Below, in pieces: positions 1 through 64,000 of a stretch of DNA of 64,000 nt; the stretch's first letter is position 1; the number at the start of each line of letters is the position of its first letter. This stretch comes from Deltaproteobacteria bacterium (GTDB lineage: Bacteria; Desulfobacterota; Desulfobacteria; Desulfobacterales; B30-G6), in NCBI GenBank assembly GCA_022340465.1, contig JAJDNW010000106.1:1-64000 (forward strand), in the 5' to 3' direction. Under the pieces are notes generated by a model, which saw only the letters and a list, made by a program, of their open reading frames with translations, was not told the origin of the DNA and searched no databases. A program made the translations under genes and the position numbers.

Positions 1-1334
1 AACGTTTTATTTAAGTCGGCGATACGGGATGCGAGGTTGACGGTGCCGCCGATGAGCGCATACGACAGCCTGTCATGACTTCCGGTGTTGCCGGCCAGCA
101 GCTTTCCCGTGTGAATGCCGATACCGTGCCGGAACGGTTCCTTGCCGTCCCGGATGCGTTCACGGTTCAGCTCATCGAGCGCTTGGCGCATTTCCAATGC
201 GGCCTGCACGGCCAGATCGGGGTGATCGTCCAGGCTGATGGGCACGCCGAAAACCGCTTCGATCTCGTCCCCCACGTACTGCAGCACCAATCCGTGGTAC
301 TTGCGAATGGCCTTTTCCATAGCCGTAAAATACGCCCGCATGCTCCGGATCACCTCTTCGGGTTCATTTTTTTCCACATAGCGGGTGAAGTCCCGCAGAT
401 CCGAAAACAGCAAGGTTCCTTCGGTACGTTCGCCGTCCACCGGAATGTGGTCGCTGAGGATGCGGTCCCGGATCTCGGGCGTGACGTATTTACCGAAACT
501 CATGTAGCAGATATCCCGCTCCTGCAACCCGACGATCAGGTCATTGGTTTTCGCGGCAATCTGGCCGAACTCATCGTTGCTGACGAGGGGAACCCGGGTG
601 TCGTAGTTGCCGTTGGTAACCTCCTCCAACACCTGGAGCTGAATATTGATGACCCGCTTGAGATTGCGGGAGTACCGCTTGATGATGATCATGCTGACTG
701 TCATTGTGGCCACAAACACGAACAGGATCTCCTTGAAAACGGCCCAGTAAATACTCTGGTCGGAAAAACCCTGCTTTCCCCCGAGGTAATAGATATCCAG
801 CAGCACGACCATCAGGATGACAAAAGCCATGAAAAAGGTCATCGTGGCCATGAAGAACGCCATTTTTTTACTGACGGTCAACAGCATTTTGCGCGGTGAT
901 TCAACGCGGTGCTTCGAGTTCTCCAAAACCGTTATGAACTGAGCCTCGGTGTCCAGAAAACCGAGCATCCCGCCAAAGATGCCGAAGAAAAATCCGGCGA
1001 TAATTATCTTGATGGCGGTGGAAAAAAACGCCCCGTAGTAGAAGTAGTAAACAGCGGCAACAAGCAGTCCGATTGCGGACCAGACAGTCAAATCCGCAAC
1101 AAACCCTTTCCAGGAAAGACGATAATGGGGGTGCTCCGCAGAATCGTCAGCGATCATTTCCCGGGCGGTTCTGCGGAATAGATACAGACGCAGCGGCAGC
1201 AACAGGGCCACGGCGGCGGAAATCGTTCCTGCGGCCTTTGGATACCCGAGGCCGACCAGAAACGGTCAGACCTGAGCGCCATAGACGACCAGTACCGCGG
1301 CGAATGCGATGTAGGTAACGGCTATTTTCAGCAT
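1..1334 (-). CDS. membrane adenylate/guanylate cyclase, class III; C-terminus cut off by the window; in-frame UGA at codon 23
   Basis: Makes a cyclic nucleotide, probably cAMP, at the membrane. The reading frame runs leftward off the window edge. After several hydrophobic helices there is a HAMP-like linker (DTRVPLVSNDEFGQIA). A class III cyclase domain follows from about residue 300, with the metal-binding aspartate motif FSDLRDF, the turn YVGDEIEAVFG and GGTVNLASRIADLN near the cut end. The ATG at 1334 has an AAAGGATGGGAG ribosome binding site, but codon 23 (1266-1268) is TGA. The frame resumes at once with hydrophobic, protein-like sequence. So either the gene is nonsense-mutated, or UGA is decoded, or translation starts downstream at a non-ATG codon and skips the first helix. 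The cyclase assignment is firm; the start is not. Confidence 0.8.
1232..1268 (-). promoter_or_regulatory. in-frame UGA with SECIS-like hairpin in the cyclase gene (tentative)
   Basis: On the minus strand the TGA (1268-1266) is followed after 11 bases by a perfect 6-bp stem, CGGCCT/AGGCCG (1249-1254 with 1232-1237). The 11-base loop starts CGGG. An 11-base gap and a G near the start of the loop are features of bacterial selenocysteine insertion elements. A selenocysteine inside the membrane anchor of a cyclase has no precedent I know of, so a nonsense mutation is at least as likely. Confidence 0.3.
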
Positions 1335-1660
1335 ACTCCCATCCTTTGAAGCACTTGTTAAATTAGTGACCGCTTCTAAACGATTTTGGTCGTCTCAGTG
1401 TGCCAGAACAGGCGTATAGCGGCCAATATAGAAGAAAAGAAACCCCGACCCGTGAGATAGTATCAATAATCCTGTAACGAGTCAAACAACGGCTTTCGCC
1501 AACTATCCACCGTACCCCCGGCGACAAGTTTCACGACGTTGTACCCCGATCATGCCTTGGCAATAAAATTTTCTTAAAAATCTATATAACCGCGGTTGCC
1601 GTTCCCGGCAGATTGATCGATATCTCTTTCATATTTTTTTTCGAGTGCTTTCGCTCGCGC

Positions 1661-1864
1661 GGAAAATCTTATAACTGAACCAAATTCGGCTGCAGATAGA
1701 GAAACAATAGGCAGTTGATCCCATCTGTTTTTATCATAGCTGACGGACTGCAATCTAAACGCAATTAAAATAGCGTTTCGCGTAGAATTAATTTGAGGTC
1801 AATCATTGGAAAAGGTACCCAATGGGAAACGTAGTTTCGGAACGGTATTTTGCCAAACGCTATA
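1661..1864. repeat. dispersed intergenic repeat, copy 1
   Basis: Bases 1682-1864 match 33383-33565 over 183 positions without a gap, with 26 differences by hand count (about 86% identity). The 18 bases before it (GGAAAATCTTATAACTGA, 1661-1678) also recur at 33264-33281. On the minus strand the repeat reads as a short protein-like frame, but most differences change the amino acid and copy 1 has a stop, so it does not look like a working gene. The rest of the 620-base gap between the cyclase and the transporter (1335-1954) holds no gene I can see. Confidence 0.8.
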
Positions 1865-1954
1865 AAGGATTGAAATACGATCCAAAAGGTGCCAAATACG
1901 GTTCTGACCCCGGCGTTGCAGCTGCAAGATGAACTGAACCCGAACAGGACTTAT

Positions 1955-3220
1955 ATGAGAGCCGACACCTTTCATACGCTTCCGGACCGATCCATTGTCA
2001 CAACCCTGAGAGTGTTTCTGCCCTTCGCCCTCGGCTATTTCCTCTCCTATCTCTATCGGGTCGTCAACGCCGTCATCGCACCGGATCTGGTCGGCGACCT
2101 GGGCATCGGCCCCTCTGCTCTGGGACTGCTGACCGCCACCTATTTCATCGCCTTCGCATCCTCTCAGCTGCCGTTGGGAGTCTTGCTGGACCGTTTCGGA
2201 CCCCGCAGAACCGAGGCCGTTCTGCTGCTCTTTGCCGGACTCGGGGCCTTCGTTTTTGCACGCTCCGGCAGCCTTACCGGGCTGATCATCGGCCGGGCGT
2301 TTATCGGTTTCGGCGTGTCGGCCTGTCTGATGGCCGCCTTCAAAGCCTATGTGCTGTGGTTTCCGGAAGAGCAGTGGCCGATGATCAACGGCTTCCAGAT
2401 GGCCGCCGGCGGTCTGGGCGCCCTGGCGGCTACCACCCCGGTGGAGGCTTCGCTGCAGATCACCAACTGGAGGGGATTGTTTACTTTCCTGGGACTGTTG
2501 ACCCTGCTGATAGCGGTAGCCATCTACTTGGTGGTTCCGGAGAAACCATCCCAAAACAGGAAGGAACGATTCAGTGAACAACTCCGTGGAATCCGTGAGG
2601 TATTCGCCAGCCCGGAATTCTGGCGGACGGCCCCTCTGACCACCATGTCCCAGGCGGCTTTTCTGTCTATTCAGGGCCTATGGGCCGGCCCCTGGCTCAA
2701 GGATGTGGCCGGCATGGATCGCATGGCCGTGGCCGGATCCCTTCAGTGGGTGGCGGTAGCCATGGTGGCGGGCTTCATTGGGTTGGGGGGATTGGCCAAG
2801 CAGATGGACCGACACGGCATCAGCGTGCTGTCAACCGCCATCGCCGGGATGGTCCTGTTCATGACCGTTCAAGCGGCGGTTATTCTCGGCTTTGTAGCCA
2901 GCCCCCTGCTGCTCTGGATCTGCTTCGGCTTTTTCGGCACCTCGGGTATCATCGCCTATGCATCGCTTTCGCAACACTTTCCCAGTCACCTTTCCGGCCG
3001 GGTGACAACGGGCGTCAACCTGCTGGTGTTTATCGCCGCATTTGCGGGCCAGTGGCTCATCGGCACCATTATCGGTCTCTGGCCCGTCACCGCAGACGGC
3101 GCTTATGCCCTGCCGGGATATCAGGCGGGATTCGCGGTCATGCTGGGGGCACAGGTTCTTTGCCTGATATGGTTCGCCATTGCCTCGATCAGGGGACGGA
3201 AATCAGCGACCTTCGGCTGA
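1955..3220 (+). CDS. MFS transporter
   Basis: A 421-residue major facilitator with about 12 hydrophobic segments, for uptake or efflux of an unknown small solute across the inner membrane. The hallmark loop between helices 2 and 3 is present as GVLLDRFGPRR. The ATG at 1955 is chosen because membrane-protein sequence begins just after it. The frame is open back to a GTG at 1889, but the extra 22 residues are non-conserved in character and overlap the edge of the dispersed repeat. It stands alone, converging on the stress-protein gene downstream. Nothing in the neighbourhood indicates the substrate. Confidence 0.85.
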   Translation: MRADTFHTLPDRSIVTTLRVFLPFALGYFLSYLYRVVNAVIAPDLVGDLGIGPSALGLLTATYFIAFASSQLPLGVLLDRFGPRRTEAVLLLFAGLGAFVFARSGSLTGLIIGRAFIGFGVSACLMAAFKAYVLWFPEEQWPMINGFQMAAGGLGALAATTPVEASLQITNWRGLFTFLGLLTLLIAVAIYLVVPEKPSQNRKERFSEQLRGIREVFASPEFWRTAPLTTMSQAAFLSIQGLWAGPWLKDVAGMDRMAVAGSLQWVAVAMVAGFIGLGGLAKQMDRHGISVLSTAIAGMVLFMTVQAAVILGFVASPLLLWICFGFFGTSGIIAYASLSQHFPSHLSGRVTTGVNLLVFIAAFAGQWLIGTIIGLWPVTADGAYALPGYQAGFAVMLGAQVLCLIWFAIASIRGRKSATFG

Positions 3221-3241
3221 GCCGGTGGCTTATGAAAGGGC

Positions 3242-4177
3242 TTAGGGCACCACCCACAAGGCCCCGTTGGATATCCTGTTGATCATGTAGCGGGAAGCGC
3301 TACCCATGAAAAAGGACTTGTTGACGCCGCGTCTGCCGACCACCACCGTGCTGAAATTGCCCTTTTGTGCAACATCCATAATAGCCTTGCCGATTCTAAG
3401 GGTTCCCCTGACGCTTTCGATGGTGAGCCTCTCCCTGGAAATTCCGGCATCTTCAAACTTTTTCACGGCGTGAGGCCAAAACCGATCGATGCCGGCCTTG
3501 TCACCACGGGCAACCATCTTCTCCAGCTCGGGATCGGGCCGCTCTGCAAGGTCCGTCTCGCAGTAGCTGCCGCCGTTGCTGGTCACGTGCAGCAGGGTCA
3601 GGCGGACGTCGGGATTGCTGCGCAGGATGAAGCTGACGTGATCCACCGCCCGCAAAGAGGCCTCAGAGCCATCGACGGCGATTAGCATATCTCGCGTGGG
3701 CGACACATCACCATCCACCAGCCAGACCGGGATGACCTGGGACTGCTCCAGGATGTCGGTGGTGACACTGCCGGCATACATTTTCTGAAGACCTGAAATT
3801 CCCCTGCGTCCCACCACCACTGCGTCATACTGCCCATCCTGGGCGAATTCGATGATGTCCTTTGCATACCCAAGCTTTCTGATACGGGTGACGCATTCAA
3901 TCCGATCCCCGGGTATGCCGCTCCCTTCCAACACCGCTCTACAGCCATCCAGCAGCTCGCCTGCCGCCGTCTCGTTATCACCGGCAACTTTTTTCAGCTG
4001 TTTCCTGGCCGCTGCACTTTTGCGAGCCTCATCCCGGAGAAAAAGGGATATCATCGGTTGAATGTGCAACAGCACGTAGTGCAGGTCGTCGATGGTGGAG
4101 GAAAGCTGTGCGGCATAGTTCAATGCCTTGCCCGATGGCTGCGATTTGTCCACCGCCAGTAATATTTTTTTTTGCAC
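3242..4177 (-). CDS. tandem universal stress protein (two UspA domains)
   Basis: A 311-residue cytoplasmic protein with two UspA folds, residues about 1-150 and 155-311. Each half ends in the ATP-binding signature G-x2-G-x9-G(S/T): GRRGISGLQKMYAGS in the first and GRRGVNKSFFMGSAS in the second. Both halves therefore look able to bind nucleotide. The start is a GTG at 4177 with a good GAGGAG ribosome binding site. Tandem Usp proteins are common in sulfate reducers and are usually induced by starvation or oxidative stress. The client is unknown. Confidence 0.88.
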   Translation of the reverse strand: MQKKILLAVDKSQPSGKALNYAAQLSSTIDDLHYVLLHIQPMISLFLRDEARKSAAARKQLKKVAGDNETAAGELLDGCRAVLEGSGIPGDRIECVTRIRKLGYAKDIIEFAQDGQYDAVVVGRRGISGLQKMYAGSVTTDILEQSQVIPVWLVDGDVSPTRDMLIAVDGSEASLRAVDHVSFILRSNPDVRLTLLHVTSNGGSYCETDLAERPDPELEKMVARGDKAGIDRFWPHAVKKFEDAGISRERLTIESVRGTLRIGKAIMDVAQKGNFSTVVVGRRGVNKSFFMGSASRYMINRISNGALWVVP

Positions 4178-4225
4178 TTCCCATTCTCCTCTTCTGATTT
4201 CTGACCTTCTTTCCGCTTCAGCCGA

Positions 4226-4393
4226 CTACTGACCACCGGCATCCGCCCTCTTTCCGGCCACCTTCACAATCGCTCCCCTGGCCTGAATGCCCGTTATAAC
4301 CGCGCGGGGGACCGCCGCCATGGAGATGGCCACCCTGTCCTCGATGGGCCTTGCCGACAACGTTTCCATGGCCAGCACCTCGGCGACGCCGCT
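4226..4393 (-). other. open frame of 55 codons, possible gene remnant
   Basis: The 293 bases between the Usp and aminotransferase genes have no convincing gene. One minus-strand frame, about 55 codons ending at 4226, reads like real protein (AMETLSARPIEDRVAISMAA, then RAVITGIQARGAIVKVAGKR). It is preceded in frame by TAG (4394-4396) and more protein-like codons, and no start with a ribosome binding site was found. I do not recognise the family; it is probably a decayed fragment. Confidence 0.25.
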
Positions 4394-4470
4394 CTACACC
4401 TTGATTTTACCTATCCTGATGCGATAACGGTTGTCCTCGGCGTGGGGTTATGTCCGTGCAATGCACCGAT

Positions 4471-5604
4471 CTACCCCGCAATGGCCTTCGCCAGTCTGGC
4501 AACGCCTTTTTCAAGGTCGTCCCTGTTGTAGTAGGAGAAACAAAGCCGCAGGTAGTCGTTGAACCCCTGCACGCTGGAAAAACGGCAGCCCGGTTGAAAT
4601 CCGACCCGCTGTTGTTTTGCCGCGACCAGGAGTTTTCCCGCATCCCTTCCGTCCTTGAATCGGGCCCAGATGAAAAACCCGCCCTCCGGTATCCGAAAAT
4701 CGAGTTCCGGAATCCTTTCCTGCAGCCGCTTCCCAAAAAACGCCTTGCGCCTTTTGTAGGTATCCTTGAAACCATCTAGTATTTCCTTTTGCAGGCCAAG
4801 GTCGATCACACTGGCAACGATGCCGGCAGTGAACGGGTTCGATCCGCCGCCGCTGTCCAAAAGACCGCACATCGAAACGCGCTCCAGGATTTTTTTATCG
4901 GCCTGCATCCACCCCAGCCTGAGTCCCGGCGCCAGAATCTTCGAAAACGATCCCAGTGAAACCACACCCTCGGCACCTTTAAAAGCAGCCATGGGAGGAG
5001 GAGGCTTCTCCCCGTAGGAAAGCAGTTGGTAAACCTCGTCTGCAACAACCAGGAAATCGTATTGGTTGCTCAACCGAATCAACGCTTCACGCCTTTTCTC
5101 GGAAAGGGTTACGCCTGCGGGGTTGTGGAACACCGGAATGGTGTAAACCAGCTTGGGGCGGTATTTTTTCACCCTCGCTTCCAGTCCCTCAACGATCAGG
5201 CCGTTGCGGTCCATGGGTGCGCCGACGACGTTGAGGTGGTGATCGGCAAAAATTCGCAGGGCGAGAAAATAGGAAGGTTCCTCGACGATGATGGTGTCCC
5301 CCGGTTTGACGAAGAGGGTGCATATCAGGTCCAAGGCTTGGGAAATCCCCGCGGTTATCAATATCTCTTCCCTATCCATGCGCAGACCGCAAGCGTCACT
5401 TAGAAATGCCGCCAGCGCCACCCGCAAACGGTCACTGCCCTGCTGTGCCCCGTACTGCAGTATTTCGGGGTTCGCCTCGCTCAACTGGTGATCCGCAGCC
5501 CGTTTTATTTTTTTCAGGGGCAGCAGTTCCACCTGAGGCTGTCCGACGCCGAGATCGATGACCCCCTTCGGTACGCTTGCCTGGGTTATCTGATATTTTT
5601 TCAT
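4471..5604 (-). CDS. PLP-dependent aminotransferase, class I/II
   Basis: A 377-residue fold-type I aminotransferase, closest in style to the 2-aminoadipate/MocR-type branch but lacking the DNA-binding domain. Visible landmarks are IDLGVGQP near the N-terminus, FHNPAGVT and VVADEVYQLL around the cofactor, the Schiff-base lysine in SLGSFSKILAPGLRLGW, and the substrate-carboxylate arginine in LRLCFSYY. ATG 5604 is preferred over a TTG at 5667 because the family-like sequence starts there. The amino-group donor and acceptor cannot be told from sequence. It is a single-gene unit. Confidence 0.85.
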   Translation of the reverse strand: MKKYQITQASVPKGVIDLGVGQPQVELLPLKKIKRAADHQLSEANPEILQYGAQQGSDRLRVALAAFLSDACGLRMDREEILITAGISQALDLICTLFVKPGDTIIVEEPSYFLALRIFADHHLNVVGAPMDRNGLIVEGLEARVKKYRPKLVYTIPVFHNPAGVTLSEKRREALIRLSNQYDFLVVADEVYQLLSYGEKPPPPMAAFKGAEGVVSLGSFSKILAPGLRLGWMQADKKILERVSMCGLLDSGGGSNPFTAGIVASVIDLGLQKEILDGFKDTYKRRKAFFGKRLQERIPELDFRIPEGGFFIWARFKDGRDAGKLLVAAKQQRVGFQPGCRFSSVQGFNDYLRLCFSYYNRDDLEKGVARLAKAIAG

Positions 5605-6017
5605 TTTCCAGTTAGAAGCCCCTCCCTGCAAAAGGGTATGCAGTGACCGCTCTTTGGCGGGCCTCAACCCGATGTTCCCTCAAGGTTGCAACCCGGCGCT
5701 GGGGTTTATTTGTCCATTGACGGCATAACAGATCCTTGGCTATAATCTAACCTGAATAAACTGAAAATAATAATGTCTAATATCAAAATGCTAAACAATT
5801 TCAAATGATCCAATAAAAAAATAAAGGATCCGAGGGTCCAAGGATTCCAGGGGCCAGGGGTAAGACCATAGAGGTCAGACGCCTTACGGTTCACTGAATA
5901 CGGCTCAGGGTACAGGGTGCAATGTGCAGACCGCTCAACGCATGATGCTTTGAAATTGCCGTGCGCCATCCGTTTTACGTTTAACATTTCACGGTTCACG
6001 ACTTAATACGGGGCACG

Positions 6018-6052
6018 CCGTATACCGTGCACCGTACACCGTATACCGTTTT
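6018..6052. repeat. tandem heptamer repeat, CCGTATA-type, five units
   Basis: Five consecutive 7-base units: CCGTATA, CCGTGCA, CCGTACA, CCGTATA, CCGTTTT. They lie in a gene-free stretch (5605-6112) that otherwise shows only low-complexity, repeat-like text and no recognisable gene. Similar in-phase short arrays occur at 55416-55500 and 57446-57477. Confidence 0.7.
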
Positions 6053-6112
6053 AAATTTGAATTTGGTGAATTAGAATTTTCGACTTTTTACATCCGGCCC
6101 CTTGGAGCAAGC

Positions 6113-6292
6113 ATGTCCGCTAACGAAGCCGTTGACAAGTGCCTTCTGGATGCCCTGGAAAACATCGAAAACTTTATCAGGGAAACGACCGGGAAGCCGG
6201 CAACGGCCCGGGAAATCGCCAATGCCCTGAAACGCTATTTCGTTCTCAATGAAATCAAGGCACACATTGTCATGGACAGGGAGGGAGGGTAG
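6113..6292 (+). CDS. small conserved-looking protein, 59 residues
   Basis: Encodes 59 residues starting MSANEAVDKCLLDALENIEN, with predicted helices throughout (REIANALKRYFVLNEIKAHI). GGAG lies 7 bases before the ATG, and the gene ends 3 bases before the thioesterase start, so the two are almost certainly co-transcribed and perhaps translationally coupled. I do not recognise a family; the helix-turn-helix-like middle may be coincidence. Spacing, ribosome binding site and composition support a real gene. Confidence 0.6.
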   Translation: MSANEAVDKCLLDALENIENFIRETTGKPATAREIANALKRYFVLNEIKAHIVMDREGG

Positions 6293-6295
6293 CGC

Positions 6296-7066
6296 TTGGG
6301 AAAAAAGCAGCCGTCATCGGAACTGAACATACTGGAACATGATTACAGCATCCGCTCCTATGAAGTGGACGCCGCCGGCAGACTCTCCATACCTTCGATC
6401 TTCAACCTGCTCCAGAATGCCGCCAGCGAACATGCCTTGAGGCTGGGTGTCTCCGTTCACCAGCTGCTGGAAAAAAACATAACCTGGGTGCTCTCGCGTA
6501 TGATCTTGAGAATGGAATCGTTTCCTGCCTGGAGGGATCGCATCCGGGTCAGAACCTGGCCGTCAGGCATGCAAACCGTCTTTGCTTTGAGGGATTTCGA
6601 AATCCGGGATCATGAAGGGCGCACCATTGGCCGTGCTACAAGCGCCTGGATCGTTATCGATGCCGACAAGCGCAGACCCATGCGTCCCACGTCGCTCGCC
6701 GACCAGATCAACGCCATCGAGGGACTGCACGCACTGGACCACCCGCTCAATAAATTGCCCAAATGTGAAGCCCCCCAACACCAAAGCGACTTTTTTGTAC
6801 GCTACCACGACCTGGACATCAATCAGCACGTTAACAACGTCAGCTACATTGAATGGCTCCTGGAGAGCGTGCCCGCATTCGGCCGCGAAGATCTCACCCT
6901 CCGGGAGCTCGAACTCAATTTTTTGGGTGAAGCGTTCAAAGGGGACCGGGTTATCGCCAAGTGCCGAGTGGAAGACGCTTTACAACCGCGTTTTTCCCAT
7001 ACCATCTTCCGGGAGGAAGACCAGGCGGAGCTGATCCGGGCCCGCACCCTCTGGCATCAAAAGTGA
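6296..7066 (+). CDS. acyl-ACP thioesterase, FatA/FatB-type
   Basis: A 256-residue double-hotdog protein that would hydrolyse acyl-ACP to free fatty acid. The first hotdog contains YEVDAAGRLSIPSIFNLLQN and ITWVLSRMILRM. The second begins at about residue 165 with FFVRYHDLDINQHVNNVSYIEW, the conserved D-x-N-x-H-V-N-N catalytic region of this family. The start is TTG at 6296, 7 bases after GAGGGAGGG; there is no ATG before the conserved region. The stop overlaps the start of the next gene (GTGA). In anaerobes such enzymes may adjust membrane fatty acids or release acids from acyl carriers. Confidence 0.85.
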   Translation: MGKKQPSSELNILEHDYSIRSYEVDAAGRLSIPSIFNLLQNAASEHALRLGVSVHQLLEKNITWVLSRMILRMESFPAWRDRIRVRTWPSGMQTVFALRDFEIRDHEGRTIGRATSAWIVIDADKRRPMRPTSLADQINAIEGLHALDHPLNKLPKCEAPQHQSDFFVRYHDLDINQHVNNVSYIEWLLESVPAFGREDLTLRELELNFLGEAFKGDRVIAKCRVEDALQPRFSHTIFREEDQAELIRARTLWHQK

Positions 7067-7884
7067 AGATCACAAGCAGACAACAATCGATACTCAAATA
7101 CGTTCAGGTTAACATCCCGCTGCGGATGCTGGTCGAATCATACTTTCCGCTTTTTAGGGATAACGGTATCAACCCTGAAATCGGCATCGATGCGGATGTT
7201 CTGGAGCATCGCACCCGGTTTGACTTCGAAAAGATCTCTCGTTCCCTGGCCGCTTATGGCCCCCGCATCACCATGCACGGCCCCTTCATCGACTTGTCGG
7301 CCGGCTCCAAGGACCCCCGTATCAGGGAGATCACGCGTAAACGGCTGGAACAGTTTCTTGAAATCGTACCGTTTTTCAAACCCGTCACAGTGGTTTGCCA
7401 TGCCGGTTATGATGCAAAGCGCTATGCGTTTTTCAAAGAAGAATGGATCGAAAACAGTCTGCTGTTATGGTCCTGGTTCGCCGGGAAGCTGAACAAAAAC
7501 GGTGTTCGCCTGATGCTGGAGAACGTGTACGAAAAGAATCCTTTGGAAATGCAAATGCTGCTGGACAGACTCCGGCGCAAACATGTCGGTCTCTGCCTGG
7601 ACACAGGGCATCTGTGGTCTTTCGGTCAATCCACGCCCGAAATCTGGATCGACACCCTCGGTGAGTTTATCGGCCAGTTTCACCTGCATGACAACGACCG
7701 CACTTTCGACCACCACTTGGGAATGGGGTCGGGCAACATCGATTTCGAGCCGGTCTGGCGTTTCATCGGGTCAACGACACACGATCCCCCGGTTGTCACC
7801 TTGGAACCGCACACGCAAAAAGACCTGATAAACAGTCTGGTGTACCTGGAGCCGTATGCCGACCTGCTGCACCGGTTGTCATAA
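7063..7884 (+). CDS. TIM-barrel sugar-phosphate isomerase/epimerase-like protein (AP endonuclease 2 family)
   Basis: A 273-residue xylose-isomerase-like TIM barrel. Metal-ligand type motifs are visible: ITMHGPF, VVCHAGYDA, LMLENVYE, LCLDTGHLWSF, GQFHLHDND and VVTLEPH, in the order expected for this family. The GTG start at 7063 overlaps the stop of the thioesterase gene, so the two are translationally coupled. The substrate cannot be predicted; members range from sugar epimerases to DNA endonucleases, and this short form is usually called a sugar-phosphate isomerase. Confidence 0.8.
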   Translation: MKITSRQQSILKYVQVNIPLRMLVESYFPLFRDNGINPEIGIDADVLEHRTRFDFEKISRSLAAYGPRITMHGPFIDLSAGSKDPRIREITRKRLEQFLEIVPFFKPVTVVCHAGYDAKRYAFFKEEWIENSLLLWSWFAGKLNKNGVRLMLENVYEKNPLEMQMLLDRLRRKHVGLCLDTGHLWSFGQSTPEIWIDTLGEFIGQFHLHDNDRTFDHHLGMGSGNIDFEPVWRFIGSTTHDPPVVTLEPHTQKDLINSLVYLEPYADLLHRLS

Positions 7885-7980
7885 TTTTATTGGCGATTAA
7901 TCTTCAAAAAAATGTCACTCTGTCAAACGCAATAGATGGCCAGTGAGGTTGACTTCAACGTTGCAACTGTGAGGTTGATC

Positions 7981-8508
7981 ATGACCAGCGAATCCAATGA
8001 TCTCTATCCGGACAAAGGCGCAAGAGAAGACGGCGCAACCCGCCCCGGCAAAGGGGAAAAAACTGCAACCGCAGAAGGAGGCTCGACGACGGAAGCCTAT
8101 GACGCCATCGCCTATGACGTTCGGGTCAATGCCATCAAGCACCTGATAGAAGCTTTCGGCGAAAGGCATCTCACGCGTGAATACACCACCTACGCCCTCA
8201 ATCTCTGCGACAAGGTTTCGTTGACGCCGGACCTGGACATTCTGCGGGGTCAAAAGTCAATCTGGGCGGCCGCCCTTGTCCACGTCATGGCACGGCTGAA
8301 TCTGCTTTTCGACACCAATAGCGACGTGGTCCTGACGCCGGCGTTGATCTGTTCACATTTCAAAACGGTCAAATCGACGGTCGGGAATCGGGCCTCGCAG
8401 ATCCAAAAAGTGTGCGGGCTTGTCCCGGGCGCAAGAGGTTTCTGCCGACAGGAAAAAGCGGATGTCAAACCCGGCGGCAGCAAACAGATGAATTTGTTTA
8501 ACGATTAA
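7981..8508 (+). CDS. DUF6398 domain protein
   Basis: A 175-residue protein whose C-terminal two thirds matches my memory of DUF6398: a helical N-part (YDVRVNAIKHLIEAFGERHL), then SIWAAALVHVMARLNLLFD and a winged-helix-like end (HFKTVKSTVGNRASQIQKV). The N-terminal 40 residues are charged and look disordered. ATG 7981 is chosen over 7936 because GAGG lies six bases upstream. The function of the family is unknown to me. The last residues, QMNLFND, contain a QxxLF pentapeptide like those that bind the beta sliding clamp. Confidence 0.7.
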   Translation: MTSESNDLYPDKGAREDGATRPGKGEKTATAEGGSTTEAYDAIAYDVRVNAIKHLIEAFGERHLTREYTTYALNLCDKVSLTPDLDILRGQKSIWAAALVHVMARLNLLFDTNSDVVLTPALICSHFKTVKSTVGNRASQIQKVCGLVPGARGFCRQEKADVKPGGSKQMNLFND

Positions 8509-8525
8509 CTTTCTTGTATGATTTT

Positions 8526-9254
8526 ATGAAACCTGTACTGATTATCAAACTTGGCGACAGCCTCCCTGAACTCGTTGAATACAAAGGGGACTTTGAAGAC
8601 TGGCTTATGGCGCCCATGCACGCGGCCTCCCTGGAAACGCATGTCGTCGACCCCCGACGGGGGACGGAACTGCCGCCGCCGGAAGCGTTCGCGGGGATTC
8701 TGCTGACCGGATCCCATGCCATGGTCACCGACAGCGAATCGTGGAGCCGCAGAACCGCCGCCTGGTTGCCCGGGGCCGTTCGCTCCGGCCCGCCGCTGTT
8801 AGGCGTGTGCTACGGCCACCAGCTGCTGGCGGAAGCCATGGGTGGAACCGTCGGCAATCATCCGCGTGGTACGGAGATGGGAACCGTAACTGTCGGCCTG
8901 ACGGCCGGGGCCGGCAACGACCCCCTCATGCAAACGCTTCCTCAAAACCTGCCGGCGCATGCCAGTCACTCGCAAACCGTGATTACCCTGCCGCCGGAAG
9001 CCGTTCTGCTGGCGTCCAACGCCTGGGAAGCCCATCACGCCTTTTCCATCGGCGACTGCGCCTGGGGTATCCAGTTCCACCCCGAGTTCGATGCCGCCAT
9101 CATGTCCACCTACATCAAAGCGTTTAGCGCCGCCCTGAAAAAACAGGGCCAAAACACCGAGAGGTTGCTGAAACACGTGCAGGAAACCCCCGACAGCCGG
9201 AGAGTGCTGGAACGGTTTGCGCAGATCGTCCTGGAAAAAGAAAGGGGCAGATAA
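8526..9254 (+). CDS. class I glutamine amidotransferase, GMP-synthase-like
   Basis: A 242-residue stand-alone glutaminase. The nucleophile elbow GVCYGHQLLAEAMGG carries Cys95, and the His-Glu pair follows in WGIQFHPEF. LLTGSHAMV supplies the oxyanion region. Such enzymes hydrolyse glutamine, or cleave gamma-glutamyl compounds such as in polyamine or xenobiotic breakdown, when no synthetase partner is nearby, as here. The ATG at 8526 is used; a TTG four codons upstream is possible. It is the last gene before a strong terminator. Confidence 0.85.
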   Translation: MKPVLIIKLGDSLPELVEYKGDFEDWLMAPMHAASLETHVVDPRRGTELPPPEAFAGILLTGSHAMVTDSESWSRRTAAWLPGAVRSGPPLLGVCYGHQLLAEAMGGTVGNHPRGTEMGTVTVGLTAGAGNDPLMQTLPQNLPAHASHSQTVITLPPEAVLLASNAWEAHHAFSIGDCAWGIQFHPEFDAAIMSTYIKAFSAALKKQGQNTERLLKHVQETPDSRRVLERFAQIVLEKERGR

Positions 9255-9291
9255 TCGAAGCGGGCCTCACAAAAAACACGAAATACTTAAA

Positions 9292-9329
9292 ACGGATCCC
9301 CGCGGCAAGCCGCGGGGATCCGTTTTTTT
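9292..9329 (+). terminator. intrinsic terminator
   Basis: A perfect 15-bp GC-rich stem (9292-9306 with 9309-9323), two-base loop AA, then a run of seven T ending at 9329. It ends the forward group and sits between converging genes, so it may also stop transcripts of the ammonium transporter from the right. Confidence 0.92.
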
Positions 9330-9353
9330 CCGCTTTGTTATCGCTTTCAGCAA

Positions 9354-10763
9354 TCAGCTGGTGCTCTCCAGCGCTTGAGCCGCCATAACGCCGGCAGGCT
9401 TTTCTGAATAGCCGCTGCCGGAGACCGAAGCGCCGACACCGCGATAGGTGGAAACCTCGAAATCCGGGTAGGCGTTGCCTCCGTGCTCCGAGAAATCCAG
9501 GCCTTCCAGCTCCTCTTCGGGGGAGACCCTCAAGCCGATGGTCTTGTCAACGAGCTTGAACAGGACAAAGGCAACCGGGAACACCCACAAAAAGCAGGCC
9601 GCGATTCCCAGAACCTGGACGCCGATAATCTTGGCGGAAGTGCCGCCGATGTTGAAAATTCCGGCCGCCAGCGTCCCCCAGGCGCCGTTGACGCCGTGAA
9701 CCGAGATGGCGCCGACGGGATCGTCGATTCTGATTTTGTCGAAAAACAGTACCGACACCAGCACCAGCACACCGGCTATCGCGCCGATGATTACCGCACT
9801 CAACGGTGAAACGTTGGCACAGGGAGCCGTAATGGCCACCAGGCCCGCCAGGGCGCCGTTCAGGCTCATACCCACTTCGGGTTTCCCGAACTTGAGCCAG
9901 GAGGTGTACATGGCCACAACACAACCGGCAGCCGCAGCCAGGTTGGTGTTGACGAAAATCATGGCAATATCCGTGTTGGCCGCCGTGGTGGAACCGGGAT
10001 TGAAGCCGAACCACCCCAGCCACAGGATAAAGACGCCCAAGGCCGCCAGCGGCAGGTTGTGTCCCAGAATAGGTTTGATTTTGCCGTCCTTGGTGTACTT
10101 GCCCAGTCGCGGACCGAGAACGATGGTGCCCGCCAGTGCAGCCCAGCCGCCCACGGAATGAACCACCGTGGAACCGGCAAAGTCGATGAAACCGAGGCCT
10201 TCCAGCCAGCCGCTGCCGTTAAAGAGGCTGCCCCAGGCCCAGCTGCCGAACACGGGATAGACAAGCGCGCTTATTACGGCGCTGTAGATCAGATACCCGC
10301 CGAATTTGGTCCTCTCTGCCATGGCTCCGGACACGATAGTGGCGGCTGTCGCGCAGAAAACGACCTGGAACATCCAGAAGGCCAGCACCCAGGGATCTCC
10401 GCCGAAAGAAAAATCGCTCAGAAAAAATCCCGATGTGCCGAACCAGCCGGTGCCGCTGACACCGAACATGATCCCGAACCCGATGGCCCAGAATGCCAGG
10501 GTGCCCACGGAAAAATCCATGAGGTTTTTCATCATGATGTTGACCGCATTCTTGGCCCGGGTAAAACCGGCTTCCACCATGGCAAAACCGGCCTGCATGA
10601 AGAATACCAGGGCGGCCGCCACCAGGGTCCAGACATAGTCGGCATGGGTTTGCACCATGTCGATGGCCGCTTTGTTCGACTCGACCGTGGGTACTTCGTC
10701 GGCGGCCAGGGCGTATGAGATGCTGAAAAGCAGAATGATTGTCATTAATAGAATCTTTTTCAT
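9354..10763 (-). CDS. amtB: ammonium transporter
   Basis: A 469-residue Amt/MEP/Rh channel for ammonium uptake. It has a signal peptide (MKKILLMTIILLFSISYALA) and then the usual eleven helices, with NAVNIMMKNLMDFSVGTLAFW, the conserved FDFAGS-like FIDFAGSTVVHSVGG, and LGWFGFNPGS. ATG 10763 follows an excellent GGAGG site; a longer frame to 10802 is not needed. It lies just downstream of a broken PII gene and a sigma-54 promoter, the normal arrangement for nitrogen-limited induction. A C-terminal tail is present, but the usual cognate GlnK beside it has been lost. Confidence 0.93.
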   Translation of the reverse strand: MKKILLMTIILLFSISYALAADEVPTVESNKAAIDMVQTHADYVWTLVAAALVFFMQAGFAMVEAGFTRAKNAVNIMMKNLMDFSVGTLAFWAIGFGIMFGVSGTGWFGTSGFFLSDFSFGGDPWVLAFWMFQVVFCATAATIVSGAMAERTKFGGYLIYSAVISALVYPVFGSWAWGSLFNGSGWLEGLGFIDFAGSTVVHSVGGWAALAGTIVLGPRLGKYTKDGKIKPILGHNLPLAALGVFILWLGWFGFNPGSTTAANTDIAMIFVNTNLAAAAGCVVAMYTSWLKFGKPEVGMSLNGALAGLVAITAPCANVSPLSAVIIGAIAGVLVLVSVLFFDKIRIDDPVGAISVHGVNGAWGTLAAGIFNIGGTSAKIIGVQVLGIAACFLWVFPVAFVLFKLVDKTIGLRVSPEEELEGLDFSEHGGNAYPDFEVSTYRGVGASVSGSGYSEKPAGVMAAQALESTS

Positions 10764-10814
10764 GTCGTGCTTCCTCCTAAATTCATATGGCTTCAATTGC
10801 ATAGAAATTCCAGT

Positions 10815-10910
10815 TTAGATGGCGTCCTGGCCGGTGACACCGATCTTGCTCAGCCCGTCCTTGACGTCGCCCAGTTTGAACGGTTTGATGACTGCTTCAA
10901 TTTTCTTGAT
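10815..10910 (-). pseudogene. PII regulator remnant (glnK/glnB), start lost and middle deleted
   Basis: The frame reads IKKIEAVIKPFKLGDVKDGL, then SKIGVTGQDAI and stop. The first 27 residues are a typical PII N-terminus and the last few match the usual PII C-terminus (...GxDAI), so about 80 codons, including the T-loop, are missing in frame. The expected ATG is replaced by ATC, although AAAGGAG still stands at the right distance upstream. This leaves amtB without its adjacent regulator. A PII copy elsewhere is likely. Confidence 0.82.
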
Positions 10911-11000
10911 CGAAAAATCTCCTTTTAGCGCTTTGTCTTGATCCTGATCGTTTAATCGGTCATGATTGCAATCGCGTGAACATGTTGCTAACCAGTCTAA

Positions 11001-11015
11001 GCAATTCAAGTGCCA
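11001..11015 (-). promoter_or_regulatory. sigma-54 promoter of the PII remnant/amtB operon
   Basis: Minus strand reads TGGCACTTGAATTGC: TGGCAC, five bases, TTGC, matching the -24/-12 consensus exactly. It lies about 90 bases upstream of the PII remnant and fits nitrogen control of ammonium uptake. Confidence 0.85.
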
Positions 11016-11116
11016 AAAAGTGCCTTCCCATCTGACAATATTTTTAACTATTTGAATAATATTGATATTTTGGTTAAAAATACATGCGGTCATGGCAACC
11101 GATCTGCAATTAGTTA

Positions 11117-11160
11117 TTACATAATTGTATCGATATTAATTTATAATTACAAAATTGTAA
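11117..11160. promoter_or_regulatory. pair of TTACA-N4-TGTAA-like dyads
   Basis: Two similar dyads, TTACATAATTGTAT (11117-11130) and TTACAAAATTGTAA (11147-11160), start 30 bases apart, about three helical turns. They lie about 100-145 bases upstream of the sigma-54 promoter and 140-185 bases before the aldehyde dehydrogenase start. They could be activator enhancer sites for the leftward promoter or operators for the rightward gene. They do not resemble the GC-flanked NtrC site. Confidence 0.45.
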
Positions 11161-11301
11161 CTATAAAATGGGTCTTTTTTCAATTTTGTACCGCATAACA
11201 CAGCGGATTTTTACGTTTCATTTTTCAGCCCCATTTACTATATACAGATTAGGTTTGAAATTGACTCGAAACAAACGGATCGTCCGAAGGAGGACCAGCG
11301 C

Positions 11302-12726
11302 ATGTACATCAATGGAAAATGGATGACGGACGCCGGAAAACGTTTTGCCGTTTTCAATCCGGCTACGGGAAAGAAAATCGGAGAGGTTGCCGACGGCGGG
11401 ACCGAAGAGACGATCGCAGCCATCGAGGCCGCCCACACGGCCTTCCCGTCCTGGTCAAAAACCACCGCCTATCAACGCTCCCGATATCTCTACCAGGCCT
11501 ACGGCCTCATGATGGAAAACAAGGAGCATCTCGCCGAGGTCATGACCACGGAACAGGGAAAGCCCCTCCAGGCGGCCAGAAACGAAGTCCAGTACGGTGC
11601 CGATTTCCTGCTGTGGTTCGCCGAAGAAGCCAAGCGGGTGTACGGCGAAACCATTCCGGCCCCCCGACCCGATCAGCGCTTTATGGTCCTGCACCAACCG
11701 GTGGGTGTCGTCGGCGCGATCACGCCCTGGAACTATCCCATCTCCATGATCACCCGCAAGGTGGCCCCGGCCCTGGCCGCGGGCTGCACCATCGTGCTGA
11801 AACCTGCGGAAGCCACCCCGATATGCGCCGTCGAGACCTTCAAAATCCTGGAAAAGGCGGGGATCCCTCCCGGCGTGGCCAACCTGGTAACGGCCCTGGA
11901 CCCTTCCCCGGTCGGACAGGAATTCCTCTCTAATCCCCTGGTCCGCAAGCTGACCTTCACCGGGTCCACCGGCGTAGGCAAACTGCTGGCCAGAGGTGCT
12001 GCGGAACAGATGAAACGAATATCCCTGGAACTGGGCGGTCATGCCCCCTTTATCGTTTTCGAGGACGCCGACCCGGTTTATGCAGCCAAGGGCGCCATGC
12101 TGGTAAAATTCCTGAACACCGGCCAGGCCTGCATCAGCCCCAACCGTATTTTTGTACACAAAAGCGGCCTGGAGGCGTTTATGAAGGAAGCCCGCCACCG
12201 GGTGGCGGTCATGAAGGCGGGCAACGGCATGGAAAGCGGCGTACGCGTCGGCCCCCTGGTCGGACCCGAGGCCCTTAAGAAGGTCGAAAGGCAGGTGAAC
12301 GATGCCCTGGACAAAGGCGCCGAGCTGGTTATCGGTGGCAAACGCCTGACAGAAGAGGGATTGGACAAGGGTTATTTTTACGCACCGACCATTTTGCGGG
12401 GTGTCACCCCGGACATGCGGATATACCGGGAGGAGACCTTCGGACCGGTGGCCCCGGTCATCGCCTTCGAATCCGAAGAAGAGGTCATCGAGATGGCCAA
12501 CGACACCGTTTACGGGCTGGCATCTTATGTCTACACGCGGGATATCTCACGGGCCATGCGCATGTTCGAAGCCCTACGCTTCGGCATCGTGGGCATCAAC
12601 GACATCAATCCCACGGCGGCAGCGGCACCCTTCGGCGGCATGAAGGAGAGCGGCCTGGGGCGGGAAGGCGGGCGGGAAGGCATCGCCGAGTACCTGGAAA
12701 CCAAGTTGGGCGGCTTTTCGGTTTGA
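11302..12726 (+). CDS. aldehyde dehydrogenase, succinate-semialdehyde-dehydrogenase-like
   Basis: A 474-residue NAD(P)-dependent aldehyde dehydrogenase of the GabD type, oxidising an aldehyde to the acid. Catalytic Cys277 lies in NTGQACISPNR and the general base Glu243 in SLELGGHAPF. The cofactor motif FTGSTGVGK and the N-anchor PWNYPISM are intact. The start has GGAGGA six to ten bases upstream. It is transcribed away from amtB and towards the SDR gene. Substrate preference cannot be fixed; succinate semialdehyde or a short aldehyde is likely. Confidence 0.88.
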   Translation: MYINGKWMTDAGKRFAVFNPATGKKIGEVADGGTEETIAAIEAAHTAFPSWSKTTAYQRSRYLYQAYGLMMENKEHLAEVMTTEQGKPLQAARNEVQYGADFLLWFAEEAKRVYGETIPAPRPDQRFMVLHQPVGVVGAITPWNYPISMITRKVAPALAAGCTIVLKPAEATPICAVETFKILEKAGIPPGVANLVTALDPSPVGQEFLSNPLVRKLTFTGSTGVGKLLARGAAEQMKRISLELGGHAPFIVFEDADPVYAAKGAMLVKFLNTGQACISPNRIFVHKSGLEAFMKEARHRVAVMKAGNGMESGVRVGPLVGPEALKKVERQVNDALDKGAELVIGGKRLTEEGLDKGYFYAPTILRGVTPDMRIYREETFGPVAPVIAFESEEEVIEMANDTVYGLASYVYTRDISRAMRMFEALRFGIVGINDINPTAAAAPFGGMKESGLGREGGREGIAEYLETKLGGFSV

Positions 12727-12759
12727 TCGACAGGCGATGTGAAAGTCGTCGAAGTGCCG

Positions 12760-13608
12760 CTATTTCTGCGCATAGGTCTTGACGATGCCCCCGTCCAGCA
12801 GGAGGTCTCCGCCTATCAGGTATTTTGCAAACCGGGAAAAACCGAACACAAAGAGATTCCCCACCTCTATGGGGCTCATCATCTCTTTGACCCGAGACGA
12901 CCCCATCATCACATCGGAAACGACCGCCTCCTCGCTGATGCCGCGTTGCCTGGCCTGAGCGGGAATCTGCCCCAGCGCCAAACCGGTTTTCACAAACCCC
13001 GTGCTGACGGTAAAAGACCGGATTTCCCCCATGCCCTCGGCAGCAATGCTCTGGGTCAAGGCCCGCAAACCGAATTTCATGATATTGTAAGCCGGTTTGT
13101 TGACGGTGCATATGTGGGCATGAATAGATGCCATATTCCCGATGGCGCCCGTACCTCCCCGGCTCCTGCGTATATGCGGCAGTACCAGCTTGGATAGATA
13201 AAACGGGGCCCTGAGCATCAGGCGATGCATATAGTCGAATTTTTCCATGGGGAAGTTTTCGATGGAATCGATGTGCTGAATACCGGCAATGTTGGCTAAA
13301 AACTTGATTGATCCCAGCTTGGCAGCTTCCTCGACGGCACGGGTCACCTCTTTGTCACGGGTGAGATCGGTCCGGATGAATACCATCTGGCCGCCCATCT
13401 CGCGGGCTAGTTTCCGGGTTTTCAGGCCCGCTTTTTCGTCGATGTCCAGTCCGGCAACCATGAGGCCGTTTGCAGCCGCCGCTATCGCCGTCGCTCGTCC
13501 AATCCCCGTTCCGGCTCCGGACACGATGCAAACATTGTCCTTGGAAAACTGGTTGTCCGCCAGTATCAATACATCCTCTTTTAAAATTTTCGGTTCGGTA
13601 ATATCCAT
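12760..13608 (-). CDS. short-chain dehydrogenase/reductase
   Basis: A 282-residue classical SDR. The Rossmann motif is SGAGTGIGRATA, followed by NIAG and the active-site pair Tyr174 and Lys178 in PAYNIMKFG, with the upstream serine in GNMASIHAH. It resembles 3-hydroxybutyrate or 3-oxoacyl reductases, so it probably interconverts a 3-hydroxy and a 3-keto group with NAD(P)H. ATG 13608 follows GGAGGGG closely. An open frame extends upstream but overlaps the amidase and is not expected to be used. Its start lies about 140 bases after the amidase stop, on the same strand. Confidence 0.82.
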   Translation of the reverse strand: MDITEPKILKEDVLILADNQFSKDNVCIVSGAGTGIGRATAIAAAANGLMVAGLDIDEKAGLKTRKLAREMGGQMVFIRTDLTRDKEVTRAVEEAAKLGSIKFLANIAGIQHIDSIENFPMEKFDYMHRLMLRAPFYLSKLVLPHIRRSRGGTGAIGNMASIHAHICTVNKPAYNIMKFGLRALTQSIAAEGMGEIRSFTVSTGFVKTGLALGQIPAQARQRGISEEAVVSDVMMGSSRVKEMMSPIEVGNLFVFGFSRFAKYLIGGDLLLDGGIVKTYAQK

Positions 13609-13747
13609 GTTTTCCCCTCCCGGGATAGCGGATCTGTTCGTCTCCAACAATAGACACCAGCGGTGGAGCACAGATACGATGAACACTTTTTCATGGCATC
13701 GCCCGATATCTATTTTACCGGACATCGTTCGATGGTGCACGGGAAAA

Positions 13748-15172
13748 TCATGCTGCTTCCCGGTCGATGGCAGGCCGGTTGCTGCTGAATCGGGTGATCT
13801 GCTCGAAGGCGTGGGCCAGCTGCAGCACATCCAAATCCCTGTGATGCCGGCCGACGATCTGCAGTCCCACGGGCAGGCCTTCCCCCGTAAACCCACAGGG
13901 GACGGAAACGGCCGGCAAGCCGGTCAGGGTTACAAGGCAGTTCATGGCCATCCAGTCGATATAGGTGTCCATATGAACCCCTTCGATTTCCCTGACCCAC
14001 TCCTGTTCTACAGGAAAAGGTGCCACCTGGGTAGTGGGAAGCAGTAGGAATTCATAGATTTTCAAAAAGGCGTGCACCCGCTGGTAAAACTCGCTTCGGG
14101 CCTCTTCGGCGCGGGCCACATCTCTGGCGGAAAGGCCGAGACCCTTGGTAATGTTCCAGACGACGGTGTCTTTCATGAGTTCGCCGTATTTTTCATAATC
14201 CCCGGCAAGGTCGAGGAACTGGAACGCCCTCAAGGTCTGAAAAGCATCGAAAGCGTCGCCGACATCTGGCTGGTTCTCGTCGATGCGACAGCCCATGGTT
14301 TGGAAGGCATCCAGGGATTGTCGACAGCATGCCGCAACCTGTGCTTGTACGGGAAACCTTCCCAGGTCGGTTGTCCAGGCAATGCGGGTGCCGTTGAAGT
14401 CCCGCTCCAAGGGCCCCGAAAAAACGGCGCCGGATTCGTCCATAGCCCCGGGCGCCCTGCTGTCCGGGCCGGCCATCACCGACAGCAACAGCGCCACGTC
14501 CCTCACCGTGCGTGCCATGGGCCCTTCTACGCTCAGGGTCTGCCAGGCGGATGTCGCCGGCCAGGCCGGTACGCGCCCGGGCGAAGGCCGCAAGCCGACC
14601 ACGTTGCAGAAAGCGGCCGGATTGCGCAAAGACCCGCCCAGGTCGCTGCCGTCGGCCAGGGGCACCATTCCGGATGCCAGGGCGGCCGCCGCCCCGCCGC
14701 TGCTGCCGCCTGCCGTTCTGCTCAGGTCGTAGGGATTTCTGGTGATGCCGTAGACCTCGTTGAAGGTGTGTGACCCCGCCCCGAATTCAGGCGTGTTGGT
14801 CTTGCCGATAACAATGGCGCCGGCGGCCCGCAACCGCTCCACGAAAAGCTCGTCCTGATCGGGAATGAAATTTTTGTAGATCCGGGAACCGAACGTCGTA
14901 ACGATGCCCCTGGTCAATGCCAGGTCTTTGACAGCCAGCGGCATCCCGTGAAGAGGCCCCAGTGGTTCTCCCCCCCGGATCTTTTCGTCGCAAGCCCGGG
15001 CGGCTTCCAACAACTCCTCGGGAGGGCGCAACGCGCAGAGGGCGTTGATCTTCGGGTTGACGTCCTCGATGCGATCGAGGAAGACCCGCAAAACCTCGAC
15101 GGCGGAAAGCTCCTTTTGTCGGATCATGGCGGCGAGGTCGGTCGCGTCCATATAGTAAATCGGGTTGCCCAT
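13748..15172 (-). CDS. amidase (amidase-signature family)
   Basis: A 474-residue amidase-signature hydrolase. The Ser-cisSer-Lys triad is visible: lysine in PLAVKDLALTRG, cis-serine and nucleophile in GGSSGGAAAALASGM and DGSDLGGSLRNPAAFC. It lacks partner gatB/gatC genes, so it is a free amidase rather than GatA. Its ATG overlaps the stop of the upstream acyl-CoA ligase (TGATG), so the two are coupled. Given a malonyl-CoA-synthetase-like partner, a malonamide-type substrate is a reasonable guess but only a guess. Confidence 0.83.
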   Translation of the reverse strand: MGNPIYYMDATDLAAMIRQKELSAVEVLRVFLDRIEDVNPKINALCALRPPEELLEAARACDEKIRGGEPLGPLHGMPLAVKDLALTRGIVTTFGSRIYKNFIPDQDELFVERLRAAGAIVIGKTNTPEFGAGSHTFNEVYGITRNPYDLSRTAGGSSGGAAAALASGMVPLADGSDLGGSLRNPAAFCNVVGLRPSPGRVPAWPATSAWQTLSVEGPMARTVRDVALLLSVMAGPDSRAPGAMDESGAVFSGPLERDFNGTRIAWTTDLGRFPVQAQVAACCRQSLDAFQTMGCRIDENQPDVGDAFDAFQTLRAFQFLDLAGDYEKYGELMKDTVVWNITKGLGLSARDVARAEEARSEFYQRVHAFLKIYEFLLLPTTQVAPFPVEQEWVREIEGVHMDTYIDWMAMNCLVTLTGLPAVSVPCGFTGEGLPVGLQIVGRHHRDLDVLQLAHAFEQITRFSSNRPAIDREAA

Positions 15173-16710
15173 CACATCCGCTCCTCAGTAAAAAGTTCAC
15201 GCACCTTATCCACCAGCACCTTGCCCATCACATTCCTGGGTATCGCTTTCACGAAAACGATCTTTTTGGGGCACTTCCAATCATGCAGGTGGCGGCGGCA
15301 CTCCCGCGCCACCTGTTCCGCGCTCAGGTCGGCACCCTCCTTGAGAACAATGGCGGCCACCACCTTTTCACCCCATTTTTCATCCGGAATCCCCGCCACC
15401 ACGACCACGCTCACGGCCTCCATCCGGTTGATAACCGCCTCGATCTCCTTGGGTGAAATGTTCTCCCCGCCTGAAATGATGATATTTTTCATACGGTCGG
15501 TCAGGTAATAATACCCCTGTCGGTCGACCCGGCCCAGGTCGCCGGTTTTGAACCACTCCCGGTGAAACGATGCGGCAGTGGCTTCGGGGTTTTTCCAGTA
15601 GCCTTTGGTAATCGATTTTCCTTTGAGCCAGATTTCACCGATTTCCCCCTCCGCAACATCCCTGCCTGTCCGGGGATCGACAATTCTCGCCACAACCCCC
15701 GGTAAAGGAATTCCTATAGAGCCGGGCTTCTTCTCACCCTTCAGGGGATTGGTAAAATTCATACCGGTTTCGGACATGCCCTCGCGCTCGACCGGTTCCC
15801 GGCCCAGTGTCTGCCGGATGCTTTCGAAGGTGCTCTCCAAAAGCGGTGCCGACCCGGAAGTCCACAGGCGAATGTGTTTGAAATCCCGCCTTTCCTGATC
15901 CTGTAATGCCCTGACCAACCGGATGTACATGGCCGGAACCGCCATGAAAACGGTGCAGGCAAGATTTCCCTGCTTTACCGACAGGACCTCGAGCGCCCTT
16001 CCCGCTTCGAACTTTTCCATCATGACCACATGCGATCCTGCCAGCATGGCGGTGTGAAAGGCAAAACACAGTCCATGGACATGAAACAAAGGCAGCGCAT
16101 GGCAGATGGTATCGGCGGCACCGATTGCCCACACCCGGTTGATGTTCCGGGCGTCGTTGAGGAGGTTGGCGTGACTGAGAACAGCGCCTTTGGGTTTGCC
16201 GGTAGTCCCGGATGTGTAGATTATCAACGCAGGGTCATCTGGCGACATGTCAACAGCAGGCGCCTTTTCCTCGGCGCCCTGGTCCTGCGATCGAACGTCC
16301 GGTGCCAGACGGGTATCGACGACCAGGCTTTTCAATGCCGGGTTCAGTTCCCTTATGATCCTCGACCGTTCTTCATCCGCAACCACCAGGCAAGCGCCCG
16401 AGTCTTTCAGGAAGTAGTCCAGCTCGTTTTTTTTGAATCCCGGGTTCAAGGGCACGCTTATGGCACCTGCCTTTAGAATGCCCAGGTGGGCTATCAAAAA
16501 AACAGGGCATTTTTCCATTATCAGAAGCACCCGGTCGCCCTTGACGACGCCCAACCCAATCAGATTACGGGCAAAACCGTTTGCCAGCCGGTCCAGACGC
16601 CCGAAGCTTAGGGCCACATCGGGAATCCCATCCCGGATGAAGGTAAGCGCTCTCTTTTCGCCGCAGTTTTTTAGGCTTCTCGTCAGCACTTTTATGAATA
16701 TCGTATCCAT
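15172..16710 (-). CDS. acyl-CoA synthetase, malonyl-CoA-synthetase-like
   Basis: A 512-residue adenylate-forming ligase that would activate a carboxylic acid with ATP and CoA. The core motifs are IIYTSGTTGKPKGAVLSH, TGDLGRVDRQGYYYLTDR, and GKVLVDKVREL with the catalytic lysine near the end. The A5 region, GMSETGMNFTNPLKGEKKPG, resembles MatB (GMTET.MNTSNP...), suggesting malonate or methylmalonate. ATG 16710 is chosen because family homology begins there; the upstream extension is low-complexity. First gene of the ligase-amidase pair, lying next to an Rrf2 regulator. Confidence 0.8.
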   Translation of the reverse strand: MDTIFIKVLTRSLKNCGEKRALTFIRDGIPDVALSFGRLDRLANGFARNLIGLGVVKGDRVLLIMEKCPVFLIAHLGILKAGAISVPLNPGFKKNELDYFLKDSGACLVVADEERSRIIRELNPALKSLVVDTRLAPDVRSQDQGAEEKAPAVDMSPDDPALIIYTSGTTGKPKGAVLSHANLLNDARNINRVWAIGAADTICHALPLFHVHGLCFAFHTAMLAGSHVVMMEKFEAGRALEVLSVKQGNLACTVFMAVPAMYIRLVRALQDQERRDFKHIRLWTSGSAPLLESTFESIRQTLGREPVEREGMSETGMNFTNPLKGEKKPGSIGIPLPGVVARIVDPRTGRDVAEGEIGEIWLKGKSITKGYWKNPEATAASFHREWFKTGDLGRVDRQGYYYLTDRMKNIIISGGENISPKEIEAVINRMEAVSVVVVAGIPDEKWGEKVVAAIVLKEGADLSAEQVARECRRHLHDWKCPKKIVFVKAIPRNVMGKVLVDKVRELFTEERM

Positions 16711-16865
16711 GTGATGCGCCACTCCCTGTTTTGGATATTTTTGCATGCCACCTAACAAGCAAAAAGGCAAGGCCCACACGATGTGCAACCCCCTGCCTTT
16801 TGGTTTGTAAACCATGCCCGGCGCTTCGAAGTACCGGCGCATTGTTTATGTGCAACGTTTTCTGC

Positions 16866-17321
16866 TCATTTTTCAAAAACGGTCGCAGCCTTTCCAAACT
16901 GCCCGTATGTACCGGCCAATAAGCCCCCGATGGTAATCTGATCCAGGCGCTCGAACATAGCGATGCTGGCCTCGAGCCATACCCAGCGGGACAGGCACTC
17001 TCCGGCGTTTTCGCAGACGCCGCACACTTTTTCGTCCGATTCCGCACATTCGGTGATCGCCGAGGTTTCCTCCAGCGTCCTGACGATGTCACCCACGGTG
17101 ATGCTTTCCGGCGGCTTGTTCAGCATGTGCCCGCCAAGCGGCCCCCGCTGACTTTTTATCAACCCTGCCATCTTCAGCTTCCGGATCAGTTGCTCTAGGT
17201 ATTTAAGGGAAATATTCTGGCGCCTGGAGACATCCCCGAGAGGAACCGGACCGTTCTTTGCGTGGACCGCCAGGTCAAGAATCAGCCGTGTGCCATATCT
17301 GCTTTTTGTCGTCAGTCGCAT
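16866..17321 (-). CDS. Rrf2-family transcriptional regulator with four-cysteine cluster motif
   Basis: A 151-residue winged-helix regulator starting MRLTTKSRYGTRLILDLAVH, with the recognition region ISLKYLEQLIRKLKMAGLIKS and the wing RGPLGGHML. Residues about 90-110 contain C-x8-C-x2-C-x5-C, consistent with an Fe-S cluster that senses iron, oxygen or sulfur state, as in IscR, CysR or RirA relatives. It lies directly upstream of the ligase-amidase genes on the same strand, with a 155-base gap, so it could control them or an unlinked regulon. Confidence 0.85.
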   Translation of the reverse strand: MRLTTKSRYGTRLILDLAVHAKNGPVPLGDVSRRQNISLKYLEQLIRKLKMAGLIKSQRGPLGGHMLNKPPESITVGDIVRTLEETSAITECAESDEKVCGVCENAGECLSRWVWLEASIAMFERLDQITIGGLLAGTYGQFGKAATVFEK

Positions 17322-17673
17322 ACGCGCCCCGTGTCGAACCTCACTCTATGGCTCTCTTTGTTTAGGATTATCTATGGCAATCGAACATTCCCGGAAGCAA
17401 GCTTGAGGGGAATGCTTTCGCTATCGCGATTCAACAGGGATTTTTCCTGTCATTTGTCCGGGTATGTCAAGAAAAAAAATAAACGTTCCCACTCCCGCCC
17501 AGACATAATAGATCTTAAAATAACTTGTTTCTACTTGGAGTTCTGTGCTTATACCCACCATTGCGCATCAATTCTCAACCTAAGTTATGGCTTATTTGTT
17601 TATGGCCAAGCCTAATGGCTCGACCTGGCCCAGAGGATCAGGCTTTTAATATTGGAAGAAAGGGTACACTGCC
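17322..17673. other. intergenic stretch, nothing recognised
   Basis: A 352-base gap between the divergent Rrf2 and DMT genes. It must hold both promoters, but I see no confident -35/-10 pair, operator dyad, small gene or repeat in it. Confidence 0.6.
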
Positions 17674-18501
17674 ATGCCTAAACAAAACGCGTTTTTCCTG
17701 ATGGTCCTGGTGACCTTGATCTGGAGTGCCAACGGCCTGATGATCAAGCTGGTGGACTGGCCCCCCATTGCTATCTCCGGCCTGCGCTCCCTGTTCGCCG
17801 TAATAGCACTGTTGCCTTTCATGAGGAAACCCAGCCGCTGGTTGTCTTTCAGAACGCTGGCCGGCGGCGGTGGATTTGCCGGGGCGCTGGTCACCTTTGT
17901 CATCGCCACCAAACTCACCACAGCGGCCAATGCCATTTTCCTTCAACTCACAGCCCCCGTGTATGTGGCCCTCCTGTCGGGATGGATCCTGAAGGAGCGT
18001 ATCACCCTGCTGGACTGGCTCGTCACCGGTGCCATTCTCCTGGGAATGCTGCTTTTTTTCGGTGACCGTCTGACCATGGAGGGGTATTGGGGTAACCTAA
18101 GCGCCATCCTGAGCGCCGTGTGCTGGGCCATATTCGTCCTGATTTACCGCAGAGAAAAAGATGACGCGCCCCTTAAAATTCCCATCATAGGGCACATCAT
18201 CTGCGTCCTTACCGGGCTGCCTTTTGTGATGACCGCCGGGTGGTGGCCCTCATCGGGCGGCATCTGGATCATCCCCATGGGGACTGTGGGTGCCGGGCTG
18301 TCGTTCGTCCTCTACACCTGGGTGATAAAGCGCCTTGCGGCCATCGAGGCCGTCATCACCCAGACGATCGAACCAATTTTCAATCCTGTGTGGGTTTTTC
18401 TGGTGGTGGGGGAGCGGCCGGGTCCCTGGGCTCTCCTGGGTGGGGTAATCGTGCTTTTTTCCGTTACCCTGCACGCAATTCTACGCAAGGAGAAGCCCTG
18501 A
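17674..18501 (+). CDS. DMT-superfamily (EamA) transporter
   Basis: A 275-residue membrane protein with ten hydrophobic helices in two EamA repeats. The first repeat has VTLIWSANGLMIKLVDWPP and the second AVCWAIFVLIYRREKD, ending with GERPGPWALLGGVIVLFSVTL. EamA proteins usually export amino acids or other small metabolites. GAAAG and GG lie before the ATG. A weak CCCCG-GCGA-CGGGG hairpin follows about 60 bases after the stop. Substrate unknown. Confidence 0.85.
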   Translation: MPKQNAFFLMVLVTLIWSANGLMIKLVDWPPIAISGLRSLFAVIALLPFMRKPSRWLSFRTLAGGGGFAGALVTFVIATKLTTAANAIFLQLTAPVYVALLSGWILKERITLLDWLVTGAILLGMLLFFGDRLTMEGYWGNLSAILSAVCWAIFVLIYRREKDDAPLKIPIIGHIICVLTGLPFVMTAGWWPSSGGIWIIPMGTVGAGLSFVLYTWVIKRLAAIEAVITQTIEPIFNPVWVFLVVGERPGPWALLGGVIVLFSVTLHAILRKEKP

Positions 18502-18576
18502 ACCACTACGGCGCAAGATCCTAACCTGTTTTCAGCGCGGGATCTTCAATATATAGAAATACCCCGGCGACGGGGA

Positions 18577-19815
18577 TCAATTGCGGCTCAATTTGATCTT
18601 GCCGGAATCGAGCCCATAGCGGCTCAATACGTCGACCTCATATGGTTTGCCCAAAACGCTCTTCAGGTATTCGATCACCACAACGGACCGCAGTTCGTGC
18701 ACGTTGCACTGATCGATGCGGGATTCGTCTTCGAGCACACCGGCCGCCCATCTGGAAGAAACGGCATCGTCATCGGCATACCGTTTTTGCAGCGACTGAT
18801 AGTAGAGATGGTTGACACGTTTCAACTCCTCGACGTCTATCGCTTCAATTTGCGTCCAAGCATTGACCAGCGATGCGGAACCCGGAAAATTCGGATGCTC
18901 CACAATGGTTTTGTAGTCCTTGGCCCATCTTTGCATCCCATTGTAAATATGATGACTTTTCACCATATTGATATTTTTCCATCCGGCCTTGAGCCATTTG
19001 AAGACCGCACACCTCAACCGGGGCTTTCCCGGTTCGGACTCGTAGTACACGATGATGGACGAAGATTCATACATGTAGGAATCCACCCACCCCAGGCCGA
19101 ACTTGTTAATGCCTTTTTCACCGGAATAAAGATAATTCCAATCCTTGTCGTCACCCAGGACAATGCCCTTCTTGCCGACGTCGGAGCGGTCTTTCTGACG
19201 TGACAGCGACAAAAACACATTCCGCCCCTGATACTTGAAGAGAATCAACAAGCGGTCCAGATCATACTTGTAGTAGGCACCCGTATGAATATCGGGTGTA
19301 TTTTCAACAGTTTCTACGCCGCGGACCAAGATCGGATCCGTCAGGCCCGACAGGCGCTCCCAAAGATTTGCATAGCTCTCCTTCCCCTGGCTGACCGTCT
19401 TCCAGTAACCCAGGCGCATGGAAGAGGGTGTCAACAGATAGGCGGGTATGTCGGGGTTGTAGGAAATCTGCAGGAGATCCTCGAGGCTTTGGTTCAGGTC
19501 GACCTCGATATAGGCGGAGGGGGCTCCAAAGGAGTTGTCGGCAACGAAAATATCGTCAGGGCTTTTGTCAGATGCGACAAAATCCAGAACCGGCTTCACC
19601 GCCTGCATGTCTAAAGATTCTGCCTTGCCGGGTGTCACCAGATCGAGCAGGTGGTTGAGGCCTGGATTCACGTCCTCGGGAATAGTTTTTTCCCGATTTT
19701 CCTGCCCATGCAGATTCCGGTTTTCTTCGTCTCTCGCAAAGGCCGCACCCGATAGGGCGAGCAGCCCGACTAAAACCGACAGCGTTAAGGCAACAAATGG
19801 TTTCGCCTTCATCAT
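18577..19815 (-). CDS. exported protein of unknown function
   Basis: A 412-residue protein with a clear signal peptide (MMKAKPFVALTLSVLVGLLA followed by ALSGAAFA and a cleavage-like site). The mature part is rich in beta-type stretches, such as YIEVDLNQSLEDLLQISYNP, VFLSLSRQ and IIVYYESEPG, with two cysteines widely spaced and no repeats. It resembles periplasmic or outer-membrane-associated proteins, but I do not recognise a family. ATG 19815 is preferred because the signal peptide starts there. It is a single-gene unit divergent from the thiolase block. Confidence 0.6.
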   Translation of the reverse strand: MMKAKPFVALTLSVLVGLLALSGAAFARDEENRNLHGQENREKTIPEDVNPGLNHLLDLVTPGKAESLDMQAVKPVLDFVASDKSPDDIFVADNSFGAPSAYIEVDLNQSLEDLLQISYNPDIPAYLLTPSSMRLGYWKTVSQGKESYANLWERLSGLTDPILVRGVETVENTPDIHTGAYYKYDLDRLLILFKYQGRNVFLSLSRQKDRSDVGKKGIVLGDDKDWNYLYSGEKGINKFGLGWVDSYMYESSSIIVYYESEPGKPRLRCAVFKWLKAGWKNINMVKSHHIYNGMQRWAKDYKTIVEHPNFPGSASLVNAWTQIEAIDVEELKRVNHLYYQSLQKRYADDDAVSSRWAAGVLEDESRIDQCNVHELRSVVVIEYLKSVLGKPYEVDVLSRYGLDSGKIKLSRN

Positions 19816-20028
19816 CTCTATTTCCGTACGCTTGTGGCCTGTTCGGACCTTTTTTAGTGGTCCAAACAGATTGCACAAAGCTGTTTTTTTCTTTATTATT
19901 TACTGATTATCATAAAAAATCATCCATAAAAGACTCAGCCCCCTGGAGGCAGGAGGCTTATATCTATCCCATACTATAACGCTGAAATAGAGCTTATCAA
20001 GCAATATTTTTCGGCGACCCGCTTAGGG

Positions 20029-20058
20029 TTGACAATCTTCCACGCAATTCAATACTAT
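20029..20058 (+). promoter_or_regulatory. sigma-70-type promoter before the thiolase gene
   Basis: TTGACA (20029-20034) is a perfect -35 box. TACTAT (20053-20058) follows after an 18-base spacer as a 4-of-6 or better -10 box. It lies about 105 bases upstream of the thiolase start in the 350-base gap, which otherwise shows no gene. Confidence 0.5.
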
Positions 20059-20167
20059 GCCGTCAACTTATGGTACAGAATATCACTCCCAAAGTTGCAA
20101 CGCTGGGATCATGCAAACCTGAACTGCGCAGTCAAACCAGGAAAAATTATCTGCAAAGGAGAAAACC

Positions 20168-21418
20168 ATGAAAGATGTTGTCATTGTCTCGGCCTGCCGG
20201 ACGGCCATCGGCACTTTCGGCGGAACGCTAAAGGATATCCATGCTGCCACCCTGGCCAAAACGACCATGGCTGCCGCCATTGAAAGGGCCGGCATCGATC
20301 CAGCCACCATCGACGACGTACGCTACGGCTGTTGTATGGAGCCCGTCGACGCGCTCAACGTCACCCGCACAGCCGCTTTGCTGGCCGGTATCCCCGACGC
20401 GGTGCCCGCCGTTACCATCAACCGCGTGTGCATTTCCGGCATGGAAGCCGCCCTTTCGGGCATGGCCATGATTCAAGCCGGTATGGCCGACATCATCCTT
20501 GCCGGAGGCGTAGAACAGATGTCCGGCGTCCCCTATGTGGTACCGGCCGCTCGCTGGGGCTGTCGCCTGCAGGACAGGGAATTTGTGGACGCTCTCATCC
20601 GGGGTCTCCACTGCGGTTCGCACATCATCCCCCACCCTGAAGACGGGCCGGTGGACGCGGAAAAACCGCCGCTCAGCTTTTTCAAGGGCAAACCATACAT
20701 CATGGGGCACACGGCCGAATTTGTCGCCCAGCATCTGGGAATAACCAGGGAGGAAAGCGACGAAGTGGCCCTGCGGAGTCAGAACAATGTCGAAAGGGCC
20801 ACCAACGACGGTTCCTTCAAGGACGAAATTGTTCCCATCGAGGTCCCCAGACGCAAAAAGGACCCCATCGTCTTCGACAAGGACGAGCATTTCCGACCGG
20901 GGTTGACCATCGACCAGCTGCAGAAGCTGCCCCCGGCCTTTGTCCCCAAAACAGGCACCGTCACCGCTGGCAACGCCAGCGGCATCAATGACGGATCGGC
21001 GGCCATGGTGCTGATGTCCGCCGAAAAGGCCCGGGAATTGGGCCTCGAGCCCCTGGCAAAAATCGTCGCCACGGGCAGGGGCGGCTGCCATCCGTCCGTT
21101 ATGGGCCTCTCCCCTGTCCCGGCCGTACGTGATTTGATGAAACGCAGCGGCCTCAAAATAGATGATTTCGAACTCGTTGAAGTCAATGAAGCGTTTGCCG
21201 CCCAGTATATCGGTTGCGAGAGAGAGCTGGGGCTGAACCGCGAGATCACCAATATCAACGGATCAGGCATCGGATTGGGCCATCCCGTTGGCGCCACCGG
21301 CGCCCGCATTATGACCACGCTGATGTACGCCCTGCGAAAGAAGGGCAAAAGCCTCGGCCTGGCCACCCTGTGCGGCGGCGGCGGCGTTTCCATGGCCTGC
21401 GCCCTGGAAATCATGTGA
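20168..21418 (+). CDS. acetyl-CoA acetyltransferase (thiolase)
   Basis: A 416-residue biosynthetic/degradative thiolase joining or cleaving acyl-CoA units. Nucleophile Cys88 is in NRVCISGMEAAL, the acid/base His in GIGLGHPVGATGAR, and the second cysteine in LCGGGGVSMA. The start has AAAGGAG eight bases upstream and a promoter at 20029-20058. It opens the rightward block that continues with folate genes; whether it is in the same transcript is unclear (69-base gap). Likely role is acetoacetyl-CoA metabolism or a final beta-oxidation step. Confidence 0.92.
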   Translation: MKDVVIVSACRTAIGTFGGTLKDIHAATLAKTTMAAAIERAGIDPATIDDVRYGCCMEPVDALNVTRTAALLAGIPDAVPAVTINRVCISGMEAALSGMAMIQAGMADIILAGGVEQMSGVPYVVPAARWGCRLQDREFVDALIRGLHCGSHIIPHPEDGPVDAEKPPLSFFKGKPYIMGHTAEFVAQHLGITREESDEVALRSQNNVERATNDGSFKDEIVPIEVPRRKKDPIVFDKDEHFRPGLTIDQLQKLPPAFVPKTGTVTAGNASGINDGSAAMVLMSAEKARELGLEPLAKIVATGRGGCHPSVMGLSPVPAVRDLMKRSGLKIDDFELVEVNEAFAAQYIGCERELGLNREITNINGSGIGLGHPVGATGARIMTTLMYALRKKGKSLGLATLCGGGGVSMACALEIM

Positions 21419-21487
21419 CCCCATGGCAGCGCAGGCCCCTGAACGGACCTGCGTTGCCCTTCTGCACGGCCGGGAGATGTAAACATT

Positions 21488-23056
21488 ATGCTGCGTGTTT
21501 TTCAAAATGACCTCCTGGATCCCGAACGGTTCGTCGTCACCCTGGAACTGGTGCCCGGCCGGGAATCCACGGGCCGGTCCGTGGACGCCGTTATCGGCAT
21601 TGCCAAGGACGCGTTTGCAGACGGACGCATATCAGCGGTTTCCATTACCGACAATCCCGGCGGCAACCCCTCGTTAAGCCCGGACGCCATCGGCTACCGC
21701 ATCTTTTCGCTGGGTATGGATGTCATCGTCCATTTTACCTGCCGGGACATGAACCGCGTCGGTATGGAAAGCCGCGCGCTCCAGCTGGCCATGATGGGCA
21801 TGAAAAACATCCTGGCCCTCACCGGCGATTATTCCGGCAAGGGGTTCGGCGGCCAGGGAGCGCCGGTATTCGACCTGGATTCGGTCAATTTGCAGATCCT
21901 GTTCACGCTCATCAGCCAGCGCATGCAGAACGCCGGCGACCCCGACGGTTTTTTCACCGGTTGTGCGGTCTCTCCCTTCAAAAGCACGGAAGGCGAGTGC
22001 ATGGCCCAGTACGCCAAAATGAGTCGCAAGGTGGCGGCCGGGGCCCGCTTCATCATCACCCAGTTGGGATACGATGCCCGAAAATTTCAAGAACTGATCG
22101 GCGTCCAGCGTCACATGGATTTGGACGTCCCCACCCTGGGATCGGTTTACGTACTCTCCCCCGGCGCCGCCGCGGTCATGCATCAAGGGAAGGTGCCGGG
22201 TGCCGTGGTTTCCGACCGGCTGCTGCGAACCGTTCAGAATGAATGGCGGGACAGGAAGAACGGCAGACGGTTTTCCATCGAAAGGGCCGCCCGCCTGGCG
22301 GCCGTGCTCAGAGGTCTCGGATACCGGGGTATTCACATCGGAGGCATTCATAGCGACTTTTCGACCGTGGGCCTCATTTTAGACCGCATGGAGCAGATAA
22401 AAGACGACTGGCGTGAATTTCTCGCCGATTTCAAGCATCCACAAGCCGGCGGGTTCTATGCTTTCAGGGAAATACCGCCCCAGCCGGTGAAGACACCCGT
22501 TTTCGGAACGAAGGTCAGCCGGCCCTCAATTCCCGAACGTCTGCTTTACACCACGCTGAGGCGCAGCCACGCGCTCTTTTTCGACCGCCGATCCCGGCTG
22601 GCCCCTTTGTACCGCGCTGCCTGCCGGGCCATGGACGGCCATAGAGCGGGACGGCTCCTCGTGCATTTTTTCGAACACCCGCTAAAGCGCATGCTACTCG
22701 GCTGTTTGCAGTGCGGCGACTGCGCCATTCAGCACGTGGGGTTTCTGTGTCCCGAATCCGGGTGTCCCAAGCATACCCGCAACGGTGCCTGCGGCGGCAG
22801 TCTACAGGGCATGTGCGAAGTGCATCCGGACCGCCAGTGCATCTGGTTCCGTGCCCACAACCGCCTGGCGCCACATAAAAAAACCGAAGAACTGTGCACA
22901 AGCTGCGTGCCGCCGCGCATGTGGGAATTGAATAACACCTCATCCTGGCTGAATTTTCATCTGGACCGTGATCACCAGAACAACGGTAGGGAAATCGCCG
23001 ATTTCTGCCGTCAAACAGTCTGCCGGCTCGTGCCGGCCGGCAAAGGGGACAGCTGA
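21488..23056 (+). CDS. methylenetetrahydrofolate reductase fused to its cysteine-rich C-terminal domain
   Basis: A 522-residue protein. Residues about 10-310 form the MetF barrel (FVVTLELVPGR, VSITDNPGGN, NILALTGDYSG, LGYDARKFQELIGVQ). Residues about 390-510 form the MTHFR_C domain, with zinc/Fe-S-type cysteines in CLQCGDCAIQHVGFLCPESG, CPKH, ACGG and CTSCVPPRMW. In acetogens these two parts are often separate polypeptides (MetF and MetV). It would reduce methylene-THF to methyl-THF, or run in reverse in the oxidative one-carbon route. Downstream glycine-cleavage genes provide methylene-THF. Confidence 0.87.
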   Translation: MLRVFQNDLLDPERFVVTLELVPGRESTGRSVDAVIGIAKDAFADGRISAVSITDNPGGNPSLSPDAIGYRIFSLGMDVIVHFTCRDMNRVGMESRALQLAMMGMKNILALTGDYSGKGFGGQGAPVFDLDSVNLQILFTLISQRMQNAGDPDGFFTGCAVSPFKSTEGECMAQYAKMSRKVAAGARFIITQLGYDARKFQELIGVQRHMDLDVPTLGSVYVLSPGAAAVMHQGKVPGAVVSDRLLRTVQNEWRDRKNGRRFSIERAARLAAVLRGLGYRGIHIGGIHSDFSTVGLILDRMEQIKDDWREFLADFKHPQAGGFYAFREIPPQPVKTPVFGTKVSRPSIPERLLYTTLRRSHALFFDRRSRLAPLYRAACRAMDGHRAGRLLVHFFEHPLKRMLLGCLQCGDCAIQHVGFLCPESGCPKHTRNGACGGSLQGMCEVHPDRQCIWFRAHNRLAPHKKTEELCTSCVPPRMWELNNTSSWLNFHLDRDHQNNGREIADFCRQTVCRLVPAGKGDS

Positions 23057-23057
23057 A

Positions 23058-23978
23058 ATGGATCGTGCCGACTTCGGTTTTCGCGAACTTGAAATTTTCT
23101 GCAAGGTAGTCGAGCTGGAAAGTTTTTCCAGGGCAGCCGCGGCGGTCTTCCTTGCCCAGGCCTCTGTAAGCGAAAGGGTTGCCTCCCTGGAAAAAAAAGT
23201 GGGAACCCGGTTGTTGGACCGGTTGGGCAGGAAGGTAATTCCCACAAGCGCCGGTGAAATTCTCCACAAGCATGCCACCCTGATCCTGGAAATGAAAAAA
23301 AATGCCCAACAGGAGCTGGAAAGTTTTCTCGGTTTGGAAAAAGGAGAGGTTTCCATGGGCGGCAGTACGATCCCCGGCGAATACATCCTTCCCGACGTGA
23401 TAAGTCGATTTAAAAAGAAATATCCGCATATCACCGTCAATCTCTCCATTGCCGGCAGCGGCGATATCGAGCAGCGGGTGCTGGGCGGCGGACTCGAGTT
23501 GGGCGTGATTGGATGGAAGAGTTCCCATCCGAACCTGCTGGTCCGGAATCTGTGGTCTGACGAACTTGTACTGGCCGTGCCCGCATATCACCCATGGGCC
23601 GGACGCACGGCCGTGCCCTTGCAGGAGCTGACCAAAGCGCCCTTTATCATGAGGCAGGCGGGATCCGGCACGCTGAAAATCGTGCAGGATCACCTGGCTG
23701 CCACCGGCAAGGATGCCGGCAAACTGAATATCGTCGCCCGGGTCGGCTCGTCCACGGCTGTCAAGGAAGGTATTAAATCCGGCCTGGGTCTTTCCATCCT
23801 GTCGTCGAGGGCCATCAAAATGGAAATGGAAGCAGGCGTCCTCAAAGCGCTGAAGATCGAAGGGCGTTCCATGCTGCGCGGTTTCTACCTGATCCGCAAC
23901 CGACTGCGGATGGCCTCACCCGCATGCCGGGCCATGGCCGATTTTCTGAGATCCAGTGCGGAAGAAGAAAAAAGTTGA
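23058..23978 (+). CDS. LysR-family regulator
   Basis: A 306-residue LysR regulator. The N-terminal winged helix is FGFRELEIFCKVVELESFSR followed by AAAAVFLAQASVSERVASLE, and the effector domain starts near residue 90 (VSMGGSTIPGEYILPDVISR). The effector domain looks like the CysB/CbbR-type selenium-metabolism/DNA-binding LysR group common in Desulfobacterota. ATG 23058 begins right after the reductase stop, so the genes are coupled. It may control the reductase or the glycine-cleavage genes. The inducer is unknown. Confidence 0.87.
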   Translation: MDRADFGFRELEIFCKVVELESFSRAAAAVFLAQASVSERVASLEKKVGTRLLDRLGRKVIPTSAGEILHKHATLILEMKKNAQQELESFLGLEKGEVSMGGSTIPGEYILPDVISRFKKKYPHITVNLSIAGSGDIEQRVLGGGLELGVIGWKSSHPNLLVRNLWSDELVLAVPAYHPWAGRTAVPLQELTKAPFIMRQAGSGTLKIVQDHLAATGKDAGKLNIVARVGSSTAVKEGIKSGLGLSILSSRAIKMEMEAGVLKALKIEGRSMLRGFYLIRNRLRMASPACRAMADFLRSSAEEEKS

Positions 23979-24119
23979 TTTATCATATAACTTATTGGTT
24001 TTATATTGATCGATTGTATAAATTATGATAATTTTCTTGACATAATCATCAATTCTTAATAATTGCTCTTAACGTATGCGCCATCATGGAAACCGCAAGG
24101 TTCCCTTTAACCGATCCCC

Positions 24120-24578
24120 ATGCCGGAACAAGCCGTGAAGATCGACGAAACCATCATCGATATCATCAAACACCTGCGTGACGGCCGCAAATCATTGAAA
24201 AAAATCGCCGACGATCTAAACCTGGCTGAAAACACCGTGCGCTCCCGGGTCAATCAGCTTAAAAGCGAAGGCATCCTGGAAATTGCAGGCGTTATCGACC
24301 CGGAAGCCCTTCCCGGTCACAGGGTGGTGATGGTGGGCGTCAAACTGTCCACCATGAGCCTGGTAAAAAAGGGAGAGGAGTTCAGTAGACTGAAAGGCGT
24401 CGTCTCCGTGAGCGTGGTCACGGGCCGCTTCGACCTCATTCTTATGGTGCTATTGAAGGAAGGCTTCGGCCTGCTGGAATTTTACACTGAAGAGGTCGCG
24501 CGCCTTACGGATGTCCAATCCGTGGAAACATTCGTGGTTTACAAGAGCTACAACTTGCGCGTACCTTACATATTATAG
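24120..24578 (+). CDS. Lrp/AsnC-family regulator
   Basis: A 152-residue Lrp-type regulator: helix-turn-helix (SLKKIADDLNLAENTVRSRV, then NQLKSEGILEIAG) followed by an amino-acid-binding RAM domain (VVMVGVKLS to SVETFVVYKSY). It sits 35 bases before the GcvT-SHMT fusion gene and is likely in the same transcript. A glycine- or leucine-responsive control of the glycine cleavage genes is the natural inference. An AT-rich 140-base leader (23979-24119) contains TTGACA at 24037-24042, but a good -10 box is not obvious. Confidence 0.87.
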   Translation: MPEQAVKIDETIIDIIKHLRDGRKSLKKIADDLNLAENTVRSRVNQLKSEGILEIAGVIDPEALPGHRVVMVGVKLSTMSLVKKGEEFSRLKGVVSVSVVTGRFDLILMVLLKEGFGLLEFYTEEVARLTDVQSVETFVVYKSYNLRVPYIL

Positions 24579-24613
24579 AAACCAGGAATCAATTAAACTA
24601 GGGAGCCGTCTTC

Positions 24614-27265
24614 ATGGAATCAATTCCCAGAACCATTTTTTATGACCGCCACGTAGCGCTAGGGGCTAAAATTGTCGAGTTCGGCGGGTGGGAGATGCCG
24701 GTTCAGTACCCGTCCGGCATCGTCCAGGAACACCTTGCCACACGCAAGAGGGCCGGCCTTTTCGACGTCTCGCACATGGGGCGCCTGATCGTCCGCGGAA
24801 AGAACAAGCTGCCATTTTTGCAGCACGTGCTGTCCAACAACGCCGAAGCCCTGGATGTCGGCGAAAGCCAGTACACCCTCATCCCCAATGAAAGGGGCGG
24901 TGCTCTCGACGACGCCTATCTCTATCGGTTCGCGGAGGAGGAGTACCTTTTGGTGGTCAACGCCGCCAACCGCCAAAAGGACTGGGAACACCTGCAGGAT
25001 CATGTTTCGAAAATGGGGGGCGTGGAGATGATCGACCGCACATTCGAAACGGCCATGCTCAGCCTGCAGGGACCGCTTTCAAAGGATATCCTGTTGGCCC
25101 TGATCGATGGGGGATCCCTGCCGGACCCTTTGAGGAACAGGCTGGGCAGGGTCACCCTGGGCGGAAGCGAGGTCCTCGTGGCTCGTACGGGATACACCGG
25201 GGAGCCCATCTGCTTCGAACTCTTCGTGGAGAATGCGGACGCGTTAAATCTGTGGGATGCTTTAGTCAAAAAAGGCAGCGTGCCGGTTGGCCTGGGGGCC
25301 AGGGACACGCTGAGGCTCGAGGCGGCCCTGCCATTGTACGGCCACGAGCTGGGCGAGGACCCGGAAAACCATGAAATTCCGGTATTCGCCATGCCCCTGT
25401 CACGGTTTGCGGTCAGTTTTTCACCTCTCAAGGGAGATTTTGTGGGCCGTGCCGCCCTCGAAAAACAGTTTGCCGCCTTGAAAAAAATCTTCAACCACGA
25501 CTTTTCAGCCATCCGTGACCTCCCCCGGCGGATCATGCCTGTGGCGCTCAAAGGCAAGGGGGTCGCCCGCGCCGGTTACAAAATATTCCACAAGAACAAA
25601 CACGCCGGCTACATTACCAGCGGCACCATGGTGCCCTACTGGCACTCCCGGGGGGAAGGGATCGCCTCTTCGCTCACGGAATCCCACAGCCTCAGAGGCA
25701 TCTGCCTGGCGCTCCTGGACAGCGACATCGGTGAAGGCGATACGCTCGAAATCGAAATGAGGGGCCGGCGTATACCGGCCCTGGTCGTTCCCTACCACAT
25801 GCGGAGCGAAGCGCCTCCGTATGCCCGGGCCATACCCTGGAACAAGCTGCGCGGAGAAAAAAAAAACCCCGATGAAGAAAAAACCGTCGCCAAGGCCCGC
25901 AACCTCTTGACCCGGGCCATCCGGAATACATCCTGGCGGCAAAAAGAGTGCATCAACCTCATTCCGTCGGAGCAGACCCAGTCCAGTGTTGTGAGGCTGC
26001 TCTCCATCATGGACCCGTGCGGGCGGTATGCCGAGCACAAACAGGTTACCGCCTTCAACGAAGCCGAGGTCTTCTACTATCAGGCCACCGATTTTATCGA
26101 AAACGTGGAAAAACTTCTGGAGGAAGAGCTCCGCAGCTATTTGGAGTGCCCGCAGGTCGAAACCCGGCTCATCTCCGGCCAAATGGCCAATGCCGCTGTC
26201 TTCAGCGCCCTGGTTGACTACCTCAACCGCGCCGACAGAAAGAGGGAGCAGCGGCGCATCCGCAAAGTGATGAACAACCACATCATCCGCGGCGGTCACC
26301 TCAGTGCCCAACCCATGGGAGCCCTGCGTGACTTTGTGACCCGGGACCCGAAAACCGAAAAGCCGGCCGTGGTCAACTTCCCGGTGTTGGCGGAAAACCC
26401 CTATAAAATAGATGTGGATGCGTGCGAAGCCCTGCTGGAAACCCATCGGCCCGAGCTGATCATTTTCGGAAAAAGCATGACGCTCTACCGCGAACCCGTG
26501 GCGGAGATCCGTGCCATGGTCGATGAACTCGGTCTTAACTGTACTATTATGTACGACATGGCCCACGTGCTGGGTCTCATCGGCCCCCACTTCCAAAGGC
26601 CCTTTGCAGAAGGAGCCGACCTGGTGACCGGCTCGACCCACAAAACCTTTTTCGGTACCCAGCGGGGCATTGTCGGGGCGCGCTTCGATGACGGCGACCC
26701 TGCATATGAATTGTGGCTGGCCCTGAGGCGCCGGGCTTTCCCCGGCAGCGTCAGCAACCATCACCTGGGAACCCTGCTGGGACTGCTCATGGCCACTTAC
26801 GAATTGAACTATTTCAAGGACGAATACCAGGAAAATATCATTCGCAATGCCAAGACGTTCGCGGCGGCGCTGGCCTCCTGCGGCCTCGATGTCGCCGGGG
26901 AGCCAGGCATCTCTTTCACACAGACCCACCAGGTCATCCTAAATGTCGGCTACGCCAAAGGCCCGGAGATAGCGGATCGCCTGGAAGCAAACAACATCAT
27001 CGTCAACTATCAGGCCGCACCGCAAGAGGAGGGGTTTACCGCATCGGGATCACTCAGGATGGGTGTTCAGGAAATGACCCGTTTCGGCATGCGGCCCGCC
27101 CATTTCGAAGAACTTGCCGGGTTGCTGGCAGAAGTCATCCGCCACGGCCGGACCGTCAAAGAGGAGGTCGCCGCCTTTAGAAAACGGTTTGCAACCATGC
27201 AATACTGCTTTTCCGAGGCCGAATTCGAAGGTGAAATCCAGAAATTGCATACACTCTTGCGCTAA
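24614..27265 (+). CDS. GcvT-SHMT fusion: aminomethyltransferase joined to a serine-hydroxymethyltransferase-like domain
   Basis: An 883-residue single frame. Residues 1-400 are glycine cleavage T protein (KIVEFGGWEMPVQYPSGIVQ, DVSHMGR, LSLQGPLS, GARDTLRLEAALPLYGHEL and the C-terminal barrel GYITSGTMVPYW). Residues about 430-883 are an SHMT-like PLP enzyme with INLIPSEQTQSS, RYAEHKQ, YYQATDF and Schiff-base Lys677 in TGSTHKTFFGTQRG. The fusion would pass methylene-THF made from glycine straight to a serine-forming site. The SHMT half is divergent: canonical YYGG is YYQA with a longer preceding loop, so activity with another aldehyde is possible. No frameshift or internal stop is present. Confidence 0.88.
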   Translation: MESIPRTIFYDRHVALGAKIVEFGGWEMPVQYPSGIVQEHLATRKRAGLFDVSHMGRLIVRGKNKLPFLQHVLSNNAEALDVGESQYTLIPNERGGALDDAYLYRFAEEEYLLVVNAANRQKDWEHLQDHVSKMGGVEMIDRTFETAMLSLQGPLSKDILLALIDGGSLPDPLRNRLGRVTLGGSEVLVARTGYTGEPICFELFVENADALNLWDALVKKGSVPVGLGARDTLRLEAALPLYGHELGEDPENHEIPVFAMPLSRFAVSFSPLKGDFVGRAALEKQFAALKKIFNHDFSAIRDLPRRIMPVALKGKGVARAGYKIFHKNKHAGYITSGTMVPYWHSRGEGIASSLTESHSLRGICLALLDSDIGEGDTLEIEMRGRRIPALVVPYHMRSEAPPYARAIPWNKLRGEKKNPDEEKTVAKARNLLTRAIRNTSWRQKECINLIPSEQTQSSVVRLLSIMDPCGRYAEHKQVTAFNEAEVFYYQATDFIENVEKLLEEELRSYLECPQVETRLISGQMANAAVFSALVDYLNRADRKREQRRIRKVMNNHIIRGGHLSAQPMGALRDFVTRDPKTEKPAVVNFPVLAENPYKIDVDACEALLETHRPELIIFGKSMTLYREPVAEIRAMVDELGLNCTIMYDMAHVLGLIGPHFQRPFAEGADLVTGSTHKTFFGTQRGIVGARFDDGDPAYELWLALRRRAFPGSVSNHHLGTLLGLLMATYELNYFKDEYQENIIRNAKTFAAALASCGLDVAGEPGISFTQTHQVILNVGYAKGPEIADRLEANNIIVNYQAAPQEEGFTASGSLRMGVQEMTRFGMRPAHFEELAGLLAEVIRHGRTVKEEVAAFRKRFATMQYCFSEAEFEGEIQKLHTLLR

Positions 27266-27365
27266 TCTCAAACGGCTCTTACGGACCGGCAACGGCACCG
27301 ACAATCTGTGTATCGAGCTAAAACATAAAATGTAACACCTGAAAGAAATTAACAGGAGGAACTAC

Positions 27366-27764
27366 ATGAAAGAAATCAGTGAACTCAATTTCCCCGACGA
27401 CCTTAAGTATGCTGAAGACCACGAGTGGGCCCGGATGGAAAACGGCGAAGCGACCATCGGCATCTGTGACTACGCCCAGGATCAGCTCGGAGACGTTGTA
27501 TTCGTCGAGCTGCCCCAGGTCGGTGACACCTTCGAAAAAGGGCAGGAATTCGGTACCGTGGAATCGGTAAAGGCCGTGTCCGAACTGTTCACGCCCTTGA
27601 GCGGAGAAGTGACCGCCGTCAACGGAAACCTGGAGGACGCCCCGGAGCTGGTGAACAACGAACCCTACGCCGGAGGCTGGATGATCAGAATCAAGCCTGC
27701 GAATGCAGCGGAAATGGACGAACTCATGACGAAAGACGCTTACCTTGCCATGCTGAAAGGATAA
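27366..27764 (+). CDS. gcvH: glycine cleavage system H protein
   Basis: A 132-residue lipoyl carrier that shuttles the aminomethyl group between P and T proteins. The lipoylated Lys69 is in GTVESVKAVSELFTPLSGEV, and the family start LKYAEDHEWARME is intact. AGGAGG lies 6-11 bases before the ATG. The stop is 4 bases before gcvPA. The 100-base gap before it contains no terminator, so the fusion gene and H protein are probably one transcript. Confidence 0.95.
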   Translation: MKEISELNFPDDLKYAEDHEWARMENGEATIGICDYAQDQLGDVVFVELPQVGDTFEKGQEFGTVESVKAVSELFTPLSGEVTAVNGNLEDAPELVNNEPYAGGWMIRIKPANAAEMDELMTKDAYLAMLKG

Positions 27765-27768
27765 GGCC

Positions 27769-29103
27769 ATGCGATATTTACCACACACAGACGACGACGT
27801 CACTCAAATGCTGGCCGTGATCGGCGCAGCCAGCATTGATGATTTGTTTGCATCCATTCCATCGGACTGCCGGCGTAGGGAGGGCCTCGACCTGCCTGCA
27901 CCCATGACCGAATGGGAGCTGGACAAACACATGCGCAAACTGGCATCCGACATGGCGGTTTGCCCCGAACACCTCGTTTTCATGGGGGCCGGCAGCTACG
28001 ACCACTATATCCCCGAAGCCGTGAAACAGCTGCTGGGAAGGTCCGAATTTTACACCTCCTACACGCCCTACCAGCCGGAGGTCAGCCAGGGAACCCTGCA
28101 GGCGATTTACGAATACCAGACGCTCGTTACCCGTCTTCTCGGTATGGACGTGGCCAATGCCTCCATGTACGACGGGGCATCCGGTCTGGCCGAGGCCCTG
28201 CTGATGGCAGTTCGGGTGACCCACCGTAAAAAAGTTTACGTCTCCAGCCTGTGCCACCCCCTTTACCGGCAGGTGGTGAAGACCTACTTCGAACCCACCG
28301 GCTACCAGATTGTGGAACTCCCCTATCTCGAAAACGGCAGAACCGATCTGTCGAAAGTCGACGACCTGGATGCATGCGCCGGCATCGCGGTCCAGTCTCC
28401 CAATTTTTTCGGCTGTATCGAAGATATCGAAACCCTGGCAAAAAAAGTCCACGGTGACCCGAAAACCCTGATGATCGTTTCCTTCACCGAGCCACTGGCT
28501 TACGGACTTTTGAAAAGCCCCGGCAGCCTGGGCGCGGATATCGCCTGCGGGGAGGGCCAAAGCCTGGGCGTCCCCCGGTCGTTCGGCGGTCCGGGATTGG
28601 GTATGTTCGCCGCTAAAAAGGACTATCTGCGCAATATGCCCGGGCGCCTGGTAGGGAAAACCAAGGATCTGGAAGGCCGGAGGGGATTCGTTCTGACCCT
28701 GTCTACCAGAGAGCAGCACATCAGAAGGGAAAAGGCGACGTCAAACATCTGCTCCAACCAGGGCCTTTGCGCCACGGCCGCGGCCATGTACATGGCAGCC
28801 CTGGGCGGAACCGGTATTCACGCACTGGCCGCGCTCAACCGAAACAAGACCGCCTATCTGCAAGGCGCCCTGAAACAGGCCGGATTGGACCTCCCCTTCG
28901 CCGCCCCCACCTTCAATGAATTCGTCGTCAAGTTTCCTGCCGGCTTCGCGGAGACCTACAACCGGCTTCTTGGCGAGAAAATCGTGGCCGGCCTGCCGCT
29001 GGAATCCTACTACCCGGAACTCAGAGACCATTACCTGCTGTGCGCAACGGAAACCATGGACAGGGAAGACATGGACCTGCTGGTAAAGGAGGTGACATCA
29101 TGA
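27769..29103 (+). CDS. gcvPA: glycine dehydrogenase (decarboxylating) subunit 1
   Basis: A 444-residue N-terminal half of the two-subunit P protein, which decarboxylates glycine using PLP. Landmarks are MRYLPHTDDDVTQMLAVIG at the start, FMGAGSYDHYIPEAVKQLL, FYTSYTPYQPEVSQGTLQ, NASMYDGASGLAEA and RREKATSNICSNQGLCA. The length is normal for GcvPA. Its stop overlaps the start of gcvPB (ATGA), so the subunits are made together. Confidence 0.95.
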   Translation: MRYLPHTDDDVTQMLAVIGAASIDDLFASIPSDCRRREGLDLPAPMTEWELDKHMRKLASDMAVCPEHLVFMGAGSYDHYIPEAVKQLLGRSEFYTSYTPYQPEVSQGTLQAIYEYQTLVTRLLGMDVANASMYDGASGLAEALLMAVRVTHRKKVYVSSLCHPLYRQVVKTYFEPTGYQIVELPYLENGRTDLSKVDDLDACAGIAVQSPNFFGCIEDIETLAKKVHGDPKTLMIVSFTEPLAYGLLKSPGSLGADIACGEGQSLGVPRSFGGPGLGMFAAKKDYLRNMPGRLVGKTKDLEGRRGFVLTLSTREQHIRREKATSNICSNQGLCATAAAMYMAALGGTGIHALAALNRNKTAYLQGALKQAGLDLPFAAPTFNEFVVKFPAGFAETYNRLLGEKIVAGLPLESYYPELRDHYLLCATETMDREDMDLLVKEVTS

Positions 29104-30554
29104 ACAACACCGTTGGAACCACAGGATTGGTACTTAACGAACCCCTCCTCTGGGAAATGGGTAAAAAGGGCCGGATCGGGTTTTCTCTGCCGCGTAGCGA
29201 TGTCGACCCGGCGCCCCTCGACGACGGTCTCACGGGAACAGGTCCCGATTTTCCGGATCTGAGTGAAGTCGATATCGTCCGGCACTACACCCGGCTTTCC
29301 TCATGGAATTTCGGCGTCGATTCGGGCATGTACCCCCTGGGGTCTTGCACCATGAAATACAACCCCAAGACCAACGAAAAACAGGCCTCCCTTCCCGGCC
29401 TGGCCCAGGCGCATCCGCTCCTGCCGCCGCAACTGGCCCAGGGGGCTCTGAAAATCATGTTCGATCTCGAACGCTATCTGGCTGAAATCACCGGAATGTC
29501 CGCGGTCACCCTGCAACCGGCGGCCGGCGCTCATGGGGAACTGACCGGGATGCTGCTTTTCTACACTTTCCACAAGAGCAACAACCAGCAGCGTTCCAAA
29601 ATCCTCATTCCGGACACCGCCCATGGAACCAACCCGGCCAGTGCGGCGCTGTGCGGGTTCACATCCGTACCCGTCAAATCCGGTGCCGGGGGAATCCTTT
29701 CCCCGGAAACCGTTGCCGGGCTCATGGACGAAGATACCGCCGGCATCATGATCACCAACCCCAACACACTGGGACTTTTCGAGGACAACATACGGCAGGT
29801 GGCTGACATCGTTCACGCCAAGGGCGGGCTCGTCTATGCGGACGGCGCCAATATGAACGCCGTCATGGGCATCGTCAACATGGCCGACCTGGGGGTTGAC
29901 ATCCTGCACCTCAACCTCCACAAAACCTTTTCGACACCCCACGGCGGCGGTGGTCCCGGGAGCGGCCCGGTGTGTGTTACCCGCGAGCTGGAACCCTTTC
30001 TGCCGGTTCCCCGGGTAGTCATGGAAAACGAACGGTACCGGCTCACTTACAACCGTCCCGAGAGCATCGGTAAGATTCACGCGTTTTACGGCAATTTCGG
30101 CATCCAGATCAGAGCCTACGCCTACATCCTCTCCATGGGGGCCGACCTGAAAAGAGCCAGCCAGTTTGCCGTGTTGAGCGCCAATTACATCAAGGAACGC
30201 CTCAAAGGGGTCTACCATCTCCCCTACGACAAACCCTGCATGCACGAGTGCGTCTTTACCGATCAAAACCAGCGCAAGCACAAGGTAAGCACCCTCGACA
30301 TCGCCAAACGGCTGATCGACTACGGCTTTCACCCGCCGACAATCTACTTTCCGCTGGTGGTGCAGGGAGCCCTGATGATAGAGCCCACGGAAACCGAACC
30401 CAAGGAAAATATCGACCGGCTCGTGGATGCGCTCATCGCCATTGCCGCGGAAGCCGAGGAAAGGCCCGAACTTTTAACGGAAGCACCGGTCAAGCCGAAA
30501 GTCCGACGCCTGGACGAGACCGCCGCCGCCCGTAAACCGTGTCTGTCCGGATAA
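29100..30554 (+). CDS. gcvPB: glycine dehydrogenase (decarboxylating) subunit 2
   Basis: A 484-residue C-terminal half of the P protein, carrying the cofactor lysine, Lys275, in LNLHKTFSTPHGGGGPG. Other motifs are MYPLGSCTMKYNPK, LQPAAGAHGELTG and PDTAHGTNPASA. ATG 29100 overlaps the gcvPA stop and has AAAGGAGGTGAC just upstream; a longer frame from 29040 would overlap gcvPA by 64 bases and is not expected. No lipoamide dehydrogenase gene (L protein) is in the window. Confidence 0.95.
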   Translation: MNNTVGTTGLVLNEPLLWEMGKKGRIGFSLPRSDVDPAPLDDGLTGTGPDFPDLSEVDIVRHYTRLSSWNFGVDSGMYPLGSCTMKYNPKTNEKQASLPGLAQAHPLLPPQLAQGALKIMFDLERYLAEITGMSAVTLQPAAGAHGELTGMLLFYTFHKSNNQQRSKILIPDTAHGTNPASAALCGFTSVPVKSGAGGILSPETVAGLMDEDTAGIMITNPNTLGLFEDNIRQVADIVHAKGGLVYADGANMNAVMGIVNMADLGVDILHLNLHKTFSTPHGGGGPGSGPVCVTRELEPFLPVPRVVMENERYRLTYNRPESIGKIHAFYGNFGIQIRAYAYILSMGADLKRASQFAVLSANYIKERLKGVYHLPYDKPCMHECVFTDQNQRKHKVSTLDIAKRLIDYGFHPPTIYFPLVVQGALMIEPTETEPKENIDRLVDALIAIAAEAEERPELLTEAPVKPKVRRLDETAAARKPCLSG

Positions 30555-30637
30555 TGCCGCCCCAATTGGACGTTGGTCATTTTTACACCTAAATTGAGCG
30601 GTTTTCGCGTTTGCCGCAGATGCAAGGAAAATGACTG

Positions 30638-30670
30638 TTCGCTCTTGTCGGGCGAGGCTCGAAGAGCGAA
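30638..30670. repeat. hairpin in the gcvPB-lipB gap
   Basis: A perfect 9-bp stem, TTCGCTCTT/AAGAGCGAA, with a 15-base GC-rich loop. There is no T run, so it is not a standard terminator. The surrounding 100 bases resemble, in inverse orientation, the gene-free stretch 54545-54640, suggesting a decayed dispersed repeat. Confidence 0.4.
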
Positions 30671-30713
30671 GACCGAATAGTGGTCTATGCAACGATGGTG
30701 ATAAGGTAAAACA

Positions 30714-31439
30714 ATGACCCGTTCCACATGTCTATACCTCGAATTGCCCCTGACCGATTACCGGGAGGCCTGGGAGCTGCAACGGAAAATCGTAACCGCC
30801 AAAATATCACGATCCCTGTCCAGGGACGTGATCCTGGTGCTGGAGCACCCGCCTGTTTACACGCTCGGACGCAGGGGTGGTATCGAAAATCTGTGTGTTT
30901 CCAAAGCGTTCCTTGAAAGAAAGGGTATCGCCGTGGTTCCGGTGGAACGGGGAGGAGACATCACCTACCACGGACCCGGCCAGCTGGTGGCCTACCCCCT
31001 GCTGGATATCCAGCGCACCCGCCTGGGTGTCACCGATCTGGTCGGACGCCTGGAGGACGTCATGATCCATACGGCTGCGGCCGTTGGCATTTCTGCCGGG
31101 CGCAATCCGTTGAACCGGGGTGTCTGGATCGACAACGCCAAACTCGGCAGCATCGGCATCGCCATTCGAAAGGGCGTCACCTTTCACGGCATGGCCCTGA
31201 ATGTCAACCTCGACCTGACACCTTTCTCCTGGATCAACCCCTGCGGGCTTCAGGGGGTTGCCATGACCTCCTTGGAAAAAGAGGCCGGCCGGGCCGTCGA
31301 TATGCAAGAGGCCCGGCAAGCAGGGATCGCCAATCTGGCCGGTGCACTCGACATGCATCTCGAAAGGGTGGAACTGGAAACTTTCATGCGGTCGCTTGAT
31401 CTAAGTGGGGTTGATACGGCAGACGGGCCGAAATTATAG
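30714..31439 (+). CDS. lipB: lipoyl(octanoyl) transferase
   Basis: A 241-residue enzyme moving octanoyl from ACP to lipoyl domains such as GcvH. The active-site motifs are RGGDITYHGPGQLVAYPLL, the lysine in NAKLGSIGIAIRKGVTFHG and the nucleophilic cysteine in WINPCGLQG. It follows the glycine cleavage genes on the same strand after 159 bases, which makes functional sense because the H protein needs lipoylation. LipA is not present here. Confidence 0.93.
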   Translation: MTRSTCLYLELPLTDYREAWELQRKIVTAKISRSLSRDVILVLEHPPVYTLGRRGGIENLCVSKAFLERKGIAVVPVERGGDITYHGPGQLVAYPLLDIQRTRLGVTDLVGRLEDVMIHTAAAVGISAGRNPLNRGVWIDNAKLGSIGIAIRKGVTFHGMALNVNLDLTPFSWINPCGLQGVAMTSLEKEAGRAVDMQEARQAGIANLAGALDMHLERVELETFMRSLDLSGVDTADGPKL

Positions 31440-31672
31440 CTCAAGCCGACCATCTTCTGTTAAGGGCTTATTTCTCACTCGACCCCTCGGGGCCCTGGAA
31501 GTCTTGAGCCTTTTTTCGCAGTACCAGCCGGATGACGGCGGATTCCTCCGGATTGTGTAATTGCACTAGGTAGTATTTACATAGTTTTCCAACGTTGACA
31601 CGTTGCCTGGGTGCAGTAAATTGAGGGTGTGCAGATTGTTCCGCCTCCTTGGCACCTCCAACGCTGCACAAC

Positions 31673-31712
31673 GGTTGCGGGGGGCTGCCCGATTCGGCAG
31701 CCCCCTGCAACC
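31673..31712. other. long stable hairpin upstream of the zinc-ribbon gene
   Basis: 17-bp stem with one mismatch (31673-31689 with 31696-31712), core GGGGGCTGCC/GGCAGCCCCC, loop CGATTC. It is followed by AACCAG..., not T, so a rho-independent terminator is unlikely. It lies 46 bases before the ATG of the small gene at 31758 and may be a leader structure. The rest of 31440-31757 shows nothing recognisable. Confidence 0.5.
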
Positions 31713-31757
31713 AGACTAACGGTAAAAAGGAGCCCCTGGCGAACAGGGTGCCTGACC

Positions 31758-32024
31758 ATGAACAGAATCGAAGCAAAACATCTTCCAAATGCGGACGACC
31801 TGGCCCAGCTTTTCAAAACCCACCCCGGCGAGCGTACAATCAATTTCAAGGGGAAGTGCGCTGTCTGCAACCAAAAACTGACGGTGGAAATCTCGGCCAC
31901 AGCCGGTGGATTTGGATTTAACGGCGGCGTGCTGCTGGGAACAGGACGGGAGGCTCCCTTTTTCGGCTGCCTGAAGTGCATCCGCAGCGCCACCACCATC
32001 CGTACGCATGCGTACCGTTCGTAA
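31758..32024 (+). CDS. small zinc-ribbon-like protein, 88 residues
   Basis: An 88-residue protein with two CxxC knuckles: CAVCNQK near residue 34 and CLKC near residue 76, separated by a glycine-rich strand (ATAGGFGFNGGVLLGTG). That is consistent with one structural zinc. The ATG at 31758 is internal to a longer frame whose upstream part overlaps the hairpin and looks non-coding. The gene overlaps the start of the glycosyltransferase gene by 17 bases, so the two are coupled. No named family recognised. Confidence 0.6.
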   Translation: MNRIEAKHLPNADDLAQLFKTHPGERTINFKGKCAVCNQKLTVEISATAGGFGFNGGVLLGTGREAPFFGCLKCIRSATTIRTHAYRS

Positions 32025-33105
32025 AAATCGCCGGATAGCCGTTTTCGTATCCGCCCACGGTTTCGGGCATGCCGCCAGGGCGTGCGCCGTGATGGCGTCG
32101 ATCCACCGGGCAGATCCGGGCATGCGATTCGAAATATACACCAATGCCCCGCAATGGTTTTTTTCGGATTCGCTCGGGGACGCCTTCGGGTTCCACTGCT
32201 TGAGAACCGACATCGGCATGGTTCAACTCTCCCCTTTCCGAACCGATACCCGGGCAACCCTTCACGACCTGAAACGCTTCCTGCCTTTTAACCGCGACCA
32301 GATCGAAAAGACGGCCCGTGACATCAAGGCTATGGCCTGCCGGCTGGTCATATGTGACATTGCACCCATGGGCATAGCCGTCGCCCATAAGGCCGGAATT
32401 CCAAGCGTGCTCATCGAAAACTTTACCTGGGATTGGATTTACCGGGGGTACCCGCCTACATCGGTCGCCTTTGACACCTACATCGAATACCTGGCAGCCT
32501 ACTTCAAAAAAGCGTCCTATCACATTCAAACCGAACCGATCTGCAATCCTTCGGATACGGATCTCAGGACCGGGCCTGCCGCCCGCAAAACCAGAAAAAC
32601 GGCAACTGTCGTCCGCCGTGAACTGGGCATTGGACCACGGTCCAAAATGATCATGCTCACCTTCGGCGGCGTACCCGATAACGGCGATTATGTTGCCGCA
32701 GCACAAAAAGCGAAGAACGTGCACTTTATCATACCGGGCAATTTTCACAACAAACGCTCCCGGGCTAATATCACCTTCCTGCCCTACCGGTCGGAATTCT
32801 TCCACCCCGACCTGGTCAATGCCTCCGACGCCATTATCGGCAAGGCCGGCTACAGCACCATCGCCGAAGTGTATCACGCCGGCAAGCCCTACGGGTACAT
32901 CTCCCGGCCCGATTCTCGGGAGTCTCCGGTTCTGACCCGCTTCATCGAAAAGCATCTTGCCGGCATACCCGTGACCAACGCCGAACTAAAAAACGGCACA
33001 TGGACGGCCAAGGTCCCGGTTCTGCTCGACATGCCGCCGAGAGACAAACCGCCCTCGAACGGGGCGGATGAAATAGCCGCCTTCATTCTCAACATCGCAC
33101 AATGA
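32008..33105 (+). CDS. glycosyltransferase-like protein (GT-B, MurG/GT28-like)
   Basis: A 365-residue GT-B-fold protein. The N-domain starts RIAVFVSAHGFGHAARACAV, the typical glycine-rich loop with HGFGHA. The C-domain has MIMLTFGGVP and the nucleotide-sugar-like region DAIIGKAGYSTIAEVYHAGKP. This layout is shared with MurG, UgtP and the glycosyltransferase-like domain found next to arabinokinases. The acceptor is unknown. Start 32008 overlaps the upstream gene by 17 bases. Confidence 0.75.
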   Translation: MRTVRKNRRIAVFVSAHGFGHAARACAVMASIHRADPGMRFEIYTNAPQWFFSDSLGDAFGFHCLRTDIGMVQLSPFRTDTRATLHDLKRFLPFNRDQIEKTARDIKAMACRLVICDIAPMGIAVAHKAGIPSVLIENFTWDWIYRGYPPTSVAFDTYIEYLAAYFKKASYHIQTEPICNPSDTDLRTGPAARKTRKTATVVRRELGIGPRSKMIMLTFGGVPDNGDYVAAAQKAKNVHFIIPGNFHNKRSRANITFLPYRSEFFHPDLVNASDAIIGKAGYSTIAEVYHAGKPYGYISRPDSRESPVLTRFIEKHLAGIPVTNAELKNGTWTAKVPVLLDMPPRDKPPSNGADEIAAFILNIAQ

Positions 33106-33263
33106 GTGCCCAGCCCAACCTGCCGCATTTTTCACCCGGAACGTTTTATACCGGTTGTCATATATATGTTCCGATACAAACGATGTCCATCATGAGAAAT
33201 ATTTTTCCCAAAGCAGTCAGGTAGCCGAATACCATGACAACCGTTATTCAACGGATTTTCTAG

Positions 33264-33565
33264 GGAAAATCTTATAACTGACATAAAATCGTGTTCCACG
33301 ATTTTATGTGACGCGACTACGTCGCTCCTATGCGAAAAACCAAAATTCATACCGCGCCGCAAGAAGCGGGGAATTCAAATTTAAATTTGGCTGTAGGTAA
33401 AGCAACAATAGGCAATTGGTCCCATATGTTCTCATCATAGCTAACGGACTGCAATCCAAAAGCAATTATAATAGCGTTTGGAGTAGAATGAATTGGTGGC
33501 CAATCGTTGTAAAAGATGCCCAATGGGAAACGTCGTTTCGGAACGGTATGTTGCCAAACGCTATA
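33264..33565. repeat. dispersed intergenic repeat, copy 2, interrupted by about 100 bases
   Basis: 33383-33565 matches 1682-1864 over 183 positions without gaps (about 86%). The preceding shared segment GGAAAATCTTATAACTGA (33264-33281) is separated from it here by about 100 extra bases that are absent from copy 1. The extra piece includes two hairpins. On the minus strand copy 2 keeps an open frame where copy 1 has a stop. The remainder of 33106-33709 holds no gene. Confidence 0.8.
33281..33309. other. perfect 13-bp hairpin inside repeat copy 2
   Basis: ACATAAAATCGTG (33281-33293) pairs with CACGATTTTATGT (33297-33309) across a TTC loop. A second small hairpin, GCGAC-TAC-GTCGC, follows at 33313-33325. 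No T run follows. Both lie in the segment that interrupts the repeat relative to copy 1. Confidence 0.7.
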
Positions 33566-33709
33566 TGCCGATCGCTGTGGCGACCGGATTACAGAAGCGA
33601 GTCGCTTGATGAATTGAAGCCAGGATGCTATTGATACCATATGCCCAGCAGCCCTACATCCAAATCGAATTACGGCAGCCAACCACCTGGAGAGGGGGGA
33701 GGTGGCCCC

Positions 33710-34729
33710 ATGGAATCGCGCGCCCGGTCGCATCTCTTGCAAAAACGCCTTTCGCTGACGGCTCAATACCTGATGGGCAGGATCCTGACATACGGCTTGT
33801 GCCTGCTTTTTGCTGCGTTGCTCGCAGCCTGCGAACCCTCTTCCCCCAACGCCCCGGAATCATCACAGACGCCCGGTTCACCGGTGAAAACGATATCCAG
33901 CCCAGTCGAAATCGGAAGCATGAAGGCGTTGGGGCAGTATTACGACTCCATTGGCTTCAACCTCTCCAAGAATCCCGATATTCTGTATGACGTTCCCCGC
34001 CTGCAAATTACCCACATCCCCAAAAACTGGAAGCAGGAAACATCCATCCCACTGAAACAATCGGTCTTTTTCCGCACCATGATCATCATGGCGCTCGAGG
34101 TGAACGAAGAGATCCTGAAAGAGCGCTGCCGGCTGATCAACCTGGAAACAGAGCAGCAGATGACGGAAAACGATCGAAAATGGCTGGCAAGTGTGATGAA
34201 AAAGTACCGGGTGTCGAAACGGAAGGGGCCCTACACCCCTGCCGAGATGGCGGAGCTGCACATCAGGATAGACATCATCCCGGCCTCTTTGACCGTGGTC
34301 CAGGCAGCCATTGAAAGCGCCTGGGGCAGTTCTCGCTTTGCCCGCGAGGGCAACGCCCTTTTCGGGCAGTGGACTGTCAAGGGCCGCGGTATCAAGGCCA
34401 GAAAAAGCGACGCCTGGCTGGCCGCCTTTGACTCGCCCCGCGCATCGGTTGCCGCTTACTGCCTGAACCTCAATACCCATCCGTCCTACTCGATCTTTAG
34501 AGTCGCCCGAGCGGCCATGCGGCGGGAGTGTCGTCCGCTTAACGGCCTGGAACTGGCTCAGCACCTCGAAAAATATTCAGCCAAAGGCGTTGAGTACACC
34601 AGCCTGGTGGAAAACATGATCATCAGGCATGGCCTGGAAGTTGCCGACCGGGCCCAGCTGTCCGAAGGACCGGAAATTGCCGTCCAGCTGCTGGACAGTC
34701 CTGCCGCGTATAGTGATACAACCTCCTGA
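33710..34729 (+). CDS. Bax-like lipoprotein with glucosaminidase-type domain
   Basis: A 339-residue lipoprotein. The signal peptide ends in the lipobox LLAAC (FAALLAACEP), so it should be anchored in a cell-envelope membrane. Residues about 190-320 resemble the Bax/mannosyl-glycoprotein endo-N-acetylglucosaminidase-like domain, with the catalytic-type glutamate in AAIESAWGSSRFAREGNALF and a later FDSPRASVAAYCLNLNTHP. Such proteins trim peptidoglycan. ATG 33710 has GGGGGGAGG nearby. It precedes trkA by 110 bases with no evident link. Confidence 0.82.
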   Translation: MESRARSHLLQKRLSLTAQYLMGRILTYGLCLLFAALLAACEPSSPNAPESSQTPGSPVKTISSPVEIGSMKALGQYYDSIGFNLSKNPDILYDVPRLQITHIPKNWKQETSIPLKQSVFFRTMIIMALEVNEEILKERCRLINLETEQQMTENDRKWLASVMKKYRVSKRKGPYTPAEMAELHIRIDIIPASLTVVQAAIESAWGSSRFAREGNALFGQWTVKGRGIKARKSDAWLAAFDSPRASVAAYCLNLNTHPSYSIFRVARAAMRRECRPLNGLELAQHLEKYSAKGVEYTSLVENMIIRHGLEVADRAQLSEGPEIAVQLLDSPAAYSDTTS

Positions 34730-34839
34730 CGGCAAGGGGTTTGCACTAAAATTGTATTTATATTATGGTCCCGCCAGGCAACAGGACAAACCGGCCGGCA
34801 GGATGGTTAAAGCGGTCACAAAAATATAAGGCAATCAAG

Positions 34840-36204
34840 ATGAAGATCATCATTATCGGTGCCGGTGAAGTCGGGTTTCACATCGCCAGCCGTTTGAGTG
34901 CGGAAAACAAGAATGTCGTGGTTATCGACAAGAGTGAGGCATCGCTCCTGCGCGTTTCCGAACAACTGGATGTGCAGACGGTCATGGGCTCCGGAAGCAA
35001 TCCCGAAATTCTGGAGGAGGCCGGGCTCAAGAACGCGGAAATCGTGCTCGCCGTGACCGACAGCGACGAAACCAACCTGGTGGCCTGCCTCGTCGCCAAT
35101 CTCATGTCCCCGTCAACCAAAAAACTGGCCCGTCTTCGGGAAGCCGTCTGGGACAGCTATCACGAACAGTTTCACAATCGCCCGCCCCATATCGACAGCA
35201 TTATCAACCCGGAAATCGAGGTGGTCAAAACCATCGAACGGCTTCTGACGGTGCCGGGAGCCGTGGACGCCGGGGAGTTCGAAAACGGCGGCCTCAAGTT
35301 TGCCGGAATCCTGCTGGCGAAAGGTTCCCGGCTCGACAATGTCCGCCTCGAGAACATGGCCACCGTACTGGGTGAAAAACCACCCCTGATCACCGCTATC
35401 GTCCGCAATGGAGAACTCATCATCCCCAGCGGCAGGGACCGCTTGCTGAACCAGGACCTGGTCTATTTCATCTGTACGGATGCACAGCTGACCAACACAT
35501 TGAAAATGTTCGACAAAGACAGGGAAGAGCTCAGAAGGGTGATGATCGTCGGAGGCGGGCGCATCGGTTACCGCCTTGCCCAGCAACTGGAGAAGAAATC
35601 GGTTCACACCAAAATCATCGAGCGCGACCCGAAACGCTGTTCCTTGCTCGCGGAAAATTTGGGCAGGGCCCTGGTGCTCTGTGCCGACGGATCCGACCAG
35701 GACATCCTCATGGCCGAAAACATCCAGGACATGGACGCTGTTGTCACGGTGACCAACGACGAGGAGACCAATGTTCTCGTCTCGATGCTCTCCAAGCAGA
35801 AGGGGGTTTCCAAAACAATCACCAAGATCGACCGGTTCAGCTATTTTAACCTGATGGCGAGCATCGGCCTTCACCGCATCGTCAGCCCACGGCTGTCGGC
35901 CATCAATTCCATTTTACAACATATCCGCAAGGGAAAGGTGTTGTCGGACATCACCCTGAAGGGCGAGCAGGCCGAGGTGATCGAGGCCGTTGCTCTGGAA
36001 ACGTCCAGCATCGTTGGAAAACCCCTCAGGAACATTTCCTTCCCCAAAGAGGCCCTCCTGGCCGGTATCATCACCGAGGAGGATATCATCATTCCATCGG
36101 GCGACAGCGTCGTCCATCCCGGCGACCGCGTGATCATTTTTGCCAAACGACAGGCTGTTCCCAAAATCGAACAATTTCTGACGGTCAAGCTGGAGTTCTT
36201 TTAA
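34840..36204 (+). CDS. trkA: Trk potassium uptake protein TrkA
   Basis: A 454-residue cytoplasmic gating subunit with two NAD-binding RCK halves. The first begins MKIIIIGAGEVGFHIASRLS; the second, near residue 230, has VMIVGGGRIGYRLAQQLE. Each is followed by a TrkA-C domain (for example AVALETSSIVGKPLRNISFP). ATG 34840 starts exactly at the Rossmann motif; the longer frame to 34765 is not needed. The stop overlaps the trkH start (TAATG). Confidence 0.95.
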   Translation: MKIIIIGAGEVGFHIASRLSAENKNVVVIDKSEASLLRVSEQLDVQTVMGSGSNPEILEEAGLKNAEIVLAVTDSDETNLVACLVANLMSPSTKKLARLREAVWDSYHEQFHNRPPHIDSIINPEIEVVKTIERLLTVPGAVDAGEFENGGLKFAGILLAKGSRLDNVRLENMATVLGEKPPLITAIVRNGELIIPSGRDRLLNQDLVYFICTDAQLTNTLKMFDKDREELRRVMIVGGGRIGYRLAQQLEKKSVHTKIIERDPKRCSLLAENLGRALVLCADGSDQDILMAENIQDMDAVVTVTNDEETNVLVSMLSKQKGVSKTITKIDRFSYFNLMASIGLHRIVSPRLSAINSILQHIRKGKVLSDITLKGEQAEVIEAVALETSSIVGKPLRNISFPKEALLAGIITEEDIIIPSGDSVVHPGDRVIIFAKRQAVPKIEQFLTVKLEFF

Positions 36205-37652
36205 TGCGCTGGCGCTACATCATCTCTTCAGTGGGGTTGCTGATCCTCTTTCTCGCCATGGCAATGCTTACCACCCTCAGCGTCAGTTTCTGGTATCGGG
36301 ACGGAAGCGCGAGGCCCATCCTTTTCTCCGCCGTCATCACGGCTTTCTGCGGGGCCGCCCTGTACTTCGGCTTCAGGGACAGAACCATCGATTCGCTGAG
36401 GCCCCGCGAGGGCATGGCCATCGTTACGCTGGGATGGGTCGCCGCAAGCACCTTCGGGGCCCTGCCTTTCTTCCTGGGAATCGAGGCCTGCACCGTCACC
36501 GACGCCTTTTTCGAATCCATGTCCGGCTTCACGACCACCGGTGCGTCCATCCTGGAAAACATCGAGAGCACCGGCAATGGCATTCTGTTCTGGAGAAGCC
36601 TGATTCAATGGCTGGGGGGGATGGGCATCATTGTGCTTTCCATCGCCATCCTTCCCTTTCTGCGGGTGGGAGGCATGCAGCTTTACAAAGCCGAAGTCCC
36701 CAGCCCCGTTCCGGACAAACTGAAGCCCCGTATCAAGGAAACCGCGGCCCTTCTCTGGAAAGTCTACCTCCTGTTCTCCATCGCCATGGTCGCCCTTCTT
36801 TTGGCCGGCGGCATGAGCCTGTTCGAATCGATTTGCCATGCATTTACCACCATGCCCACCGGCGGTTTTTCACCGCGCAACCTTTCCATTGCCCACTATC
36901 AGAGCCCCTACTTCGATACGATCTTCACCATTTTCATGATCTTTGCCGGTATCAATTTCACGCTGCACTACCAATTTCTGCGCGGCAAAACGCTCGTTTT
37001 CTGGCGCGACGTGGAATGCCGCTTTTTCCTGATACTGTTGGCGGTGCTGATAGCCGTCGTCAGCATCGACCTTCACGGCAGGGTATATCACCACCTGAGC
37101 GAAAGCATACGTTACGCCGCCTTTCAGGTAACCTCCATCATCACCACCACCGGTTTTGCCACCGCCGACTATCTTCAATGGCCGGCCATGTCGCAACTCA
37201 TTCTGTTGACATGCATGTTCATCGGCGCGTCCGCCGGTTCAACGGGCGGCGGCGTAAAAATCTTGAGGGTGATTCTGCTGTTCAAATACTGCTATCGGGA
37301 AATTTTTTCGATGATCCATCCCCAATCGGTGACTCACATAAAAATCGGCGGCAGAAAGGTTCCCGATGCCGTCATCAGGAGCGTTATCGGCTTTCTATCC
37401 CTGTATGTGGGGCTGTTTGTGATCTGTACGATCCTGATCGCCGGAATGGGGGTTGACTTTTCCACCGCCATCGGCGCGGTGGCTGCATCCATCGGCAACA
37501 TCGGCCCGGGTCTCGGGCACGTCGGCCCGGTGGGCAATTATGCCGGACTGCCGGCTGCGGGCAAATGGCTGCTGGCATGGTGCATGCTTTTGGGTCGGCT
37601 GGAAATCTACACGGTGATCATCTTTCTGGCACCCGAGTTCTGGAGGAAGTAA
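36204..37652 (+). CDS. trkH: Trk potassium uptake protein TrkH
   Basis: A 482-residue membrane channel subunit for potassium uptake. Pore-loop signatures appear in each repeat: MSGFTTTGASILE, FTTMPTGGFSPRN, TTTGFATADYLQWP with GASAGSTGGG, and AASIGNIGPGLG. It is translationally coupled to trkA. An 11-bp AT-rich hairpin follows the stop directly. Confidence 0.95.
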   Translation: MRWRYIISSVGLLILFLAMAMLTTLSVSFWYRDGSARPILFSAVITAFCGAALYFGFRDRTIDSLRPREGMAIVTLGWVAASTFGALPFFLGIEACTVTDAFFESMSGFTTTGASILENIESTGNGILFWRSLIQWLGGMGIIVLSIAILPFLRVGGMQLYKAEVPSPVPDKLKPRIKETAALLWKVYLLFSIAMVALLLAGGMSLFESICHAFTTMPTGGFSPRNLSIAHYQSPYFDTIFTIFMIFAGINFTLHYQFLRGKTLVFWRDVECRFFLILLAVLIAVVSIDLHGRVYHHLSESIRYAAFQVTSIITTTGFATADYLQWPAMSQLILLTCMFIGASAGSTGGGVKILRVILLFKYCYREIFSMIHPQSVTHIKIGGRKVPDAVIRSVIGFLSLYVGLFVICTILIAGMGVDFSTAIGAVAASIGNIGPGLGHVGPVGNYAGLPAAGKWLLAWCMLLGRLEIYTVIIFLAPEFWRK

Positions 37653-37654
37653 AA

Positions 37655-37679
37655 ATAATAATTTGTGCCAAATTATTAT
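37655..37679 (+). terminator. AT-rich hairpin after trkH
   Basis: Perfect 11-bp stem ATAATAATTTG/CAAATTATTAT with loop TGC, three bases past the trkH stop. Because it is AT-only and lacks a T run, terminator function is uncertain; it may protect the transcript end. Confidence 0.4.
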
Positions 37680-37764
37680 GAAACGCAGCTTCGCCGCTAA
37701 CAAAAAAATGATAGGCCTCTACCCGGCAGCAACGGTGATCTTTTCGTTAGTATATCGCTTCACC

Positions 37765-40218
37765 TTAGAATAATTCGAGCTGACGGCCGCCGAGTATGTC
37801 ATCGACGCTCCGGTCAAAAAACTGCAGTACGGCATCGGCAATCGGCTTCAGCTGCTTGTCGATATAGTGACCATAATCGAGATCGCCGTGGGGCAGCGCC
37901 GCCGGTACAGGACCGCGCCTGGTTACTACATACCGGATCTCGCGTATTCCTTCGGCCGCTTTACCCAACATGCGGGCCGCCTTCACATGCGGGGGGACAC
38001 CCTTGATATAATCGCCGGGGGACTTCCTGAGATGCTTGGTATAGATCAAATCTCCATCGTAGACACGATTTCTGAGATCTGCGGCCACCGTCCTTATCCA
38101 GCCTTCCACCTCCCGTTCGTGAAAAATACGATCGAACAGCTCGTATTGAAAATTTCTGGCGAAGCGGGTCCAGTCTGAACGGACGAATTCGAGGCCGGTG
38201 AACACGAGTTCATCCTTCTCTTCCCCGTGTACCATACCGACATACCTTTTCTTGGCCCCCTCGCCGCCGCCCCGGAGGGAAGGGAGGAAAAGCCGCTCAA
38301 AATGGCGCTCGAACTCGATCTCCAGGCGTGACTCCACGCCGAACTCTTTTCTGACCTTGTCGGCGACAAAAATGTTGATATTTTGAACCAGGCGACCGGC
38401 AGCGGCATGGGCATCGTGCCACTCCTCCTGTTTGAGCCGTACGAACACGGAGTCGGTATCGCCATACAACACGCTGTATCCCAGCGTTTCAAGGTGCTCG
38501 CGGGTCTGCTTCAACACCCACTGCCCGGTTCCCGTGATGGCCGCCGGCAATCGGTGATCGTAGAAGCGGCAGCCCGGTGTTCCCATGACACCGTAGAAGC
38601 TGTTCATCAAAATCTTGATGGCCTGGGAGAGATGCGGGTCTCCATCCCGCTTGGCCAGCTCGCGCCGGGCAATCAGTTTTGAGACCAGCGCCGGGAGAAC
38701 GTGCTCGGTTCTGGAAAAGGGAATGCCCACCGGTGTATACAGCGGGCTTTCATGGGCCTTCAGCCTGGACAACGGGTCGATTTTGAAGGTTCTGATAATG
38801 GACGGGTACAGGCTTTTGAAATCGAAGACGGCGACATGCTCGTAAAATCCCGGAGCCTTGACAAAAACCCAGCCGCCCGCAGCCGAACCTTTGCTGTCTA
38901 CATCCTGGACGTTGGAAGCCACATGACCGTGGCGATGCATCCGGGGCAGCATGAAAAATTCGAAGGCCGCCACCGACATGCCGACCCGGTCCATGGGCAA
39001 ACCGCTCAACATTGCCCGTTCGAAGGTCAGATCGATCAGACCGGTTTTCGAAAAAACATCCGACACCAGCCGGCAGTCCTCCAGATTGTAATGGGCAAGG
39101 CTTGTTTTATCCTCCTGGAACCGCCGTTCGATTTCCGCCACCTTGTCCGTTTCTTCGTCGATCGTCTTTCCATGCCCCAGTACAGCCGCAGCGACGGTCT
39201 CCAATCGGAAATTGTCGAAACGGTAAAAAGCGGCCCTCAAGCCCGGGGGCCCGTCGATGACGACCCGGCCACATATGTCCGCCCGAAATACGCCTTTGCG
39301 GACCTCCCACACCCGGGCGATGCGACCGAACCTGCCGATGCTGAAAGGCAGATTGTAACGCCTGAATCTTTTTTCAAGGAACAGAAGGTCGAACCCGATC
39401 ACATGCCAGCCGATGATAACATCCGGATCCAGGTTTTTCATCACCACCAGAAACGCTTCGAGAAGATCCTTTTCACCCGGGAAGCGGACCATCCAGCCAC
39501 CTGCGGGAAGCCGTTCGCCCGGGAGGCCCATAAAAACGGAGCCCTTCAACGCCGCTTCGCTGCCACCGGTGCTGCCCGGTCTCTCGGAAGCAGGCGGCAA
39601 ATACCCCTCCCCGACCCCGGGGTCCCGCATCAGGACCAACATGTGTTCCACAAAACCCGCCGAAGCGGGATGCCCATTTGCGGTATCGGCCCCCTTAAAG
39701 TGGCAGGCGATGGAATAGAGTTCACCTGTCTGACCGGTTTCTATGTCCAGCGACAGGATCGAAAATTCCGGCCTGAAATCGCCGTTTTGCATACGGACAT
39801 CGGTAAACTGAAACGGGGGGCCGACGGGTGCGGGCGGCCCCTCGAAAACAACGCTCCCATGTATAAAGCGTTCCATCAGGTATCGTTCTTCCGGACGTAT
39901 GTCCGCTTCATAGGTTCGAATCCCAGCGGACTCGAGATGCTGGCGTGCCCATGACAATTGGCGCTGGGTGTCGAAATAGAGGGCATCCACCGGATGGCCC
40001 TCGAAATCCGCCAGGTCGACCCGGTGGCGCCGGCCGTCGACGAACCCCTCGGGAAGAACCGCATCCCGTCGAACGAAAAAGAGCGGCCGGTTATCCGTAA
40101 TGGCGATGCTGAAGGGACCGCGGTCGCTGATGCCGGTATAAACCAGCCGGTGCCGGCCATTGGATTCCCGGTGTTCCCGGCTCAGGATGTAGCCCCGGAA
40201 TATATTTTCCTGGTCCAT
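37765..40218 (-). CDS. family B DNA polymerase, Pol II type
   Basis: An 817-residue polymerase with proofreading, of the type used in SOS or lesion bypass and restart. Exonuclease motifs are LSLDIETG, IIGWHVIGFDLLFLEKR and YNLEDCRLV. Polymerase motifs are DFKSLYPSIIRTF, KILMNSFYGVMGTPGCRFYD and LYGDTDSVFV. The last residues, RQLELF, form a sliding-clamp-binding QLxLF pentapeptide as at the end of E. coli Pol II. ATG 40218 is used because homology begins there; a GTG at 40260 is possible. No LexA-type operator was recognised in front. Confidence 0.92.
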   Translation of the reverse strand: MDQENIFRGYILSREHRESNGRHRLVYTGISDRGPFSIAITDNRPLFFVRRDAVLPEGFVDGRRHRVDLADFEGHPVDALYFDTQRQLSWARQHLESAGIRTYEADIRPEERYLMERFIHGSVVFEGPPAPVGPPFQFTDVRMQNGDFRPEFSILSLDIETGQTGELYSIACHFKGADTANGHPASAGFVEHMLVLMRDPGVGEGYLPPASERPGSTGGSEAALKGSVFMGLPGERLPAGGWMVRFPGEKDLLEAFLVVMKNLDPDVIIGWHVIGFDLLFLEKRFRRYNLPFSIGRFGRIARVWEVRKGVFRADICGRVVIDGPPGLRAAFYRFDNFRLETVAAAVLGHGKTIDEETDKVAEIERRFQEDKTSLAHYNLEDCRLVSDVFSKTGLIDLTFERAMLSGLPMDRVGMSVAAFEFFMLPRMHRHGHVASNVQDVDSKGSAAGGWVFVKAPGFYEHVAVFDFKSLYPSIIRTFKIDPLSRLKAHESPLYTPVGIPFSRTEHVLPALVSKLIARRELAKRDGDPHLSQAIKILMNSFYGVMGTPGCRFYDHRLPAAITGTGQWVLKQTREHLETLGYSVLYGDTDSVFVRLKQEEWHDAHAAAGRLVQNINIFVADKVRKEFGVESRLEIEFERHFERLFLPSLRGGGEGAKKRYVGMVHGEEKDELVFTGLEFVRSDWTRFARNFQYELFDRIFHEREVEGWIRTVAADLRNRVYDGDLIYTKHLRKSPGDYIKGVPPHVKAARMLGKAAEGIREIRYVVTRRGPVPAALPHGDLDYGHYIDKQLKPIADAVLQFFDRSVDDILGGRQLELF

Positions 40219-40290
40219 AGACAAAGGTCCAGCTGCTCGGTCTGAATTTGACAAGGGCACGGCCTGGGGTCAATTGACCGTCTGACCGGA

Positions 40291-41142
40291 TTACCGCTCC
40301 CGGCCTCTCAACGCCAACCCCACGCCGCCGAGAATCAGCGCCCCCGACAGTGCAAGGCGCAGGGTGACCTGTTCCGACAGAATCACGACGCCTCCCGCAG
40401 CGGCGATAACCGGAACCAGCAGTTGCAGGATGGCCGCCCGGGTTGCCGAAAGGTGCCGCAGGGCCGCGTACCAGGCCACGTAGCCGATCCCCGACGTCAG
40501 CCCCCCGCTGAAAACGGCCAGCAAAACACCTCTGGTGGACAGATTCCATGTCGGCAGCAGAATCAAGCTGAAAGCCACGGCCAGGGGCACACTTTTCATA
40601 AAGTTGTCGGCAGTTACCGCTGCGGGCCGCTCGACCCTTAAACCGCGCAGGGAGTAGCCCCCCCAGGAAATGCCGGCCAGGGCCATGAGGAAGGCGCCCG
40701 GGAGCGAAGGCGCTTCCGCGTTGGGAAGGCACAGATAAGCCAGGCCGGCAAGAGCGATCACCAAACCGCACCAAACCCACACATGTGACCTTTCACCGCG
40801 GAGAATCCCCGCGATTATCATGGTAGCCTGCACGAAGCCGAACAGGATCAAGGCGCCTATGCCGGTGTCCAGGCTGACATACGCAAAAGAAAATGCCGCC
40901 GCATAAACAAACAGCATGGCCGTCGACACCCAGTTTCCCGGGCGGTCGGCAGCATTGCTCCTGGAGGTGACTCTCACCGTCAGCCACAACACGGCCGCCC
41001 CGGATAGCAGTCGTATCGTTGCAAAACTGGCCGGATCGATGGCCGCATCCCCCAACGCCATCCTGCAGAGAATGGAATTGGCGGCAAAGGCGACCAGGGC
41101 AAACATCGTCAACAGAATTGGCGGCAGTATGGGATTCATCAT
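40291..41142 (-). CDS. DMT-superfamily (EamA) transporter
   Basis: A 283-residue protein with ten helices in two EamA repeats, starting ILPPILLTMFALVAFAANSI and ending in GGVVILSEQVTLRLALSGAL before a basic tail. Probably a metabolite exporter. It is 72 bases upstream of the polymerase gene on the same strand, but no functional link is expected. The first of two adjacent ATG codons is given as start. Confidence 0.85.
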   Translation of the reverse strand: MMNPILPPILLTMFALVAFAANSILCRMALGDAAIDPASFATIRLLSGAAVLWLTVRVTSRSNAADRPGNWVSTAMLFVYAAAFSFAYVSLDTGIGALILFGFVQATMIIAGILRGERSHVWVWCGLVIALAGLAYLCLPNAEAPSLPGAFLMALAGISWGGYSLRGLRVERPAAVTADNFMKSVPLAVAFSLILLPTWNLSTRGVLLAVFSGGLTSGIGYVAWYAALRHLSATRAAILQLLVPVIAAAGGVVILSEQVTLRLALSGALILGGVGLALRGRER

Positions 41143-41259
41143 ACCTATGCATACGTCTTTTCATCGCCACCATGCAAGAGGGATCAAGCATAATAGTGCT
41201 TGTCTTATCGATTTTAAAATTGATAGATTGGCCTCGATCATAAAAAAGGAGAATCCAGG

Positions 41260-42120
41260 ATGAGTTACGAACAGATCAAGTACGACATTCAAAACCGCAT
41301 TGCCCTGATTACCCTCAACCGGCCGGACCAGATGAATGCGTGGACCGTTACCATGACGGATGAACTGATCCATGCCCTCGGTGAGGCCGAAAAAGATGAC
41401 GACGTACGCGTCGTGGTCGTGACGGGCGCAGGCAAGGCCTTCTGCGCCGGCGCCGATTTGAGCTCCGGCGGATTCAGTGTCGACAAGAAGAACGGCGAAA
41501 AAAGAAACGTGCGCCGGGATACGGCCGGCCGCGCCACCCTGGCTATGTTCGATATGAAAAAGCCCGTCATCGGGGCCATCAACGGTCCGGCCGTGGGTGT
41601 CGGCATGACCATGACGCTGGCCATGGATGTGCGCCTGGCTGCCGAAAACGTGTCCAAGATGGGATTCGTGTTCAACCGTCGCGGTGTGGTGCCGGAAGGC
41701 TGCTCCACCTATTTTCTCCCGCGGATCGTGGGCATAAGCACGGCATCCGAACTGATTCTCACCGGCAGAATATTTTCATCCAAAGATGCCTTGGACATGG
41801 GGCTTGTCAGCCGCATCGTGCCGCCGGATGAGCTGATGAGAACCGCTTTTTCGGTGGCTGCCGAGATAGCCGACAACACCTCTGCCATCTCGACGGCCCT
41901 TGCGAGGCAGATGCTTTGGAAAGGATTGGGGGAAGACCACCCCATGGCAATGCACATACTGGAATCGCGGTCGCTGGACTACATGTTTCCCCGTGAGGAC
42001 TGTAAAGAGGGGGTCATGTCATTTCTGGAAAAACGGCCTGCACGCTTTCCCATGAAGCCCAGTAAGGACATGCCCGACTACTACCCCTGGTGGCGGGAGC
42101 GCAAGTTCGAAGTGTCATAG
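41260..42120 (+). CDS. enoyl-CoA hydratase/isomerase (crotonase) family
   Basis: A 286-residue crotonase-fold enzyme. Oxyanion-hole segments are AGKAFCAGADLSSGG and NGPAVGVGMTMTLAMDVRLA. A catalytic-type glutamate is in RGVVPEGCSTYFLPR, the pattern of single-glutamate isomerase or hydratase members. AAAGGAG lies 8-14 bases before the ATG. The stop abuts the converging DUF554 stop with no spacer. Exact acyl-CoA substrate unknown. Confidence 0.88.
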   Translation: MSYEQIKYDIQNRIALITLNRPDQMNAWTVTMTDELIHALGEAEKDDDVRVVVVTGAGKAFCAGADLSSGGFSVDKKNGEKRNVRRDTAGRATLAMFDMKKPVIGAINGPAVGVGMTMTLAMDVRLAAENVSKMGFVFNRRGVVPEGCSTYFLPRIVGISTASELILTGRIFSSKDALDMGLVSRIVPPDELMRTAFSVAAEIADNTSAISTALARQMLWKGLGEDHPMAMHILESRSLDYMFPREDCKEGVMSFLEKRPARFPMKPSKDMPDYYPWWRERKFEVS

Positions 42121-42804
42121 CTAAAAGACGTGCTTCAGCGCCTGATAGGCAAGGGGGATGAATATCGCCGGCAGCATGTTACCGATCTTGATTTTTTTTA
42201 TTTCCAGCAGACCGATGCCAATGGCCGCAATCAACAGCCCGCCGACGGCCGACATTTGCGCAACCACCTCGGGCAAAAGATAGGGTTTGATAGAGGATGC
42301 GGTGAGGGTTAAAAACCCCTGGTATATAAACACCGAAACGGAGGAAAAAACAACACCGATTCCCAGGGTCGAAGCGAAAAGAACGGAACTGATGCCATCG
42401 AGGATCGATTTGGCGAACAGGGTCTGATGGTTGCCGGTCATGCCGCTTTCCATGGAACCGATGATCGCCATAGCCCCGACGCAGAAAAGCAGGCTGGCGC
42501 TCACAAACCCTTTTGAAATCCCGGCGCCGTTTTTTGATACCCGTCTGCCCAGGGCATTGCCGAATCGATCGAGCCTTTCTTCGATGCGCAGCAACTCTCC
42601 CATAACACTGCCCAGCACCATACTGACGATGACGATCAGGATGGCATCGGTGTTCAGCGCCGTTTTGATGCCGATCAAAATTACCGCAAGGCCCAGGCCA
42701 TGCGTAATAGTCCGGCTGTATTTTTCCGGTATTCTTCCCTTGAAAAACAGCCCGACCAGGCTGCCGAGTATAATGCTAACCGTATTTACAATGGTTCCCA
42801 GCAC
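42121..42804 (-). CDS. DUF554 membrane protein
   Basis: A 227-residue membrane protein with about seven helices and the family hallmarks GTIVNTVSIILGSLVGLFFK, GLGLAVILIGIKTAL, FVSASLLFCVGAMAIIGSME and AVGGLLIAAIGIGLLE. A GTG start at 42804 is chosen because AGGAGGA lies six bases upstream and the family begins there. The function of DUF554 (YdfK-like) is unknown; transport has been suggested. Confidence 0.87.
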   Translation of the reverse strand: MLGTIVNTVSIILGSLVGLFFKGRIPEKYSRTITHGLGLAVILIGIKTALNTDAILIVIVSMVLGSVMGELLRIEERLDRFGNALGRRVSKNGAGISKGFVSASLLFCVGAMAIIGSMESGMTGNHQTLFAKSILDGISSVLFASTLGIGVVFSSVSVFIYQGFLTLTASSIKPYLLPEVVAQMSAVGGLLIAAIGIGLLEIKKIKIGNMLPAIFIPLAYQALKHVF

Positions 42805-42894
42805 GTACTTCCTCCTCCGAACAAATGTTTGAAAGCGCAACCTATAGTCAATACGTCCGCAGTTGACAAGCGATAATCCCCATCGCACCCTAAA

Positions 42895-42937
42895 TAAAAA
42901 AGCCGGGCTCAATGAACGAGCCGGCTTTTTTTATTTT
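42895..42937. terminator. bidirectional intrinsic terminator
   Basis: A run of A (42895-42901), then GCCGG-g-CTC pairing with GAGCCGGC around an AATGAAC loop with one bulged G, then TTTTTTT. It ends the leftward octaheme/cytochrome b operon (last gene stops at 42989) and would also stop rightward read-through. Confidence 0.88.
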
Positions 42938-42988
42938 TTTCATAACAGATTGTTTTTGCGCAACGAGCTGTGCAAGAATAATCTGTTA

Positions 42989-43633
42989 TTATTTGTGGGC
43001 CTTTTCCCACTCCTCGATCATGACGCCCTCCTCGACGCCTTCCCAGCCGGTGATCATCGCCTTGATGTGGGCGGAAAGGCTGTGGCCGGTGGTGGTCATA
43101 TAGACGTGCACGACGATAAAGGTCAGGATATTGAATGCACCGAACATGTGCAGGATGCCGATCCATTTGAGAGACAAAAATTCAACCCCCCACGCAGGCC
43201 AATGGTTGTACCCCCAATAGAGAAAACCGGTAATCATCTGAAACGGCAGAAGGAATGCCGCCAAAGACAGATACACGAGACGCTGAAGCGGGTTGTGTTT
43301 GGCCTCCTTGCGCTTGGGGAAGGGATGCGACTCCCCCCTGAATATGCCATAACCGTAATAACGGATCACGGAGAACATTTTCCTGGTGGTGGGGATGTAC
43401 TGCTTCCACTCACCGGTGGTGAAAACCCAGAAAACGAAAAAGGCAAAGGCGATCAACCAGCTCAACCCCACGGTATTGTGGACCTCGACGGCCGTTTCAA
43501 ATCCCATGAACCGGATAAGACCGTGAACCTCGAAACCGGTTATCAGCAGGATGATGATAAAGGCCATCTGCAACCAGTGCCAGAAGCGTTCATAACGCGT
43601 ATAAAGGTATGTATTAACCAACTTGCCCTCCAT
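42989..43633 (-). CDS. membrane cytochrome b subunit (FdnI/hydrogenase cytochrome b-like)
   Basis: A 214-residue di-heme b-type cytochrome with four helices, of the formate-dehydrogenase/Ni-Fe-hydrogenase gamma type. Candidate heme ligands are the histidines in RFWHWLQMAF, AVEVHNTVG, GILHMFGAF and FIVVHVYMTTTGHS. It would exchange electrons between the quinone pool and the octaheme cytochrome. The ATG has GGAGGGAAGTGAG upstream, 4 bases after the octaheme gene stop, so it is co-translated. It is the last gene before a terminator. Confidence 0.88.
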   Translation of the reverse strand: MEGKLVNTYLYTRYERFWHWLQMAFIIILLITGFEVHGLIRFMGFETAVEVHNTVGLSWLIAFAFFVFWVFTTGEWKQYIPTTRKMFSVIRYYGYGIFRGESHPFPKRKEAKHNPLQRLVYLSLAAFLLPFQMITGFLYWGYNHWPAWGVEFLSLKWIGILHMFGAFNILTFIVVHVYMTTTGHSLSAHIKAMITGWEGVEEGVMIEEWEKAHK

Positions 43634-43637
43634 GATC

Positions 43638-45272
43638 TCACTTCCCTCCTTTTTTTCCACCGTTGCTGCTGGAGAATACCCTTCCCAGGCCATGCAGGGT
43701 CACGGCGATCAGCGCACCGACGACCATGACCCAGCCCAATGCGTCCAGCATTCCCCAGTGGTCGCGTCCGGGCATGTAAAATCCACTCATGCCGGCCAGC
43801 CGGCTCCCTTCGCGAATGTGGCACTCCCTGCAATTGACCACATTTTCCTTGGGCGCCACCATGTGGGTCGTCGGAAAGACATAGGTGGTGTGTACGAAAT
43901 CGAACTCGCCTGAAAACGGCAGATCCAGAGCCTTGGAGCCCAGGGCGAGAGCCTTTTGCCAGTCGAGGTGCTTCCAATAGCCGTTAGGGCCTGATAAAAG
44001 CGGAGCCAGCAGCGTTTTGTTTACCTTGTCATAGGGTTGAACACCCCGGTGGACCTTGAAGGGGAAAATGCGTGCGTTCCGGTCGTGCATGTCGCCCAGA
44101 GGATAGCTCAAGGCAACCGTACCGGACGGATCGATGGTGTCGACGGCGGAGAGCGACCGGATGGAACCGTTGAACCAGAAATATTCCGGCTTTTGGTTCT
44201 TTTCCCATGTCATGCTTCCCTTGATGCTCATATAATCATGCTTCCCGTAGGGCCCCTCGGTTTTGTATGGCTTACCGTCCCTGGTTTTACCCGACGTCGA
44301 CCAGTCCCAGAACATTTTGGTGGGATTGACCCTTGCAAACGTCGGTATGTGGCAGCTTTGACAGGCAACCTTGTCCGTATGGTCGTTGGCTTTGGAGCCG
44401 GCCTGGTGCGGTGTGCTGCTGTGGCAGGACTCGCAAGTGATCTTGGACGTGAGGTCGTCCTCGATCAGGCTTTTGCGGTCCGTATAGGCCGGCACCGTAT
44501 AAATACGCCCGGAGATGTTGTGCTGCCGGGTCGTGTGACAGCGCACGCAGCTGAAATTCTGCCCGTCCAGCCCCATGTGCACATCCAGCGCCTTGTTGGG
44601 CTTGCTCATGGACGAATCGAGATCGCCGTGCTTGACGCCGTCACCGCCGCCGCCATTGAAATGGCAGGACCCGCAGTTCTGCCGCCCCGGGCGAACCACG
44701 CTCTGCACGGCCAATTGTATTTCGGCCTGCAGTTCGTCCGCCATCTCTTTCAGGTCGGGGTCGTTTTCGGCGTCCGCCATAAACGCGTTGTAATCCTCGA
44801 AAGATTCCTTCCAGTTGATCTTTTTGCTCCCATGACACACCAAACAGTTGGTGGCTTCCGCTTTCTTCCCCCAGCCCGGATGGCAGGACTGGCAGCCTTT
44901 GTCCTGCCCCATGTTGGTGGAAATGCAGAAATTGTTCAGAGAATAGGCGGCCTTGCCCATCTGAACGCCGTCTTCATCTTTACCGCCTTTCCAGGTCCAG
45001 TGGATGGTTTTGTGGAACTGGGTTTCCGCTTCCGAATGACAGGAAACGCAGGCTTTGGTGACCTGCGGCCCAGATGAAAATGTCTGCTTCAACACCTCGT
45101 GTTTGCTGTGATCGGTGGTGATCCACGGCGTGGTGTCCCTGGTGGCCTGCTGGGCCATGGTACGCCCCGGCGCCTGATCCTCCCCGAAAACCGGGGAGAC
45201 CAGGCAAAGGACGGCCCACATCGATAGAACCGCCGTGAAGACACCGGCGACATTGTGGTTGAGTCGTTGCAT
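43638..45272 (-). CDS. octaheme cytochrome c, tetrathionate-reductase (OTR) family
   Basis: A 544-residue exported multiheme protein with exactly eight CxxCH sites: CVSCH, CQSCH, CLVCH, CGSCH, CVRCH, CESCH, CQSCH, CRECH. The layout and the segment NNFCISTNMGQDKGCQSCHPGW fit the octaheme tetrathionate reductase family known from Shewanella, whose members reduce tetrathionate, nitrite or hydroxylamine in vitro. An N-terminal signal (residues 1-30) and a C-terminal helix (WVMVVGALIAVTLHGLG) anchor it to the periplasmic face of the membrane. ATG 45272 has AAGAAGGGA six bases upstream. It sits between the rhodanese selenoprotein gene and the cytochrome b gene. Confidence 0.92.
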   Translation of the reverse strand: MQRLNHNVAGVFTAVLSMWAVLCLVSPVFGEDQAPGRTMAQQATRDTTPWITTDHSKHEVLKQTFSSGPQVTKACVSCHSEAETQFHKTIHWTWKGGKDEDGVQMGKAAYSLNNFCISTNMGQDKGCQSCHPGWGKKAEATNCLVCHGSKKINWKESFEDYNAFMADAENDPDLKEMADELQAEIQLAVQSVVRPGRQNCGSCHFNGGGGDGVKHGDLDSSMSKPNKALDVHMGLDGQNFSCVRCHTTRQHNISGRIYTVPAYTDRKSLIEDDLTSKITCESCHSSTPHQAGSKANDHTDKVACQSCHIPTFARVNPTKMFWDWSTSGKTRDGKPYKTEGPYGKHDYMSIKGSMTWEKNQKPEYFWFNGSIRSLSAVDTIDPSGTVALSYPLGDMHDRNARIFPFKVHRGVQPYDKVNKTLLAPLLSGPNGYWKHLDWQKALALGSKALDLPFSGEFDFVHTTYVFPTTHMVAPKENVVNCRECHIREGSRLAGMSGFYMPGRDHWGMLDALGWVMVVGALIAVTLHGLGRVFSSSNGGKKGGK

Positions 45273-45288
45273 AACCATTCCCTTCTTT

Positions 45289-46413
45289 TCAGGATGCAGG
45301 CTTTTTAATGGTGTACGTGCCATCCTTTTCAAAGGTTGTTTCCGCTTCCAGATAGTACACTTTTTTCAGCTCCGGACGCAGGTCCTGTAACATGTAATAA
45401 GCCTCGCCGCTTCTGGCGCCCGTGGCACAGACAAACACGATGGGCTTGTCCGCAGGCAGTGCGGCGACCTTTTTTTCAAGAAGATCCGTGGGCATGTTGA
45501 CCGCCGACGCGAAGTGCCCGCCGGCATATTCATCCGCGTCACGGACATCGACGAGCATGATGCTGTCTGGGTTTTCCTTGATGATTTTTTCGAAGGTGGC
45601 GATGTCGATGGTGCCTTCCTCGGCACCGGCCTGCACCTGAATTGCAGTGCCCGCCCCCATCTCCTTTTTCCACGCCGGATATCCGGCGGCAAACACCAAT
45701 ACGTTTTTATAACCGAGCGCGACCGCCCGCCGGGCGGAATTGTGGCTCAGCTTTCAGGTATAGCCGCCGCAGTAAAAGAGCAGGGGCACGTTTTTATCCT
45801 GAGGCAGAAGTCCCTGAAATTCATCGAACTTGCTGTCCGGGATGCTGATCGCCCCGGGGATGTGGCCCTTGTCGAACTTGGCCTTTTTCGGTCTGGAATC
45901 GATGACCATCACCGGTGCATCGCCGGTCAGCAGTTCCTTGACCACGACCGTTTCAACAGCGTAGTAGTTGCCGGAGGTGCTTTTCCACTTGGGAAACCCA
46001 TCGGCATACACCTTGACGTTGGTATAACCCAGTTTTTCCGCCTTCCAGGCGGATTTGTGACTCAGCTTTCAGGTGGGTCCCTGACAGTAAAAAATCAGCA
46101 GCGCTTCCCTGTTCTCCGGAAGATCGCCCTTCAATTCGTCAAACTTGCTCTCAGGAAGGCTGACGGCGGAGGGAATGTAACCCTTGTCGTACTTGGCCTT
46201 TCTGGGACGGGCATCGACGATCATCGTGTCGGCCGGCACCGGTACCTTGGCATACTGCTGAACGAATGCCGTGTCGACGATGGTATGAAACCTCCAGGAC
46301 GTGTCCACCGCCGCGGCCGTTTCGGGCCCCTTGGGCGCACCCGCACATCCAATGCCCAGCAGCAACAGGGCGGCCATGAGGGACAACACCCGGTTTCTGG
46401 TTCTTGTTGTCAT
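45289..46413 (-). CDS. three-domain rhodanese-like selenoprotein (two in-frame UGA read as selenocysteine)
   Basis: One frame of 374 codons interrupted only by UGA at codon 115 (46069-46071) and codon 220 (45754-45756). Domain 1 (about 30-145) has FYCQGPT-UGA-KLSHKSA, then LGYTNVKVYADGFPKW. Domain 2 (about 150-250) has FYCGGYT-UGA-KLSHNSA, then LGYKNVLVFAAGYPAW. Domain 3 (about 265-374) is a normal rhodanese with Cys329 in FVCATGARSG. Both UGA codons fall at the same place, five residues after a cysteine, and each is followed by a hairpin. An N-terminal lipoprotein-like signal (LLLLGIGC) puts it in the periplasm. AGGAGG precedes the ATG. Sulfur transfer or redox at C-x4-Sec is inferred. Reading it as a pseudogene is much less likely. 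Confidence 0.85.
45723..45737 (-). promoter_or_regulatory. SECIS-like hairpin for the second UGA
   Basis: Minus strand: 16 bases after the UGA at 45754-45756 comes CCGCCC, loop GGC, GGGCGG (or a 5-bp stem with a CGGCG loop). It sits at the same place as the first hairpin although the bases differ, so the structure rather than the sequence is kept. Confidence 0.7.
46037..46053 (-). promoter_or_regulatory. SECIS-like hairpin for the first UGA
   Basis: Minus strand: 15 bases after the UGA at 46069-46071 comes TCCGCC, loop TGGAA, GGCGGA, a perfect 6-bp stem with G at loop position 2. Distance and loop fit bacterial selenocysteine insertion elements, which lie inside the coding sequence just after the UGA. 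Confidence 0.7.
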
Positions 46414-46428
46414 GAAATCCTCCTTTGT

Positions 46429-46779
46429 TTAGTTACATTTTGCAGGCGTAGGTGAATCGGACGCATGCTCGTACATATGGGTAAAGATGTCCGCGAGGTC
46501 CTGTTCACTGGCGGCACTCCACTCCTCTTTGCAGCCGAATTCGCTGAAGTTCTTTTGGTTGAAAATGGCCTCCCATTCGGCCTGGGTGTGGTCATCCGGG
46601 TTGAGCCTGGGTTTGGGGGAATCTATCTCGCCCCGTTCATGACAGGCCTTCCAGACTTTGCGATAGAGGTATTTTCCTTTGCGTTTATTGCCTTTTTCCA
46701 TGGCCAAACCGGCGCTCACGAAACAGACGGAAAGCAGAACGGCTATAAAAATCAATACGATCTTGTTTTTCACTTTCAT
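46429..46779 (-). CDS. small exported cytochrome c-like protein with a one-cysteine heme motif
   Basis: A 116-residue secreted protein (signal MKVKNKIVLIFIAVLLSVCF, then VSAGLA). The mature start GNKRKGKYLYRKVWKACHER matches small monoheme cytochromes with GKxLYRKxCxxCH, but the first heme cysteine is tryptophan (WKACH, codon TGG). The C-terminal part, WEAIFNQKNFSEF to SEQDLADIFTHMYEHASDSP, is typical of the family. It could bind heme by one thioether, or not at all. First gene of the sigma-54 operon; TCCTCC-type ribosome binding site in front and 15 bases before the rhodanese gene. Confidence 0.75.
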   Translation of the reverse strand: MKVKNKIVLIFIAVLLSVCFVSAGLAMEKGNKRKGKYLYRKVWKACHERGEIDSPKPRLNPDDHTQAEWEAIFNQKNFSEFGCKEEWSAASEQDLADIFTHMYEHASDSPTPAKCN

Positions 46780-46840
46780 TTCCTCCTTATTTTATTCTTA
46801 TTGGGTTCGTTGCTCGATCTCTTCAGCCAACCAACCAGTA

Positions 46841-46855
46841 GCAACCTGTATGCCA
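46841..46855 (-). promoter_or_regulatory. sigma-54 promoter of the cytochrome/rhodanese operon
   Basis: Minus strand reads TGGCATACAGGTTGC: TGGCA at -24, TTGC at -12, with the correct 5-base gap after TGGCAT. It lies about 62 bases upstream of the first gene (start 46779) and faces a divergent sigma-54 activator gene. Confidence 0.82.
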
Positions 46856-46930
46856 TTCGGTCGGTTATTATGATAACTGCTTGTTATAACTTATTATATA
46901 GGATGTATCCGCCTCGAGTCGCCATATAGG

Positions 46931-46946
46931 GTTAACAGTTGTTAAC
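46931..46946. promoter_or_regulatory. TGTTAAC inverted repeat, likely activator enhancer site
   Basis: GTTAACA-GT-TGTTAAC, two 7-base arms facing each other. It is about 75-90 bases upstream of the -24 element of the leftward sigma-54 promoter, the usual place for a bacterial enhancer-binding protein. The same 7-mer recurs at 47095, 47123 and 47144. Confidence 0.6.
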
Positions 46947-47094
46947 GCTGCGGTTCACCAGGCGGCAAGCAGAACCTTAAAACACGAGGCACCACAGACA
47001 CGCTTCCAACACCCGCGAGAATTTCTGCGGCAAGCCGTCATGAAAACAGCAGGACAATCGAACCGGTGAACCGATTTTCCGTTACGCTTGCAAT

Positions 47095-47150
47095 TGTTAA
47101 CCCCAGGCATTATGTTTACATCTGTTAACCTTTTTAGATGCAATGTTAAC
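47095..47150. promoter_or_regulatory. three more TGTTAAC half-sites before the activator gene
   Basis: TGTTAAC at 47095-47101, 47123-47129 and 47144-47150, the last ending 13 bases before the activator start codon. All are on the same strand. Binding here could repress the activator's own gene. The rest of the 380-base divergent region (46780-47163) holds no other gene. Confidence 0.5.
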
Positions 47151-47163
47151 AAGGATACCTCCA

Positions 47164-48615
47164 ATGGACCTGTCAAAATACTGGAAAACCATCGTCGATA
47201 CCCTGCAGGATGGCGTCATGGTGGTCGATCCCAATGGCCTCATCATAGCGGTAAACCCGGCCGCCGAGCGCCTGACCGGCTATACGGCCAAGGAGCTGGT
47301 CGGACACTCCTGCCGCATGCTGGACTGTACCGGGTGCGAAATCTATGCACGGGGTCAGGCGGAAAAGTGGTGCGGTCTTTTTGCCAAAGGGGATGTCCGG
47401 GTCAAGGAGTGCTCGATTATCAACAGAGACAAGCGTTCGGTCAGCGTCATTAAAAACGCCACCATCCTCTACGACGAAAGTAACCGGGTTATCGGGGCCG
47501 TCGAGACCCTGACCGACATGTCCACCCTGGTTTCCCAGCAGTTCGAAATATCTCGACTGCGCCGGAGCCTGCACATGGACGATGGGTTTCACGGCTTGAT
47601 CGGCAAGTCACCCGTTATGCAGAACCTGTATGAACTTGTGGAAAACGTCGCCCAATCGGAAGCGCCCGTGATGATCAGTGGAGAGAGTGGAACGGGCAAG
47701 GAACTGGTTGCCCGCGCCATCCATGAAGCCAGCGATCGTAAAAAGATGCCGTTTATCAAGGTCAACTGTTCGGCGTTGAACGAAAACCTTTTGGAAAGCG
47801 AACTGTTCGGACATGTAAAAGGGGCATACACCGGCGCAGAAAAAGCCAGGGTGGGACGATTCGAGGCGGCCCACGGCGGCACTATTTTCCTGGATGAAAT
47901 CGGGGATATTTCGCCGGCCATCCAGGTCAAGCTATTGAGAATTCTGGAAGAAAGAGAAATCGAAAGGGTCGGTGACCACCAGCCCATCAAAGTGGATGTC
48001 CGGGTGGTGACGGCCACCAACAAAGACCTGGAGGCGTTGACTGAAAAGGGCCTGTTCCGCAACGACCTCTTTTTTCGCATCAACGTTTTCCCCATCCACT
48101 GTCCGTCGTTGAAAAAACGGGTTGAAGACATCCCCATGATCGTACAGCACTTCATTCGCATCAACAATGAAAAGAGTGGCAAGAAAATCCTGGGGATGAC
48201 GCCGGAAGCCATTGAAAAAATTACTGCTTATCCGTGGCCGGGCAATGTGCGCGAACTGCGCAATACCATCGAATATGCCTTTGTCCTTTGTCCCAGCGGA
48301 GGCATCGGCGTCAACCACCTGCCGGCCAAGATTGTCGGCGCCGAACCCGAGCGCATCGCCCCCCGGATGGACCGGGGACATCCGGCACAAGGGGCTCTGG
48401 CGGCCCATACACACCCGAACCCGGAACCTCCGGCGGAAAAACCGGCCATGAAAAAATCCGCTGCCGCTAAAAAAGAGGCCCTCATCGACGCGTTGCGTCA
48501 GACCCGCGGCAGACGCTCGGAAGCCGCCCAATTGCTGGGCGTGAGCCGGGTGACGGTCTGGAAGTGGATCCGGCGGTTCGGCATCGACCTTATCAACGAC
48601 CTTGCCGAAAAATAA
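47164..48615 (+). CDS. sigma-54-dependent activator, PAS-AAA+-Fis
   Basis: A 483-residue enhancer-binding protein. An N-terminal PAS domain (1-115) is unusually rich in cysteine (CRMLDCTGCEIY, KWCGLF, KECSI), suggesting metal, heme or thiol sensing. The AAA+ core has Walker A GESGTGKE (173-180), the sigma-54 contact loop GAYTGA (220-225) and Walker B GGTIFLDEIG. The C-terminal Fis-type helix-turn-helix is SEAAQLLGVSRVTVWKWIRR. ATG 47164 is preferred over an upstream ATG at 47143. It is divergent from the cytochrome/rhodanese operon, whose promoter is of sigma-54 type, so it is the likely activator. Confidence 0.93.
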   Translation: MDLSKYWKTIVDTLQDGVMVVDPNGLIIAVNPAAERLTGYTAKELVGHSCRMLDCTGCEIYARGQAEKWCGLFAKGDVRVKECSIINRDKRSVSVIKNATILYDESNRVIGAVETLTDMSTLVSQQFEISRLRRSLHMDDGFHGLIGKSPVMQNLYELVENVAQSEAPVMISGESGTGKELVARAIHEASDRKKMPFIKVNCSALNENLLESELFGHVKGAYTGAEKARVGRFEAAHGGTIFLDEIGDISPAIQVKLLRILEEREIERVGDHQPIKVDVRVVTATNKDLEALTEKGLFRNDLFFRINVFPIHCPSLKKRVEDIPMIVQHFIRINNEKSGKKILGMTPEAIEKITAYPWPGNVRELRNTIEYAFVLCPSGGIGVNHLPAKIVGAEPERIAPRMDRGHPAQGALAAHTHPNPEPPAEKPAMKKSAAAKKEALIDALRQTRGRRSEAAQLLGVSRVTVWKWIRRFGIDLINDLAEK

Positions 48616-48702
48616 AACGACCCTTTTTTACATCAGGGCCGTGTGGCTACTGAATGTTTTGTACCGCTCAGATCACAAACGACAAAAACCCGTTGGAAAC
48701 AT

Positions 48703-48954
48703 CTATGCACCGTATCCGATGCTTTTGTGAATTTCCCTCCACTTTACAAAGGGAACCGGTTTGAGCTCGTCAAGATCGCAATAGGGAATCCAGCCGATAT
48801 TGGAGTTGGGTACATAATAGCATTCCTGTCCCTTGAACTGCCCTTCTTTGATAACCCAACCGGATTGGATGGCAATCCTTTTTCCGGCGAGATTTTTGGC
48901 ATCGTTATTGTAATCCATGGCTTCCGACGGGTTGAACACGGCCTCAAAATACAT
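48703..48954 (-). CDS. small protein of unknown function, 83 residues
   Basis: Starts MYFEAVFNPSEAMDYNNDAK and contains short beta-strand-like segments (AIQSGWVIKEGQF, ECYYVPNSNIGWIPYCDLDE), suggestive of an SH3-like or small beta-barrel fold. AAAGGAG is eight bases before the ATG. It stands alone between the activator and ilvD. I do not recognise a family; the good ribosome binding site and composition make it a likely real gene. Confidence 0.65.
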   Translation of the reverse strand: MYFEAVFNPSEAMDYNNDAKNLAGKRIAIQSGWVIKEGQFKGQECYYVPNSNIGWIPYCDLDELKPVPFVKWREIHKSIGYGA

Positions 48955-49122
48955 GACAAAGCTCCTTTGGTGAATTCAGGGATACCCGCTCGTGGCGATG
49001 ACGTCCCATGTAACGGGAAAACGCAACAAACCTAATCAGCATCGTCGGGATGTCAAGAAAAAAATCAGGCCCGATCGCTGAATGATTATGAGGGTATGTA
49101 AATAGCAGTGAAGCCGCGTTCC

Positions 49123-49168
49123 ATAACAAACGGCCCCGTCGCTACAAATCGACGGGGTCGTTTGTTAT
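49123..49168 (-). terminator. terminator-like hairpin after ilvD
   Basis: A 19-bp stem with one G-U pair (49123-49141 with 49150-49168), loop CTACAAAT, overlapping the last bases of ilvD. It lacks a clear T run on the leftward transcript, so termination is probable but not certain. Confidence 0.6.
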
Positions 49169-50838
49169 TTGGGGAAAACCGCTCCCTTGTCCGCACTGGA
49201 CACAAACCTGGCGTAACGCGCCAGGTAGCCGGTTTTTATCTTCAATTCAAATTCGGGCAGTTCCGACTGCCGTTTTTGGATCTCCGCATCGTCCAGCCGG
49301 ATGTTCAGGGATTTGCCGGGTATGTCGATGTCGATAATGTCACCGTCCTGAATGATCCCGATGGGGCCGCCGGAGGCGGCTTCCGGTGACACATGGCCGA
49401 TGGCTGCTCCCCGGGTGGCCCCGGAAAAGCGGCCATCGGTGATAAGGGCCACCTGCTTGTCCATGCCCATGCCTGCCAGGGCCGATGTGGGCGACAGCAT
49501 CTCCCGCATGCCGGGACCGCCCTTGGGGCCTTCATAACGAATGACGATAACATCCCCGGCGTGGATACCGCCCCCCATGATGGTCTCGAAGGCGTCGTCT
49601 TCGGACTGAAACACACGGGCAGGGCCCGAGTGTTGCAGCATCTCATCGGCAACAGCGGCCTGTTTGACGATGGCGCCCGCAGGGGCGAGGTTGCCCTTCA
49701 AAACAGCAAGGCCGCCGGCGGTGTGCACCGGGTTGTCGATGCGTCGGATCACCGTCTCGTCTTGGATGCCGGCCGCAATGCTGTCCAGCAGATTCCCCAA
49801 CGGTTGTCCGGTTACGGTCATCTGCCCATCGTGCAGCAGTCCCTTTTTCCGAAGCTCCGCCATGATGGCCGGCACACCGCCGGCATAGTAAAGATCGATG
49901 ACATGGTGCGGTCCGGCCGGCGCGATGGTGGTCAAGTGCGGAATCTTTTGGGCAATGCCGCCGAAATCTTCCAGACAAACATCCACACCGGCGTAATAGG
50001 CGATGGCCGGGATGTGCAAAGCCGAGTTGGTGGAGCCACCCAGCGCCATGTCCACGGCGATCATGTTTTCAAATGCCTGCCGGGTCATTATCTGACGCGG
50101 GCGCAGGTCTTTTTTTACCAGTTCGACCGCATGGTGGCCGGTTTCCTTGGCCAGCCAAATCCTTTCGGCATACACCGCCGGGATGCTGCCGTTCATGGGC
50201 AGCGCCATCCCCAACGCCTCCGCCAGGTTCGACATGGTGTTGGCCGTAAACATGCCGGAACACGAGCCGGCACCGGGGCAGACATCACACTCGAACCGCC
50301 GCAGTTCCTGTTCGTCGATGTCGCCGGTCTTCAACCGGCCAACCGCCTCGAACAGCTTGTCCAGTCCGGCCTCCCGGCCTTCGATCCTGCCGGGCAGCAT
50401 GGGGCCGCCCGAAATGAAGATGGCCGGTATATCGAGCCTGGCCGCGGCAATCAGCATGCCCGGGACGATTTTGTCGCAGGATGCCATCAGTATCAGACCG
50501 TCAAAGGGGTGGGCCATGGCCATGATTTCCAAAGAGTCCGCAATCAACTCCCGGCTGGGCAGGGAATATTTCATGCCGTCGTGATTCATGGCGATGCCGT
50601 CGCACACCCCGATGGTGTTGAACACCACCGGCGTTCCTCCGGCCGCATAGACACCGGCCTTGGCGGCCTCCGCCAGCTTGTCCAGGTGGGTGTGCCCCGG
50701 GATGACTTCGTTGAACGAATTGGCGATGCCGATGATGGGTTTTTTCAGTTCACGGTCGGAAAAGCCGCCCGCCCTCAACAGGGATCGGTGAGGTGCCCTT
50801 TCCGACCCCGCGAGCATGAGATCGCTACGTTTTTTCAT
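49165..50838 (-). CDS. ilvD: dihydroxy-acid dehydratase
   Basis: A 557-residue Fe-S dehydratase of branched-chain amino acid synthesis. Signature regions are [56 protein letters not shown] with cluster cysteines, [17 protein letters not shown], and [20 protein letters not shown] near the end. The length is normal. CAGGAG precedes the ATG. No other ilv or leu genes are adjacent. Confidence 0.95.
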
Positions 50839-50880
50839 GGGTTGCTCCTGGGTTTAGCGTTGTAAATATATTGACAGTCG

Positions 50881-50917
50881 GGTCAAAGAAGTGATTACAT
50901 CAACAGGTTAAAGAAGT
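50881..50917. repeat. direct repeat GGTCAAAGAAGT / GGTTAAAGAAGT
   Basis: Two 12-base copies with one difference (50881-50892, 50906-50917), 25 bases apart, in the divergent ilvD/DUF362 control region just downstream of TTGACA (50871-50876). They could be a tandem operator. No regulator is assigned. Confidence 0.4.
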
Positions 50918-50964
50918 CAAAATCAACCAAACATCTTTTATTCGTCACTCAGAAAGGGACGTCC

Positions 50965-52290
50965 ATGGACAAACACCTCGTAGCCGTCGGCAAATATGAA
51001 AAACCCCTTGAATCTGTTCGCAACGTCATAGATCTCTGCGGCGGGATGGAGCGCTTCAAGCCCGGCAACAAGGTATTCATCAAGCCGAACATCGTCTTCT
51101 GGTCGACTGTCGTTGAATTCCCCAAGTATGGCGTCATCACCACCAGCCGCATTATTCACGACGTGGTCGCCATTCTCAAAGAAAACGGTGTGGATGACAT
51201 TACCATTGGCGAGGGATCCGTAACCCCGGATCCTAGAGACTCGTCCGCTCAATCGGCACATGCCTACGAATCACTCGGATACAACGAACTGATCAAACGT
51301 TATGGCATAAAAACCATGAATGTTTTCGATCGCCCCTTCAAGAAGGTCGATCTTGGAGACGAAATCGAGCTGAAATTCAACCAGGATGTTTTTGATGCGG
51401 ACCTGATCGTCGATTTACCGGTTATGAAAACCCACAGCCAGACAGCCGTCAGCCTTGGGATCAAAAATCTCAAGGGTCTGATCGACATTCCCTCCAGGAG
51501 GGCTTGCCACAACGCGGATCCGGAAAGAAACCTTCATTTCTGGGTATCACACCTGGCGGACAAAATGCCGCCGATCTTCACGTTGATAGACGGGATCTAT
51601 ACGGCCGAATACGGCCCCTCGTTCGACGGACGCATGCACCGCAGCAATCTTTTGGTAGCCTCCAATAACATCTATGCCGCTGACAAGGTGGGGGCGCTGC
51701 TGCTCGGCCATGAACCGCAGGATGTACCTCACCTGGCCCACTACGGAATGCGCCACTCCCGGCCGCTGGACCTGTCGGACGTAAAAATCGTAGGGGAAGC
51801 CATCGAAGACCATGCTAAATTTCACGAATCTTTTTTTCCTTATACGGACGATGACGAAATGCCAGCGGCATGGGACAGAAGGGGATATCGAGGCATCTCC
51901 TATCGAAAGTACGACCTCACCATGTGCACGTATTGTGCAAACATCAACGGGGCGGTCATCAGCGCAATAATGGACGCTTGGAAAGGTGAGCCCTGGGACG
52001 ACGTCGAAGTGCTGACGGGAAAACGTATGCTGGCGGACCCGAAAAAGAAGCACACCATCCTGTTGGGCAAGTGCATGGTCAAGGCCAACAAAGACAACCC
52101 GAACATCCAACACATGATTCCCGTAAAAAGCTGCCCGCCCAAAAAAGACCAGATTATCAAGGCATTTCACGAGGCAGGTATCGCTATCAACCCTGACATC
52201 ATCAACAATTCAGAAATGCTTCCAGGGCATTTCATGCGTTTCTATAAAGACAGGCCCGAATTCGAACCCGAACATTTCAAAATTGAATGA
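50965..52290 (+). CDS. DUF362 domain protein (Fe-S-type)
   Basis: A 441-residue protein with the DUF362 core: KVFIKPNIVFWS, ITIGEGSVTPD, DLIVDLPVMKTHSQTAVSLG with IKNLKG, and FTLIDGIYTAEYGPSFDG. A cysteine-bearing C-terminal part (MCTYCANINGA, GKCMVKAN, VKSCPPKKDQ) may bind a cluster. DUF362 proteins are widespread in anaerobes and often linked to ferredoxin-type domains; the reaction is unknown. AAAGGGAC precedes the ATG. Confidence 0.83.
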   Translation: MDKHLVAVGKYEKPLESVRNVIDLCGGMERFKPGNKVFIKPNIVFWSTVVEFPKYGVITTSRIIHDVVAILKENGVDDITIGEGSVTPDPRDSSAQSAHAYESLGYNELIKRYGIKTMNVFDRPFKKVDLGDEIELKFNQDVFDADLIVDLPVMKTHSQTAVSLGIKNLKGLIDIPSRRACHNADPERNLHFWVSHLADKMPPIFTLIDGIYTAEYGPSFDGRMHRSNLLVASNNIYAADKVGALLLGHEPQDVPHLAHYGMRHSRPLDLSDVKIVGEAIEDHAKFHESFFPYTDDDEMPAAWDRRGYRGISYRKYDLTMCTYCANINGAVISAIMDAWKGEPWDDVEVLTGKRMLADPKKKHTILLGKCMVKANKDNPNIQHMIPVKSCPPKKDQIIKAFHEAGIAINPDIINNSEMLPGHFMRFYKDRPEFEPEHFKIE

Positions 52291-52371
52291 ACAGCAACGC
52301 TGCAATCTTGAGGTGAACAAAGCACACCGGCAACCGGCCTCAAGACAGTCTTTCAATCAGGAAAACGACCC

Positions 52372-53463
52372 ATGACCATTGAAGGCGATTTCAATACGCT
52401 CTTTCTGGCGGATGTCCTGCAGCTTCTGTGCAGCCACCGTAAAACGGGGGTACTCAAGGCGAACCAGGGGGAGCACGAAGTCAAAACCTTTATTAAAAAC
52501 GGCAGCATCATCTGTGTCATGGGTTTCCGGGAAAGCAGTCGCCTGGGAAACATCCTTGTCTCAAACGGTGTGATTACCGGAGAGCAGCTCGAAGAATGCC
52601 TTGCTATAGCCACCCGGAAGACTAAGCCCCTGGGAAAAATCCTGGTTGACGAAAATCTGATAGAAGAAGGTACCCTCAACCGTTTCATAGACAGGCAGGC
52701 GGAAGATATCATCCTGGATATGCTGATGTGGGAAGCCGGCAGCTTCATTTACAATGACTGCGATCTCGACACCGACGACCTGATCATTCCCCACTTGAAC
52801 ATCATGAAAATCCTCATGCAGGCCACCCGCCGCATCGACGAAATGTCCGTCCTCGTCAAACAGATTTCCGATGACCGCATGCGCTTCAAGCTTGCGGCGC
52901 GGACCGGGGAGAAAGAGGCCTTGAAACTGGACAGCCTCGAGCGCAGGGTACTGGAGCTTACAGCCAAAGGCATGACGGTCAGGGAAGTGATCAAGGCCTG
53001 TGGTGAAGACGAGTTTCATTGCTACAAAGCCTATTATTCCCTGATTTCCTCAGGGTTGATCGAACACCGGAAAGACGACCCCCAGCGTTTCGAAGCCGAA
53101 GAGAATCGCAACTACCCCGTGGTTAAAACGTACACGGACATTCTCGACACCATTTACAAACAGACAAAGCCCGCCTTGGGGCGCCAGATCATGGAGGTTT
53201 TCGACGCCTGCAAACCGTGTCGTTATCCATGGCAATCGATCCTGATGGAAAAATTCAGTTTGCACGATCCTATCGCCACCAATGTTCACGGCATCACCAA
53301 CGTTCTAATGGCTGAAGTAGCTCCCGAAAAGCAGCTCGGCTGCCTCATGGACACCTTCAACGCCTTCATCTCCAACCTTCTGGAAAAACTGCCGGGCTTC
53401 ATCGGCCAGACGGCCACCCAGGAGCTGTTCGACAAAATAGAAGACCGGTTGGCCGAACTTTAA
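52372..53463 (+). CDS. DUF4388 domain protein
   Basis: A 363-residue protein with an N-terminal DUF4388/PatA-like domain (FLADVLQLLCSHRKTGVLKA, FIKNGSIICVMGF), then a helical region (GEQLEECLAIATRKTKPLGK), a short winged-helix-like segment around residues 195-230 (GMTVREVIKACGEDEF) and an alpha-helical C-terminus. Such proteins are thought to act in signalling or gliding/polarity networks in Deltaproteobacteria. It is 80 bases after the DUF362 gene on the same strand. Confidence 0.78.
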   Translation: MTIEGDFNTLFLADVLQLLCSHRKTGVLKANQGEHEVKTFIKNGSIICVMGFRESSRLGNILVSNGVITGEQLEECLAIATRKTKPLGKILVDENLIEEGTLNRFIDRQAEDIILDMLMWEAGSFIYNDCDLDTDDLIIPHLNIMKILMQATRRIDEMSVLVKQISDDRMRFKLAARTGEKEALKLDSLERRVLELTAKGMTVREVIKACGEDEFHCYKAYYSLISSGLIEHRKDDPQRFEAEENRNYPVVKTYTDILDTIYKQTKPALGRQIMEVFDACKPCRYPWQSILMEKFSLHDPIATNVHGITNVLMAEVAPEKQLGCLMDTFNAFISNLLEKLPGFIGQTATQELFDKIEDRLAEL

Positions 53464-53536
53464 ACGTGTCGTCGGCTATGGGAGAAAAGCACCAAGGCCG
53501 ATCTTTTACAAACGATAAGCGAGCACAATCCAACCT

Positions 53537-54052
53537 ATGAAAGAAAAAGCAGACCCCGAAAAAAAACCTTCACACACGGTAACCCTGCGGAACCACCGCC
53601 CCGGAGATATCGGCATGGTTATCCACCGTCACGGCGTTCTGTACGCCCGCGAGTACGGATTCAATCACGAGTTTGACGCTTACGTGGCGCTGGGCATGGG
53701 CAATTTCATCCAAAAATTGACACCGCGGGAGCGCTTGTGGCTCGCGGAGGTCCGGGGCGGCTTTGCCGGCTCGATCGCCGCCGTCCGCCATGATGACCAA
53801 ACCGCTCAGCTGCGCTGGCTGATCGTGGAACCCCGGGAACGGGGAAAAGGCGTCGGCAAGCAACTGGTGCAGGAGGCGATCCGCTTTTCCAGGGAGCAGG
53901 AATACCGGGCCATCATCCTTTGGACCATCGATTTTCTGCATGTCGCCCGCCGCCTTTATGCCGAAGCAGGCTTCCAACTGACGGAAAACAAGGTCAGCCA
54001 GGTCTGGGGAAAAACCCTCACCGAGGAGTGCTGGAAGCTGACATTGGATTGA
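53537..54052 (+). CDS. GNAT-family acetyltransferase
   Basis: A 171-residue acetyltransferase. The acetyl-CoA loop is WLIVEPRERGKGVGKQLVQE (R-x-x-G-x-G-x), followed by the usual A-helix and EAGFQLTENK. The N-terminus (HRPGDIGMVIHRHGVLYARE) resembles the GNAT domain found attached to MarR regulators, here without the regulator. The target amine is unknown. Confidence 0.87.
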   Translation: MKEKADPEKKPSHTVTLRNHRPGDIGMVIHRHGVLYAREYGFNHEFDAYVALGMGNFIQKLTPRERLWLAEVRGGFAGSIAAVRHDDQTAQLRWLIVEPRERGKGVGKQLVQEAIRFSREQEYRAIILWTIDFLHVARRLYAEAGFQLTENKVSQVWGKTLTEECWKLTLD

Positions 54053-54130
54053 TTGAAACTCGAATTAGAGGCCGTCCCTGATATTATGAAGATTCCCCGA
54101 AGCAAGCTGCAGGGAATGCGCTCGCTCGGT

Positions 54131-54410
54131 TCAAGGCTGCATATCGAAAGGATTCCTTTTACGTTCCAGACGAATGTAAACATACCCACCCCCGGTGTAG
54201 CCGAAGGGGCGCAGGATGTGATGGTAGTTGCTGGCCAGGCCGCGGTAGAAGGTATCGAAGTCGATGCGGTAGGGATGGGCCACTTCGGCATCCACGTCCA
54301 GCACGGTGACCTGTCCGCCGTGCGGATCGAAGGCGCCCACCACCCGTGAGACGACGAAGGCCGTAATCCACATACAGACAAGCCCCTAGCAGCTTGCGGC
54401 GCAGTTCCAT
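54131..54410 (-). pseudogene. small membrane-protein gene with a one-base frameshift
   Basis: ATG 54410, with GGAGGGGG just upstream, starts MELRRKLLG and is then out of frame with the conserved-looking remainder, CMWITAFVVSRVVGAFDPHG followed by GQVTVLDVDAEVAHPYRIDF, which ends at 54131. Removing one base from the C4 run at 54383-54386 joins them into a 90-residue protein with one membrane helix (KLLGLVCMWITAFVVSRVVG). Either a true frameshift mutation, slippage at the run, or a sequencing error. Family not recognised. Confidence 0.65.
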
Positions 54411-54544
54411 CAGCCCCCTCCCGGTACCAGGTCCGCCCTACCGATCAATTGTAAACTCCGGGATGAATCCGGGATGTGTTTTACCCACATAACCAGGAGG
54501 ATTACATACGACCCTTGTATTTTTGATCATATATTCTGCAGGAT

Positions 54545-54640
54545 CGTGGTAGACCACTCTGTCTTTGCCCTCCGCCGAATCTTATGCGACACAGCCGCAG
54601 CGGCATTTGCAGCGGTCATCCCAGACGCTTCCTTTGAGCC
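54545..54640. repeat. possible decayed dispersed repeat
   Basis: TAGACCACT...GTCTT.GC.CT and following bases resemble, at a rough two thirds identity by eye, the reverse complement of about 30590-30690. The gap 54411-54653 shows no gene. The resemblance needs an alignment to confirm. Confidence 0.3.
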
Positions 54641-54653
54641 GCCCAGCATATTT

Positions 54654-55409
54654 TCACTGCCCGGCACCCAGTCTATCTTCAAAAACCGAGGTAAGGGCCA
54701 TGAAATCGTATGCCATTTCCAGGTTGCGGTCGATGGGCTCGCCCTCGTCATAGGATTTGCCAAACACGTAATCGGGCTGGAACCCCGCCTCCTTGCAGTA
54801 CTTCCGCAAAGACGATTTGGGCATGCTAGCGACCAGAAATACCCCGTTCTCCGCCGCCCACTTGAAGTGCGGGCCGTCACCGCCGCTGTCGCCCATGATC
54901 GCGATACGGTGCGGCGGAATGTTGAAAGCGCGCCCCACTTTTTCCGTGTTGACCCCTTTGTCCTGTACCTGCAACAGATCGTACACGCTGTCGGGATCGG
55001 TGCTCTCCGCTGAAAAACAGGGGTCCGGGTATGCGGAAAGGGCTGGGAAGCGGGGCAGAAACCGGTTGGCCAGCACCCGTTGGAAGTAGCCCACGGCGCC
55101 GGTGGTGTTGATCATGAACAGAATTCGCCTTTCACGGCACCAGGCCAACAGCTCCGCTACCCCGGTATACGTTCTGAAGGCACTTTTTAGATAGGCGTCC
55201 ATCTGCTGCGCCGTAATCGGCTCCGGTAAAAGCGCAACCACCTGCTGAACCGCCGCTTCCAGGTTGATCCGGTTGCCGGTGTAACCGCGGAAAATGACAT
55301 CCAGGTTCTCTGAAAGGTGTGGATAGGTAAACGCGATGTAGTCGAAGGGTCCGCAGGGAGCCAGGCATTCGTTCCAGTCGGAGGAGATCATGGCGCGGTA
55401 TTCTGACAT
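54654..55409 (-). CDS. HAD-superfamily hydrolase
   Basis: A 251-residue HAD-type phosphatase or phosphonatase-like protein. Motif I is SSDWNECLAPCGP (Asp nucleophile), motif II INTTGA, and motif IV IMGDSGGDGPHFKWAAENG. The start is uncertain: ATG 55409, 55424 and 55391 are all possible and none has a good ribosome binding site. The substrate is unknown. Confidence 0.75.
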   Translation of the reverse strand: MSEYRAMISSDWNECLAPCGPFDYIAFTYPHLSENLDVIFRGYTGNRINLEAAVQQVVALLPEPITAQQMDAYLKSAFRTYTGVAELLAWCRERRILFMINTTGAVGYFQRVLANRFLPRFPALSAYPDPCFSAESTDPDSVYDLLQVQDKGVNTEKVGRAFNIPPHRIAIMGDSGGDGPHFKWAAENGVFLVASMPKSSLRKYCKEAGFQPDYVFGKSYDEGEPIDRNLEMAYDFMALTSVFEDRLGAGQ

Positions 55410-55415
55410 TCTTCG

Positions 55416-55500
55416 AATATCCAATATTCAATATTAAATGTCCAACGCCCAATTGGCCCCTCCCTTCGATATTGATTATTGGATGTTGGATATTGGTAAT
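55416..55500. repeat. two facing arrays of degenerate heptamers
   Basis: 55471-55498 reads ATTGATT, ATTGGAT, GTTGGAT, ATTGGTA in steps of seven. 55416-55445, read on the other strand, gives GTTGGAC, ATTTAAT, ATTGAAT, ATTGGAT in the same step. The two arrays face each other and can fold into a hairpin between the HAD and crotonase genes. Confidence 0.6.
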
Positions 55501-55515
55501 TCGTCTTTTTCGTTT

Positions 55516-56313
55516 CTACTTCCCTTTAAACACTGGCTTCCGCTTCTCCAGAAAGGCCGCCTGTCCCTCTTGCAGGTCCTGACTGGTCATGGCGGCTTCC
55601 ACAAGGGTGCGCGTCTCCTCGAGGGAGGCGGAGTCGAGGTTTTGCGACGATGCGATCAGGTTCATGATGCGTTTCATTCCTTTGAGGGAAAGCGGCGCGT
55701 TGACGGCGATCTCCCCGGCCAGTTCATGCGTGAAGGTTTCTAGCTCCTTCCGTGGAACCACGTAGTTGACCAGGCCCATCTCCTTCAGCCGCCCGGTCCT
55801 GTAGCGGCGGGCCGTAAAAAACATCTCTCTGGTGTTGGCCCAGCCGATCGTGCGGATAAACCGCTGGATCCCGTCCGGAAAGTAGACCAGCCCCAGCCTC
55901 GCCGGCACCATTCCCATTTGGACATCTTCGGCGGCGATGCGCAAATCGCAGGCCACGGCCAGGTCGCAGGCGCCGCCGAAAGCATAGCCGTTGAGCATGG
56001 CGATCACGGGGTAAGGGTAGTTGACGAGGGTGTCCAGCGCCAGGTCGAAAGGGCTTTTTCCGCGCAGTTGATTTTTTAATTCCGGGGAAACACGGGTGGG
56101 GATGGCGGAGACGTCATATCCCGACGAAAAGGCCCGGTCGCCGGCCCCCCTGATGATCACCGCACGCGTGTCATCTTCCGTTTTTGACTGCTGCAGGACG
56201 TCATGCAGCATGACGAGCATATCCGGCGTCAGGGCATTGCGTTTTTCGGGCCGGTTCAGCACCAGGGTGAGGATGTGCCCCTCTTTTTCCACCAGCAGTT
56301 GATCTGAACTCAT
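55516..56313 (-). CDS. enoyl-CoA hydratase/isomerase (crotonase) family
   Basis: A 265-residue crotonase. The oxyanion regions are AGDRAFSSGYDVSAI and NGYAFGGACDLAVACDLRIA. The usual second catalytic glutamate position lies in VPARLGLVYFPDGIQRF, where an aspartate-type residue is seen, so isomerase or non-hydratase chemistry is possible. Its ATG overlaps the stop of the upstream phosphotransferase-like gene (ATGA). Part of the leftward organic-acid operon. Confidence 0.87.
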   Translation of the reverse strand: MSSDQLLVEKEGHILTLVLNRPEKRNALTPDMLVMLHDVLQQSKTEDDTRAVIIRGAGDRAFSSGYDVSAIPTRVSPELKNQLRGKSPFDLALDTLVNYPYPVIAMLNGYAFGGACDLAVACDLRIAAEDVQMGMVPARLGLVYFPDGIQRFIRTIGWANTREMFFTARRYRTGRLKEMGLVNYVVPRKELETFTHELAGEIAVNAPLSLKGMKRIMNLIASSQNLDSASLEETRTLVEAAMTSQDLQEGQAAFLEKRKPVFKGK

Positions 56314-57368
56314 TTTTCCACCAGGTTCCAGGCCACATCCGCCAATCCCTTGACCATCTCGCCGTAGGTTTTGGCGTCGGATGCGCTGGCATTGCCGTCC
56401 AGACCGCGCTTGTAGACCCCCTGAACGATGGCGGCGATGCGGAACAGGCTGAAAGCGATATAAAACGTCCATTGGGGGATCTCTTTTCGGCCTGTCCGCC
56501 GGCAGTAGGCATCCACATAGGCGGCTTCCGTAGGAATGCCCGTTGCCGCAAAATCGATCCCCATATAGCCCATTCTCTGTTTTTCCCCCGCCGGGAGGTG
56601 ATAGCCCATACAGTTGTACGCCAGGTCCGCCAGGGGATGCCCCAGGGTTGACAACTCCCAGTCCAGCACTGCGAGAATCCTCGGTTCGGTCGGGTGTACG
56701 ATCATGTTCTCCAACCGGAAATCACCGTGGACGATGGTAGTCGTGTCGTCATCCGGCACGTTGGCGGCCAGCCAGTCCATGAGGTGCTCCATGCTCTGAA
56801 TCTCTTCGGTCTGCGAGGCCCTGTACTGCTTGCTCCACCTGCCGGTCTGGCGTGCCATGTAATTTCCCGGTTTCCCGTAGTCGGCTAGGCCCAGGCGCTC
56901 CCAATCCACGGAATGAATCCTGGCAAGGGTGGCGTTCATGGCATCGAAAATGGCCGCCCGCTCGGCGGCATCCCCGGCTTCCGGAACGATTGGGCTTCTG
57001 AAGATGCGCCCCGTTACCTGGTCCATGACATAAAAAGGCGTACCCACGACGGACGCATCCGTGCACAGCAGATGAACCCCGGGAACCGGCACATCCGTTT
57101 TACCCAGCGCCTCGATGATGCGGTACTCACGGTCCACGGCATGGGCTGAAGGCAGAAGTTTCCCCGGCGGCTTCTTCCGGAGTACGTAGCTTTTACCCGA
57201 TTCCAGGTCCTCCAACAGATAGGTGGGATTGGACTGACCGTAGCCGAACTGACGTACGTTCAGGGATCCGGAAAAATTATCCAGATGCGCCTTGAGGTAG
57301 TTCGCCAGCCGTTCTTCGTCCAGGCGGTGTGCTTTCCTGACCTCCCTTATCTCCTTTTTATCGTTCAT
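56310..57368 (-). CDS. phosphotransferase-fold protein (APH/ACAD10-like)
   Basis: A 352-residue kinase-fold protein of the aminoglycoside-phosphotransferase/ACAD10-11 type. It has the nucleotide lysine region SYVLRKKPPGKLLPSAHAVD, the catalytic loop VHGDFRLENMI and metal loop VLDWELSTLGHPLADLAYN. Members beside acyl-CoA genes are thought to phosphorylate hydroxyacyl-CoA intermediates, as ACAD10/11 do for 4-hydroxy acids. Translationally coupled to the crotonase downstream. ATG 57368 is chosen at the family start. Confidence 0.85.
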   Translation of the reverse strand: MNDKKEIREVRKAHRLDEERLANYLKAHLDNFSGSLNVRQFGYGQSNPTYLLEDLESGKSYVLRKKPPGKLLPSAHAVDREYRIIEALGKTDVPVPGVHLLCTDASVVGTPFYVMDQVTGRIFRSPIVPEAGDAAERAAIFDAMNATLARIHSVDWERLGLADYGKPGNYMARQTGRWSKQYRASQTEEIQSMEHLMDWLAANVPDDDTTTIVHGDFRLENMIVHPTEPRILAVLDWELSTLGHPLADLAYNCMGYHLPAGEKQRMGYMGIDFAATGIPTEAAYVDAYCRRTGRKEIPQWTFYIAFSLFRIAAIVQGVYKRGLDGNASASDAKTYGEMVKGLADVAWNLVEK

Positions 57369-57445
57369 CGTACGACTCCCGCTGCCCGTTGAAGACCCGC
57401 ACCGCAATCAGCGGGAAATCTTCACACCATGGAATTTTATCTTTT

Positions 57446-57477
57446 TTTCGTGTTTTCATTCCTTCGTGCTTTCGTGA
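57446..57477. repeat. tandem octamer repeat, four units
   Basis: TTTCGTGT, TTTCATTC, CTTCGTGC, TTTCGTGA in the gap between the ligase and the phosphotransferase-like gene. It is degenerate and non-coding in appearance. Confidence 0.5.
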
Positions 57478-57515
57478 TGAAAGCGCGGTCATTATTCTTT
57501 CCTAATTTGAGCGTT

Positions 57516-59387
57516 TCAGGAAATCGTTAACTTGTACCTGACGGTATATCGCGACAGCAGATCGCCCACCTTTTTCTCAATGTCCTGCGGGGAAATATTT
57601 TCCCCCGGGGCTATGTTTATGCGGGCAATCGCTCCGTGAATCTTGTCTTCCACGACCTCGACATCAATGGAACCCGCCATGCTTCCGAGGTCTTTGAGAA
57701 CTTCTTGAAAAATCCGCTTGGTGGCATCCCAGCGTAGGGCCGGCTTGAATATCTTTCCCACCGGCGTCAGCGGCAGTTCATCCATGACAATGACTTCCTT
57801 GGGTACGGCGGCGCGTTCACCAATGGCCGCTTCCACTTGTGACAGGATCTCCCCACCGTCCAGGTTCACGCCCTCCTGAAGTTGAACATAGGCTACCGGC
57901 ACCTCGCCGGCATGGGGGTCGGGACGGCCCACAGCCGCCGCCACCTGCACACCTTGAATCTTGTACAGCGGCTCCTCGATCACGGCCGGGTCGATGTTGT
58001 GTCCGCCGCGGATGATGAGTTCCTTTGTCCGGCCGGTCAGCCAGAAATAACCGTCGGCATCTTGCCGCCCCAGGTCCCCAGTGTTGACCCAGCCCGGTTT
58101 GGGGTAAAGTCCCTTGTTGTGGGCTTCGTCGCTGTAGCCTTTGAACACATTGGGGCCGGACATGCAGACACTGCCGATTTCGTCCACTTCCGCCTGGCGC
58201 ATATAATTGCCTTCCTCGTCCACGATGAAGACAGCCATCTGCTGGTACGGCAGGCGCAGACCGATGGAACCCACCTTGCGTTCACCGTGCAGGGGATTGA
58301 CACAAGAGGCGCAGGTGCCCTCGGTCAGACCGTAGCCTTCGATGATTTTCATGCCCGAGTGCTCCTCGAAACGTTTGAACAGTTCCACCGAAAGCGGTGC
58401 CGCCCCACAGATGGCATAGCGCAGGCAGGAGATGTCTGCATCACCCTTGGGGATATCCAGGAGCATGGATAGCACCGTGGGAACACTTGAGAAGGTAACC
58501 GCTTTGTAGTGTTCCACGATCTTGTAGAAATTTTTTAGAATCGACGGATCCCTGTAGCCCATAGGACCCAGAATGACGACATGCGCCCCCGTGGAAAAAG
58601 GGCTGGATCCGGTAACCGTCGTGCCGTTCACGTGGAAAAGCGGGAGCCCGCACATGGTGGTCTCCCCGACGTAAAGATCGGCCGCTTCGGCGAGCATAAA
58701 GGCCATGGCCGCCTCGTTGAAATGGGTGTGGGGCGCCAGTTTGGGCGTGCCTGTGGTACCACCGGTGTGATACATGGAACAGATGTCTTCGGGTTGGATT
58801 TGCCGCCCGGAATCAAGGCCCTCGCTGCTGTAACTGGGCAGCACCTCGTCGAATCCGACAATTTTTTCCTTTGCATCGCTGGGTCCCATGACGCGTACGA
58901 TGGCTTTGAGATTGGGCAGGTCGTTTTTAATGGACATAACCTTTTCCCAAATATCGGAACCCGGGAATTCCCCCAGGGCCACCATAATCTTGGTGTTGGC
59001 CGCTAAACAGATGTCGCGAATGGTGGCCGGCTTCAGCATGGGGTTGATGGGGTTGACGATGCCCGCCGCCTCCCCGCCCCAGAGCACATAATGCGTCTGG
59101 GGGATGTTGGGCAGGAGATAGGAAATCACATCCTTAGATCCCACGCCCAGGTCATGAAACACGTTGGCCGCACGGTGGATTTGTTGCATGAACTCCCTGT
59201 AAGTCACCTGCATGGGGTCTTTGTAGGCATCTCCGGACATGATGAAACTGATGGCCGGGGCTTCCGGGTTGATGGCCGCTCCCTGCTTGATCGTCTCGTA
59301 GGTATTGAAGCAGGTCATCCGCTCCTGAATCGGTGTTTCTTCAAACATCTCAATATCAGCCAGTGTTTTTATTTCGAGTCTTCCCAT
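57516..59387 (-). CDS. acyl-CoA synthetase
   Basis: A 623-residue AMP-forming ligase that activates a carboxylic acid to its CoA thioester. Motifs: CSMYHTGGTTGTPKLAPHTH, IIEGYGLTEGTCASCVNPLH, NTGDLGRQDADGYFWLTGRT, KELIIRGGHNIDP and LPLTPVGKIFKPALR with the catalytic lysine. A C-terminal extension of about 60 residues follows the last motif. ATG 59387 is preceded by GAAGGAGGGG. Its neighbours (Liv-type transporter, crotonase) suggest an imported organic or aromatic acid rather than a common long-chain fatty acid. Confidence 0.88.
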   Translation of the reverse strand: MGRLEIKTLADIEMFEETPIQERMTCFNTYETIKQGAAINPEAPAISFIMSGDAYKDPMQVTYREFMQQIHRAANVFHDLGVGSKDVISYLLPNIPQTHYVLWGGEAAGIVNPINPMLKPATIRDICLAANTKIMVALGEFPGSDIWEKVMSIKNDLPNLKAIVRVMGPSDAKEKIVGFDEVLPSYSSEGLDSGRQIQPEDICSMYHTGGTTGTPKLAPHTHFNEAAMAFMLAEAADLYVGETTMCGLPLFHVNGTTVTGSSPFSTGAHVVILGPMGYRDPSILKNFYKIVEHYKAVTFSSVPTVLSMLLDIPKGDADISCLRYAICGAAPLSVELFKRFEEHSGMKIIEGYGLTEGTCASCVNPLHGERKVGSIGLRLPYQQMAVFIVDEEGNYMRQAEVDEIGSVCMSGPNVFKGYSDEAHNKGLYPKPGWVNTGDLGRQDADGYFWLTGRTKELIIRGGHNIDPAVIEEPLYKIQGVQVAAAVGRPDPHAGEVPVAYVQLQEGVNLDGGEILSQVEAAIGERAAVPKEVIVMDELPLTPVGKIFKPALRWDATKRIFQEVLKDLGSMAGSIDVEVVEDKIHGAIARINIAPGENISPQDIEKKVGDLLSRYTVRYKLTIS

Positions 59388-59633
59388 CACCCCTCCTTCA
59401 CTACCATTAAACCAACGGCGCATTGCGTGCCCATACCGTGCACAGGTTCTGCATTCGTATTGCAATAGACATATAACACATCGGTATAGTCTATCTATCT
59501 AAATTTCAAGTTTTTTTTGAAGCTAACCGCGGCAGGCGGCAAGGAAGGCTCCCACTGTGCGGACTAAGGGTCGTGGCGGCATTGGGTGTTGGCGGGCCGG
59601 TCTCTTTTCTGCTGCAGTCGCCCGGGTGGCAAT

Positions 59634-60347
59634 TTACACTTCCAGGTACTTTTCCCGCATTTCCGGATTGGCATTCAGGTCTTCGATGGTGCCCGTGAAA
59701 CCGATGTGGGCCTTCCCCATTAGATAGATACGGTCTGCCAGGGACATGGCCACCTTGAGGTTGTGCTCCACCAGCAGGATGGAAATGCCCGATTTACTGA
59801 TCTCGGCCAGGACATCCCTGACCTCCTTGACCATGACCGGTGAGAGGCCCTCCGTGGGCTCGTCCACCATCAACAGTTTCGGATTGCCCATGAGCGTGCG
59901 TCCGATCGTGAGCATCTGCTGCTCACCACCGGAAAGAAGGGCGCCTTTCTGATTGGTGCGGTCTTTCATGAAGGGAAAGTGCGCATATATCCTTTCGATG
60001 GTCCAGGCTTCGGGATCGGTGCTGTCGATCCTGCCGCCCTTTACCCCCATCATCAGGTTGTCCAGGACGGTCAGATTGGGAAAAATGCGTCTTTCTTCGG
60101 GAACATAGCCGAGACCCGCCCGGGCGACCTTATGGGGCCTCAAGCCGGTAAGGTCCTTGCCGTCAAAAACCACCTTCCCCGAACGCGGCTTCAGCAGCCC
60201 CATGATGGTTTTCAGCGTCGTGCTTTTGCCCATGCCGTTGCGGCCCAGAAGGGCCACGATTTCCCCTTCGGCAACCGTTAGAGACATATCCTGCAGGGCA
60301 TGGCTGGTGCCGTAATAGGTATTCAATTCCTTGGCTTCTAGTAGCAT
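59634..60347 (-). CDS. livF: branched-chain amino acid-type ABC transporter ATPase LivF
   Basis: A 237-residue ATPase: Walker A LLGRNGMGKSTTLKTIMGLL, signature LLSGGEQQMLTIGR, Walker B LLMVDEPTEGLSP and the LivF-type ending IGFTGTIEDLNANPE. The ATG overlaps the livG stop by ten bases. With LivG it powers the HAAT-family importer encoded upstream. The 246-base gap downstream towards the acyl-CoA synthetase gene has no terminator that I can identify. Confidence 0.93.
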   Translation of the reverse strand: MLLEAKELNTYYGTSHALQDMSLTVAEGEIVALLGRNGMGKSTTLKTIMGLLKPRSGKVVFDGKDLTGLRPHKVARAGLGYVPEERRIFPNLTVLDNLMMGVKGGRIDSTDPEAWTIERIYAHFPFMKDRTNQKGALLSGGEQQMLTIGRTLMGNPKLLMVDEPTEGLSPVMVKEVRDVLAEISKSGISILLVEHNLKVAMSLADRIYLMGKAHIGFTGTIEDLNANPEMREKYLEV

Positions 60348-61099
60348 GCCGCCTCTCCCTCCATTTCACCCAGATAGGCATCCTTGACCGCCTGGTTTTC
60401 CCGTATGTCGCAGGGTTCGCCCGTGGCCAGGATGGTGCCGTGATGCAATACGGTAATACGGTCGGCCAGGGAGAAGACGACCTCCATGTCATGCTCGATG
60501 ATGACCGTCGTCTTGCCCTCGGTCAGCCTTTGGATGAGTTCCACCGCGTAGTGGGTTTCATCTTTGGACATGCCGGCCGTGGGCTCGTCCAGCATGACCA
60601 GGTCCGGGTTCGTCGCCAGAGCCATGCTGATCTCCAGCGAGCGGTGTTTGCCGTAGGAAAGGTTTCCGGCCAGGACATCGCGCTCGCCGTCCAGGTTGAT
60701 CCGTTTCAGAATCTCCTCGGCCGCGGCTGTCACCTCCTTCATTTTGTCCACCTTGCGGAACAGGTTGAAGCGGATACCCCTGGTTGACAAAACGGCCAGG
60801 CGGATATTCTGGAAGGCGGTCATGCGGTCGAAGGTGCTGGTAATCTGAAAAGAGCGGCCCATACCCCGACGTAAAATTTTCCAGGGCCCTGCCCCGGTAA
60901 TGTTCCTTTCTTTGAACACCACCTTGCCCCGGCTGGGCTTATAGGTCCCGGTGATGACGTTGAACAGGGTCGTCTTGCCGGCGCCGTTAGGCCCGATGAT
61001 GGCATGCCGCTCGCCCGGCGACACCTGCAGGTTGACATCGAACAAAACTTTCAGTCCGCTGAAATCATGATAGAGTCCTTGTGTTTCCAGGATGTTCAT
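60338..61099 (-). CDS. livG: branched-chain amino acid-type ABC transporter ATPase LivG
   Basis: A 253-residue ATPase with Walker A IIGPNGAGKTTLFNVITGTY, the LivG-type region RGMGRSFQITSTFDRMTAFQ, signature NLSYGKHRSLEISMALA and Walker B VMLDEPTAGMSKDET. The start lies 19 bases after the livM stop. The downstream livF overlaps it. Confidence 0.94.
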   Translation of the reverse strand: MNILETQGLYHDFSGLKVLFDVNLQVSPGERHAIIGPNGAGKTTLFNVITGTYKPSRGKVVFKERNITGAGPWKILRRGMGRSFQITSTFDRMTAFQNIRLAVLSTRGIRFNLFRKVDKMKEVTAAAEEILKRINLDGERDVLAGNLSYGKHRSLEISMALATNPDLVMLDEPTAGMSKDETHYAVELIQRLTEGKTTVIIEHDMEVVFSLADRITVLHHGTILATGEPCDIRENQAVKDAYLGEMEGEAACY

Positions 61100-61118
61100 G
61101 AACCGCCTCCCCTTCCTG

Positions 61119-62093
61119 TCAGGCGCTTTGCCTCGTAAACCACTTGGCCTTGATTATTTGAAAAATGCCGACAAATCCCATGGGCGCAAACATGATCACC
61201 AGGATGAGTACCAGTCCGAACACCAGTTCCACGCGTTCGGTGTGGCGCGTGGTCAGCTCTTCCAGGAGCCCGAATATGGCCGCTCCGAAAATGGGCCCGA
61301 AGAAGCTGCCGATGCCGCCCACCATGGTCATCATGATCGGAGCGAACGAGGTCATGACGTGAAACCCGTCCTCAGCCGAAATCAGGTTCTGAAACAGGGC
61401 GTACACCGACCCGGCCATGCCGCAAAACGCACCGGAAAACACGTAAATCACCGCTTTGGTATAAGGAACCCGGAAGCCTAAATAATCCACCCGCTTGGCG
61501 TTGTCCCGTACCGCGATCATGATCTGGCCAAAAGGGGTTTTGGTGAAAAACCAAAGGACCCAGATGCTGCCGATAAGCACCACCATGGCAAAATAGAAAA
61601 ACCGGAGCGGGTCGGTCATGTCGACCGAGACGATTCCGGGGATGCTCAAGGGGGGGATGTCGAAACCGCCGATGCCGTCTTCGCCGCCGGTGATGCCTCT
61701 CAGTTTCAGGGCCAGGACATACATGAGCCCGCCGAACGCCAGGTGCAGCATGGCAAAGGCCGTACCGCTCACCCTGACCACGATAGGACACAAAATAAGG
61801 GCCAGCACGATGGCGGCAAAGACCCCGGACAGAAGCGCCGGTATCAGCGGAAACCCGCTGATATGTGTTAGTGCCAGCGCCGTACCGTAAGCTCCGGTGC
61901 CGAAAAACATGGCGTGGCCGAAACTGAGAAGACCGGTGAAGCCCAGCAGGAGGTTAAAGCTGACGCTGTACAATGCAAAAATGGCAAACGTCACGAACAC
62001 ATTGGAGTAGTATATGCCGAACAATCGGGGATACAGAATCAGGAAGACAAAACCGGCGATCCAAAAAATCCATTTTAGCGTCTTGTTCATCAT
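61119..62093 (-). CDS. livM: branched-chain amino acid-type ABC transporter permease LivM
   Basis: A 324-residue permease with about ten helices; characteristic pieces are NLLLGFTGLLSFGHAMFFGT, GGVDGIGG-like GEDGIGGFDIPPL and FGQIMIAVRDNAKRVDYLGF. The ATG overlaps the livH stop by four bases. It forms the channel with LivH. Confidence 0.93.
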   Translation of the reverse strand: MMNKTLKWIFWIAGFVFLILYPRLFGIYYSNVFVTFAIFALYSVSFNLLLGFTGLLSFGHAMFFGTGAYGTALALTHISGFPLIPALLSGVFAAIVLALILCPIVVRVSGTAFAMLHLAFGGLMYVLALKLRGITGGEDGIGGFDIPPLSIPGIVSVDMTDPLRFFYFAMVVLIGSIWVLWFFTKTPFGQIMIAVRDNAKRVDYLGFRVPYTKAVIYVFSGAFCGMAGSVYALFQNLISAEDGFHVMTSFAPIMMTMVGGIGSFFGPIFGAAIFGLLEELTTRHTERVELVFGLVLILVIMFAPMGFVGIFQIIKAKWFTRQSA

Positions 62094-62962
62094 TCTCTTT
62101 CTCCGAACAGGCCCATGGGTTTGAAGACCAGCACAATCGCCATGAAAACGTACATCAGCACCGGGGCCAGCTGGGAAACGAACTGCACACCATAGGAATT
62201 CAGCAGTCCGCAGATGATAGCCACCAGCAGGGCGCCGCCGAGGCTCCCGAACCCACCGACCACCACCACGATAAAGGCGTCCATACCCACCTGGTCAGCC
62301 AGGCCGGGGAACACGGTCAGGATGGGGGCGATGGCCACGCCGGCCACACCGGCCATCCAGGTGCCCACGCCGAAGACCAGCATGAAAACCAGGGGCACGT
62401 TGATCCCCAGGGCATCCACCATGTCGGCATCGGATACGGCAGCCCGCACCACCATGCCCAGGCGGGTTTTGTAAAGGATCAGCGCCAGGACAACCAACAC
62501 TACCGCAGAGAGCCCGATAATAAAAAGTCTGTAAATCGGATAATTCAGGCCACCGGCGGTTATCAGCCCTTCCAGAATACCGGGAACATGCACCGGCAGG
62601 CTTTCCGTTCCCCAGAAAATTTTAACGCCTTCCAAAAGAACCAATGAAACGCCGACCGTTAAAATCAATTCGCCGATGTGGCCGAAAGCGTGCACCTTTC
62701 TCAGCAGAAACCGCTCCAGAAAAACCCCGATGACACCGGTGGCGACGGGTGCGACCAGCAGGGCTATCCAGAAACTTCCGGTCCAGGCCACCACCTGGTA
62801 GCAAAAATAGGCCGACAGCATGAAAAAGGCGGCATGGGCCAGGTTCAGGATGCCCATCATGCCGAAAATCAGCGTGAGCCCGGATGCGATTAAAAAAAGG
62901 ATCATGCCGTAGGCCAACCCGTGAATGCCTTGCGCAACGTACATTGCCGTTACAGGATTCAT
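62090..62962 (-). CDS. livH: branched-chain amino acid-type ABC transporter permease LivH
   Basis: A 290-residue permease. Typical segments: GLTLIFGMMGILNLAHAAFF, GMVVRAAVSDADMVDALGIN and GGFGSLGGALLVAIICGLLN. The order of genes (K, H, M, G, F) is the standard HAAT operon order. Confidence 0.93.
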   Translation of the reverse strand: MNPVTAMYVAQGIHGLAYGMILFLIASGLTLIFGMMGILNLAHAAFFMLSAYFCYQVVAWTGSFWIALLVAPVATGVIGVFLERFLLRKVHAFGHIGELILTVGVSLVLLEGVKIFWGTESLPVHVPGILEGLITAGGLNYPIYRLFIIGLSAVVLVVLALILYKTRLGMVVRAAVSDADMVDALGINVPLVFMLVFGVGTWMAGVAGVAIAPILTVFPGLADQVGMDAFIVVVVGGFGSLGGALLVAIICGLLNSYGVQFVSQLAPVLMYVFMAIVLVFKPMGLFGERE

Positions 62963-63095
62963 ATCATTCGCCTCTGTTACCTTTTAAAAACCAATATGGC
63001 CCGGGCCCGGATTGACAAGCGCCGGGCCACATTGATTTCAGGGTGCCTTTTTGTTTCCATCGTTCGTTTTTAACGCCACCCAACCGTCAACGACA

Positions 63096-64000
63096 TCACA
63101 TCCCTTTGCGCATCTCTTTCAATTTCGGATCCATTACCGGCGCCACCTTGTCTGCCGGCAGCCTGAAGGACGGTCCGGTGTTGGAACATCCCTTGAACCA
63201 GTAATAGGGTGGTATATTCATGCTCTCCTTTTGCTGTTCGGGGGGAACATAGAGTTCAACAAAAAGGTCGCGCTCTGTTTTGTGGTCGATGCCCCTCATC
63301 TTGTAAACGGTTCCGTTAACGTCCGCCCAGGTGTCGTTTTCCCAGACCTCGATGATTTTTTCCGGATCCGTCGTTCCGGCCCGCTCGATGACGTCCAACA
63401 GCCAGTAGGTCTGCATCCGGTAAGCGCCGATGGTTCCGGTTCCATGGGTGTAGGTTGTGGTGTCAAACGGTTTTCCCCACTTCGGAGATTGATCTCTCCA
63501 GGCTTTGTAGTACTTTATCTGCCCGTCTGTTTTGAACGCCGGGCCCTCGCTGCCAATCTGCGCAATGTGCACCAACCCCTTGGTACCCTCGACGCCGACC
63601 TGGATCAGGAAAGGGGGGGTGTTTATGAACAGATTGGCAAACGGGAGATCGAGTCCCATCTGTCTGGCCTGCACGAGGAGGTTGGCGGCATCCGGAATCC
63701 AGTCCCCGGTATAAACCACCTCGGCCCCGGTGGCCTTTACCTTGGTCAGATAGGGGGCGAAATCCGTGAGGAACAACTTGTGATAGTCCTCGCCGACCAG
63801 TTCGGCATCCGGATAGTACTCTTTCAACCCTTCTTTAAAGCCATGGGCGATGGAGTGGCCGAAAAGGTAGTCCTGACAGAGGATGTAAAACTTCTTTTCC
63901 TTTTTTCGCAGCTGGCCATAATAATAGGCCAGTCCCCGTCCCACCTGCGATGTCGAAATGGAGGTCATGAAAGAATAACGCGAGAAGTTCTGCGCATCAT
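63096..64000 (-). CDS. ABC transporter substrate-binding protein, HAAT family (LivK-like); N-terminus outside the window
   Basis: At least 301 residues of a periplasmic binding protein. The frame is open to the right edge (NFSRYSFMTS...), so the signal peptide and N-lobe start lie outside. Visible are KFYILCQDYLFGHSIAHGFK, DFAPYLTKVKATGAEVVYTG and THGTGTIGAYRMQTYWLLDV, typical of type I periplasmic binding proteins. Genes for benzoate, urea or amides use the same family; with the acyl-CoA ligase nearby, an organic acid is plausible. Confidence 0.9.
   Translation of the reverse strand, partial: DAQNFSRYSFMTSISTSQVGRGLAYYYGQLRKKEKKFYILCQDYLFGHSIAHGFKEGLKEYYPDAELVGEDYHKLFLTDFAPYLTKVKATGAEVVYTGDWIPDAANLLVQARQMGLDLPFANLFINTPPFLIQVGVEGTKGLVHIAQIGSEGPAFKTDGQIKYYKAWRDQSPKWGKPFDTTTYTHGTGTIGAYRMQTYWLLDVIERAGTTDPEKIIEVWENDTWADVNGTVYKMRGIDHKTERDLFVELYVPPEQQKESMNIPPYYWFKGCSNTGPSFRLPADKVAPVMDPKLKEMRKGM

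Follow-up and report, generated by a model that had tools for sequence, protein, structure and literature searches.

A triple-rhodanese protein with two predicted selenocysteine loops, encoded beside multiheme cytochromes in a deltaproteobacterium

In the DNA analysed here, a stretch of 64,000 nucleotides from contig JAJDNW010000106.1 of a deltaproteobacterial assembly (hereafter, the window), the minus strand between positions 46413 and 45289 carries a rhodanese-like gene with two in-frame UGA codons. An earlier note, made from the letters of the sequence, proposed that both codons specify selenocysteine (Sec) in a sulfurtransferase. The locus raises two questions: are the UGAs read as Sec or are they the marks of a broken gene, and in what kind of metabolism would the resulting protein take part?

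Reading frame and rhodanese domains

The selenorhodanese gene (45289-46413, minus strand), with the ribosome-binding site aaaggagg just 5' of it, consists of 374 codons and a terminal UGA (codon 375, 45291-45289) in a single frame, and contains two internal UGAs only, at codon 115 (46071-46069) and codon 220 (45756-45754). Read-through of these two codons confirms that the three open segments noticed earlier share one minus-strand frame. Standard gene calling had been expected to split such a gene and does so here, i.e. in the list of open reading frames it appears as three separate entries, 114, 85 and 136 aa long.

The read-through protein matches PF00581 in three stretches (162.7 bits, cut-off 22.2; 3.5e-48), which places it in the rhodanese superfamily. 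Sequence, Pfam and predicted structure delimit domain 1 (45970-46296, minus strand) with the loop C110-QGPT-U115 and domain 2 (45655-45966, minus strand) with the loop C215-GGYT-U220, where U denotes the UGA. The flanks of the two codons are near copies, as had been claimed (FYCQGPT-U-KLSHKSA in domain 1 and FYCGGYT-U-KLSHNSA in domain 2), and each UGA stands five residues past the loop Cys, giving C-x4-U spacing at both sites. Domain 3 (45298-45618, minus strand) has the ordinary Cys site that was ascribed to it, found within FVCATGARSG; in its loop, C329-ATGAR, C329 and G332 are invariant in the 64 aligned rows of relatives described below. The persulfide-forming loop Cys is kept in all or nearly all of these rows (C110 in 62 of 64, C215 and C329 in 64 of 64). 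An AlphaFold2 model built on the 64-row alignment reached a mean pLDDT of 89.3 and a pTM of 0.63, the domains being sure and their mutual arrangement less so, and its top Foldseek matches were rhodaneses, including the multi-domain EanB and YnjE. From these domains we infer a role as a sulfurtransferase.

A signal sequence leads to a candidate lipobox Cys23 (46345-46413, minus strand). The suggestion that the protein is a lipoprotein holds in part: the lipobox is atypical here (LGIGC), whereas LAGC, FGC or AGC stands at the equivalent place in relatives, several of which have a classical LAGC or VAGC.

Relatives, selenocysteine machinery and SECIS-like hairpins

Relatives were gathered by searching proteins at the level of the family, the order and the phylum, and by one scan of named genomes. 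Of 389 genomes taken from the order, 101 carry the rhodanese family, and 64 aligned rows were left once repeats had been removed. Three paralogues from the source genome (L003-L005) gave weak matches only and were placed outside the selenorhodanese family. The earlier note had proposed a check for Cys or U at the UGA columns in homologues; the columns of codon 115 (46069-46071, minus strand; predicted Sec 1) and codon 220 (45754-45756, minus strand; predicted Sec 2) are occupied by Cys or Sec, and by nothing else, in all 64 rows, and the relatives continue past both. Because 16 of the 64 rows have UGA at the two equivalent positions and the columns are restricted to Cys and Sec, the UGAs are not chance occurrences. 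On the 64-row tree the states at site 1/site 2 (U for Sec, C for Cys) were UU in 16 rows, UC in 12, CC in 35 and CU in one, with at least 13 state changes compared with 25.7 in shuffles (midpoint root; several forks unresolved), which implies repeated exchange between Sec and Cys. Purifying selection acts on all three segments delimited by the UGAs (omega was 0.08-0.25 where computable; raw pN/pS 0.17-0.26 where synonymous change was saturated). On the sequences compared, the predicted double-Sec triple-rhodanese is a conserved family and not a one-genome curiosity.

In the close family the mixed forms are without exception of the UC type, and the reverse combination, CU, was seen only in distant relatives (L084 and L094). 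Two relatives from one genus (AB_69_Bin_102), L025 and L040, carry a third in-frame UGA within DTS-UGA-KFH. It was rejected as a Sec site, the column being Trp (DTSW) in other relatives, and is likely to reflect a miscalled base, a fault of assembly or a genuine nonsense mutation.

The 4.39 Mb genome assembly was searched for the Sec machinery, as the earlier note had advised, and all four components were present, i.e. selA (516 bits), selB (375 bits, cut-off 242), tRNA-Sec or selC (75 bits, gathering threshold 47) and selD (386 bits). The selD gene (L021; G000:C13:29872-30798) itself has an in-frame UGA, and the selenophosphate synthetase of this genome is probably a selenoprotein too. SelA was found in 78 of the 80 genomes bearing the rhodanese family; it is no marker of the Sec forms as opposed to the Cys forms, Cys-only genomes carrying it as well.

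For the hairpin survey, the 42 nt 3' of each site were folded, with stem onset 15-16 nt past the UGA. In the window, SECIS-like stem-loop 1 (UCCGCCU GGA AGGCGGA; 46037-46053, minus strand) begins 15 nt 3' of its UGA and stem-loop 2 (CCGCCC GGC GGGCGG; 45722-45738, minus strand) begins 16 nt 3' of its own; both have GG in the apex, with folding energies of -16.1 kcal/mol (z -3.2) and -21.5 kcal/mol (z -2.0), respectively. The stretch past the terminal UGA gave -3.8 kcal/mol (z +1.1), and codon 375 was rejected as a third Sec for want of a hairpin 3' of it.

Across the family, 6.25 of the 7 stem pairs form on average at the 51 distinct Sec sites, as opposed to 4.0 of 7 at 88 Cys sites, and a GGA apex was present at 40 of the 51 Sec sites compared with 3 of 58 close Cys sites. 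Resampling of synonymous codons gave a mean z of -2.29 for Sec sites and -0.44 for Cys sites. Covariation over 50 distinct Sec sites was 0.298 as opposed to 0.101 when shuffled (0 of 500 shuffles were as high), sliding the stem partner by one column lowered pairing from 89% to below 48%, and one stem pair alone occurs as C-G, U-A, A-U and G-C. These features mark a conserved RNA hairpin and not codon choice. Folding z-scores and covariation thus agree with the earlier claim of a stable hairpin with G in its loop 15-16 nt after each UGA. Bacterial SECIS hairpins are short and variable. The SECIS search that had been called for came out divided, in that an Rfam scan of the region gave no SECIS family match whereas the dedicated hairpin alignment shows a covarying stem.

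It might be argued that the gene is degenerate, a former Cys protein with two nonsense mutations or assembly errors, and a single base does separate UGA from TGC/TGT. However, at least 16 loci share these UGAs, the codons beyond them are under purifying selection, the SECIS hairpins covary, and UGA recurs in many independently assembled genomes; degeneration is refuted by this conservation and is hardly credible. The double-selenocysteine rhodanese proposed at the outset is supported, the three grounds for abandoning it that were named beforehand (a genome lacking the machinery, homologues that stop or carry other residues at these columns, and TGC/TGT in place of TGA) having all failed. We consider it almost certain, judging from sequence, that the product of the gene is an exported selenoprotein with three rhodanese domains, probably anchored to lipid, into which SelB, tRNA-Sec and the two in-frame SECIS hairpins would insert Sec115 and Sec220.

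Two operon settings

Upstream of the rhodanese gene lies a small exported cytochrome c-like protein of 116 aa (46429-46779, minus strand) with a degraded heme motif. Directly downstream is an octaheme c-type cytochrome of the tetrathionate reductase (OTR) family (43638-45275, minus strand; TIGR04315 517 bits, cut-off 375; PDB 1sp3, 5e-105), and beyond it a cytochrome b561-type membrane subunit (42989-43693, minus strand; PF01292; NF011582 at 1.3e-30, below cut-off), for which the nearest type is thiosulfate reductase cytochrome b. These four genes, with a PAS/sigma-54 activator in divergent orientation (47143-48615, plus strand) that is conserved in this neighbourhood, make up operon A. A candidate sigma-54 -24/-12 promoter, TGGCAtacaggTTGC (46841-46855, minus strand), is near consensus with one mismatch and lies ahead of the operon; this pattern occurs across the window at chance level, and it is only the position of this copy that is suggestive. 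Operon A, defined by OTR downstream and then cytochrome b, was found in 12 of 20 enlarged loci, among UU, UC and CC forms alike. In L125, OTR is present and no cytochrome b match was found in its stretch.

Operon B, in which an octaheme cytochrome, a small cytochrome c and a PhsA/PsrA-like molybdoenzyme with its FeS subunit stand directly before the rhodanese, was found in 7 of the 20 enlarged loci and in the same-genus relative L040. The PsrA/PsrB-like genes of L040 lie upstream of its rhodanese, and the rhodanese is therefore the part common to both operon contexts. The operon-B molybdoenzyme scored 583 bits with the PhsA model, under the cut-off of 694, and matched PDB 2vpw (labelled thiosulfate reductase) over nearly its full length at 1.8e-114; in L135 it carries a Tat signal.

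The small cytochrome c-like protein has a full CRTCH motif in operon-B relatives, whereas the first heme Cys is lost here (WKACH/YKAC). Its other cysteines are conserved among the proteins compared (those of the window, L034, L036, L037, L039, L041 and L042), and it may be a cytochrome c that has no heme or holds it by one bond. Sec/Sec and Cys/Cys paralogues occur together in three genomes, G286 (L051/L117), G366 (L054/L118) and G356 (L048/L116); in each, the Sec copy adjoins PhsA/PsrA-like genes and the Cys copy has an operon-A setting. A selenium-responsive switch between such paralogues is possible.

Proposed role and comparison with known systems

As the full best explanation we propose that the protein is probably, judging from its domains and neighbours, a Sud-like periplasmic module that would handle sulfane sulfur in a thiosulfate, polysulfide or tetrathionate respiratory chain. 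Domain 3, with its ordinary CX4R loop, would give or take sulfane sulfur as the entry or exit transferase, and in domains 1 and 2 the persulfide would be carried on the loop Cys. Sec has a lower pKa than Cys, and the neighbouring Sec might attack the Cys persulfide, so that sulfide would be released or the sulfur passed on by way of a Cys-S-Se-Sec bond. Operon A would supply electrons from its cytochrome c-like, octaheme and cytochrome b partners for re-reduction of this bond; in operon B, alternatively, sulfur might be fed to the PhsA/PsrA-like molybdoenzyme. In sister lineages, Cys at the Sec position would do the same job. OTR-family cytochromes have only a tentative substrate assignment in vivo, and operon A could therefore serve another oxyanion.

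A bolder version makes the tandem Cys-x4-Sec rhodanese a selenium-dependent persulfide reductase that would receive quinol electrons through the octaheme cytochrome, the rhodanese itself being the terminal sulfur reductase and operon A working without a molybdenum enzyme; we hold this only tentatively and think it unlikely.

The loops of rhodaneses are made to hold persulfides, and we take Cys110 and Cys215, the partners of the two Sec residues, to occupy the canonical persulfide site of the fold. This, together with the specific linkage to sulfur-respiration operons, argues against thiol-disulfide or peroxide protection, in which the Cys-x4-Sec redox pairs would guard exported respiratory enzymes and sulfur transfer would be secondary. 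We regard protection as quite unlikely, even though the Sec column is invariantly Cys/Sec and the pairing of Cys with Sec is a typical trait of redox selenoproteins, a 2022 review expecting redox roles for most (PMC9312934).

The named relatives of the family belong to sulfate-reducer lineages, namely Desulfobacula and Desulfatirhabdium. An oxidative direction, in which electrons from sulfide or thiosulfate would pass through the cytochromes to the quinone pool, draws on the fact that multiheme cytochromes and PhsA/PsrA-like enzymes may run both ways, reverse action of Psr being allowed in the Nautilia paper (PMC2628731). The sequence itself decides nothing, the direction of sulfane-sulfur flow (reduction or oxidation) not being readable from it. 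In sulfate-reducer lineages a reductive role is more usual, and we consider the oxidative direction highly improbable.

For the sulfane-sulfur module proposed here, the nearest precedent is Sud, a periplasmic protein that presents polysulfide to PsrABC (PMC2628731). Sud of Wolinella (PDB 1qxn) is likewise exported, offers sulfane sulfur to a polysulfide reductase of the molybdoenzyme type, and matches domain 3 weakly in sequence; it is a chain of 137 residues in the PDB, whereas the window protein has three domains per chain, two of them with Sec loops. Gene linkage suggests that the window protein may be a Sud-like polysulfide carrier. OTR (PDB 1sp3) and PhsA/PsrA (PDB 2vpw) are counterparts of the operon A and B partners, which match them over nearly their full length, and not of the selenoprotein itself.

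Another system with a rhodanese lipoprotein encoded together with multiheme cytochromes is ExtH of Geobacter (NF040901), the porin gene extI of its cluster being needed for selenite reduction (PMC5877670, PMC6148476). By analogy, the window protein might be an ExtH-like part of a selenite- or tellurite-reducing electron conduit and not of sulfur respiration. Its relatives do match ExtH weakly in NCBIfam, but at 27 bits, far under the cut-off of 200, and ExtH membership was rejected with no match for the window protein; the neighbours also differ, being OTR, a thiosulfate-reductase-type cytochrome b and PhsA/PsrA-like enzymes, and Cys-only forms retain the same operon. We judge selenium or tellurium oxyanion handling to be very unlikely.

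Rhodanese selenoproteins as such are already known. A 2026 review (PMC13188914) gives five forms (UxxS, UxxG, CxU, UxxG, and TsoB UxxxxU with two Sec) and also includes, from the tetrathionate reductase family, one octaheme cytochrome that contains Sec. The first four resemble the window protein in being rhodaneses with Sec but have a single Sec and other motifs; membership in rhodanese_LYCAU (NF041203, CxU) was rejected at 71.7 bits with a cut-off of 115, the window motif being C-x4-U. The nearest known kind is TsoB (NF045694), likewise a double selenoprotein with an x4-spaced rhodanese loop; among NCBIfam models, it is the rhodanese portion of TsoB that matches domains 1 and 2 best. TsoB is rhodanese/DsbD fusion-like (572-position model) and has both Sec in one UxxxxU motif plus a DsbD-like part, whereas the window protein has one Sec in each of two tandem loops, keeps the Cys at the persulfide position, has a third, CX4R domain and is without the DsbD part. 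TsoB membership was rejected at 116 bits (cut-off 805), in two partial stretches and with CxxxxU instead of UxxxxU.

For the window protein, no NCBIfam model reached its cut-off, and a literature search of incomplete coverage for CXXXXU or CX4U rhodaneses found none, an earlier mention being possible. Two tandem C-x4-U loops are absent from NCBIfam and from the 2026 review. Five distant rhodaneses of about 460-490 residues (L091, L092, L095, L096 and L097) carry one C-x4-U loop each, and a comparable hairpin goes with it; two of these distant single-loop proteins were scored with NCBIfam and reached no selenoprotein model.

With gene calling that splits the gene and no NCBIfam model at cut-off, the family is probably misannotated in many Desulfobacterota genomes. 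Its natural Cys/Cys, Sec/Cys and Sec/Sec versions in the same operon offer a ready set for gauging the benefit of selenium in sulfane-sulfur chemistry, and the operon linkage ties the use of selenium to thiosulfate, polysulfide or tetrathionate respiration.
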